41,698 nt of DNA from Deltaproteobacteria bacterium. Lineage in GTDB: Bacteria; Desulfobacterota; Binatia; UBA9968; JAJDTQ01. Made by a program: the position numbers and the translations under genes. The notes beneath the pieces were generated by a model. That model saw only the letters and a program-made list of their open reading frames with translations, made no database searches and was not told the DNA's origin. Every line of letters begins with the position of its first letter. The stretch's first letter is position 1. The stretch covers positions 1-41,698 of the forward strand of contig JAPOPM010000218.1 of the NCBI GenBank assembly GCA_026712905.1, given 5' to 3'. This document shows positions 1 to 41,698 of this stretch, piece after piece.

Positions 1-2
1 AG

Positions 3-416
3 GTGAACCTCAAGGGCGTGTTCATGTGCTGCCGCGCCGTCATCCCGGTCATGAAGGAGCAGAAGTCCGGGAAGATCATCAACATCGCGTCGGGGACCTT
101 CCTGAACGGCACCAGCAACATGCCGCACTACACCAGCTCCAAGGGTGGCGTGGTGGCGCTGACCCGGGTCATGTCCCGCCAACTCGGCGACTGGAACATC
201 AACGTGAACTGCATGACTCCCGGCTCCACCATGAGCGAGGACGTCATCACCGACGAGATCCGCAAACGCCGGTCGGACAGCGCCGGCCGCCGGGCCTTCA
301 AGCGCATCCAGGTGCCCGAGGACGTCACCGGCACCGCGCTGTTCCTGGCCAGCGCCGACAGCGACTTCATGACCGGGCAACTGCTGGTGGTGGAGGGCGG
401 CGGGATCATCCACTGA
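3..416 (+). CDS. SDR family oxidoreductase, C-terminal part (5' end outside window)
   Basis: This is the C-terminal half of a classical short-chain dehydrogenase/reductase, an NAD(P)-dependent oxidoreductase. The visible 137 residues hold the catalytic Ser (NIAS, residue 30 of the visible part) and the YTSSK motif (Tyr43, Lys47). They also contain the NVNCMTPG strand after the active site and the usual C-terminal GQLLVVEGGG, close to the family's GxxxxVDGG. The N-terminal TGxxxGxG cofactor motif lies to the left of the window, so the GTG at position 3 is an internal codon and not a start. The substrate cannot be read from this piece. The gene ends 67 bp before the convergent metallophosphoesterase gene. 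Confidence 0.9.
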   Translation: MNLKGVFMCCRAVIPVMKEQKSGKIINIASGTFLNGTSNMPHYTSSKGGVVALTRVMSRQLGDWNINVNCMTPGSTMSEDVITDEIRKRRSDSAGRRAFKRIQVPEDVTGTALFLASADSDFMTGQLLVVEGGGIIH

Positions 417-482
417 CCAGGTGAATTCCCCGCGATTCGGCCGGTCAATGGGCGAATCCTGATGCGGCACAGGCAGGGGGCG

Positions 483-1334
483 TCAGCCGCCCTCAAGCTC
501 CGTGTCCCACAACAGCTTGAGAGTCTCGCACGACTCACCGATCTCGCCGCGGGCCCGCTCCGGCGGATAGCCCAGGCAGTTCGAGACGTAGCGCACGCCG
601 TCGATGAGCCGGTCACGGTTGCGGTGCTGGTGGCCGTGGACGTGGAGAACGGAGCCCAGCGCGCGGAGCTGGGCCTCGATCCGCGTGCAGCCGGCTACCC
701 GGCTGAAATTGAACCGGACGGCGCGCGCAGGAAGCGCGGGGGGCGTGGTCGGCGAGCGGAACATCACCTCCTGTCTGGGGAGAAAGTGGCTGAAGGACAG
801 GACCGGCGCGTCGTATTCACGGCCGAGATGCGGCTCGTTCATGTCGAGAAAATGATCGGCGACGGACAGACCCTCCGGCCATCGGGTCAGAACTTCATCG
901 GCCCACATGGAGAGGCCCGCGTCGTCGCCGTCCCTGGGGACGTAAAGGCTGGCGGGGCCTTGCTCCGGCTTCACGTACCACGAGAACAGCGGCACCACCC
1001 AGGCTCCGGGGTCGGCCGGGCCACGGGACACCTTGGCAGGTTTCGTCTCCACCCCGAGCTCCGCGCACAACCTCAGGATCTTCTCGAACTTGGCCACCGA
1101 GTTGCCGGACTCGCCGCGCCGCACCCATAGCTCGTGGTTTCCCGGCACGAAGAACACGTGAGCGAACTTTTCGCGCACGCCCCCGAGCACCCGTGCCAGC
1201 CGGGAAAGATCGTCGGTCACGTCTCCGGGCAGCAGCAACGTGTCACGCTCATGGCCGTGGGCGCACAGCGCCTGGATCAGGGCCATGTTCTGCGGGTAGT
1301 CCGCGTGCACGTCGGATATGGCGAAAATGCGCAT
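483..1334 (-). CDS. Calcineurin-like metallophosphoesterase
   Basis: A 283-residue cytosolic phosphoesterase. All metal-binding blocks of the calcineurin-like family are present in order: DVHAD near the N-terminus (residues 8-12), GDVTDD (about 37-42), GNHE (about 66-69) and HGHQH near the C-terminus. Family members hydrolyse phosphomonoesters, phosphodiesters or nucleotides at a two-metal site; the substrate here is unknown. There is no signal peptide. The ATG opens directly on the first beta strand (MRIFAISDVH), so the start is well fixed although no strong ribosome-binding site precedes it. It is divergent from the secreted lamin-tail protein gene, with about 170 bp between the starts. Confidence 0.88.
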   Translation of the reverse strand: MRIFAISDVHADYPQNMALIQALCAHGHERDTLLLPGDVTDDLSRLARVLGGVREKFAHVFFVPGNHELWVRRGESGNSVAKFEKILRLCAELGVETKPAKVSRGPADPGAWVVPLFSWYVKPEQGPASLYVPRDGDDAGLSMWADEVLTRWPEGLSVADHFLDMNEPHLGREYDAPVLSFSHFLPRQEVMFRSPTTPPALPARAVRFNFSRVAGCTRIEAQLRALGSVLHVHGHQHRNRDRLIDGVRYVSNCLGYPPERARGEIGESCETLKLLWDTELEGG

Positions 1335-1502
1335 GGTGTGTCACGACCGCCCCCTCGTCCGACGGCCGTCCCTCGAAGCTCCCCGTAAAATATCGCACAC
1401 CGGCGCTAAAGTCTCCCGCCTCCCGGACGATTCCTTCTTACAGGAGCCGGGAACGTGGTGGACCCGGCATGGTCGGACGGTTTGCGCGAAGGAGGTGCAA
1501 TC

Positions 1503-2150
1503 ATGCGCAAAGGTTTGGAAATCAGTTGGCGCCGCGTATTCGCCGCGATGGTATTCGGTCTGGTGCTGGGCACGGGATATCCCGCATGGGGACAGAGCGT
1601 GTTCATCAACGAGGTCCACTATGACAACGCCGGCACCGACGCGGAGGAAAGCCTGGAGATCGCTGGCCCGGCGGGCACGGACATGAACGGGTGGAAGCTG
1701 GTGCTCTACAACGGCAAGAACGGCCGGCCGTACCGCACCGTTTCCCTGGAGGGAGCCATCCCGGAACAACAGGGCGGCTACGGCGCCCTTTCGTTCCCGG
1801 TAAGTCGCATCGAGAACGGCTCCCCGGACGGAGTCGCCCTGGTCAACCCGGGCGGCGAAGTCATCCACTTCATGAGCTACGAGGGGGGCTTTACCGCTAC
1901 CGCCGGACCAGCCGAGGGCCTCGCGGCCGCGGACATCGGTGTGCGCGAGTCCAATACCACGCGGATGGGCTATTCGCTTCAGCTCAAGGGCTCGGGCCAT
2001 TCCCTGGCGGACTTCACCTGGCAGGGACCCGGACAGGCCACTCCCGGCGTCGTCAACGCCGAACAGACATTCGTCGCTCCGCCCGGGGAAACCACCGACG
2101 GCGGCCGCAACGGCGCCGCGCCGGTGGAGGTAGTGAAGGAGAGCCGCTGA
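1503..2150 (+). CDS. Small secreted lamin-tail-domain (LTD) protein
   Basis: A 215-residue exported protein. The start at 1503 is chosen because a near-perfect Shine-Dalgarno (AAGGAGGTG) sits just upstream and because it gives a clean signal peptide: basic n-region, hydrophobic VFAAMVFGLVLG core, and likely cleavage near AWG-Q (about residues 27-29). The mature protein begins VFINEVHYDNAG, the typical opening of bacterial lamin-tail domains, which form an Ig-like beta sandwich found in secreted nucleases and surface proteins. WKLVLYNG, VALV and the Asn/Gly-rich loops fit the same fold. No nuclease domain follows; the C-terminus is a short Pro/Gly/Thr-rich tail. It may be a stand-alone adhesive or binding module. 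Its partner is unknown. Confidence 0.75.
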   Translation: MRKGLEISWRRVFAAMVFGLVLGTGYPAWGQSVFINEVHYDNAGTDAEESLEIAGPAGTDMNGWKLVLYNGKNGRPYRTVSLEGAIPEQQGGYGALSFPVSRIENGSPDGVALVNPGGEVIHFMSYEGGFTATAGPAEGLAAADIGVRESNTTRMGYSLQLKGSGHSLADFTWQGPGQATPGVVNAEQTFVAPPGETTDGGRNGAAPVEVVKESR

Positions 2151-2174
2151 GTCCCCGGCTTCTCCTCGCATAGC

Positions 2175-2219
2175 CGGAGGTCGGGCTTTCCCCACGACGG
2201 CGGACACGCCCGACCTCCG
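2175..2219 (+). terminator. Hairpin after the LTD gene
   Basis: A perfect 12-bp inverted repeat (CGGAGGTCGGGC at 2175-2186, its complement at 2208-2219) with a 21-nt loop starts 25 bp after the LTD stop codon. It lacks a T-run, so it may be a Rho-type or weak terminator or an RNA-stabilising hairpin. Confidence 0.45.
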
Positions 2220-2386
2220 TGGCTTCCAACCCCCCGAAGCGGCATCGGGCGGGAGCCCCCGGTGTTCGGAAGCGCGTCGGTCGGACCGGAAAACGGTTTG
2301 ACTCCACGAAGGACCGCGGTTAAGTGTTTCTTGACGGGTCGTGGAGACAGAGCCACGAAATCGAACGCAGGAGGTGATCAAGGGAC

Positions 2387-3247
2387 ATGGCCAAATTTCG
2401 CATACAGCCGCACGGCAGGCTCCAGGAATGGGTCGCGGAGGAGTTGGACTACTTCACGGACGAGGGACTCGACTACGAGTTTGTCTTCGGTATCGTTTCC
2501 CAGCAGTCCGACAAGCCCAAGGAAGTTCGTCACGGCGCCCTCGAGGACATGAAGGACGGACGATCCTGCGAAGTCAGCTCGGCTTGTCACTGGATGGTCA
2601 ACGTGGCGGCCACGGGACAACACGGACGCATGTGGGGACACGCCTACTCGGTGACGCCCTCGGGCATCTTCGTGCCGCCGGAGTCCGAGATCCGCAAGCC
2701 CCGGGACCTCGCCAACGTCGACATCGCCGTGGGCTATCACTCGGGCAGCCATTTCTCGGCGCTGCAGGCGCTCGAACCGATCCTCGACGACTCCGAGGTC
2801 AAGCTGCAGTTCGCCGGCCGTCCGCTGGACCGCATGGCACGGTTGCTGGAACGCGACGTTCCCGCGGGCAACGTCTTCGGCGCACCGATGTACGTGCTGG
2901 AGCAGCAAGGGTTCCGCAGGATCGTCGATACCACGTTCATGATCGGTTTCCTGCTGGAGCCGGACGCGGACGAGGAGAACGCGAAGAAGTACTTCAACGC
3001 GCTGCAGCGCGCACAACGCGCCATCGACCTGGAGCCGGAGCGCTACCGGCACTACCTCTTGAAGGAGATTCCCGAACGCTACCACGAACTGGTGGACGTC
3101 CGTGCGATGGGCGTGGGCGAGCGCATGGTGTTCGAGCCCTACACGCAGGAAGTGTACGAGAAGACGCACCGCTGGATGGCCACGCGGAACCTCTTCGGCG
3201 CGGACACGCCTCTCGACGAGCCCTACGAGTCGGCGGTGGCGCTGTAG
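2387..3247 (+). CDS. Periplasmic-binding-protein-like (NMT1/THI5-type) protein without signal peptide
   Basis: A 286-residue protein with the look of a type II periplasmic-binding fold. The N-terminal AEELDYFTDEGLDYEFV resembles the 'agyFkkeGLdvE' segment of nitrate/thiamine-precursor binding proteins, and KPRDLANVDIAVG resembles the second-lobe hinge region. The start is fixed by AGGAGGTGAT at 2369-2378, 8 nt before the ATG. The protein begins MAKFRIQPHGR with no hydrophobic leader, and no ABC permease or ATPase gene is adjacent. It may therefore be a cytoplasmic binding or decarboxylase-like relative rather than a transport receptor. It stands alone between the LTD gene and a convergent amidohydrolase. 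The fold call is moderate; the ligand is unknown. Confidence 0.6.
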   Translation: MAKFRIQPHGRLQEWVAEELDYFTDEGLDYEFVFGIVSQQSDKPKEVRHGALEDMKDGRSCEVSSACHWMVNVAATGQHGRMWGHAYSVTPSGIFVPPESEIRKPRDLANVDIAVGYHSGSHFSALQALEPILDDSEVKLQFAGRPLDRMARLLERDVPAGNVFGAPMYVLEQQGFRRIVDTTFMIGFLLEPDADEENAKKYFNALQRAQRAIDLEPERYRHYLLKEIPERYHELVDVRAMGVGERMVFEPYTQEVYEKTHRWMATRNLFGADTPLDEPYESAVAL

Positions 3248-3266
3248 CGCACCGATTCCCGCCAAC

Positions 3267-3300
3267 GGACGGCAGGCCGCGCCCGCGGGGCCTGCCGTCC
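3267..3300. terminator. Bidirectional GC-rich hairpin
   Basis: A perfect 12-bp inverted repeat (GGACGGCAGGCC at 3267-3278 and its complement at 3289-3300) with a 10-nt GC loop fills the 62-bp gap between two convergent stops. There is no T-tract. Its position suggests a shared terminator. Confidence 0.55.
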
Positions 3301-3309
3301 ACCGATCTC

Positions 3310-4326
3310 CTAGCAGTTGAAACCGTAAAACGTCTGCGGGTTCTGGGCCAGAATCTGCTTCTTGTCCGCGTCGCTCACATCTTCCCTCTCGGTGAAGGTG
3401 GCGACGCTGTTGGGCCAGCTCGTGTCCCAATGCGGATAGTCCGACGCGTACAGCAGCTTGTCGGTGCCCACGCGCTCCATCACGTAGGGAAGCGTGGTTT
3501 CTTCCAGCTCGAAGGCATAGTAGAACGCTCCGCTCTTCATGTATTCGCTGGGTTTCCCCTGGAGCAGCGGCGCTTCGCGCGAACCGCGGATCTCGAACTC
3601 CTCGTCCATCCGGTCCATGAGGAACGGCACCCATCCGCAGGAGGCCTCCATGGCCGCGACGCGCAGCTTGGGAAACATCGTCGGCACGCCCGCGAAGATG
3701 AGCCCGGTAAGGGCTGCCATGCACTCGAACGGGAAGGCCAGCGTGTGCACCGCGATGAACTGTCCGAAACGCCCGTGCATGCGCTGTGACGCGCGGATGC
3801 CGCCGTGGATGGCGAGGCCCACGCCCAGCCGCTCCACCTCCTCGTAGAACGGCCAGTAGCGCCGGTGGCCGATGTCCTCGTCCAGCACGTTGGTGGGCAG
3901 CATCACGCCCACGTGCCCCAACTCCTCCACCGCCCGGCGCGCCTCCTTGACCGCTTCGTCCACGTCCTGGAGCGCGACCAACGCGACGGGCTTCAGGCGC
4001 GCCGCGTCGGAGGAGCAGAAATCGCTGAGCCAGTCATTGTAGGCGCGGGCGATGTCCACGGCCAGGTCCACCTCGCGCATGGCGCTCAGCGAGATGCCGC
4101 GGGTGCTGAAAACCGCCTGCACGTCGATGCCGTCGGCGTCCATGTCGGCCAACTGGACCTTGGGGTCGTTGTTGTCCTTGCCCAGGGTGCCGCCGAAGCT
4201 CCGGTCCCACGCGTCCCGGCTCCACAAGAGGCGCCCGCGGTTCTCCGGCCTCAGGTACGGCTGCAGCATGTCCTGGGTCTCGGTCACGTGACCGTCGGAA
4301 TCGATGACGAAATAGCCTTCTGCCAT
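3310..4326 (-). CDS. Amidohydrolase family 2 (ACMSD-like metal-dependent hydrolase)
   Basis: A 338-residue TIM-barrel hydrolase of the amidohydrolase-2 group, which includes aminocarboxymuconate-semialdehyde decarboxylase and lactonases acting on aromatic-degradation intermediates. The N-terminus carries VIDSDGHVTE, so the usual HxH metal motif reads Asp11-x-His13. Mid-protein LAIHGG and the C-terminal YASDYPHWD, holding the conserved metal/catalytic Asp, are typical. The ATG at 4326 is preferred to upstream in-frame codons because AAAGGAGCG precedes it and the family motif then begins at residue 7. No signal peptide. Divergent from the next amidohydrolase gene (168 bp between starts), so the two may share a control region. 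The substrate is not evident. Confidence 0.85.
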   Translation of the reverse strand: MAEGYFVIDSDGHVTETQDMLQPYLRPENRGRLLWSRDAWDRSFGGTLGKDNNDPKVQLADMDADGIDVQAVFSTRGISLSAMREVDLAVDIARAYNDWLSDFCSSDAARLKPVALVALQDVDEAVKEARRAVEELGHVGVMLPTNVLDEDIGHRRYWPFYEEVERLGVGLAIHGGIRASQRMHGRFGQFIAVHTLAFPFECMAALTGLIFAGVPTMFPKLRVAAMEASCGWVPFLMDRMDEEFEIRGSREAPLLQGKPSEYMKSGAFYYAFELEETTLPYVMERVGTDKLLYASDYPHWDTSWPNSVATFTEREDVSDADKKQILAQNPQTFYGFNC

Positions 4327-4493
4327 GTGTTCGCTCCTTTGATGCGATGTGCCAGAGCGGATGTTATTGCACCGTTCCACCCGATGCAACACGGCGGCTT
4401 CTCCTCTTGCACCGCATGATCGGGACGCAGTAGAGTCGCGTTCTCGGACCGTGCCTGCATCCGAGGGACACGACGGGCTTTTGGGAGGATCTC

Positions 4494-5609
4494 ATGGCCA
4501 TCAACGCCGACGCGATCGCCGTGCCGGACACGGACTACAGCCTTATCGACTCCGACGCACACGTGGTGGAGACGGAACGGACCTGGGAGTTCATGGACCC
4601 GGAGGATGAGAAGTACCGCCCGGTGCTGGCGCCCCATCCCACCGACCCGCACGTCCAGTGGTGGATCATCGACGGACAGGCCCGCGGCTTGCGGTTCGTC
4701 ACCCTCACCGAGGAGGAGATGGCCGAGCGCTCCCGCGAGCAGGGTCGGGACCTCGTCACCCCCATGGGCTCGCGCGAGGACGACGTGGAGCGGCGCCTGC
4801 GGCACATGGACCGCCTGGGCATCGACGTCCAGGTGGTGTTCCACACCCTGTGGACGGTGCCCACCACCGACCGGCCCGAGGTGGAGCTGGCGCTGTGCAA
4901 GAGCTGGAACCGTTGGGTCGCGGACATGTGGGAACGGGGCAACGGACGGCTCCGGTGGTGCGCGGTGCTGCCCTTGATGAGCATGGACGCCTCGCTGGAG
5001 CTGCTCCACTGGGCCCACGAACACGGCGCCGTGGGCGTAGCCATCCCGCCCATCCTCGGCCGCCGGCTGCCCATCGATCCCTACTTCCACCCGCTCTACG
5101 AGGAGGCCCAGGGCCTCGGCATGGTCATTGCCACGCACATCGGCAACGGCAACCAGGACATCGTCGACATCACGCGGCCGGCCTACGACCCCAACGCCTT
5201 CGGCCTCATGCGCTTCCGCCTCCTGACGGCCGGCTCTTGCGAGGGCCTGCTGGAGAGCCAACTGCCGCTCAAGTTCCCCGACCTGCGCTGGGCCTTCATC
5301 GAGGCCGGTTCCATGTGGTTGCCCTGGATGCTCCACGAGGCCAAGCGCCGCAGCCTCCAGCGCGGGACGCCCCTGCCCGACGACGTGCTGAAGGAGTTCA
5401 ACATCTTCGTCACCTGCCAGAACGACGATCAACTCGCCTACACGTACGACTGCGGGCCGGACAACATCGTCATCGGCAGCGACTACGGCCACTACGACGG
5501 CTCGAGCCAGATGGACGCCCTCCGCGTCATGCGCGCGCGCACGGACGTCGACGAGGAGGTGAAGCGCAAGATCCTGAACGAGAACCCCAGGAGGCTTTGG
5601 CGGTTGTAG
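4494..5609 (+). CDS. Amidohydrolase family 2 (ACMSD-like metal-dependent hydrolase)
   Basis: A 371-residue second member of the same superfamily. It shows LIDSDAHVVE (Asp21-x-His23), HIGNGNQD on a barrel strand, FIEAGSMWLPWML in the region that packs over the active site, and IGSDYGHYDG near the C-terminus with the conserved Asp. The protein ends KILNENPRRLWRL, the typical family tail. GGGAGGA lies 8-9 nt before the ATG. It is divergent from the 3310-4326 homologue, from which it differs clearly, so this is not a recent tandem duplication. It converges on the flavoenzyme gene with only 21 bp between stops. Function beyond hydrolase or decarboxylase is open. Confidence 0.87.
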   Translation: MAINADAIAVPDTDYSLIDSDAHVVETERTWEFMDPEDEKYRPVLAPHPTDPHVQWWIIDGQARGLRFVTLTEEEMAERSREQGRDLVTPMGSREDDVERRLRHMDRLGIDVQVVFHTLWTVPTTDRPEVELALCKSWNRWVADMWERGNGRLRWCAVLPLMSMDASLELLHWAHEHGAVGVAIPPILGRRLPIDPYFHPLYEEAQGLGMVIATHIGNGNQDIVDITRPAYDPNAFGLMRFRLLTAGSCEGLLESQLPLKFPDLRWAFIEAGSMWLPWMLHEAKRRSLQRGTPLPDDVLKEFNIFVTCQNDDQLAYTYDCGPDNIVIGSDYGHYDGSSQMDALRVMRARTDVDEEVKRKILNENPRRLWRL

Positions 5610-5630
5610 GGAAGACCGAGTGCACGGCGA

Positions 5631-6776
5631 TCAGAGGCGCGTCGTCTCGATCTCCAGTCCCAGGACGTGCTTGCCGGCCAGCTCGTAGTTGGTCAGGCGC
5701 ACCTGCTGGTGCTGGCTGATGACGTGGAGGTCCTGGAAGATGCGCTGGATGGCGTTGCCCTCGAATACGGCGGTGGTACCGGAGAGATTGTAGAGGGTTT
5801 CCACCGCCTGGATCGCCTGCCGGATGCAATGGGTGGCGGCCAGGCGCAGGCCGAGGCGCCGGTCCAGGGTGAGGGGGTTCGGCGACACGGCCTCCGACCA
5901 GAGGGCGCCGGCGGCTTCCCTGATGTAGGCCCGCCCCGCCGCGAGCGACGCCTGGATCTGCCCCACCGCCACCTGTACCGGCGACTGGTCCCGCAGCATC
6001 GCCTGCATGGCGTGGGGCGTCTTGGCCCCGGCCAGTTCCAGGAACGCGTCCAGGCACGCCTGAGCCGCGCCCAGGGAGAGCGCGGCGTCACCCGAGGCGA
6101 ACAGCAGCACCAAAGCGATCTTGTACAGCGGACCCGACTCGCGCACGGGACTTCCGAGCTGCCGGATCACCCGCTCCTCCGGGACGAAGGCGCCGTCCAC
6201 GATGAAGTCGTTGGTGCCGGTGCCGCGCATGCCGCGCACGTTCCAGATGTCCACCACCTCCACTTCCGCGGCCGGCACGAACAGGAACTTCTGCACCCGC
6301 TCGCCGTTCGGCTCCGGAAGCCACGCGCGCGCGGCGAACCACGACGCGTGCAGGGAGCCGGAGCTGAAGCGATGGCGGCCGGTGACCCGGTACCCACCCG
6401 GCACCGGCACCGCCTCGGCCGTGGGCATGGACGTGTTGGCGACCACGCAGCGCGGCGTGTCGGTCCAGATTTGCCGGGCCACCTCGTGCTCCATGCGCGC
6501 CGCATAGGTGGCGAAGATCGAGCACTGGTTCACCAGCCACGCGGTGCTGGCGTCGGCCCTGCCCACCTCCTCCATCACGTCCACGTAGGCCGGCAGGTCG
6601 ATCTCGACCCCCTCCAGGGACCGCGGCAGGCCGAGCTTGAACAGGCCGGCGTCCGACAGCGCGTCGAACAGCTCCCGCGGCAGTTCGCGCTCGGTCTCGA
6701 TCCGGTCCGCACAGGCGCGGATTTGCGGCGCCAGCGACCTGGCCGCCTCCAGCATGGAATGGTTCCTGGATGACAT
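5631..6776 (-). CDS. Acyl-CoA dehydrogenase-fold flavoprotein (possible group D flavin monooxygenase)
   Basis: A 381-residue protein with the complete acyl-CoA dehydrogenase architecture: an N-terminal helical domain (about 1-115), a middle beta domain with VTGRHRFSSGSLHASWF (about 135-155) and VRGMRGTGTNDF, and a C-terminal four-helix domain. The GRHRFSSGS-HA pattern and the tail QHQQVRLTNYELAGKH resemble reduced-flavin-dependent oxygenases of the DszC/HpaB type more than true acyl-CoA dehydrogenases. I see no clear acyl-CoA catalytic Glu. Two Met starts are possible, 6776 and 6755; neither has a strong ribosome-binding site. It follows dctM by 45 bp on the same strand and is probably the last gene of the TRAP operon, so it may act on the imported compound. 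Confidence 0.72.
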   Translation of the reverse strand: MSSRNHSMLEAARSLAPQIRACADRIETERELPRELFDALSDAGLFKLGLPRSLEGVEIDLPAYVDVMEEVGRADASTAWLVNQCSIFATYAARMEHEVARQIWTDTPRCVVANTSMPTAEAVPVPGGYRVTGRHRFSSGSLHASWFAARAWLPEPNGERVQKFLFVPAAEVEVVDIWNVRGMRGTGTNDFIVDGAFVPEERVIRQLGSPVRESGPLYKIALVLLFASGDAALSLGAAQACLDAFLELAGAKTPHAMQAMLRDQSPVQVAVGQIQASLAAGRAYIREAAGALWSEAVSPNPLTLDRRLGLRLAATHCIRQAIQAVETLYNLSGTTAVFEGNAIQRIFQDLHVISQHQQVRLTNYELAGKHVLGLEIETTRL

Positions 6777-6821
6777 CAGCGGTTGCCCTGCCCTGCAACT
6801 TGTTCCACCCGCGCACGGGTG

Positions 6822-8132
6822 TCAACTGAGCATGAGCCGGGGCAGGGTCAGCACCAGCGCGGGAAAGGCGATCATGACCGCCAGGTTCAGCATGTCGAGC
6901 AGCACGAAGGGAAAGCAGCTCTTGTAGATCTCCACCATGGAAGCGTCCGGCACCACCCCCTTGAGGACGAAGAGCTGCAGCCCGAAGGGCGGCGTCGTGT
7001 TGGCCACCTCCATGTTGAGCAGCATCAGTATGCCGAACCAGATGGGATCGAAGCCGAGCTGCGCGGCCAGCGGGAAATAGATGGGCACCGTGATCATCAT
7101 GATGGAGATCTGGTCCACGAACATGCCCAGGACGAGCACGATGAACATCATGAACACCAGGATGACGACGGGCGACGCCTGAAACCCCGCCACCATCTCC
7201 ACCAGTCCCCGGCTGGCCCCGGTGAACGCCAGCACCTGACTGAAGGCATTGGAGGCGAGGATGATCATGAGCACGATCACGGACACCCGCACGGTACTCA
7301 TCACCGACTCCGCCAAGACCTTGAAGGTCAGGCTCCGGTACATGGCCGCCACCATGGCCGTCCCCAGCGTGCCCAGTGCCGCCGCCTCGGTGGGCGTGGC
7401 CACGCCGATGAAGATGACCCCCAGGACCATGAACACGATGATGCTCAGGGGCAGGAGGTGCAGCACACTGATGAGCTTCTCACGGGTGGACACGCGCGCG
7501 ACGTCATAGACCGGCGCCGATTCGGGGCGCAGCTTGGCACGGACGACGATGTAGACCGCGTAGAGTCCCGCCATGAAGAGGCCGGGGGCGATACCGGCGA
7601 TCAGGAGCTTGCCGATGGAGATCTCCGCGAGGCTGCCCAGCAGCACGCCCATGGCCGTGGGCGGAACGATGGCGGCGAGACCGCCGGCCGCGGATATCGG
7701 CCCCACCGACATCAGGTAGCTGTAGCCCCGGCGCCGCATCTCCGGCACCAGCGTCGTTCCCAGCATGGCGGTGGTGGCCATGCTCGAGCCGCTGAGGGTG
7801 GAGAACAGGGTGCCGCCGCTCACCGCCAGAAGACTCAGCCGTCCGGGGATGCCGCCGATCCACTTGTCCAGGGCATCGAGGGTGCGCACCGCGACCCCTG
7901 ACCGGAACATGATCTCGCCCATGAGGATGAACAGCAGCACCGGCGCCAGCACGAAAGTGGCGAGGGTGGCGAAGGCGCTGGTCACGATGAGGCGCAACGC
8001 CGGAAAGCCGCCCATGAACAGGTACAGCCCGCCGATGTTGATCAGGAGGAAGGCGAACGCCACGGGCGTGCCGGCCACGAACAGGACCATCAGCACGCCG
8101 AGCATCAAGGCGAGGACTTCGTACCACTCCAT
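6822..8132 (-). CDS. dctM: TRAP transporter large permease (DctM)
   Basis: A 436-residue very hydrophobic membrane protein, the normal length for DctM, with about 12 predicted membrane spans. Family blocks are visible: LLFILMGEIMFRSG, IPGRLSLLAVSGGTLFSTLSGSS, the re-entrant-like AAGGLAAIVPPTAMG, and ATPTEAAALGTLG. DctM forms the sodium-coupled translocation unit that receives substrate from the periplasmic receptor. The start at 8132 lies 7 bp after the dctQ stop, which implies translational coupling. Gene order on the minus strand is dctP, dctQ, dctM, then the flavoenzyme gene. Confidence 0.95.
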   Translation of the reverse strand: MEWYEVLALMLGVLMVLFVAGTPVAFAFLLINIGGLYLFMGGFPALRLIVTSAFATLATFVLAPVLLFILMGEIMFRSGVAVRTLDALDKWIGGIPGRLSLLAVSGGTLFSTLSGSSMATTAMLGTTLVPEMRRRGYSYLMSVGPISAAGGLAAIVPPTAMGVLLGSLAEISIGKLLIAGIAPGLFMAGLYAVYIVVRAKLRPESAPVYDVARVSTREKLISVLHLLPLSIIVFMVLGVIFIGVATPTEAAALGTLGTAMVAAMYRSLTFKVLAESVMSTVRVSVIVLMIILASNAFSQVLAFTGASRGLVEMVAGFQASPVVILVFMMFIVLVLGMFVDQISIMMITVPIYFPLAAQLGFDPIWFGILMLLNMEVANTTPPFGLQLFVLKGVVPDASMVEIYKSCFPFVLLDMLNLAVMIAFPALVLTLPRLMLS

Positions 8133-8139
8133 GGCGCGC

Positions 8140-8673
8140 TCAAAGGGAATCCTGGCCCAGGGGACCCGATTCGTCCGGAACCGGCTCGCCGCGTCGCAGC
8201 ACCCCGACGTTGTGCCACGCCTGACGCAGGAACTCGATCACGAGCATGAGGCTCCCGACGCAGATGGGAAGAATGAGCGGCCAGCGATAGACACGCCAGG
8301 CCCTCAACTCGGCGTGGCCGCCCAGATAGGAGTCCCAGGTCTCCAGCGCGCCTTCCCACGCCATCACGGCGGCCGTGGCGGCCGCCACCAGCGACACTAG
8401 AATGCCCAGTATCACGCGCACCCTGGGCCGGAGCCTTTCCACCACGATCTCCACGCGCGTGTGAGCGCGGTCGCGCAGCACCCAGGGCGCCCCCAGGAAG
8501 GTGATGTAAACCAAGGAATATTCGGTGAGATCCACCGCCCAAATGGTAGGGCTGTTAAAGAAGTAGCGCGCCACCACCTCGTACAGCACCGAGAAGGTCA
8601 CCGTCGCCACCAAGAGCCCCGCCAGGTAGGCCGTGCCGTCCAGCAGCGAGTCCCAGGCCCGCTCCAGTGTCAC
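8140..8673 (-). CDS. dctQ: TRAP transporter small permease (DctQ)
   Basis: A 177-residue membrane protein with four predicted spans (starting near YLAGLLVATVTFSVLYEV, PTIWAVDLTEYSLVYITFLG, VILGILVSLVAAATAAVMA and LILPICVGSLMLVIEF). The conserved small-permease signature W..E...Y...W..FLGA..VLR.RAH appears as WAVDLTEYSLVYITFLGAPW followed by VLRDRAHTRVEI. DctQ pairs with DctM and may help dock the receptor. It lies 27 bp downstream of dctP and 7 bp upstream of dctM in one operon. Confidence 0.93.
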   Translation of the reverse strand: MTLERAWDSLLDGTAYLAGLLVATVTFSVLYEVVARYFFNSPTIWAVDLTEYSLVYITFLGAPWVLRDRAHTRVEIVVERLRPRVRVILGILVSLVAAATAAVMAWEGALETWDSYLGGHAELRAWRVYRWPLILPICVGSLMLVIEFLRQAWHNVGVLRRGEPVPDESGPLGQDSL

Positions 8674-8700
8674 TCCCGCACCTTCCTGCCGGCGCGCGCG

Positions 8701-9690
8701 TTACCGGTCTTCCAGGCCGCGGGCCAGTTCCCGGATCTGCTTGCCGTACTCCGGCGAGTTGGGCAGGTACTTCTTCCAGGAGGACTCGTACGCCATCGTG
8801 CGGAAGCGCTTGGCCTCGTCGCCCTTGAGCTCCGTGACCTTCATGCCGTGCTTGTTTACCAGCGCGTCGAGCTCGTTGTCGATGAGCTTCTGGAAGTATC
8901 CCGGCGTCCATTTCTCCACCGCGACGATGGAGTCCGTAATGACCTTCTGCTGGTCCGGCGCAAGCTTGTTCCAGGAGTCCAGGCTCATGTACAGCCACGT
9001 GCGCACCGTCCAGAAGTACGGCTTGAGCATGCAGCAGACTTGCTCGTAGAGCTTGTTTCCGAGGGTGCCGATGACCGGCGAGAAATACCCGTCCACGACC
9101 CCGCGTTCAAGCGCGTTGTAGACCTCCGGCCAAGGCACCTGGATCATGGTGGCGCCCAGGGCCTGTCCCAACGGCAGATAGGTCGGGGTGCTGCGCATCT
9201 TCTTGCCCTTGAAATCGTTGATGCTGCTCACGGGCTTCTTGGTGAAGATGGCGAAACCAACGGGTCCGGAGGTCAGCCCCAGGAACTTGACCCCCGCCCT
9301 TTTCTGGACGATGCCGTCGAAGAACTTGGTGACGCCCGCAGCGCGCAGCTCGGCCGTCTTGCCGACAAAGTATTCGAGAAAGACCCCTTCCGGAATCTTG
9401 GCCGAATCGTATGCGCCGGCACCGTTCAGGATGTCCAGCACCCCGCGCTGCACCAGACCCAGCATCTCGAAGGGTGAGGAGATCTCGGGACCGCCCTTCC
9501 AGTCCACGCGCATCTTGCCACCGGACCTCTTCACGACCTCCTTCTGAAACTGCCAGAAGCCATTGTTGAAGTCGTTGTGCTTCTTCCAGGCGGTGGCGCC
9601 CTTCAGCACGAGATCCGCCGCCGGAGCAGCCGTCGCAACGAAAAGACCGAGGGTGAGCAATACAACGGTACCGCCAAGTGCCCTTCTCAT
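8701..9690 (-). CDS. dctP: TRAP transporter periplasmic solute receptor (DctP)
   Basis: A 329-residue exported receptor. Residues 1-25 form a signal peptide (MRRALGG, hydrophobic TVVLLTLGLFVATA, cleavage near APAA-D). The mature protein has the DctP landmarks WFQKEV-like FWQFQKEVVKRSGG, FEMLGLVQRGVLDI, the R-containing GKKMRSTPTYLPLGQALGA hinge (Arg contacts the substrate carboxylate in known DctP proteins), VPWPEVYNALERGVVDG and a C-terminal helix. GGAAGGT sits 6-7 nt before the ATG. It is the first gene of dctPQM-flavoenzyme, so this TRAP system probably imports a carboxylate, perhaps aromatic given the neighbour. The ligand is inferred, not seen. Confidence 0.93.
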   Translation of the reverse strand: MRRALGGTVVLLTLGLFVATAAPAADLVLKGATAWKKHNDFNNGFWQFQKEVVKRSGGKMRVDWKGGPEISSPFEMLGLVQRGVLDILNGAGAYDSAKIPEGVFLEYFVGKTAELRAAGVTKFFDGIVQKRAGVKFLGLTSGPVGFAIFTKKPVSSINDFKGKKMRSTPTYLPLGQALGATMIQVPWPEVYNALERGVVDGYFSPVIGTLGNKLYEQVCCMLKPYFWTVRTWLYMSLDSWNKLAPDQQKVITDSIVAVEKWTPGYFQKLIDNELDALVNKHGMKVTELKGDEAKRFRTMAYESSWKKYLPNSPEYGKQIRELARGLEDR

Positions 9691-9745
9691 GGATATTACC
9701 TTCCTTTCGTCGAGTCCCAGGATACGTGCCTGGTGCGCGGCCAGA

Positions 9746-9772
9746 CTAGTATCCCTGTCGAAAGGCTGTCAA
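9746..9772 (-). promoter_or_regulatory. Candidate sigma70 promoter for the TRAP operon
   Basis: On the minus strand a perfect -35 TTGACA (9767-9772) is followed after 15 nt by TACTAG (9746-9751). The spacing is short and the -10 is weak. The site lies about 55 bp upstream of dctP, with nothing else in the gap before the tRNA terminator. Confidence 0.4.
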
Positions 9773-9873
9773 GGCAAAATTGTGGTTGGTTGTACGGCGT
9801 CCCCGCCGGGACTCGGCGGCGGCGTGAGCCTTCCGGAGAGATCCGAGACGCCGCGGCACGGGACAAATCGATG

Positions 9874-9890
9874 AAAACGGGAAGGCCCGT
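9874..9890 (-). terminator. Short intrinsic terminator after tRNA-Phe
   Basis: On the minus strand ACGGG-CCTT-CCCGT forms a 5-bp stem with a tetraloop and runs into TTTTC, 13 nt after the encoded CCA of the tRNA. The stem is short, but position and T-run fit a tRNA terminator. Confidence 0.5.
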
Positions 9891-9902
9891 GAAGGAAGGG
9901 AA

Positions 9903-9978
<76 letters not shown>

Positions 9979-9988
9979 AACGTAAGAA

Positions 9989-10017
9989 AATATGGCCGAA
10001 ATCGCGGGAGGCGTCAA
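9989..10017 (-). promoter_or_regulatory. Promoter of tRNA-Phe
   Basis: On the minus strand TTGACG (10012-10017, five of six consensus bases) is separated by exactly 17 nt from CATATT (9989-9994, four of six). The tRNA 5' end lies 11 nt beyond the -10 box, which gives a very short leader. This is one of the best promoters in the window. Confidence 0.7.
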
Positions 10018-10183
10018 CCGAGGCGGCGCCGGACGGGGGTTTGCGAGGCCGGGCGGGCATCAGCGGCAATTCATGGTCGGCGCCGAGTCTTTTGTCCAGG
10101 CGCATCATGGGCTAACCTGCCACTCTGGACATCCCGCGCCTTGCCGCGCCCAACAACGAACCGCACCTCAGGAGGTTTCACGT

Positions 10184-11266
10184 ATGACACTGCTGCTCAG
10201 CAACGAGGAAATCGACCAGATACTGACCATGGAAATGGCTCTCGACTGCGTTGAGCGCTCACAGCGGTCCCTGGAGGCACGGGAAGCGGTCAACAGCCCG
10301 CGGGTGGACACCCTCGCCCCCACCGTCGTGGGCGAGACCAAGGGAGTCTACAGCCTGAAGGCCATGAGCGGGCTATGGCCCGACGAAGGCATGGCGGCGC
10401 TGCGCATCAACAGTGACGTGCTGGTATGGCCGGAGGTGGCGGGCAACGTCCGGCGCGACCGGCTGCCGTCGGCGGACGGGCGCTGGAACGGGCTGATGCT
10501 GCTGTTCAGCATGGAGACCGGAGCGCCGGTGATGATCTGTCCGGACGGCTACATCTCGCGCATGCGCGTGGGCGCTGCCAACGGCCTGGGCGCTCGCTAT
10601 CTGGCGCGGGAGGACGCCTCGGTCATGGCGCTGCTGGGGACCGGGTGGCAGGCGGGCGGGCAGTTGATGGCGCACTGCGCGGTCCGCTCCATCACCGACG
10701 TGAAGGTGTACAGCACCAACCCGGCGAACCGCGAGCGCTTCTGCCGGGAGCTGGCATCCCGGGTCGAAGCGCGCCTCACTCCCGTGGACTCCGCGGACGA
10801 GGCGGTGGAGGGGGCCGACCTGGTGGTGGCCGGGACCAACTCCATGGAGCCGGTGCACCAGCGAAAATGGCTGCGGCCCGGCGTGCACTACAGCGCGGTC
10901 AAGGTGCAGGAGATGGACTACGATTTCCTGGATGCCATGGACCGGGTCTTCCTGTTCTCCAAGAACCCCGCCAACATCCGCCCGCAGGTGTACCGGACCC
11001 CGGCCGTGGACACGCCGGAGGGTAGCGGAGGCTGGTGGGCGGAGCGGGACACACCGCTGTGGGAGCGGATCGAGGAGCTGCCCCAGGCCCTCATCGGCTC
11101 CGTCCCCGGGCGGCGGACGCCGGAAGAGACCACGGCATTCGTCAACAACGTCGGCCAGGGCCTCCAGTTCGCCGCCGTGGCCCAGCGGGTCTACCGCGAG
11201 GCGGTGGCCAAGGGCGTCGGGCGGGATATGCCCACGGAATGGTTCACCCAGGACGTGCACCCGTAG
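10184..11266 (+). CDS. Ornithine cyclodeaminase/mu-crystallin family protein
   Basis: A 360-residue NAD(P)-dependent member of the ornithine cyclodeaminase/mu-crystallin family. These proteins release ammonia from ornithine or reduce cyclic and keto imino acids. Visible are YSLKAMSG with the conserved Lys (Lys59), MRVGAANGLGARYLA, the Rossmann glycine motif GTGWQAG (152-158), and VYSTNPANRERF. The start is set by AGGAGG 8-9 nt before the ATG at 10184; the frame stays open far upstream but without support. A loop of about 20 residues (79-101, WPEVAGNVRRDRLPSADG) is not part of the canonical enzyme as I know it and is shared with the convergent paralogue. The substrate is therefore uncertain; ornithine should not be assumed. 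Confidence 0.83.
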   Translation: MTLLLSNEEIDQILTMEMALDCVERSQRSLEAREAVNSPRVDTLAPTVVGETKGVYSLKAMSGLWPDEGMAALRINSDVLVWPEVAGNVRRDRLPSADGRWNGLMLLFSMETGAPVMICPDGYISRMRVGAANGLGARYLAREDASVMALLGTGWQAGGQLMAHCAVRSITDVKVYSTNPANRERFCRELASRVEARLTPVDSADEAVEGADLVVAGTNSMEPVHQRKWLRPGVHYSAVKVQEMDYDFLDAMDRVFLFSKNPANIRPQVYRTPAVDTPEGSGGWWAERDTPLWERIEELPQALIGSVPGRRTPEETTAFVNNVGQGLQFAAVAQRVYREAVAKGVGRDMPTEWFTQDVHP

Positions 11267-11290
11267 TCGCACGGACGCCGCCAATACAAC

Positions 11291-11314
11291 ATTCCCGCGG
11301 CAACGGGAACGACG
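11291..11314. repeat. Solo degenerate palindromic repeat of the ATTCCC-N8-GGGAAT type
   Basis: ATTCCCGCGGCAACGGGAAC followed by GACG matches the palindromic core found at 13734-13753 plus its flank (ATTCCCGCGAAAGCGGGAAT, GACG) at 20 of 24 positions. It lies in the 57-bp gap between two convergent stops, where the hairpin could also act as a transcription end. Confidence 0.6.
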
Positions 11315-11323
11315 TGGTCCCTG

Positions 11324-12394
11324 TCAGCGTTCGTCCTCGTACCAGTCGTCGATGGAGAATTCGGCGCCCATCCCGCGTTCCCTGGCCAGGGCCACGGCCT
11401 TGCCGCCGAGGGCCGCGAACTGGGCGCCGAAGCCCACGTTGTTGCAGAAGAAGGTGCTCTCCTCCTCGCTCTCCCGCGAGCGCGCCTTTCCGGTGATCAC
11501 CTCCCCCAGCTCGGCATAGTCATCCCACGGCACGTCCTTCTCGAACGGCGCGAAACGCGGCGCCAGGGTCTCGCGCAGCACCGGCGGGGCGAAGTTCAGG
11601 CCCTCGTTGCAGCGCCCTTCCCGCATGCTCAGCACGGTGTAGTCGGCGCGCGCGAAGCTCGCCTCGTCCACGTCGCGGCCCGAGATGGCGTCGAGGTGCA
11701 CCCCCTTGCCGAGCCACTCGCCGAAGAAGACCGGATCGATGGTGTTGGTGCACACGACGATGATGTCCACGTCGCGGGTGACCGCCTCCGGCGCATCCAC
11801 CGCGACGGCGTCGAGCCCGAGGTTCTCCCGCGCGTTCCGGGCGAACCGCTCCCGGTTGGCCGCGGTCGGGCTGAACACCCGGATGGACTCGATGGGCCGG
11901 ACGACGCCGAGCCCCATGAGCACCCCTTCGGCGAGCCATCCGGAGCCGATGATGCCGACACGGGACGCTCGCGCCGGCGCCAGGTATTGGGCGGCGACGC
12001 CATGGGCGCCGGCGATGCGCAGCTTCTGCAGGCAGGCGTCCTGGACCACCGCCTGGAGGTCGGCGGTCTCGAGGTCGAAGATCAGGTCGAAGGCGAGGAA
12101 CTTGCCGTTCTTCTTGGGCACCTTGTCGTAGCGCTGGTTGTCGCCGATGCGCGGCCAGCGGTGCAGGTCGGGAAGAATGCGCATGCCCACGGAATCGAAG
12201 GCCGGGACGATGCCGTCCATGGTGCGCAGCTCGACGAAGGTCCCGGGTTCCGCGGTCTCCGCGAAGGTCTGGCTCCGGGTCCGGGTCACCGCCGTCCCCT
12301 CGGCGAGGCTGCGATAGGTCTCCCGCATGACCTCTACCGCCGTAGCCGGCGAGATGAGGTCCCTGACGTCATTGTTGGTCAAGAGAATGGGCAT
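11324..12394 (-). CDS. Ornithine cyclodeaminase/mu-crystallin family protein, divergent paralogue
   Basis: A 356-residue paralogue of the gene at 10184-11266, pointing toward it. The ATG at 12394 is chosen because GGAGGTG precedes it and MPILLTNNDVRDLI aligns with the start of the other copy. The Rossmann motif is GSGWLAEG (150-157), preceded by LRIAGAHGVAAQYLA. The extra loop is shared (LHRWPRIGDNQRYDKVPKKNG, about 77-97). At the position of the conserved active-site Lys (Lys59 in the paralogue) this protein appears to have Arg (VELRTMDG), so it may use a different substrate or have lost cyclodeaminase chemistry. It is divergent from an amidohydrolase gene with 114 bp between starts. Confidence 0.8.
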   Translation of the reverse strand: MPILLTNNDVRDLISPATAVEVMRETYRSLAEGTAVTRTRSQTFAETAEPGTFVELRTMDGIVPAFDSVGMRILPDLHRWPRIGDNQRYDKVPKKNGKFLAFDLIFDLETADLQAVVQDACLQKLRIAGAHGVAAQYLAPARASRVGIIGSGWLAEGVLMGLGVVRPIESIRVFSPTAANRERFARNARENLGLDAVAVDAPEAVTRDVDIIVVCTNTIDPVFFGEWLGKGVHLDAISGRDVDEASFARADYTVLSMREGRCNEGLNFAPPVLRETLAPRFAPFEKDVPWDDYAELGEVITGKARSRESEEESTFFCNNVGFGAQFAALGGKAVALARERGMGAEFSIDDWYEDER

Positions 12395-12508
12395 GAGCAC
12401 CTCCAGGTCCGTTGTTGCGCCCCGTTTCGGAATTGCGGTATGGGTGCGAACGTCTCCCCGCAATGTCCATCCGCGCGGGGGCACTCGTCAATCAAGGAGG
12501 ACCTCCGA

Positions 12509-13627
12509 ATGATCGTAATCGATGCCGACGCCCACGTGGAAGAGTCTCCGGCCACTTTCGCCGACGCCTACCTGGATCCTGCCTTCCGCAAACGCAGGCC
12601 GCAGGTGGTCAACTCCGAGGGGCGGCTCTACTGGCGCGTGGAGGACCAGATCTACCCGCGCCTGTTCGGCCGCGGCTGCCACAACATGGGGACGCCGGCC
12701 CACTACGAGGGGCAACGTTCCTTCTATACGGCATCCAAGCCGGAAAGCATCGAGAGCATCGAGATCAGCCGACCGGAGGCGCGCCTCAAGGACATGGCCG
12801 ACGAGGACCTGGGCGTGCAGGTCATCTACCCGAGCTTTTTCCTGGTCCATCCGCTGGTGGACGATCCCGATCTCGGTGCGGCCCTGTGCGGCTCCTACAA
12901 CCGCTGGCTGGCGGACACCACGGGCTCCACGGACCAACTCCACTGGGCCGCGGTGGTGGATCTCGACAACGTTCCGGCCTCGGTGGCGCAGGTGCGCGAG
13001 GCCAAGCGGCTCGGGGCGGTGGCGGTGATGATCCTGGGCACCGTGGGCGAGCGCACCCTGGACCACGCGAGCCTCTTCCCCTTCTACGAGGCCCTGGCGG
13101 AGGAGGACCTGACGCTGGCCGTCCACGTGGGCTGGTCGTGTCCGCCCCTGAGCAACATGTACGACCACCTCTACCCGGGCACCATCATCCCGTTCCTGGT
13201 GCCGCTTCTCATGGGCTTCACCGCCATGATCACCGGCGGCGTGCTCGACCGGTTCCCGACGCTCCGGGTGGCATTCCTGGAAGCCGGTTGCCTCTGGGTC
13301 CACTTCCTCATGGACCGGCTGGAGCACCGCTTCGGCTTTACCACGCGATTCGGCAAGTCGATTCCCGAGGCCGCGCCCCGGGCCGCCGTATCCGCCGCGG
13401 AATACATGAGCCGGGGCAACCTCTTCCTCAGCACCGAGGTGGAGGACCCGTTGCTGCCGCAGGTGCTCGACCTCGTGGGCGACGACCGCATCGTGTTCGG
13501 CTCGGACATGCCCCACGGCGACCGCGACCGCTTCGCGGTGCGGGCCTTCCGGGACCGGCCGGACATCAGCGAAGCGGCCAAGGAAAAGATCCTCAACGCG
13601 AATCCCAAGCGACTGTACGGGATCTGA
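12509..13627 (+). CDS. Amidohydrolase family 2 (ACMSD-like metal-dependent hydrolase)
   Basis: A 372-residue third member of the superfamily in this window. The N-terminus MIVIDADAHVEES gives Asp7-x-His9; LAVHVGWSCPP supplies a barrel His, VAFLEAGCLWVHFLMDRLEH is the conserved cap region, and FGSDMPHGD has the C-terminal Asp. It ends KILNANPKRLYGI, as usual. The ATG at 12509 has AAGGAGGACC upstream and starts directly at the metal motif; the frame is open far upstream but that part is antisense to the neighbouring gene. It is longer than the 338-residue copy, mainly from a WRVEDQIYPRLFGRG segment (about 38-52). It is divergent from the second cyclodeaminase-like gene, which hints at shared control. 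Confidence 0.87.
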   Translation: MIVIDADAHVEESPATFADAYLDPAFRKRRPQVVNSEGRLYWRVEDQIYPRLFGRGCHNMGTPAHYEGQRSFYTASKPESIESIEISRPEARLKDMADEDLGVQVIYPSFFLVHPLVDDPDLGAALCGSYNRWLADTTGSTDQLHWAAVVDLDNVPASVAQVREAKRLGAVAVMILGTVGERTLDHASLFPFYEALAEEDLTLAVHVGWSCPPLSNMYDHLYPGTIIPFLVPLLMGFTAMITGGVLDRFPTLRVAFLEAGCLWVHFLMDRLEHRFGFTTRFGKSIPEAAPRAAVSAAEYMSRGNLFLSTEVEDPLLPQVLDLVGDDRIVFGSDMPHGDRDRFAVRAFRDRPDISEAAKEKILNANPKRLYGI

Positions 13628-13660
13628 TCGCGGCGCCCGTGTGAAGACGCCAACGCTCCC

Positions 13661-13725
13661 CCGAATCGTCATTCCCGCGGGACAGGCTGTATCAAAACGC
13701 CATCTGAGAGAGGCAACAACCCCCT
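13661..13725. repeat. Diverged inverted copy of the repeat unit
   Basis: CCGAATCGTCATTCCCGCG is followed by GGACAGGCTGTATCAAAAC. Read on the minus strand this matches the GTTTTGACACAGCC and GCGGGAATGACGATTCGG parts of the 68-bp units to the right. It is one imperfect copy in the opposite orientation, without the second half of the palindrome. Confidence 0.6.
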
Positions 13726-13835
13726 GAATCGTCATTCCCGCGAAAGCGGGAATCCAGGGGTGGCGAGGCGGGGAGACACCGCTGTAGTGCCCCACCACCG
13801 CCCCTGGATTCCCGCTTTCGCGGGAATGACGATTC
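13726..13835. repeat. Long inverted repeat with ATTCCC-N8-GGGAAT palindromes
   Basis: Two 35-bp perfectly complementary arms (13726-13760 and 13801-13835) enclose a 40-nt spacer. Each arm itself contains the 20-bp palindrome ATTCCCGCGAAAGCGGGAAT or its complement (13734-13753 and 13808-13827), so the DNA can form a large cruciform or two separate hairpins. The core fits the ATTCCC-N8-GGGAAT pattern known as dRS3 in Neisseria and similar palindromes scattered in many GC-rich genomes. No gene is present. Confidence 0.85.
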
Positions 13836-14112
13836 GGGGTGGCGCTGCCGGTTCGTGGCCAGGTGGAGTTTTGACACAGCCGCTTTCGCCGGAATGACGT
13901 GTCGGGGTGGCGCTGCCGGTTCGTGGCCAAGTGGAGCTTTGACACAGCCGCTTTCGCGGGAATGACGATTCGGGGTAGCGCTGCCGGTTCGTGGCCAGGT
14001 GGAGCTTTGACACAGCCGCTTTCGCAGGAATGACGATTCGGAGTGGCGCTGCCGGTTCGTGGCCAGGTGGAGCTTTGACACAGCCGCTTTCGCGGGAATG
14101 ACGTGTCGGGAC
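13813..14112. repeat. 68-bp tandem repeat array, four full units plus a partial one
   Basis: Units start at 13841, 13909, 13977 and 14045, each exactly 68 bp, preceded by a partial unit from 13813. The shared unit begins GGCGCTGCCGGTTCGTGGCC and contains TTTTGACACAGCC or CTTTGACACAGCC and CGCTTTCGCGGGAATGACG. Copies differ by only a few substitutions. Each unit keeps only one half of the palindrome, so single units cannot fold the full hairpin. There are no unique spacers. The array ends 44 bp past the tctB stop. The rest of the 13628-14156 gap holds no gene. Confidence 0.9.
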
Positions 14113-14156
14113 CGTTCGCCGTGTCGGGGCCTCACCAGTCTTGGAGCCGTGTCCGG

Positions 14157-14597
14157 TTACGGCTGGAATACCACGCCACGGTACAGCGGGAGATAGAGGT
14201 ACGCCACGGCGACGTGGAGGAACGCCGCGCACACGAGCGCGGCGGCTACGGCCACCAACCAACCCACGCGCGCTTCCACGCGGTAGTAGGCCAGAACGGC
14301 GAGCGGCAGGCCCGCGCGGAAACCCATCAGCAGCACCAGCGCGAAGAACACCGCGATCCACGCGAACGCCGCTCGCGCTCTCGTCTTGTCCTCCGCGGTC
14401 CCGGCAACCCGCGCCGATGCCGACCGACTGCGCAGCGCGTCGCCCGCCACCGCCCAGAGCGCCAGTCCGAGCCCGACCACGCCGATAAGCAGGGGGAACG
14501 TGGCGGTTTCGGGCTCCCACCGCGTGGCGGCGAGCACGACGTAGGCGAACAGCGCCGCGAAGGCGCTCCCCAGGGCGATCTCGCGCGCCGCCCTCAT
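14157..14597 (-). CDS. tctB: Tripartite tricarboxylate transporter small membrane subunit (TctB)
   Basis: A 146-residue membrane protein with four predicted spans, the normal TctB pattern: an N-terminal span (SAFAALFAYVVLAATRW), a second after FPLLIGVVGLGLALWAV, then two in the C-terminal half (AWIAVFFALVLLMGF and VAVAAALVCAAFLHVAVAYL). The segment ATFPLLIGVVGLGLAL is the common TctB block. Its ATG overlaps the tctA stop in an ATGA, so translation is coupled. TctB works with TctA as the inner-membrane part of a secondary carboxylate importer. Unusually, tctB follows tctA here rather than preceding it. Confidence 0.85.
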   Translation of the reverse strand: MRAAREIALGSAFAALFAYVVLAATRWEPETATFPLLIGVVGLGLALWAVAGDALRSRSASARVAGTAEDKTRARAAFAWIAVFFALVLLMGFRAGLPLAVLAYYRVEARVGWLVAVAAALVCAAFLHVAVAYLYLPLYRGVVFQP

Positions 14598-16069
14598 GTC
14601 CGACCCACCCCCCGGCGCACCGCCACGAAGACCACCAGCCCCATGACCGCCATGCACGCCAGCGGAATGGGCCGGACGAGAAACGCCACGCCGTAGCTGG
14701 CCAGGGAGATGGCGAGGTTGTTCTCCGCCAGGGGTCCGAGGATGAAACCCACCAGCAGCGGCGCGCGTGCCCAGTCGAGGCGCATCATGAAGTAGCCGAG
14801 TACGCCGAACGCCAGGGTCAGCACCAGCGTCAAAGGGTGGGGATAGGCGACGTACGAACCGAACAGGACGAACAGCAACAGCGCCGGTATCAACAGGTTG
14901 CTCTTGAGGAAGGCGATGCGCGCGGCCGGGCGGGTAATGGCGATGCACACGCCCGTGGCCAGCAGGTTCGACAGCACGAGCACGATGACCATGGAGAAGC
15001 TCAAGGACAGCTTCTCGCCCAGCATCTCGGGGCCGGGGTTGATTCCCAGGATCAGGAACGCCGCCAGCAGGATGGCCGAGGTCGCGCCGCCGGGCACGCC
15101 GAAGGCCAGCAACGGCACCAGTTCCCCGCCCGCGGACGCGTTGTTGGCGCTCTCGGGCGCGATGACCCCCTTGATCTCACCCTTGCCGAAGCGCTCGCGC
15201 TCCGCGGTGTCGGCCCCCTGTACCGCCATGCCGTAGGCGTAGAACGCCGCGGCGGTGCCGCCGATGCCCGGGATCGCGCCGCCCACCACTCCCACGACGG
15301 CGCTCCGGACCACTAGCCAGCGGTTGGCGATGCATGCGCGAATGCCGGGCCAGAACCCCTCGCCCATGTCCACGTGGGTGCGCTCCGCGATGCTCCCGCG
15401 CATGGCCAGGGACACCACCTCGGGCAAGGCGAACAGACCCATGATGATGGGGACGGTGTGAAGCCCGTCCAGCAGGTAGTCCGAGTCGAAGGTGAACCGG
15501 GGCACTCCCAGTTGCGGGTCCTGGCCGACGGTGCCGAGCCACAGTCCCATAGCGCCCGCCAGCAGTCCCTTCACCGGCTTGGTACCGCTCAGAAAACTGA
15601 TCATGAGGATGCCCAGCACCACCAGCATGAAGCGCTCCGGGGCCGCGAAGGCCAGCACCACGGGTTGCAGCGCGGGCAGGGCCACCAACAGCACCAGCGC
15701 GCCGATGATGCCGCCCACGGCCGACACCGCGAAGGCCGCCGTCAGGCCGCGGGCGGCATCGCCGTTGCGCGCCATGGGATAGCCGTCCAGGATGGTGGCG
15801 GCCGCGCTGGGGCTGCCGGGCACGTTGAAGAAGAAGGCCGGAAACGTGTTGGAGGTGTGCACCGCCGACACCAGCGACAGCATGATGGCGAAGGCCACGA
15901 ACGGTGACAGCGTCCACACGAACGGGAGCAGCAGCACGATGCCGAGCACCGCGTTCAGACCCGGCACCGCGCCGAAGACGAGGCCCAGCACCAACCCCAG
16001 CAGAACCCCTCCGAACACAGGGAGCGTGAAGGTGATGCCGAGGGCCTCGTAGAACGCCTCAAGCGCCAT
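14594..16069 (-). CDS. tctA: Tripartite tricarboxylate transporter large permease (TctA)
   Basis: A 491-residue polytopic protein with about 12 spans, the normal TctA length. Diagnostic blocks are GAVPGLNAVLGIVLLLPF near residues 35-50, NVPGSPSAAATILDGYPMAR, VVGGAIPGIGGTAAAFYAYG, and LVPLLAFGVPGGATSAILL, the two pseudo-symmetric PG-containing regions of the family. TctA is the translocating subunit of a proton- or sodium-coupled importer of citrate and other carboxylates. It is 29 bp downstream of tctC and overlaps tctB by 4 bp. No strong ribosome-binding site is seen before MALEAFYEALG, so coupling to tctC is likely. Confidence 0.94.
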   Translation of the reverse strand: MALEAFYEALGITFTLPVFGGVLLGLVLGLVFGAVPGLNAVLGIVLLLPFVWTLSPFVAFAIMLSLVSAVHTSNTFPAFFFNVPGSPSAAATILDGYPMARNGDAARGLTAAFAVSAVGGIIGALVLLVALPALQPVVLAFAAPERFMLVVLGILMISFLSGTKPVKGLLAGAMGLWLGTVGQDPQLGVPRFTFDSDYLLDGLHTVPIIMGLFALPEVVSLAMRGSIAERTHVDMGEGFWPGIRACIANRWLVVRSAVVGVVGGAIPGIGGTAAAFYAYGMAVQGADTAERERFGKGEIKGVIAPESANNASAGGELVPLLAFGVPGGATSAILLAAFLILGINPGPEMLGEKLSLSFSMVIVLVLSNLLATGVCIAITRPAARIAFLKSNLLIPALLLFVLFGSYVAYPHPLTLVLTLAFGVLGYFMMRLDWARAPLLVGFILGPLAENNLAISLASYGVAFLVRPIPLACMAVMGLVVFVAVRRGVGRT

Positions 16070-16098
16070 GACGCGCTAGGACACGAGTTCGGACCGGA

Positions 16099-17142
16099 CT
16101 ATTTCAACAGCGTCTTCAACCGGTCCTGGATGTCCGCGGGCAGGTTGAAAACCGACAGGATGAGCTTCTCCGCGTCCGCGGCGTTCAGCGTATTGAGCAC
16201 GAAGCCCTGGTCCGTGGCGGTCTTGCGGAACTCGGGATCGGCCATCATGTCCGCCATGCCCTTCTTGAGGATGGCGGCGCGCTCCGCCGGCAGACCCGGC
16301 GTGGCCGCGAACGGGCGGCTCGCGCTCAGAAGCCCGGAGAACGCCACCCAGGCGTCCCTGTCCTTGGGATCGTCGATCCCGTCGACGAACTTCGGCAGGG
16401 CCGCGACCTCCGCCTTCAGAGGCTCCGGAGGCGGCGCGCCGCCCATGGACAGCACCAGCTTGATGGTCCCGTCCTTGTGCATCTCGCGTGTGGCCGAGTT
16501 GACCATCACCGCCGAACCCGCCGTGGACACCGCGTCCACCTCATCCTGCTTCATGGCCAGCGCCATGGGGTTGTACCCCTTGTACCCCGGCACCAGCCGG
16601 ATATTGAACTTGCCGGCGCGCTGGAGGAATTTGGGGGCCTGGGTCAGGAGCGAACTTGGTCCCGACGCGCCGACGCGGATGGGCGTCTTGGCGTTCTTGA
16701 AGTCCGCGATGGTGCGCTCGGGCCGGTTCGACCGCAGCGCGAAGATGTAGTGCGCCCCGCCCACGCTGCCCAGCCATGTGAGCGTCTTGAAGTCGATGTC
16801 CTTGATGCCTCCGGTGAGGCTGCGCACGACCATGGGGCTGGTGAAGTGGATCAGCGACAGGCCGTCGGGTTCAGCCTTGTAAACGGACCGCAGTCCGATG
16901 ACGCCGCCGGCGCCCGGCCGGTTGTTCACGATGGCCGCCGGGTTGCCGGGTATGTGTTTGGGGAGGAACCGGGCCACGAGCCGCGACATGCGGTCGTAGG
17001 TGCCGCCGGTGGAATAGGGACAGACGATGGTGATGGTCTTGCCGGCGTAGAAGTCCGCCGCTCCGACCGTCAGGCCCGTGGATAGCAAGGCAACAAGGGC
17101 AACGAGCACCATGGTCCCACGAATACGCAGATGTGTCTTCAT
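16099..17142 (-). CDS. tctC: Tripartite tricarboxylate transporter periplasmic receptor (TctC/Bug family)
   Basis: A 347-residue exported binding protein. The start is a double ATG; the second (17142) is chosen because AGGAGG is then 5 nt away rather than 2. Residues 1-28 form a signal peptide (MKTHLRIRG, hydrophobic TMVLVALVALLSTGLTVGA). The mature part has the Bug-family landmarks ITIVCPYSTGGTYDRMSRLV, the PGNPAAIVNNRPGAGG loop that contacts ligand carboxylates, and the hinge SGPSSLL. It heads the tctC-tctA-tctB operon. The ligand is probably a small carboxylate, but Bug proteins are too variable to say which. Confidence 0.92.
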   Translation of the reverse strand: MKTHLRIRGTMVLVALVALLSTGLTVGAADFYAGKTITIVCPYSTGGTYDRMSRLVARFLPKHIPGNPAAIVNNRPGAGGVIGLRSVYKAEPDGLSLIHFTSPMVVRSLTGGIKDIDFKTLTWLGSVGGAHYIFALRSNRPERTIADFKNAKTPIRVGASGPSSLLTQAPKFLQRAGKFNIRLVPGYKGYNPMALAMKQDEVDAVSTAGSAVMVNSATREMHKDGTIKLVLSMGGAPPPEPLKAEVAALPKFVDGIDDPKDRDAWVAFSGLLSASRPFAATPGLPAERAAILKKGMADMMADPEFRKTATDQGFVLNTLNAADAEKLILSVFNLPADIQDRLKTLLK

Positions 17143-17269
17143 CATGACCTCCTGTCTGATTGGGAGCCGGCTCGGGACGGCCAACGTTGGCACACCAGTA
17201 TCGCACCCCGCGGCCGACTTCAAGCGCCCGGACTACCTTGTTCGATGAACGGAAAATCGAGGAATGGCG

Positions 17270-19129
17270 TCAGCGCCGTGGCGCCTCAAAGAAACGGGCG
17301 GGTGGACGGACGCGGTCCATCTGGACATAGCGGGGCCAGCCTCCGGACACGACGGTCTTCAGCGAGTGCGTCGCTTGGCCGAACCGGATGCGGTAGATCC
17401 ACATGTTGGTGAGCACGCGCTCGATGAAGATGCGGGTCTCACGGCTGGGTATGCTCTCGATGAACAGCAAGGGATCGTCCCGGTAGTCGACCCGGCGTTT
17501 CCAACGCCGCAACTTGGCCGGACCGCTGTTGTAGGCGGCCAACGCGAAAAAGAGGTTGCCACGAACATCCTCTTGGGAAAGCAGGTAACCGAGGTACTTC
17601 TGGCCCAGGGTGAGGTTGAGCACCGGATCCAGCAACTCGTGACGGCGCGCGCCGCGATATGTCTCTCCGGCCATGACACTGGCGGTACGCGGCATGAGTT
17701 GCATCAGGCCGCGCGCCCCGCGCGGGCTGCGGACACGCGCCCGGAAATTCGACTCCTGGCGCATCACGGCGAGCACCACGGCACGATCGACACTGTAGCC
17801 GCCATCGGGCTTCCATACCGGCAATGGATACAGCGCCGCGTCCACGGGCACTCCGGTGCGCAGCAGCAGACTCTCGGCCGTGCGGTACGACAAGTCCGCC
17901 AGACCCGATTCGGAGGCGAGAGCCAACATCACCTGCGCCATCCGCGGGGACAGCCGGTGCGCGAAGCGCCGCAGCTCGGTGCCCGCGCGCACGTGCTGGC
18001 CCACCTGGATCAAGGCCATGGCGCGGCGCACCGGCTGCATGCTCAGCATGGCCTCCAGGTCCGCGGCATTGAGCCGGCGCATGCCGAAATCCAAGGAGGG
18101 TTGCCGGCGTAGCGCGGTGAGGGCCAGGAGCCCGTAGAAGGTGCGCGGGTGGCGCGCCGCCGCGCGCAGCATGGGAACCACGCGACCCGACTTGCCGGCC
18201 GCCCGATAGGAGCGGCTGGCCCAGTAACCGCCGGCCGACGCCAGCCACGGCGTGACAGACCGCGACTCGGCCAGATCCCGGAAGTAGTCGGCGGCAACCG
18301 AGGGTCTCCCCAAGCGCCAGGAAGCCAGCCCGGCCCACCAGTACGCCAGGGGAACGCGGTCGCCGGACCGCATCAGCGCTCGGTGCGCCACGGCCAGAGC
18401 CTCGCGGTCCTTCCCGAAGAAGAAGTAACCGCGGGCGATCCAGACCAGATTCTCATCGAAGCTCAGCGCGTCCAAGGAGCCGTCGCGGCTCCGGTCCTCC
18501 AGGAAACGACGGGCCTTGGAAACCTCGCCCTTGGAAACCCACCGCCCGACCTGTCGCCGGATTTCCCGCGCCTCGGGCGTAAGCGCCCGCGAACGTCCGC
18601 CGGTTTCCCGGGTGACCTCGCGGCGGTCCGCGCCACGCGCCCACCCTCCCGCCGGTTCCGGATCGGACTTGAGCTCGGGAACCAGCATCGCCCGTGCCGG
18701 AGACCGGGGCGACTTCCAGCCCTTGGGCTGCCGGCGCTTGGCCAGCCTGTAGACGCGCCGGGCGCCCGGATGGTCCGCGTACGCCTCCATCCAGGTCCAC
18801 AGCTCCCCATAGGACGAGCGGTAGAGCGTCGGATGCATCAACCGCTGAAAGCGCACGTGACCCATGAGCATGCGATCCTGAATGCGCCTGATCAGGACAT
18901 CCGCCTCCCGCCAGCGCCCATCTTCCTGCAGCGCGAACACCCTTCGATAGAGCGTGGCGTCGCGTCCGGACAGGAGCTTCGGTAGCTCCGCGACCCGGCG
19001 CTCATCCACGGCGGGCGCCCGCAACGAGGCGGTCTTGAGCGGCGGCGACGCCTGCGCGGACGCGTCCGCGGCGACGAGCCCATAGCTCATCCCCAGCGCC
19101 AGCGCGATGATCGCTGCCCCTTTTCTCAT
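17270..19129 (-). CDS. Periplasmic lytic murein transglycosylase (Slt-type)
   Basis: A 619-residue peptidoglycan lytic transglycosylase that cleaves the MurNAc-GlcNAc bond with formation of 1,6-anhydroMurNAc. The start at 19129 gives a signal peptide (MRKGAAIIALALGMSYGLVA, cleavage near ASA-Q). Residues about 40-430 are a helical superhelix with repeated Arg/Trp-rich helices, as in the ring domain of Slt70. The C-terminal catalytic domain has VMRQESNF with catalytic Glu459, GLMQLMPRTA, the AAYNSGP motif and the ESIPSRETRIFIERVL tail. No strong ribosome-binding site is visible. It is last in the run from the ligase/CBS gene, 143 bp after the nucleotidase gene, so it may be separately transcribed. 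Confidence 0.92.
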   Translation of the reverse strand: MRKGAAIIALALGMSYGLVAADASAQASPPLKTASLRAPAVDERRVAELPKLLSGRDATLYRRVFALQEDGRWREADVLIRRIQDRMLMGHVRFQRLMHPTLYRSSYGELWTWMEAYADHPGARRVYRLAKRRQPKGWKSPRSPARAMLVPELKSDPEPAGGWARGADRREVTRETGGRSRALTPEAREIRRQVGRWVSKGEVSKARRFLEDRSRDGSLDALSFDENLVWIARGYFFFGKDREALAVAHRALMRSGDRVPLAYWWAGLASWRLGRPSVAADYFRDLAESRSVTPWLASAGGYWASRSYRAAGKSGRVVPMLRAAARHPRTFYGLLALTALRRQPSLDFGMRRLNAADLEAMLSMQPVRRAMALIQVGQHVRAGTELRRFAHRLSPRMAQVMLALASESGLADLSYRTAESLLLRTGVPVDAALYPLPVWKPDGGYSVDRAVVLAVMRQESNFRARVRSPRGARGLMQLMPRTASVMAGETYRGARRHELLDPVLNLTLGQKYLGYLLSQEDVRGNLFFALAAYNSGPAKLRRWKRRVDYRDDPLLFIESIPSRETRIFIERVLTNMWIYRIRFGQATHSLKTVVSGGWPRYVQMDRVRPPARFFEAPRR

Positions 19130-19271
19130 GGATCCCACGATGTCCTTTTCGATGGGTTCAATTCGGCGGAAACGGTGACCGGACACCCTACCTATTTCAT
19201 TTGACGACGGGTTGCAAGTCTTTTTTCCGGTTTTCTTTGTCGTCCGGTCACAATCTCCTCACCCCCGGGCG

Positions 19272-20792
19272 TTACTCCAGGACCTGCAACCGACCCTCCA
19301 CCCGCGGCGCGATGACGCCCCGCGCGGTGATGTAGTCGGTCACCTGCGTGGTCATGAGCGTACCCGCGCGGGCCTCGATGAGCGGCGTCTTTCCGGCGAA
19401 GACCGCGTAGCCGTCGCCGCCGCGGGCCATGAAGTCGTTGGTGGCCAGGGTGTACGTGCGGTCGGGGTCCAGGGCGGCACGCTTGTGGCGCACCGCGACC
19501 ACGCGGGAACCGGCCGGCCGCCGGGGATCAAAGTCCACCTCGATACCCGAGACCTGCGGGAACCGGCCCGACCGCTTCTCGATGCCGCTGAAGCCGTTCT
19601 CCAGGGCCGCGCGCAGTTCCCGGCCGGTCAACTCCAGCAACACGGTCTTGTTGCCGAACGGTAGCTCGCTCAGAATGTCCCGGCGCGTCAGCCGGGTCCC
19701 CGCCGGATACACCCTGTCCGCGCGGATGCCGCCGCCGTTGGTCAACGCGACGTCGGCACCCACGGCCACGCGCATGGCGTCGGCCACGAGGTTGCCGATG
19801 GCCGTCTCACGGGTCCGCACCATGGCCCTGCGGCTGTCCAGCTCCGTCTCGGTCACGCCGACCTCGACGTCGAGTTCCCGGGACAACCGGTCCCGGTACG
19901 CCTGAACCGCCTTCGCCAGAACGGGATCGGGGTCCACGCGGCCGGTGTGGACGGCCCGGAAGGCCGGGCTCCACACGAACTTCTTCCTCCCGCGGGACTC
20001 CACCTCGTCCAGGGTGAGGTCGATGACCGTCACCCAGTCCGCCTGCTGGCCCGATTCGGCGAACAGCACGTCGCCGTCGTAGTCCAGCCGCAGCCGGTGG
20101 TCGTCGCCGCTCAGGAGCACGTCCACCGCCCCTTGGCGCAGCAACGCATCGTCCTCGGCGACGTCGGTATGAGCCAGCGCCACCACCAGGTGCGCCCCGG
20201 CCGAGCGCAGAGCCTCGGCCTGTGCCCGGGCCACTTCGACGACCGGCGCGAAGGTGACGCTGCCCGGGCTCGACTTCACCGCCGTGCCCTCAGTGGTGAG
20301 GCCGAAAATCCCCACCTTGTAGCCGTCCACCTCCACCATCAGCGACGCTTGCGCTCCCTTCACGACCTTGCCGTCCGCGTCGATGTTGTTGGCGCCCAGG
20401 ATCGGGAAGGTCGCCTCGGAGAAACGCTGTTTGGCGACCTCCGGGCCGAAGTCGTACTCGTGGTTGCCGATGGCCATGGCCGTCAGACCGATCCGGTTCA
20501 GCAGGTCGATCATGTGCGCGCCCTTGTCGATGCCGGACATCAGCGAGGGCGAGATGGCGTCGCCGGCGAAGGTCACGAGCACGTGCGGCCGGCGCGCGCG
20601 TTCCGTCCGCACCACCGCCGCCAGGCGCGCGATGCCGCCCTGGCCGTCCTTCTCCTCCATGCGGTCGAGGTCGTTGAAATGGACGATGGTGAGGGCCACG
20701 GGCTTGGCGAAGCCAGGACTTCCGAGCAGCACCAAGACGGCCAACGCCAACCCGGCGCAAATCAGGCCACGCCACTTCGGAGCGGTTTTCAT
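19272..20792 (-). CDS. 5'-nucleotidase/UshA-like metallophosphatase with altered metal ligands
   Basis: A 506-residue exported two-domain phosphatase. It has a signal peptide (to about residue 29, PGFA-K), an N-terminal metallophosphoesterase domain (about 31-290), and a C-terminal 5'-nucleotidase substrate domain (about 325-480) with GNLVADAMR, NGGGIR and NDFMARGGDGY. Known relatives release phosphate from nucleotides in the periplasm. The metal site differs from UshA: NDLD has Asp43 where UshA has His43, and SGDDH has Asp230 where the first His of GHxH is usual, while FAGD (Asp78), GNHE (Asn110, His111), His208 and His232 remain. I believe a natural subfamily shares these changes, but cannot check. 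GGAGGGG precedes the ATG, 23 bp after the upstream stop. Confidence 0.85.
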   Translation of the reverse strand: MKTAPKWRGLICAGLALAVLVLLGSPGFAKPVALTIVHFNDLDRMEEKDGQGGIARLAAVVRTERARRPHVLVTFAGDAISPSLMSGIDKGAHMIDLLNRIGLTAMAIGNHEYDFGPEVAKQRFSEATFPILGANNIDADGKVVKGAQASLMVEVDGYKVGIFGLTTEGTAVKSSPGSVTFAPVVEVARAQAEALRSAGAHLVVALAHTDVAEDDALLRQGAVDVLLSGDDHRLRLDYDGDVLFAESGQQADWVTVIDLTLDEVESRGRKKFVWSPAFRAVHTGRVDPDPVLAKAVQAYRDRLSRELDVEVGVTETELDSRRAMVRTRETAIGNLVADAMRVAVGADVALTNGGGIRADRVYPAGTRLTRRDILSELPFGNKTVLLELTGRELRAALENGFSGIEKRSGRFPQVSGIEVDFDPRRPAGSRVVAVRHKRAALDPDRTYTLATNDFMARGGDGYAVFAGKTPLIEARAGTLMTTQVTDYITARGVIAPRVEGRLQVLE

Positions 20793-20815
20793 GGAACGGT
20801 CCCCTCCAACCGGCC

Positions 20816-22003
20816 CTACGGACCCGGCAGTTCGTCGAATGCGTGCGACTCGTGCCAGCGCCGGCTGACGATCAGCTTGCCTTCACGGGATTGCCGCTTG
20901 CGAAAGCCCAGCAGGTGGAACAGTTCCACCACGAACCAGCGGGCGACTCGAGGGTCCACCACGAGTGTCCCAGGTGTATCCCGGTATCTTCGAACTCCCG
21001 GCAAGGCCGGCAGAAGGCGCTCGATGCGCAGCCGGCGCAGCCACTTGGCGACCCGCAGCCAGAACGGCCGCACGCGCCGGACCAGGAAGAACCCGTCGGT
21101 GCCCTGCCCCTGGTAGAGCGGCATGAGGATCTGGCCGGACTCGCTTGCGCGGATGGGACCGCGGCGGTCGCGCGCCAGGAGCCGGCCGCGCTCCACCGGC
21201 TGGAAGTTCGTGAACCCGGGCTCCATGACGAATTCGTCGCCGTCCCGGATCACGTGGTGATGGCGGACCTCCACCACCGGCGGAAATCCGTCCGTTTCCT
21301 CCTCGTACGGAACGAGGCCGTCATCGGGGAGCGGAAAGTCCTGCGCGCGGATACACCCCGCGGTGGCGAGCACCGTCCGGATGGCCGCCAGATGGATGGC
21401 CACCGCCGTCGGCGACTCGTGCTGCCCGCCCTCGAAACCCACGGCGACGTACCCCTCTTCTCCCAGGTAGTTGAGGATGGTGCTCTCCAGACGCTCCTCC
21501 AGCCCGAGCACCACCGGAGCGCGCAGCCGGAAACCGAAACGGCGGTTGAGCAGGGTGTCGCCGATGACCACGAAGGGGGTGCCCGCGGCCGAGGTCGTGT
21601 GAAGGTCCAGGCACACCACCGGCCCGCGGCGCTGCGCGAGTTGGTCGTCGAGGCCTGCCAGCAGCTCGCGTTGCTCGCGTTGTTCGGCGGTCATGTCCGT
21701 CGACGACACGCCCGCCCGGACCCGGCGCACGCGCTCCTGCGACCAGGCGCGGTTGAAGTCCTCGTCGACGTAGCGGGCGCCCCGGGCCAGTGCGGCGCGG
21801 TTGCCGGCGAAGCCCACCAGCGCGCCCCGGAAGGGAACGTCGTGTGCGCGCAGGATTTCCAGCGCCCGTTGCAACGCCACCGCGCCGGCGGGCTCGTTGC
21901 CGTGCATGCCGCCGATGCCGATGATCAGCGGTCCGGCGCTGTCGCCGCCGTAGCTGCCCAGGAGCCGCGGGAAGATGCGCCCGGGGGCCGGAGAATCAAC
22001 CAT
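20816..22003 (-). CDS. Succinylglutamate desuccinylase/aspartoacylase-family zinc hydrolase
   Basis: A 395-residue zinc-dependent amide hydrolase related to AstE and aspartoacylase, of M14 carboxypeptidase fold. Zinc ligands are visible as GGMHGNEPAG (His34, Glu37) and DLHTTSA (His135). The substrate-binding NR of the family is in YVDEDFNRAW (Asn84, Arg85), and a likely catalytic Glu is in VGFEGGQHE. The family cleaves N-acyl amino acids at the amide bond. The ATG at 22003 is preferred to a GTG five codons upstream because of a GGTGGAG-like site. It overlaps the end of the ligase/CBS gene by 8 nt. A basic C-terminal extension (about 310-395, Arg/Trp-rich) exceeds the usual length of about 320. 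There is no signal peptide, so it acts in the cytosol. Confidence 0.86.
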   Translation of the reverse strand: MVDSPAPGRIFPRLLGSYGGDSAGPLIIGIGGMHGNEPAGAVALQRALEILRAHDVPFRGALVGFAGNRAALARGARYVDEDFNRAWSQERVRRVRAGVSSTDMTAEQREQRELLAGLDDQLAQRRGPVVCLDLHTTSAAGTPFVVIGDTLLNRRFGFRLRAPVVLGLEERLESTILNYLGEEGYVAVGFEGGQHESPTAVAIHLAAIRTVLATAGCIRAQDFPLPDDGLVPYEEETDGFPPVVEVRHHHVIRDGDEFVMEPGFTNFQPVERGRLLARDRRGPIRASESGQILMPLYQGQGTDGFFLVRRVRPFWLRVAKWLRRLRIERLLPALPGVRRYRDTPGTLVVDPRVARWFVVELFHLLGFRKRQSREGKLIVSRRWHESHAFDELPGP

Positions 22004-23924
22004 CCGCCGCGTCTCCACCGCCGAGTTGCTCCAGGAGACGCGCCGTGAGCTGGAGGATGTCGCTTTCGGTGACGATCCCCACCAATCGCTCCTCCTTCAC
22101 CACCAGCAGGTAGTCGCTCCGGGCCTCGCGCATGCGCGCCACGGCTTCGGAAACCGTGGCCTCCGGCGCGATGGTCACCGGATCCGGCTGCATGACCTCG
22201 CGCACCGGCACCGGCTCGCCGCCCTCCCTGGGCGCCGCCGGAGCCCATTGCCGCAGAGCCTCGAAACAGGAAAGCAGGCCCGCCACCTTGCCGTCCTCGT
22301 GCTCCACGGGCACGTGGCGGATGCGCCGCCAGTCCATGAGGCGGATCACCAGGTCCATGGGTTCGTCCGGGTGGACCGTGATCAGGTCCGTGGTCATGAA
22401 CTCCTCGATGCGCAGGGCCTGGGGCTTGCCGCCGCGGCCCTCCTCGACCTTCGCCAATGGCCATTCGTGCACGGGCGTTCCCTCCCATTGCCGCGCGACG
22501 GTCGCCGCCGTAAGGGCGCTCAGGAGCGCGTCCTGCGTATCCGCGCCGTGCATGTCCGCGAGCGAGCGCAGCAGCCACGAGGCGCCGTTCCGGCGCGACG
22601 CCACCCGCTGTTCGATGACCCCCAGATAGCGGTCCACGTCCGCGGAGTCGAGGCCGGCGGCGCGCAGCCCCTGCCACGCCAGCGGCAGCAACTCCCGGCG
22701 GATGAGCTCGTCCGCGGGCGCCGTGGCGCCGTCCACCCAGGTGAACTGGGCACTCAACCCGCGCTGCGCCGCCGCCAGGAAATTGGCTTCGGCGTCGTGG
22801 AACGGCATGGTTCCGGACACGTCGCCGTACGCCTCCTGGCCGCCCCGCAGCATCCCCAAGAAGAACGCGGCGTTGGCCACCTCGTCCAGGACCGTGGGAC
22901 CCGAAGGCAACACACGGTTCTCGATGCGTATGTGCGCCTTGCCCTCGCCCGTACCGAAGCAGGCGCGGTTCCAGCGGTAGACCGTACCTGTATGGGTGCG
23001 CAGGGCCGGGAGCGTCGGCAGTCCTCCCTGTGCCAGCACATCGAGAGAGTCCTCGTCCAGGGGCGCCCCCAACAACACCCGGAAGCGCGCCAGGTCTTCC
23101 TGGATCAGCTCCAGGATGGACTCCCGCACCCACTTCTGGCCGAAGCTCACGCGGGCGGCGCGCTCGCGCATGTGATGGCCCGCCCGGCGCGTGTCGATGG
23201 ACTGCTGGAACAGCGGAATGCGCGTCTCGCGCCACAGCCGGCGGCCGAAGAGCAACGGCGAGTTGGCCGCCGCCGCCAGCAGCGGAGCGGTCACGAGCTG
23301 CGCCAGGTTGTAGCACTGGGCGAACTCCGCCGGCTCCACCTGGTAGTGCACCTGGAAGCTGGTGCAGCCGGATTCCAGCATCACGGAGTCGTGCCGGATG
23401 CTCAACTCGTCGGCGCCCTTGAGGCGGAACTCGTAGTCGCCGCCGCGAAGCTGCGTCAGCATCGCGTTGAGAGCCCGGTAGCGCGGCCGGGGGGTCATGT
23501 GCGCCATGGCCAGGTCGGACTTGCGCAGGGTCGGCAGGATGCCCACCAGAACCACCTCGGCGCCGTGCTCGTGGGCCGCCTCCCTGAGCCGCCTCAGCGC
23601 GGAATCGAGCTGCCCCTCGAGCCGGCTCAGACAGTCGCCGCGGAACAACAGCGGATCGAGGTTGATCTCCAGGTTGAAGAGCCCCAGCTCCGTGGTGTAG
23701 TGAGGGTCGCCCACCCGCTCCAGCAGCTCCATGGCCAGCATGGCCGGGCGCCGCGCCGCATCCACCAGGAAGAGCTCCTGCTCCGCGCCGATGCGGTGCA
23801 CCCCGGTCTCGATCATGCCCCCGTCGAGCATCCGCTCCAGCGCCTGCACGTCGCGCAGGAGGTGCGCGATGAAGGAACGCAGCTCGGCCGCGTCCTCGTC
23901 GGGTTGTACGTCCTGGCTACCCAT
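21996..23924 (-). CDS. Glutamate-cysteine ligase 2-like enzyme fused to a CBS-domain pair
   Basis: A 642-residue fusion. Residues about 25-430 belong to the GCS2 (YbdK/EgtA-type) carboxylate-amine ligase fold, with GAEQELFLVD (nucleotide and metal site), ELGLFNLEINLDPL, and HIRIENRVLPSGPT. Such enzymes use ATP to join a carboxylate, usually the gamma-carboxyl of glutamate, to an amine. Residues about 506-555 and 574-625 are two CBS motifs (MTTDLITVHPDE and VMQPDPVTIAPEATV), which pair to bind adenine nucleotides and regulate attached enzymes. AGGAA lies 6 nt before the ATG. It overlaps the aspartoacylase-like gene by 8 nt. The substrates are unknown; glutathione synthesis is not implied. Confidence 0.84.
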   Translation of the reverse strand: MGSQDVQPDEDAAELRSFIAHLLRDVQALERMLDGGMIETGVHRIGAEQELFLVDAARRPAMLAMELLERVGDPHYTTELGLFNLEINLDPLLFRGDCLSRLEGQLDSALRRLREAAHEHGAEVVLVGILPTLRKSDLAMAHMTPRPRYRALNAMLTQLRGGDYEFRLKGADELSIRHDSVMLESGCTSFQVHYQVEPAEFAQCYNLAQLVTAPLLAAAANSPLLFGRRLWRETRIPLFQQSIDTRRAGHHMRERAARVSFGQKWVRESILELIQEDLARFRVLLGAPLDEDSLDVLAQGGLPTLPALRTHTGTVYRWNRACFGTGEGKAHIRIENRVLPSGPTVLDEVANAAFFLGMLRGGQEAYGDVSGTMPFHDAEANFLAAAQRGLSAQFTWVDGATAPADELIRRELLPLAWQGLRAAGLDSADVDRYLGVIEQRVASRRNGASWLLRSLADMHGADTQDALLSALTAATVARQWEGTPVHEWPLAKVEEGRGGKPQALRIEEFMTTDLITVHPDEPMDLVIRLMDWRRIRHVPVEHEDGKVAGLLSCFEALRQWAPAAPREGGEPVPVREVMQPDPVTIAPEATVSEAVARMREARSDYLLVVKEERLVGIVTESDILQLTARLLEQLGGGDAADG

Positions 23925-24080
23925 GGGTGGTTCCTGTTTGCGGGTTGGTGGACGGGTCCGCGCGATGAAACGTTCCCGCGCCCGCCACTACAACCTTCGC
24001 AGCATAGCACCCGCGCGTAATGATTTGCAGGTTTCGCGGATCCATGGACTCAAACGGGGCCTCCGCTGTCCGAGTCTGGC

Positions 24081-24578
24081 TTGTGTATCCTGGAGGACAC
24101 CCTGCTCGCCCGCCGGCTTCCCGCCTACCGCAGGCGCCGCAAGCGTCGCGTCATCAGGGCTCCCAAGTTCTACTTCTACGACGTCGGCGTCGTGAACCGG
24201 CTTGCCCGGCGGGGTGAGTTGACGCCCGGCTCCGAGTTGTACGGCAAGGCGTTCGAGAACTGGATCTTCCACGAGCTGTCGGCGTTCGTCTCCTATCGCG
24301 AACTCGACGAAGATCTCTCGTATTGGCGACTCCCCAGCGGTATCGAAGTGGACTTTATCCTCGGCGACGTGCGCCTCGCGGTGGAGGCCAAGGCCAGCCG
24401 CAGGATCACCCGCGACCACCTGAAGGGGCTGCGTACCCTCAAGGAGGAACATCCGGACGTCCAGCACCGCATCGTGGTGTCGCTGGAACCGCGCGCCCGC
24501 CGAACGGATGACGGCATCGACATCCTCCCGGCGGCCACGTTCGCCCAGCGCCTTTGGCGCGGCGAGTTCGCGCAATAG
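24081..24578 (+). pseudogene. 5'-truncated ATPase of the AAA/DUF4143 family (C-terminal domain only)
   Basis: The 165 codons match the C-terminal DUF4143 domain of a roughly 400-residue AAA-type ATPase: ILEDTLLARRLPAYRRR, APKFYFYDVGVVNRL, GKAFENWIFHEL, LSYWRLPSGIEVDFILGD, VEAKASRRI and the tail DDGIDILPAATF. The N-terminal Walker A/B ATPase domain and the winged-helix segment are missing. Upstream the frame stays open only to a TGA at 24021-24023, and the intervening codons (ending LSESGL) show only faint resemblance. The TTG at 24081 is the first candidate start, with no ribosome-binding site. Homologues of this family are widely transferred between bacteria and archaea, so this looks like a decaying acquired gene. 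The frame has no internal stop, so the loss may be recent. Confidence 0.8.
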
Positions 24579-24649
24579 AGAGGTCGCGGAACGGATTCCG
24601 TACGGCCGCAAGAGGCCGCTTCCGCTGCATCGGCACACGCCGTCCGACG

Positions 24650-25852
24650 TCACCCCTTCCCCGCACCCCCCGGAAAGAGCAGCCGGCGCGTGTGCCGCGC
24701 GATCATCAGGTCCTCGTCGGTGGGGATGACGCGTACGGCGCAGCGGCTCCGGGGAGTGCTGATGGTGCCGGAGTGGCCCTGGTTGCGTTCGGGGTCGATC
24801 TCGATGCCGAGGTGGGCGAGTCCTTCGCAGATTTGTTGGCGGACCGGGGCGGCGCGCTCGCCGATGCCGCCGGTGAAGACCAGGGTGTCGAGGCCGCCGA
24901 GGGCGGCGGCCAGGGCGCCGATGTGCTTGCGCGCCTGGTAGCAGAAGAGATCCACGGCCAGGGCCGCTTGCGGGTTCTGCGCGCGCGCCTCCAGCAGGGT
25001 CTTCATGTCGGGGCTCAGGCCGGAGACGCCCAGCAGGCCGGCGTCGCGGCTCACCAATCGCTCGACCTCGGCCGCGCTCCAGCCGCGCTCGCGCATCAGG
25101 TGGATGAGGACCCCGGGGTCGAGGTCGCCGCTACGCGTTCCCATCATGAGGCCGCCGGCCGGGGTAAAGCCCATGGTGGTATCCACCGGTATGCCGTCGC
25201 GCACCGCCGCCATGCTGGCGCCGTTCCCCAGATGCGCGATGACGACCCGGCCGCGCGCCGCGTCCCCCAGTGCCTCCAGGACGTACTCGTAGGACAGGCC
25301 GTGGAAACCGTAGCGGCGCACGCCTGCCTGCCACAGGGCGGCGGGCAGCGCGAAACGCTGGGCCAGTTCCGGCAGGCGCCGGTGGAAGGCCGTATCGAAG
25401 CACGCCGCCTGCGGGAGATCCGGGAAACGCGCGGCCACGGCCTCGATGCCCGCGACGGCGCCGGGCAGATGCAGTGGCGCCAAGGGGACGAGGGCGCGAA
25501 GATCCGCCAGCAGGCGCGCGTCCACGCGCTCGGGAGCCGTGTGGTCCGCTCCACCGTGCACCACCCGGTGCCCGACGGCGCCGGGCTCCGGCAGGCGCAA
25601 TCGGGCGGCCACGCCGAAGACCGCGTCCACCGCGGCCTCATGGTCGGGGAAATCTTCCTTCCGCTCCAGGAGAAGGGACCGGCCTCGATCCGCGCCGCGC
25701 ACCCACAGGAGCCCCTCCGCCAAGCCGATGCGCTCAACCGCGCCGGACACCAGCAACGTCTCGCCCGCGGGTTCCAACTTGTAGAGCGCGAACTTGAGGG
25801 AAGAGGAGCCGCTGTTGAGTGACAGAATGGAGATCGCCGGATCCACTCCCAT
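24650..25852 (-). CDS. ackA: Acetate kinase
   Basis: A 400-residue cytosolic acetokinase that makes ATP and acetate from acetyl phosphate. The family blocks are complete: ILSLNSGSSSLKFAL at the N-terminus, GHRVVHGG, FDTAFH, RRYGFHGLSYEYV, IAHLGNGAS, TTMGFTPAGGLMMGTRSGDL and VFTGGIGE. The ATG at 25852 shares one base with the phosphoketolase stop (TGATG), so translation is coupled; a GTG four codons upstream is less likely. Directly downstream of phosphoketolase it would convert that enzyme's acetyl phosphate product into ATP. Propionate kinase activity is possible but less likely in this context. Confidence 0.95.
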   Translation of the reverse strand: MGVDPAISILSLNSGSSSLKFALYKLEPAGETLLVSGAVERIGLAEGLLWVRGADRGRSLLLERKEDFPDHEAAVDAVFGVAARLRLPEPGAVGHRVVHGGADHTAPERVDARLLADLRALVPLAPLHLPGAVAGIEAVAARFPDLPQAACFDTAFHRRLPELAQRFALPAALWQAGVRRYGFHGLSYEYVLEALGDAARGRVVIAHLGNGASMAAVRDGIPVDTTMGFTPAGGLMMGTRSGDLDPGVLIHLMRERGWSAAEVERLVSRDAGLLGVSGLSPDMKTLLEARAQNPQAALAVDLFCYQARKHIGALAAALGGLDTLVFTGGIGERAAPVRQQICEGLAHLGIEIDPERNQGHSGTISTPRSRCAVRVIPTDEDLMIARHTRRLLFPGGAGKG

Positions 25853-28215
25853 CAGCGGGACCACGTCCAGTGGCGAATCTCCGGCAGGTCCTCGCCGTAG
25901 CGGACGATGTGCTGCCGGTGGTCGACGAGCTTGTCGCGCACCGCCTGCTTGGCGTAGGCGGCGATGTTTCCCAGCCTTGGGACCCGGTCGATGACCGCCT
26001 CCATTAGGTGGAAGCGGTCCAGCTCGTTGAGCACGGTCATGTCGAACGGCGTCGTGGTGGCGCCTTCCTCCTTGTAGCCATGCACGTGGAGGTTGGCGTG
26101 GTTGGTGCGCCGGTACGTGAGGCGATGGATCAGGTAGGGATAGCCGTGATAGGCGAAGATCACGGGCCGGTCCTTGGTGAAGAGCACGTCGAATTCATGG
26201 TGGTCGAGCCCGTGGGGGTGGTCCTCCGAGTGCTGCAGCTTCATCAGGTCCACCACGTTCACCACGCGGATCTTCAGGTCGGGAACGTGGTCGCGCAAGA
26301 GGTCCACCGCCGCCAGGGTCTCGATGGTGGGGACGTCGCCGCAGCAGGCCATGACCACGTCGGGCTCGGCACCCTCGTCGGTGCTCGCCCATTTCCAGAT
26401 GCCGATGCCCGCGTTGCAGTGCTTGACCGCCGCGTCCATGTCCAGCCACTGAGGCTCGGGCTGCTTGCCCGCGACGATGACGTTGACGTAGTCGCGGCTG
26501 CGCAGGCAGTGGTCGGTGACCGAGAGCAGCGTGTTGGCGTCGGGCGGAAAGTACACCCGGATGACGTCGGCCTTCTTGTCGGCCACGTGATCGCCGAAGC
26601 CCGGCTCCTGGTGGCTGAAGCCGTTGTGGTCCTGGCGCCACCCGTGGGACGTCAGCAGGTAGTTCAGGGAGGCGATGGGGCGCCGCCAGGGGATGTGGCT
26701 CCGGGTGGTCTTGAGCCACTTGGCGTGCTGGTTGAACATGGAATCCACCACGTGCACGAAGGCCTCGTAGGTGGAGAAAAAGCCGTGCCGCCCGGTGAGC
26801 AGGTACCCTTCGAGCCACCCTTGGCAGGTGTGTTCGCTCAGGATCTCCATCACCCGGCCGTCGGGGGCCAGGTGGTCGTCCTCGGGGAGGGTCTCCGCCA
26901 TCCACACGCGGTCGGTGACCTCGAACACGGCGCCGAGGCGGTTGGACGCGGTCTCGTCGGGGCCGAACACGCGGAAGTTGCGGCTCTCCAGGTTGCGCTT
27001 CATGACGTCCCGCAGGAAGCGCCCCATGACACGGGTGCTCTCGCCCACGGTGCCGCCGGGCCGCGGCACCGCCACGGCGTAGTCCCGGAAGTCCGGCATC
27101 CTCAAGTCCTTGAGCAGCAGGCCGCCGTTGGCGTGGGGGTTGGCGCCCATGCGCCGCGTCCCCTCGGGCGCCAGCGCCGCCAGCTCCGGCGCGAACCGCC
27201 CGGTCTCGTCGAAGAGCTCCTCCGGGCGGTAGCTCTTCATCCACTCCTCCAGGAGGCGCACGTGGTCCGGCTTGGCCGCCAACTCGGCAAGCGGTACCTG
27301 GTGGGAGCGCCAATAGCCCTCGGCCTTGAGCCCGTCCACCTCCTTGGGGCCGGTCCACCCCTTGGGGGTGCGCAGGACGATCATGGGCCAGCGCGGGCGT
27401 GTGGTCACGCCGCCGGCGCGCGCCTCCTCCTGGATGGCGCGGATCCGGTCCGCGACCGTGTCCAGGGTCCCGGCCATGAGCCGGTGCATCTCGGAGGGAT
27501 CCGAGCCTTCCACGAAATACGGCTCGTAGCCGTAGCCCACGAACAGGCTCTCCAGCTCGTCGCGGCCGATGCGTGCGAGGATCGTGGGATTGGCGATCTT
27601 GTACCCATTCAGATGGAGGACGGGCAGCACGGCGCCGTCCCGCGCGGGGTTGAGGAACTTGTTGGAGTGCCACGCCGCCGCCAGCGGCCCGGTCTCGGCC
27701 TCGCCGTCGCCCACCACGCAGGCGACGATCAGGTCCGGGTTGTCCAGCGCCGCGCCGTAGGCGTGGGAAACCGCGTAGCCCAGCTCACCCCCCTCGTGGA
27801 TGGAACCGGGGGTCTCCGGGGCCACGTGGCTGGGGATGCCGCCGGGAAACGAGAACTGCTTGAAGAGCAGGCGCATCCCCGCCTCGTCCCGGGACACGTC
27901 CGGGTAGACCTCGCTGTAGGTCCCCTCCAGGTAGGTGTTGGCCACGAGCCCGGGGCCGCCGTGGCCCGGGCCGGCCACGTAGATGACGTCCAGATCACGC
28001 GCCCGGATCACGCGGTTCAGATGCGCGTAGATGAAGTTCAGCCCGGGGGTGGTACCCCAATGGCCCAGGAGCCGCGGCTTGATGTGGGCGGCGGCCAGCG
28101 GCTCCTTCAGCAACGGGTTGTCGAGCAGATAGATCTGCCCGACGGAAAGGTAGTTGGCGGCGCGCCAGTAGGCGTGGAGCGCCTGCAACTCGGCTTCGGA
28201 GACCGCGCCGAACAT
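25852..28215 (-). CDS. xfp: Phosphoketolase (xylulose-5-phosphate/fructose-6-phosphate)
   Basis: A 787-residue thiamine-diphosphate enzyme of normal length. It splits xylulose 5-phosphate (and in many members fructose 6-phosphate) with phosphate into acetyl phosphate and a triose or tetrose phosphate. Visible signatures are GHWGTTPG (51-58), the GPGHGGPG loop (82-89), the thiamine-diphosphate motif GDGEAETG (169-176), [28 protein letters not shown] in the second half, and [15 protein letters not shown]. The C-terminus runs to WTWSR. It starts 3 bp after the dehydrogenase stop and is coupled to ackA, which makes a compact three-gene unit. Confidence 0.96.
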
Positions 28216-28218
28216 GGG

Positions 28219-29286
28219 CTACAGCACGCTCTTGCCGCCGAAGCGGCTCTTCCACTGCTCGATGACTTCCTTGTTGTAGACGTTGTCCGGGACCTCGCCG
28301 CGAAGCGCGGTGAGCACCGACTCCGTGGCCCAGACCACGCCGGGGTAGAGTCCGCTGCCCTTGTTGGACGACACCATGTGGGGCGACAGGATCACCTTGT
28401 CGCCGAGCTTCCGGAGCGGACTGTCCATGGACAGGGGCTCGTCCTCGAATACATCCAGGACCGCGCCCGAAATGACGTCGTCGCCCAGCGCCTCGGCCAG
28501 GTCCGGCTCGTTGACGCAGTAGCCGCGGGACGTGTTGATGAAGATGGCGTCCTTCTTCATCTGCGCGAACTGCTCCGTGCCCATCATGTGGCGGGTCTCC
28601 TTGGTGAGCACCACGTGGAGCGACACGACGTCCGACTCCCGCAGGAGCGTGGCCATGTCCACCTTCTCGACGCCGGCCTCGGCGAACTTCTCGTCGGCCA
28701 CGTAGGGATCGCAGGCGATCATGCGCATGCCCCAGGGCTTCATGAGCTTGGCCACGCGGGTGCCGATGCGCCCGAGCCCGATGATGCCCAGGACGATGCC
28801 GGGGTAGCCGTCCATCTCGCGGGAGCCCACGTAGGTTCCCTGGTGCGCCGGGTCGCGCCATTCGCCGCCGGACTTCAGATGGCGGTCGCGCTCGCGCGAG
28901 CGCTTGAGCATGGTGAGCATGCCGGTGATGGTGCCCTCGGCGACGCCGCCCCAGTTGGACTCGGTGGGCGCGTGGCAAACCATGATGCCCATCTCCGTGG
29001 CCGCGTCCACGTCCACGTCGTCCACGCCGATAGTGTACTTGGCCACCACCCGGAGGTCCTTGGACGCCTGCATGACGGCCTGGGTGATGGGAGAGCTGCG
29101 GATGGACGTCCCCACGAGCGCGTGCGCTCCCTCCGCCATGCCGACCATCTCCGCCTCGTTGTCCCCCAGCGGGTTGTGCCAGCCGGCCCTTCCCAGCACC
29201 AGCTCGCAGCCGTTGTCCTGGAGCTTCTTGTGGGATTCGCCCTTCTCGTCGTTGGGCGCGAAAATGAACACTTTTGCCTTGGCCAT
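28219..29286 (-). CDS. D-isomer-specific 2-hydroxyacid dehydrogenase
   Basis: A 355-residue NAD(P)-dependent oxidoreductase that interconverts 2-keto and D-2-hydroxy acids. The fold markers are all visible: GLGRIG (170-175) for the dinucleotide, Arg254 in NTSRG, Glu283 in FEDEP and His303 in SPHM, the family's catalytic Arg-Glu-His set. KYTIGVDDVDVDAA is the usual substrate-domain strand. GGAGGAATTCC just before the ATG fixes the start. It is first in the run with phosphoketolase (3 bp gap) and acetate kinase. Glycerate, phosphoglycerate, glyoxylate or formate-type substrates are all possible; the gene order favours a role in sugar-phosphate or lactate-type end metabolism, but this is inference. 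Confidence 0.88.
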   Translation of the reverse strand: MAKAKVFIFAPNDEKGESHKKLQDNGCELVLGRAGWHNPLGDNEAEMVGMAEGAHALVGTSIRSSPITQAVMQASKDLRVVAKYTIGVDDVDVDAATEMGIMVCHAPTESNWGGVAEGTITGMLTMLKRSRERDRHLKSGGEWRDPAHQGTYVGSREMDGYPGIVLGIIGLGRIGTRVAKLMKPWGMRMIACDPYVADEKFAEAGVEKVDMATLLRESDVVSLHVVLTKETRHMMGTEQFAQMKKDAIFINTSRGYCVNEPDLAEALGDDVISGAVLDVFEDEPLSMDSPLRKLGDKVILSPHMVSSNKGSGLYPGVVWATESVLTALRGEVPDNVYNKEVIEQWKSRFGGKSVL

Positions 29287-29373
29287 GGAATTCCTCCTTC
29301 GGGGTCGCGGTGCGGCGATCCCCCTGGACTTGGCGGAAAGTATAATGGGGCCGCCTCGCAGGTCAATGCCCCT

Positions 29374-30243
29374 CTACAGGTACCGCCCCAGTGTCACGAA
29401 GATGGCGCCGGCCACCACCAGGAGCGTACCCACGACCACGGTGGGGGTGGTGCGTTCGACCTGCCGCAGGAGGATGCTCGCGAGGATCACGGTCCACACC
29501 GGCGAGGTGGCGGCGATGGGCGACACCACCACCACCGGACCCGCCGCCAGGGCGAAGAACAGCAGCAGGATCGCGCTGGTCTCGCACACTCCGGACAGCG
29601 TCAGAGGCACGATCGCCTTGGGGTGCCAGACCACCTTCTCCCGCGGCAGCGGCAGGGCCAGGTAGGTGCTGAAACAGCCCAGCGACACCACGCCCACCAC
29701 GGCCGCGAAGAAAAGCGGCTCGTCGGCCAAGGTCATGACGTAGCGCCGCATCGGGTGCACGGTGGACGTGATGAGCGAGGTGGCCGCCGGCAGCACGAGG
29801 TACCAGCGGCGAAAGCCCGGTACCAGTTCGTCCATGCGCCAGGACGTGAGGCCCGTGCCGATGACGATGGAGGCCACGCCGAGGAGGTTGAGCGCGTTGG
29901 TCTCCTCCCCGAGGATCATGACGCCGATGAACACGGTGAGCATCGGGTACGTATTGCGGAGGGTCACCGCCCGGGAGACACCGACCTTGGAGATCGCCAG
30001 GTAATGGCAGAAGCGCAACAGCGTCTGCAGCACGCCGGTGATGATGACCAGATAGAGCGCCTCCGGCGGAACCGCCGGAATGCCACTGGTGAAGAGGACC
30101 ACAACCGACAACCCCACCGCGTGCACGATGAGGGACAACAATACAGCGGTGTTGGGAGTGGAGTAGCGCAGCCCCAAACGGGCCGAAACATTGGCGGTGG
30201 CGTAGGAGAACGCGGTGAGCAGGGCGAGGAGTTCGGCGATCAT
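29374..30243 (-). CDS. EamA-family (drug/metabolite) transporter
   Basis: A 289-residue membrane protein with ten predicted spans in two five-span repeats, the EamA/DMT pattern. The N-terminal repeat begins LLALLTAFSYATANVSARLG and contains VTLRNTYPMLTVFIGVMILGEE, the usual end of repeat one. The second repeat ends SPIAATSPVWTVILASILLR and VVVGTLLVVAGAIFV. Family members export or import amino acids, nucleotides and small metabolites. The ATG at 30243 opens directly on the first span; no ribosome-binding site is visible, and a GTG one codon upstream is possible. It is divergent from tctA with a 205-bp gap in which I see no confident promoter. Confidence 0.85.
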   Translation of the reverse strand: MIAELLALLTAFSYATANVSARLGLRYSTPNTAVLLSLIVHAVGLSVVVLFTSGIPAVPPEALYLVIITGVLQTLLRFCHYLAISKVGVSRAVTLRNTYPMLTVFIGVMILGEETNALNLLGVASIVIGTGLTSWRMDELVPGFRRWYLVLPAATSLITSTVHPMRRYVMTLADEPLFFAAVVGVVSLGCFSTYLALPLPREKVVWHPKAIVPLTLSGVCETSAILLLFFALAAGPVVVVSPIAATSPVWTVILASILLRQVERTTPTVVVGTLLVVAGAIFVTLGRYL

Positions 30244-30448
30244 CACATTTCGCGCGGCAGAGGCTGGGCACGTCGTGCGGGCGGGCCGGGGCGGACCGGT
30301 GGAGTGGAGCCCCGCGTCGTTCCTTGACGTAGCCCGGAACCCGCGGAAATGCGAACGCGGAAGTTGACAGCGCCCGACGGTCATGGCAAGTCAGCACTTC
30401 GCCTTCCAAGGCCATCGGACGATAGTTCAAGGGATTCAAGGGGTTTCT

Positions 30449-31978
30449 ATGTGGGAAGCTGCCATAAGCGCGGCGGAAAGGCTTTTTTCCCTGGGCCCGA
30501 TCCTGGCGATGCTGGTGATGCTGCCCATCGCGCTGGTGTCGGGGCTCATGCCCGGGGGGAACCTGCCCATCGCGGTGGTGCTGTTGGGCTTCGCGGGCTA
30601 CGTGGACCCGTGGATCACGGTGACCGCGGTCGTGTTCTTCCTGGCGGCCAGCGACATCACCGAGCCCGTGCCTTCCATCCTCATGGGAATTCCCGGCGCG
30701 CGCTCGGCCCAGGCGACCATCCTCGACGGCTATCCCATGGCGCGCCAGGGACTGGCGGGCGTCGCCCTCGGGGCCAGCTACATGTGCACGCTCGTGGGCG
30801 GCATCATCGGCGCGGTCGCGCTGTTGCTGGCGCTGCCCGTCTCCCGTGAGCTGCTGCGGCTCTTCGGCGCCGCCGAGTTCTTCCTGTTGTCACTGCTCGG
30901 CCTCATGTGCGTGGCCATCGTCAGCTCGGGAGCCTTCGTCAAGGGCATGCTCACGGCCTGCTTCGGCCTCGCCATCTCCATGATCGGCTTCTCCGTCATC
31001 GGCGGCAACACCCGCACCACCTTCGGCTTCGACTACCTGTGGGACGGCATCCCCCTGGCTCCCGTGGTCATCGGACTGTTCGCCCTGCCCGAGGTCATCG
31101 ACCTGGTGGTGTCCAACACCCCCATCGCGCGGGAACGTCTCGAGACCATGCTCAAGGAGGCGGACAAGGACGTCTACAAGGGCATGCGCGAGGCCCTCAA
31201 CAACAAGTGGCTGCTGGTGCGCTCGTCGCTCATCGGCACCTTCGTGGGCATGATGCCGGGCATCGGCTCTTCCGGGGCGCACTGGATCGCCTACGCCCAG
31301 GCGCGCCACACCGAGAAGGGCGCCATGGAGACCTTCGGCAAGGGCGACGTGCGCGGCGTCATCGCGGCGGACTCGGCCAACAACTCGGTGGACGGGGGCG
31401 TGCTCATCCCGACGGTGGTGTTCGGCATACCGGGCAGCGGCGGCATGGCCATCATGCTGGCGATCCTGGTGTTGTCCGGGGTCCAGCCCGGTCCGGCCAT
31501 GCTCACCGAGCACCTGGATCTCACCATCAGCCTCGTCTACACCATCGTGCTGGGCAACGTCATCGTCGTGCCCATCATGCTCTACTTCGCCCCTTACATG
31601 ACGCGCATCGCCGCCGTCTCCCCCAACATCCTCGCGCCCATCATCATCGCGCTGGTGACCCTGGCCGCCTTCCAGTCCACCTATTCCATGGAAGACCTGG
31701 GCCTGGTGCTGGCCTTCGCCGTGCTGGGCCTGTTCATGAAGCGCTACGGCTGGCCGCGCCCGCCGATCCTCATCGCCGTGGTGCTGGCGGACATCGTGGA
31801 GAAGTACCTCTGGCTGTCGGCCAACAGCTACGGCTGGGCGATGTTCCAGCGCCCGCAGTTCCTGACCATCATCGCGGTGATGGTGTTCGTCATGGTGGTG
31901 AGCCTGCGCATGCAGCAGGGGGCCAAGAGGGCGGCGGAGGAATCCGCGAGGGAAACGGGCGATACCGCACCGGAGTAG
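30449..31978 (+). CDS. tctA: Tripartite tricarboxylate transporter large permease (TctA), second system
   Basis: A 509-residue polytopic membrane protein. Family blocks include ALVSGLMPGGNLPIAVVLLG, SILMGIPGARSAQATILDGY, the PMAR repeat, FVGMMPGIGSSGAHWIAYAQ and TVVFGIPGSGGMAIMLAIL. The start at 30449 is chosen for AAGGGG 6 nt upstream; an ATG at 30383 is in frame but unsupported. It is only distantly similar to the TctA at 14594-16069; for example, the first glycine block is PGGNLP rather than PGLNAV, so this belongs to another branch. It is followed after 2 bp by tctB. Its receptor gene is probably the convergent tctC at 32632-33732. Confidence 0.92.
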   Translation: MWEAAISAAERLFSLGPILAMLVMLPIALVSGLMPGGNLPIAVVLLGFAGYVDPWITVTAVVFFLAASDITEPVPSILMGIPGARSAQATILDGYPMARQGLAGVALGASYMCTLVGGIIGAVALLLALPVSRELLRLFGAAEFFLLSLLGLMCVAIVSSGAFVKGMLTACFGLAISMIGFSVIGGNTRTTFGFDYLWDGIPLAPVVIGLFALPEVIDLVVSNTPIARERLETMLKEADKDVYKGMREALNNKWLLVRSSLIGTFVGMMPGIGSSGAHWIAYAQARHTEKGAMETFGKGDVRGVIAADSANNSVDGGVLIPTVVFGIPGSGGMAIMLAILVLSGVQPGPAMLTEHLDLTISLVYTIVLGNVIVVPIMLYFAPYMTRIAAVSPNILAPIIIALVTLAAFQSTYSMEDLGLVLAFAVLGLFMKRYGWPRPPILIAVVLADIVEKYLWLSANSYGWAMFQRPQFLTIIAVMVFVMVVSLRMQQGAKRAAEESARETGDTAPE

Positions 31979-31980
31979 GC

Positions 31981-32526
31981 ATGATGGAAGAAGGCACCGA
32001 GATGAACGCCGGCAAGGGGACCGCGGGGACGCCGCGCGGCTTCTCCATGGAGGTGGTGGGAGAGATCATCCTGCTGGCCGTGGTCGGCTTTTTCTTCATC
32101 TACATGTTCGTCGAGTCCTTCTCCTGGCCCGAGGGCTCGGCCCTGATGCCGCGCATCGCCATCGGGATAGGAACGCCTTTCTGGTTCGCGCGGCTGTTCG
32201 TCCTGATACGCAGCGCCCGTGAGACATCATCCGAGCAGATCATGGACCTGGGCTTCCGCACCGGCGCCGACCCCCGGGGCGAACGACGGCGATTCGCGCG
32301 CATCTGCCTCTACATCCTGGCCCTCTACGGCGCCATCTGGCTCGTGGGATTCCACATCGCCATCCCGCTGGGCGTCTTTTTCTACGTGCTCGTCTACGGC
32401 CGCGCCGGGTGGATCTGGTCCACGGTCCTGGGGCTTCTCTTCCTGGCGCTGATCGTGGGGGTCTACGACCACTTCCTCCACGCCACGTGGCACGACCCGC
32501 CGCTCCTCAGGCTGTTCTGGGGGTGA
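31981..32526 (+). CDS. tctB: Tripartite tricarboxylate transporter small subunit (TctB), second system
   Basis: A 181-residue membrane protein with four predicted spans: EIILLAVVGFFFIYMFVE, ALMPRIAIGIGTPFWFARLF, ICLYILALYGAIWLVGFHIA and IWSTVLGLLFLALIVGVYDH. It has the TctB layout with a polar stretch between spans two and three. The ATG at 31981 is two bases after the tctA stop and has GGAG 6 nt upstream inside tctA; an ATG at 32002 would also serve. Its sequence is poorly conserved, as usual for TctB, so the call rests on position and topology. A strong terminator follows. Confidence 0.82.
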   Translation: MMEEGTEMNAGKGTAGTPRGFSMEVVGEIILLAVVGFFFIYMFVESFSWPEGSALMPRIAIGIGTPFWFARLFVLIRSARETSSEQIMDLGFRTGADPRGERRRFARICLYILALYGAIWLVGFHIAIPLGVFFYVLVYGRAGWIWSTVLGLLFLALIVGVYDHFLHATWHDPPLLRLFWG

Positions 32527-32536
32527 CCCGGACGCG

Positions 32537-32572
32537 AAAACGGCCATCCGCCAAGTGACGGATGGCCGTTTT
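32537..32572. terminator. Strong bidirectional intrinsic terminator
   Basis: A perfect 14-bp stem, AAAACGGCCATCCG (32537-32550) and its complement (32559-32572), with an 8-nt loop and a TTTTCTTT run on the plus strand. The A-run makes it work on the minus strand too. It lies between convergent tctB and tctC and is the clearest terminator in the window. Confidence 0.93.
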
Positions 32573-32631
32573 CTTTGCCCCGAGGGGCGGTTGAAGCCGG
32601 CGGAGGGTCCGCCGCTTCCGAAGAGCCCGGA

Positions 32632-33732
32632 CTACTTGATGCCCATGAGGTTCTTGAGCAGCTTCTCGCCGTTCGGCGTCAGCGTTTCGTAACGCTTGAG
32701 ACCCGCCTGGAAGTCCTCGGCCGTGCCCAACGCGACATCCAGACCCGCCACCGCCGCGGCCTTCAGGAACCCGGCATCCTTGGTGGTGGCCTCGAAGGCC
32801 TTCTTCCACACGTTGTAGACGTCATCCGGTGCCCCGGGCTGCAGCACGAAGATCCGGCTGAACGTGTTGAACTGCTGCGCCACGAGGAAGGCGTTCTTCT
32901 GCTCTTCGGTGGGTTTCACGACGTCGAAGATGTGCGGCACCTTGGTGGCTCCGAGCTTCCCGATCCAGTCCTTGGAGGGCTCCTTCTCCCACCAGAAGAT
33001 GGGCGCTACCTTCTTGTCGGTGATCCACTTCGGGAACAGCCGCGGCACGTTCTCCTTCACGCAACGGTCGACGCCTTCCATCTCGTCGCGGTCGAAGGCG
33101 GCCATGATCTCGGACGTACCGCCGTAGCCGTAGACCATCTTGATGGGACCGCCCAGCTCCTGCACGAACTGGGGTCCGATACCGAATGCCGCGCCCGGGG
33201 CGTTGCCGCCGCTGGTCACGGGTTGGCCGCGCTTGACCAGATCCGCGTAGCTGGCGCCGATGTTGCGGCGTACGCACCAGATGCGCGGCACCGCGCCGGC
33301 GCTCGGGCTTCCCAGCACGCGCACCGTCTTGAGATCGAAGTCGGGCACGTCCGTGCCGGCCAGCTCACGCTGAACGAAGCGGGGATGCAGCAACCCCAGT
33401 GTCAAGCCGTCCGGCTTGGCCTTCATGGCCCGGCGCAGCCCGCGAAGCTGGCCCGCTCCCGGAACGTTGCGGACGATGAAGGACGGGTCCCCCGGCAGAT
33501 ACGCTGTCACGAACCGTGCCACCATCCGGGAAAACGTGTCGTAGCCGCCGCCCGGGGCCGAGCCCACGATGATGGTCACCGGCTTCGACTCGAACAGCGT
33601 CTTCAGTTCCGCGTCCGAGCGCTGCGCCCACGCGCCCGCCGGGACCAGCAGCGAGGCCGCCAGCACCGCGGCGAAAACGCCGGCGACGATCCTTGGCGAT
33701 CCGCTCTTTCCGTTGAACAACTTGGAAAACAT
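32632..33732 (-). CDS. tctC: Tripartite tricarboxylate transporter periplasmic receptor (TctC-like), second system
   Basis: A 366-residue exported binding protein. The ATG at 33732 has GAGGAGGT 4-5 nt upstream and gives a signal peptide (MFSKLFNGKSGSPR, hydrophobic IVAGVFAAVLAASLLVPA, cleavage near AWA-Q). The mature part shows VTIIVGSAPGGGYDTFSRMV, PGDPSFIVRNVPGAG, and the MKAKPDGLTLGL segment of Bug receptors. The ligand loop is diverged (NAPGAAFGIGP in place of the common SG-G-S-HL), so the ligand may not be a simple dicarboxylate. It converges on tctA-tctB and follows the MFS gene by 92 bp on the same strand. Confidence 0.87.
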   Translation of the reverse strand: MFSKLFNGKSGSPRIVAGVFAAVLAASLLVPAGAWAQRSDAELKTLFESKPVTIIVGSAPGGGYDTFSRMVARFVTAYLPGDPSFIVRNVPGAGQLRGLRRAMKAKPDGLTLGLLHPRFVQRELAGTDVPDFDLKTVRVLGSPSAGAVPRIWCVRRNIGASYADLVKRGQPVTSGGNAPGAAFGIGPQFVQELGGPIKMVYGYGGTSEIMAAFDRDEMEGVDRCVKENVPRLFPKWITDKKVAPIFWWEKEPSKDWIGKLGATKVPHIFDVVKPTEEQKNAFLVAQQFNTFSRIFVLQPGAPDDVYNVWKKAFEATTKDAGFLKAAAVAGLDVALGTAEDFQAGLKRYETLTPNGEKLLKNLMGIK

Positions 33733-33824
33733 GCATACCTCCTCTGAAAGTTTTGACCATGCGAGGCGCCATGCCACCAGGTCGGGGCAACAAGTTAACA
33801 CAGGGCCGCTCCTATCGACAAACA

Positions 33825-35009
33825 TCATTTCGCCAACGCCGCCCTCCGGCCCAAGGTCAGCAGCAGCCCGCACACCAGCACGCCGATGAGGCTCATGTAC
33901 ATGCCGCGGTAGCCCACGAGCGCGATGACGCCGCCGGCCACCGCGGCGCCGAGGCCCGAACCCAGCGGAAAGGCGATGGAGAAGGTGGCCATGGCGACGC
34001 CGCGGCGGCGCGGGTCGGCGCGCTCCATGGCGAGGGCGAGGGTGGTGGAGACGCCCATGGCGTAGCCGAGGAAGAAGAGCACCCCGGCGGTCATCATCAT
34101 GGTCACGTCTCGCGCCAGCAAGACCAGCCCGACCCCGGCCATCTCCAGGAGGTAGGCGCCGACCACCGCGGGCACGCGGCCGATGCGGTCGGAGACCCGG
34201 CCCAAAAGCGGGCGGCCCACGAGGCTCGCGCAGCCGATGGCCACGAAGTACCAGCCCAGGCTGTCGATGCCCACCTCCCGGGCGTAGAGGACGATGAAGG
34301 AGGTCAGGCCGGACCAGGGCAGGTTCAGGCAAAAGAGCAGCAGCGCCACGAACACGATGGAGCGGTCGAACCAGGTACGGTCACGGAACGGCACCCTGGC
34401 GGCGCGCGCGGGCGGGCCTCCCGCCTGTCGCTGAACGCCCCGCCCGCACACGTGGGCGAGCAAGGCCCCAAGGAGCGCCACGGCGCTCGACAGCACGAAG
34501 ACGCTCGCGTAGCCGCCCGCCGGCAGCTCGATCATCCACAGGGCCACGGTGGGGAAGAACACCGAGGAGCTGGCCTGGATGCCCGAGTAGTAGCCGCTGG
34601 CCTCGCCGCGCCGGTCGCCGGGCACGGCGGCCGCCAGGAACGCGTAGCCGCTGGTGTTGATGCCGGCCCAGGAAAAGCCCCGGAGGATGTTGGCCGTGAA
34701 CGCCCCCTCGACGTAGGGGACGATGAAGATGAGCACCGTCAGGCACAGCCCGACGCAGCTCAGGCTGAGGACGAAGGTCTCGCCGCGGGTATCCACCCAG
34801 GTGCCCAGCAGAGGACGGATGAGGATGCTGCTGGCGCTGAAGACCGCCAGCAGCAGGCCCACCGTAAGGGGCGAGCCGCCAAGATGGTCCACGTAGAGCG
34901 GCAGCGTGGGCGTCAGCAGCGCGTGATGGCCGTAGGCCAGGAACTGCGACACGCACAGCAGGAGGAACGTGCGCGTCCAGAAGGAAGGCCTCGCCGCCTC
35001 ACCGGGCAT
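33825..35009 (-). CDS. Major facilitator superfamily transporter
   Basis: A 394-residue membrane protein with 12 predicted spans in two halves. The MFS signature between spans two and three reads IRPLLGTWVDTRGE, and its second-half counterpart is VGRPLLGRVSDRIGRVPAVV. The central cytoplasmic loop (about residues 190-215) is short and basic (GRGVQRQAGGPPARAARV). It resembles drug-efflux or sugar-type MFS permeases; the substrate is unknown. The gene lies 40 bp downstream of an alpha/beta hydrolase gene, and both may be transcribed with the downstream tctC. No strong ribosome-binding site precedes the ATG. Confidence 0.9.
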   Translation of the reverse strand: MPGEAARPSFWTRTFLLLCVSQFLAYGHHALLTPTLPLYVDHLGGSPLTVGLLLAVFSASSILIRPLLGTWVDTRGETFVLSLSCVGLCLTVLIFIVPYVEGAFTANILRGFSWAGINTSGYAFLAAAVPGDRRGEASGYYSGIQASSSVFFPTVALWMIELPAGGYASVFVLSSAVALLGALLAHVCGRGVQRQAGGPPARAARVPFRDRTWFDRSIVFVALLLFCLNLPWSGLTSFIVLYAREVGIDSLGWYFVAIGCASLVGRPLLGRVSDRIGRVPAVVGAYLLEMAGVGLVLLARDVTMMMTAGVLFFLGYAMGVSTTLALAMERADPRRRGVAMATFSIAFPLGSGLGAAVAGGVIALVGYRGMYMSLIGVLVCGLLLTLGRRAALAK

Positions 35010-35049
35010 GGGCGGTGCGGCACCGGGTTTTCCGGACGGCGCGGCTTGC

Positions 35050-35877
35050 TCAGCTATGGCGCTTCACCCAGGAGAGGATGACGTCGTTGGTGCCCTCCGG
35101 GTCCTCCCAGAAGAATCCGTGGGTCTGCCCTTCCAGGACCTTCAGCTCCGCGCCCGGAATCCGGTCCTTGAGCACCTGGGCCTGCGCCACGTGGTTGCTT
35201 CCCAGGGTGTCGCCGTCGCCGATCAGCACCATGGTCGGGCAGCGCACGTCGCCCAGCCGGTGCGTGCCCTCGAAGCTGTGCCGCGCCATGACCAGTTGGA
35301 TGAACTCCGGCAGCTTGGCGTGGGTCTCCCAGGCGAGCTTGAAGAAGGCTTCCACGTCGGCGCGGTGCGACTTCCGGTAGGCGTCGGTGAAGAAGGTATC
35401 GGTCTCCACGATCTCGTCGTAGACGAACTTCTCGAAACCCATCCGCACCATGTCGTGGACCCACTCGAAGGGCAGCCCCGGCACGCAGTCGGGGCCGGCG
35501 CGGCCCGCGGTGCCCGAGCCGGCCGCGGCCATTATCAGGCTCTTGATCCGCCCGGGAAAGTTCTGCGCCAGGGACAGGGCGATGCGCCCGCCCATGGAAT
35601 GGCCGATGAAGTGGGCCGACGGGCAGCCGATATGGTCCATCAGCGCCACGATGTCCATGGCCATGAGCTCGATGGTGTAGACGCTCTGCTGCGCCACCGA
35701 GCGCCCGCAACCGCGCGGGTCATGAAAGATCAGGTTCAGGGAGTCCTCCAGCGGCATCTGCGAGGGCTTCCACACCGCGCCGGAATAGGCCGTGGAGGGC
35801 ACGAAGATGAGCGGTTCTCCCTGGCCGTGGGTCTCGTAGTAGAGGTCGACGCCGGTGGGCAGCTTGACGTTGGGCAT
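35050..35877 (-). CDS. Alpha/beta hydrolase (3-oxoadipate enol-lactonase-like)
   Basis: A 275-residue alpha/beta-fold hydrolase. It shows the oxyanion-region start GEPLIFVPSTAYSG, the HDPRGCGRS turn, the nucleophile elbow GHSMGG with Ser94, the acid region VLIGDGD and a catalytic His in GQTHGFFWEDPEG. The closest well-known pattern is enol-lactone hydrolases and esterases that act on ring-cleavage products; the exact substrate is open. AGGAGGACC lies 7-8 nt before the ATG at 35877, where the protein starts MPNVKLPTG. A paralogue at 39051-39857 has the same length to the nucleophile (also Ser94). It is divergent from topB with a 256-bp gap. Confidence 0.88.
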   Translation of the reverse strand: MPNVKLPTGVDLYYETHGQGEPLIFVPSTAYSGAVWKPSQMPLEDSLNLIFHDPRGCGRSVAQQSVYTIELMAMDIVALMDHIGCPSAHFIGHSMGGRIALSLAQNFPGRIKSLIMAAAGSGTAGRAGPDCVPGLPFEWVHDMVRMGFEKFVYDEIVETDTFFTDAYRKSHRADVEAFFKLAWETHAKLPEFIQLVMARHSFEGTHRLGDVRCPTMVLIGDGDTLGSNHVAQAQVLKDRIPGAELKVLEGQTHGFFWEDPEGTNDVILSWVKRHS

Positions 35878-36025
35878 GGGTGCGGTCCTCCTATGGACAG
35901 GCGAAGAACGGGCGGCCGCGGAACGCCGCGGCCACGGCCGGGAGGCCGTCACGCTCCACGGAATCCACTGCCCCCCCTTATGACACGGATCGACCCCCTA
36001 CCGCTAACGGCTTGCTCCCGCGCGC

Positions 36026-36054
36026 TTGACAGGTATACCTGTATTAGACATATG
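36026..36054 (+). promoter_or_regulatory. Promoter with overlapping 14-bp palindromic operator
   Basis: A perfect -35 TTGACA (36026-36031) overlaps the perfect palindrome ACAGGTATACCTGT (36029-36042). A weak -10 candidate, CATATG (36049-36054), lies 17 nt beyond the -35. The GGTATACC core looks like operators of FadR-type GntR repressors. The site is 80 bp before topB, and the divergent hydrolase/MFS unit could also be controlled from it. No GntR gene is in the window. Confidence 0.55.
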
Positions 36055-36133
36055 CACTGTTCACGGTGGACGCGCGGAGGGGCGCACACCGTGGATTCCC
36101 TGCCGTCGTCCGGACAACAGTGCGGAAAGCAAC

Positions 36134-39028
<2,895 letters not shown>

Positions 39029-39050
39029 GCGCCCGCCGCGGCCGCCCCGT

Positions 39051-39857
39051 TTATCCTTGCAGAAATTCCCGGATGGCTTTGAACGATGCCTCCGGGTTGG
39101 CGAAGAAGTAGCTGTGGCGCTCCCCGGGAAGAATCGCCAGGCGAGCGCCGGGGATGCCGTCGGCCAGGATGTCCGCCGAGGTCCGGTGGTCCATGTCGCT
39201 GGTGACGCTGCGGTCGTCCTCCCCCACCAGGATCAGGGTGGGAACGGTGATGTCCTTCAGCCGGTAGCTGGTGTCGTGCTCCTGGCGCGCGATGACGTGG
39301 CGCAGGTAAAACTCAGGCGGGCACGGGTTGGACATGCGCACGTCCAGATAGGCCTGGATGCGGTCCGGGTTCTGCCGGGCGAATGCCTCGGTGAAACCCA
39401 CCGCCACGGAGCTGTCGCTCACGTAGCGCTCGTAGCCCATCTCCACCATCTGCGTGGCCAGCTTGAGGGGTATCCCCTTGGTGTCGGGGAACGACGCTCC
39501 GCTGGACGCCAGGATCAGTTTGCTCACCTTCCCCGGATGGTCCAGGGCCAGGAGTTGCGCCACCCGGCCGCCCATGGAGTGGCCGCATACGACCGCATCG
39601 CCGGCACCCACGTGGTCCATGATGGCGGCGACGTCATCGGCGAACATGTCCGTGCTGTACTTGATGGACGGCTTGCCGGAGCGGCCGGTGCCGCGGTAGT
39701 CGAAGGTGATGCACCGGTGGTCCCTGGAGAACTCCGGCACCGGGTACATCTTCCACACGTCGCCGTCGCACGCCGTCTCGCTGATGAAGACGAAAGGACG
39801 GCCCTCGCCCGTCACTTCGTAGTAGAGTTCCACGTCATCGCGTTGCAGAATCGGCAC
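39051..39857 (-). CDS. Alpha/beta hydrolase, paralogue of the one at 35050-35877
   Basis: A 268-residue alpha/beta hydrolase. The start is a GTG at 39857 (protein begins MPILQRDDVELYYE), chosen because AGGAGG lies 8 nt upstream and the sequence then aligns with its paralogue. The nucleophile elbow is CGHSMGG with Ser94, preceded by TFDYRGTGRS; the acid region is LILVGEDDRS, and a likely catalytic His is in GERHSYFF. It resembles enol-lactonase or esterase-type hydrolases. It follows an amidohydrolase gene by 59 bp on the same strand, so the two hydrolases are probably cotranscribed and may act in sequence. It converges with topB with 22 bp between stops. Confidence 0.88.
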   Translation of the reverse strand: MPILQRDDVELYYEVTGEGRPFVFISETACDGDVWKMYPVPEFSRDHRCITFDYRGTGRSGKPSIKYSTDMFADDVAAIMDHVGAGDAVVCGHSMGGRVAQLLALDHPGKVSKLILASSGASFPDTKGIPLKLATQMVEMGYERYVSDSSVAVGFTEAFARQNPDRIQAYLDVRMSNPCPPEFYLRHVIARQEHDTSYRLKDITVPTLILVGEDDRSVTSDMDHRTSADILADGIPGARLAILPGERHSYFFANPEASFKAIREFLQG

Positions 39858-39916
39858 GGCTGGAACCTCCTGTGTATCTCGTTGCAGAGCCCGGATGTTG
39901 TTCGGCCAGGTAACGC

Positions 39917-40993
39917 CTACGAAAGACCATACAGAGCGGCCGGGTTGTCCCCCAGGATCTTGTCGGCCTGGCGGGGGGTGATGACGCCCTCCTCCCCCAT
40001 CTCCCGCAACACGCTCAGGGTGCGAATCTCGGCGGACTGGTCCGCGTGGCTGTAGTCGGTTCCCGCCACGAGGTTGTCCTCGCCGCAGTGCTGGATGAGG
40101 TACGGCAGGTCCTCCACCGTCTGGCACGCCACGTAGAACCGCGACTCCTTGAGCAGGTTCGTGCTCAGGTCGAACGAAAACAACCAGCGGGAACGCTCGT
40201 GACGCGCGCGCAGCTCCGCCAGCGCAAACGGCACCCACGAGGCCATGGCCTCGATGAAACCCACCCGCAGCTTGGGAAACTTCGCCGGCACCTCGGCCAT
40301 GACCAGCGAGTTGAAAGCGTCGATGACCGGCGTGGTGATGTTGTGAAGGCTCAGGATCGTGGCGTCGGCGTCGGTGAGCGTCGGGTCGCCCGTACCGGTG
40401 TGGACGCACACGGCCATGTCGAGGGCCTCCGACTCCCGGTACAGCGGAAAGAAGTAGGAGTCCCCCGCGCGCCGGTTGCCGCATTCGAGCCCCTTCTTCA
40501 TCCACCCGCAGGCGCCGTTCTCCCGGGCGAAGCGCATTTCCTTGACGGCCTCGTCCATGTCGCCCATGGGCAGGAGAGCCACCCAGCGGAGGCGGTTGTC
40601 GCTGAGCTTCCAGCGGTCAGCCATCCAGCGATTGTAGGCCCTGCGCAGCGCGTGCTCGATGTCGTCCCGCGGCCTCCAGCGCAGCAGGAACGTGGTCGGA
40701 TAGCACACCTGGACGTCGATGCCGAGTTCGTCCATGTGGCGCAGGCGCGCCGCCACGTCCAGCAGCTCGCGCGTCTCCACGGTGGTCTCCGTGCGCTTGT
40801 CGTCCCGGACGCGCCGCACCAGGAAGCGCCCGTCCACGCACCAGTAGCGATTGTAGCCCTGGGGCTGCGTGCCGCCGGAGCTGGCGGGATCCTGCATCAC
40901 CGTGACCGGGGTGTGCCGCTTGTAGGCCTCGTCGATATAGGCCCAGGTTTCCTCGGTCTCGTCCACGTGCGCGTCTGCGTCGATGACTGGCAT
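39917..40993 (-). CDS. Amidohydrolase family 2 (ACMSD-like metal-dependent hydrolase)
   Basis: A 358-residue fourth member of the superfamily. The N-terminus MPVIDADAHVDETEETW gives Asp7-x-His9; AVCVHTGTGDPTL supplies a barrel His, VGFIEAMASWVPFAL is the cap region, and AGTDYSHADQS has the conserved Asp. The tail is KILGDNPAALYGL. The ATG at 40993 is preferred to a TTG three codons upstream: no ribosome-binding site exists, but a good promoter predicts a transcript that starts almost at this ATG. It resembles the 4494-5609 copy (for instance, both have W-Y/F-I/M-D near the start and N-W-AD mid-protein). It is probably cotranscribed with the alpha/beta hydrolase downstream. Confidence 0.87.
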   Translation of the reverse strand: MPVIDADAHVDETEETWAYIDEAYKRHTPVTVMQDPASSGGTQPQGYNRYWCVDGRFLVRRVRDDKRTETTVETRELLDVAARLRHMDELGIDVQVCYPTTFLLRWRPRDDIEHALRRAYNRWMADRWKLSDNRLRWVALLPMGDMDEAVKEMRFARENGACGWMKKGLECGNRRAGDSYFFPLYRESEALDMAVCVHTGTGDPTLTDADATILSLHNITTPVIDAFNSLVMAEVPAKFPKLRVGFIEAMASWVPFALAELRARHERSRWLFSFDLSTNLLKESRFYVACQTVEDLPYLIQHCGEDNLVAGTDYSHADQSAEIRTLSVLREMGEEGVITPRQADKILGDNPAALYGLS

Positions 40994-41000
40994 GGCGCCC

Positions 41001-41030
41001 AAGATAGGACCGGGGAAGGACAGGTGTCAA
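41001..41030 (-). promoter_or_regulatory. Sigma70-type promoter giving a nearly leaderless transcript
   Basis: On the minus strand a perfect TTGACA (41025-41030) is followed after 18 nt by TATCTT (41001-41006, four of six). A start site 6-7 nt past the -10 falls at about 40994-40995, next to the ATG at 40993, so the mRNA would have almost no 5' leader. Confidence 0.6.
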
Positions 41031-41053
41031 GCATCTCCGGCGGGTTCCAGTTA

Positions 41054-41203
41054 ATGGCGCCACAGACGCCTTTTTCGGGCGAGAACCCCCTCAAGCCGCC
41101 GCTGTCCCCGCTTCTGATCCCCATCCCCGTCGGCGCCGCGTCGCTGTGCATCCAGTTCATGCGCCGGACCTGCGGCTACTACCGGCGCTGGCAGGACGCC
41201 CGA
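41054..41203 (+). pseudogene. Fragment of a TRAP small permease gene (DctQ C-terminus)
   Basis: The frame encodes GENPLKPPLSPLLIPIPVGA and SLCIQFMRRTCGYYRRW. This resembles the last membrane span and basic tail of a TRAP small permease; compare LILPICVGSLMLVIEFLRQA in the complete DctQ at 8140-8673. The first three spans are missing and there is no stop: the frame runs on into the next fragment out of phase. The match is short, so the call is moderate. Left of the fragment is the promoter region of the divergent amidohydrolase. Confidence 0.5.
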
Positions 41204-41550
41204 ACCGCTTCCACTCGGGCATGGGCAACACCATGCTCCAGGTGCTGGGCGACTGGCTCGGCAGCATACCGGGACGGCTGTCGATCCTGGGCATCGCCTT
41301 CGCCACCCTGTTCGCCACCATGAGCGGCTCCTCCCTCGCCAGCTCCACGGTCATGGCCACCGTGCTCACCCCTGAGATGGAGAAGCAGGGCTACAAGAAG
41401 CCCATGAGCCTCGGACGCATCCTCGGCGGCGGCGGACTCGCCATGATGATCCCGCCCAGCGGGCTCGCCATCATCCTCGCCGCCATCGCCAAGATCTCGG
41501 TGGCCAAGATTCTCATCGGCGGAGCGATTCCGGGGCTCACGCTGGCGGCC
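41203..41550 (+). pseudogene. Fragment of a TRAP large permease gene (DctM, internal part)
   Basis: About 115 codons match the interior of DctM, in a different frame from the preceding fragment: HSGMGNTMLQVLGDWLGSIP, GRLSILGIAFATLFATMSGS, the conserved SLASSTVMATVLTPEM, GGGGLAMMIPPSGLAIIL and KILIGGAIPGLTLA. They align with about residues 85-200 of the complete DctM at 6822-8132. Both the first 80 or so residues and the second half are missing. The match stops abruptly near 41550, where an unrelated helix-turn-helix frame starts. This is a non-functional remnant with a deletion on its left and a junction on its right. Confidence 0.8.
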
Positions 41551-41552
41551 CA

Positions 41553-41698
41553 TTGCGTCGGGAATGGAGCAAGGACCCGGAGTACCGGGAAGCCTATGAT
41601 CGTCTTGAGCCGGAATTCGCGTTGTCGCGCATGCTGATCGAGGCCCGCACGCGTGCCGCACTGACGCAGGCGGAGTTGGCCGAACGCATGGAGACGAC
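41553..41698 (+). CDS. XRE-family antitoxin-like protein, N-terminal part (runs off window)
   Basis: The frame from a TTG at 41553 reads MRREWSKDPEYREAYDRLEP then EFALSRMLIEARTRAALTQA and ELAERMETT, up to the window edge. This matches HigA-type antitoxins and related XRE regulators, where a KDPEF-Y-LEPEFA lead-in precedes the helix-turn-helix ARxxAxLTQxxLAxRM. Such proteins bind DNA and neutralise a RelE/HigB-type toxin. No ribosome-binding site or ATG is visible, and the first few residues usually seen in homologues are absent, so the 5' end may be lost at the junction with the dctM fragment. A toxin gene, usually upstream, is not present. The 3' half is outside the window. Confidence 0.72.
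   Translation, partial: MRREWSKDPEYREAYDRLEPEFALSRMLIEARTRAALTQAELAERMET

Follow-up and report, generated by a model that had tools for sequence, protein, structure and literature searches.

What would an enzyme that forms amide bonds and an enzyme that breaks them do as immediate neighbors? The question is posed by a gene pair in the window (the whole stretch of DNA analyzed, 41,698 nucleotides of a deltaproteobacterial contig), in which a ligase of the GCS2 superfamily, extended by a pair of CBS domains, is followed by a zinc hydrolase resembling AstE and aspartoacylase (Table 1). The answer favored here, with a probability of about 0.58, is a coupled two-enzyme module: a CBS-gated ligase would build a conjugate, and the zinc hydrolase would cleave that conjugate or a derivative of it. 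The gene pair is real and conserved, and it is probably functional as a two-enzyme module.

Table 1. Features of the ligase-hydrolase locus (positions are those of the window)
Feature	Position	Strand	Details
GCS2-CBS ligase gene	23924-21996	minus	ATG at 23924, stop at 21996, 642 aa
GCS2-fold carboxylate-amine ligase domain	22440..23924	minus	residues 1-495; Pfam, predicted model, conservation
C-terminal CBS domain pair of ligase	22029..22412	minus	residues about 505-632; Pfam CBS, AcuB fold match, conservation
Reading-frame overlap, ligase/hydrolase	21996..22003	minus	8 nt
AstE/aspartoacylase-like zinc hydrolase gene	22003-20816	minus	ATG at 22003, 395 aa

The gene pair and its two products

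Both reading frames lie where the first-pass annotation had placed them, with the ligase gene as the upstream member of the pair and the hydrolase gene downstream. The short overlap that it described holds with the hydrolase ATG at 22003, which is preceded by a Shine-Dalgarno-like GGTGGAG; an in-frame GTG at 22018, further upstream, would as the start lengthen the overlap to 23 nt. In close relatives the two genes overlap by 1, 8 or 11 nt or are set apart by 6-19 nt (a single gap measures 274 nt), a pattern of overlaps and short gaps that is as expected of translationally coupled genes. Just upstream of the ligase gene lies a DUF4143 fragment (24081-24578, plus strand) that matches only positions 52-160 of the 160-position profile and seems to be a remnant that has lost its N-terminal part. 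The genes for acetate kinase and phosphoketolase (24650-28215, minus strand), which overlap by 13 nt, form a phosphoketolase shunt unit. An UshA-like 5'-nucleotidase gene (19272-20792, minus strand) starts 23 nt past the hydrolase stop and is conserved in the window's genus only. A wider operon was considered and rejected: the nucleotidase and a transglycosylase follow the pair only in that genus, and different genes do so in other lineages.

Structure prediction, which had been suggested at first pass for both proteins, yields the folds expected (AlphaFold pLDDT 91.2 for the ligase and 90.3 for the hydrolase). The ligase model superimposes on YbdK with a Z score of 39.8 (2.3 Å over 344 residues), and its further matches are plant GCL (2GWC, Z 33.8) and yeast GCL (Z 28.6), after which PafA and Dop rank at Z 17-22. 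The Pfam GCS2 match (PF04107, 37.6 bits against a cut-off of 21) covers the N-terminal third of the profile, and a PDB sequence search with the ligase profile returned no GCS2 chain; the relation is visible through fold and Pfam. Aligned with the YbdK of the same genome (hhalign E 1.8e-6), the family profile matches along the domain, and GhExE, the acidic residues, QxH and ExR fall into register. Carboxylate-amine ligases are defined by GhExE, acidic residues on strands 2 and 3, [HQ]x[NH], ExR and a set of arginines (PMC2588565), and the window ligase has all of these motifs. The corresponding residues, G46-x-E48-x-E50, E79, E86, N88, Q191-x-H193, R235, R258, R320, R333 and E335-x-R337, are invariant or conserved in 61 of 62 in an alignment of 62 relatives; the Asp of the superfamily's ExRx2D is replaced by Pro (ExRx2P). 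Alignment with YbdK thus leaves the active-site residues intact, the loss of which the first-pass annotation had named as one of two observations that would speak against it.

By its sequence, then, the ligase is a divergent member of the GCS2 superfamily with an intact active site. It falls outside the YbdK, EgtA and GshA subfamilies by NCBIfam score and far below the cut-offs of all characterized subfamilies, YbdK (19.6 against 176.4) and EgtA (31.0 against 370.8) among them. Since the window's genome also carries a canonical GshA (TIGR01436, 470 bits against 463) as well as a ligase of the YbdK family, the GCS2-CBS ligase is a third paralogue. YbdK-type ligases are widespread, and for few of them is the physiological substrate known. 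Dop, a hydrolase that has the ligase fold, shows that the fold is in itself no proof of ligation; ATP-dependent amide formation is a highly probable chemistry for the window ligase.

Pfam locates the GCS2 domain and two CBS copies (90.5 bits, 8.5e-26, in two stretches) within one 642-aa reading frame, which bears out the fusion perceived at first pass. The predicted CBS pair matches AcuB with bound AMP/ADP at Z 19. The Thr/Asp pattern of ribose binding, G616xxT619xxD622, is confined to CBS2, where D622 is kept in 42 of 58 aligned domains; CBS1 of the window protein lacks the ribose-binding Asp. One canonical nucleotide site is therefore predicted, and the odds seem a shade better than even that the pair binds an adenine nucleotide there and gates the ligase according to energy state. 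In one genus of a related family, a separate CBS-domain reading frame lies just past the hydrolase (L041, 2292-2699, plus strand; L042, 1058-1468, minus strand).

The hydrolase was correctly recognized from the outset as an AstE/aspartoacylase-like zinc enzyme: it matches Pfam AstE_AspA_cat (PF24827) with 51.1 bits against a cut-off of 25 and has the zinc ligands H34, E37 and H135 (HxxE...H), the catalytic E191 and the substrate residues R77, N84 and R85. These active-site residues are invariant in 36 relatives except for one H34L. That exception (L072, 3220-4362, plus strand), in which a zinc-ligand His has become Leu, is either a sequencing error or an inactive copy. Long forms of the hydrolase carry an additional, conserved segment at the C terminus, which is absent from short forms. 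The nearest folds are AstE and EutE/DoeB (both at Z about 22), AspA (Z 20.5) and CphZ; amide cleavage is, on fold and residues, a chemistry predicted with the same high probability as ligation by its partner. R77, N84, R85 and E191 are the equivalents of ASPA R63, N70, R71 and E178. In ASPA, R168 has been linked to selectivity for aspartate (PMC10998430); no conserved Arg is found at or near that position in the 36 hydrolase sequences. The combination fits a substrate that is an N-acyl amino acid other than aspartate. Scores below the equivalog cut-offs for aspartoacylase (43.3 against 180 bits) and succinylglutamate desuccinylase (27.8 against 305.65) place the hydrolase outside both families. 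It is best regarded as a candidate N-acyl amino acid amidase that is not specific for aspartate, and N-acetylaspartate is an unlikely substrate.

The presence of plant and yeast GCL among the closest folds could point to a role in glutathione or thiol metabolism, with the ligase as a lineage-specific glutamate-cysteine ligase and the hydrolase recycling γ-glutamylcysteine or its conjugates. The genome of Lutimonas, which has a strong GshB and no other GCS2 match, is consistent with such a role, as is the phytochelatin-synthase-like reading frame near one orphan hydrolase (see below). This role is quite improbable: the window's genome already has YbdK and, scoring above the TIGR01436 cut-off, a canonical GshA, and GshB (PF02955) is missing in 5 of the 9 module carriers tested, the window's genome included. 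A glutathione role in general is, for these same two reasons, unlikely. The genome that has a canonical GshA and lacks a PF02955 GshB match (G000) is 98.9% complete.

Linkage of ligase and hydrolase across genomes

A GCS2-CBS gene lies next to 19 of the 20 close hydrolase homologues (the window's own among them) found in the window's class; in the exception, genome G001, the hydrolase is kept and the ligase region is locally replaced. PIN-domain and integrase-like genes occupy the place of the lost region (L055, 5774-9504), and a partial phytochelatin-synthase-like reading frame (8298-8780, minus strand) lies near the orphan hydrolase. The best 80 ligase loci from a scan of named genomes extend the family to about ten phyla: Acidobacteria, Planctomycetes, Gemmatimonadetes, Balneolaceae and Rhodothermales, Bacteroidetes, Chlorobi, Calditrichaeota, Myxococcota, Verrucomicrobia and Proteobacteria. 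Of the 80 loci, 79 show the CBS pair (partially at L156, where a run of N interrupts it); at L079 the contig stops after the ligase domain. An 868-aa frame at L156 that would fuse ligase and hydrolase was rejected, because it crosses that assembly gap. In Balneolaceae, two tandem GCS2-CBS genes precede the hydrolase at L101, L103 and L110.

The hydrolase is adjacent to the ligase at 31 of 69 testable named loci (those with the hydrolase present or with at least 1 kb of sequence downstream of the ligase). Among 28 genomes with a stand-alone ligase, 11 encode a strong hydrolase homologue at another site that has no ligase within 1.5 kb, and 17 are without this hydrolase subfamily altogether, many of the assemblies being incomplete. 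The dependence is clearest in the class of Rhodohalobacter, which is distant from that of the window: the ligase occurs in 104 of 145 genomes and the hydrolase in 55, all of which also carry the ligase; 55 of the 56 hydrolase genes stand directly behind it, and the 56th begins a contig. The hydrolase is found in none of the 41 ligase-less genomes (Fisher p 3.4e-11, uncorrected for relatedness). On the ligase tree adjacency is scattered, with at least 13 changes, and protein distances of ligase and hydrolase are correlated (r 0.84 over 27 pairs, reached in 0 of 10000 permutations), in part through shared descent of the host species. In the window's own phylum, a sample of 395 genomes has ligase relatives in 6 and this hydrolase in 1. 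The sole plasmid match, a hydrolase copy in Bernardetia, is unlinked to a ligase; a search of a phage collection gave no match.

Conservation of the pairing far exceeds what chance would give. The ligase does occur on its own; the hydrolase hardly ever does. The adjacency count for GCS2-CBS fusions that the first-pass annotation had proposed thus yields a neighborhood kept in many phyla, and the absence of conservation that it had named as its potential undoing did not materialize. That about half of the ligases stand alone might suggest two genes that merely lie side by side with no function in common, a notion that the linkage counts in the class of Rhodohalobacter (nearly every hydrolase gene linked, none in ligase-less genomes) bring close to refutation and that scarcely retains any probability.

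A second, independent AstE-like branch points the same way. Six genomes of the window's phylum hold a sister branch of the ligase, about 500 residues long and devoid of CBS domains. Four of these are testable, the sequence of the other two (L219 and L220) ending too early; in three (L074, L075 and L218) the ligase gene is directly followed or overlapped by an AstE-like gene whose divergence puts it beyond the reach of the main hydrolase family profile, and at L073 there is no AstE-like gene downstream. A fused 835-aa protein at L218 was rejected, since the hydrolase frame there runs on across the ligase gene in a shadow frame. The partnership is therefore independent of the CBS fusion: the window ligase carries the CBS pair, but pairing with a hydrolase does not require it.

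A proposed make-and-break conjugate

In the scheme proposed here, the ligase would activate a carboxylate with Mg-ATP (most likely, as in its relatives, the γ-carboxylate of glutamate) and would join it to an amine, probably the α-amine of an amino acid, under control of the C-terminal CBS pair, which would probably bind an adenine nucleotide and respond to energy state. The zinc hydrolase would cleave the amide of this conjugate or of a close derivative, and a conjugate pool would thereby be built and drawn down. Glutamate is put forward as acyl donor by analogy, for a ligase that lies far under the cut-offs of the characterized subfamilies. The dependence of hydrolase on ligase, and not the reverse, supports a hydrolase acting on the ligase product or a derivative; we infer a shared product, and the balance leans, if not heavily, toward both enzymes acting on the same conjugate. 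The earlier proposal of synthesis and turnover of an amide is upheld to the extent that this one-way dependence fits synthesis followed by cleavage. Pointing the other way are the ligases without an adjacent hydrolase (about half), the hydrolase without a ligase in G001 and the unlinked plasmid copy of Bernardetia.

One-way dependence would also be expected of a last step. In a sequential pathway the ligase would add a glutamyl-like protecting group, enzymes encoded elsewhere would carry out modifications, and the hydrolase would deprotect last, in the manner of PuuA and PuuD in putrescine breakdown. In Phycisphaerales (L118), a class-I glutamine-amidotransferase-like gene with catalytic motifs (5229-5954, plus strand) lies 47 nt upstream of a ligase that has no adjacent AstE-like hydrolase; it is possibly a replacement amidase and, being reminiscent of γ-glutamyl thiol hydrolases, is in keeping with such a pathway. 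In Puu-type operons, intermediate enzymes do recur beside ligase and hydrolase; no intermediate enzyme recurs beside the present pair in any lineage. Direct synthesis and cleavage is preferred, and a protect-modify-release pathway is regarded as doubtful.

When the nearest genes were clustered and scanned with Pfam, no further neighbor recurred across lineages; the genes found there are lineage-specific sets (ScpB, SRAP, PqiA, transhydrogenase, TPR). At L114 an M28 peptidase gene is immediately adjacent. The fold that the ligase has in common with PafA and Dop allows one to envisage protein or peptide tagging with the hydrolase as tag remover, which becomes very improbable when no small conserved tag gene is seen near the pair (among neighboring reading frames of at least 150 aa and in the Pfam scan of nearest neighbors).

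A dedicated hydrolase that accompanies the ligase in one phylum after another provides a second handle on the product: the compound formed by the ligase is expected to be its substrate. The CBS pair may indicate energy control at the synthesis step. A broader proposition is more tentative and falls short of even odds: a widespread conjugate cycle in about ten phyla, in which a nucleotide-gated ligase would lock an amine or amino acid into a glutamyl-type amide for storage or protection and a dedicated zinc amidase would set it free. The pool so formed would be a previously unnamed one, and the gating domain would be an addition, in one branch, to an older partnership of ligase and hydrolase. 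Once found, the compound would be a conserved metabolite new to many environmental phyla, sponge-associated bacteria included.

Comparison with known systems

The pair of GCS2-CBS ligase and AstE-like hydrolase is named in no publication found in our literature search, whose coverage did not extend to the 2009 amidoligase survey, which may list it. Iyer and Aravind reportedly described ligase and amidase/peptidase neighborhoods of the amidoligase type. Taken singly, each component has close counterparts. The ligase has the fold and all the superfamily catalytic motifs of YbdK (1R8G), plant GCL (2GWC) and EgtA, and differs from them in its extra C-terminal CBS pair, its ExRx2P and its zinc-hydrolase partner. 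With the energy sensors AcuB, IMPDH and AMPK it shares the CBS-pair fold and the T-x-x-D ribose pattern of CBS2; unlike theirs, the CBS pair is fused to a ligase, with no Asp in CBS1 and a single predicted site. The hydrolase shares with AstE, aspartoacylase, EutE (DoeB) and CphZ the fold, the zinc ligands, the catalytic Glu and the carbonyl- and carboxylate-binding Arg/Asn/Arg, and departs from AstE and ASPA in its sub-cut-off equivalog scores and in having no Arg at the R168 position. The arrangement as a whole most resembles the amidoligase-type neighborhoods RimK-RimB, PuuA-PuuD and PafA-Dop, in which an amide-forming ligase is likewise genetically tied to an amide-cleaving enzyme; what sets the window pair apart from these is the identity of the partners, a GCS2-CBS ligase and an AstE-like hydrolase.
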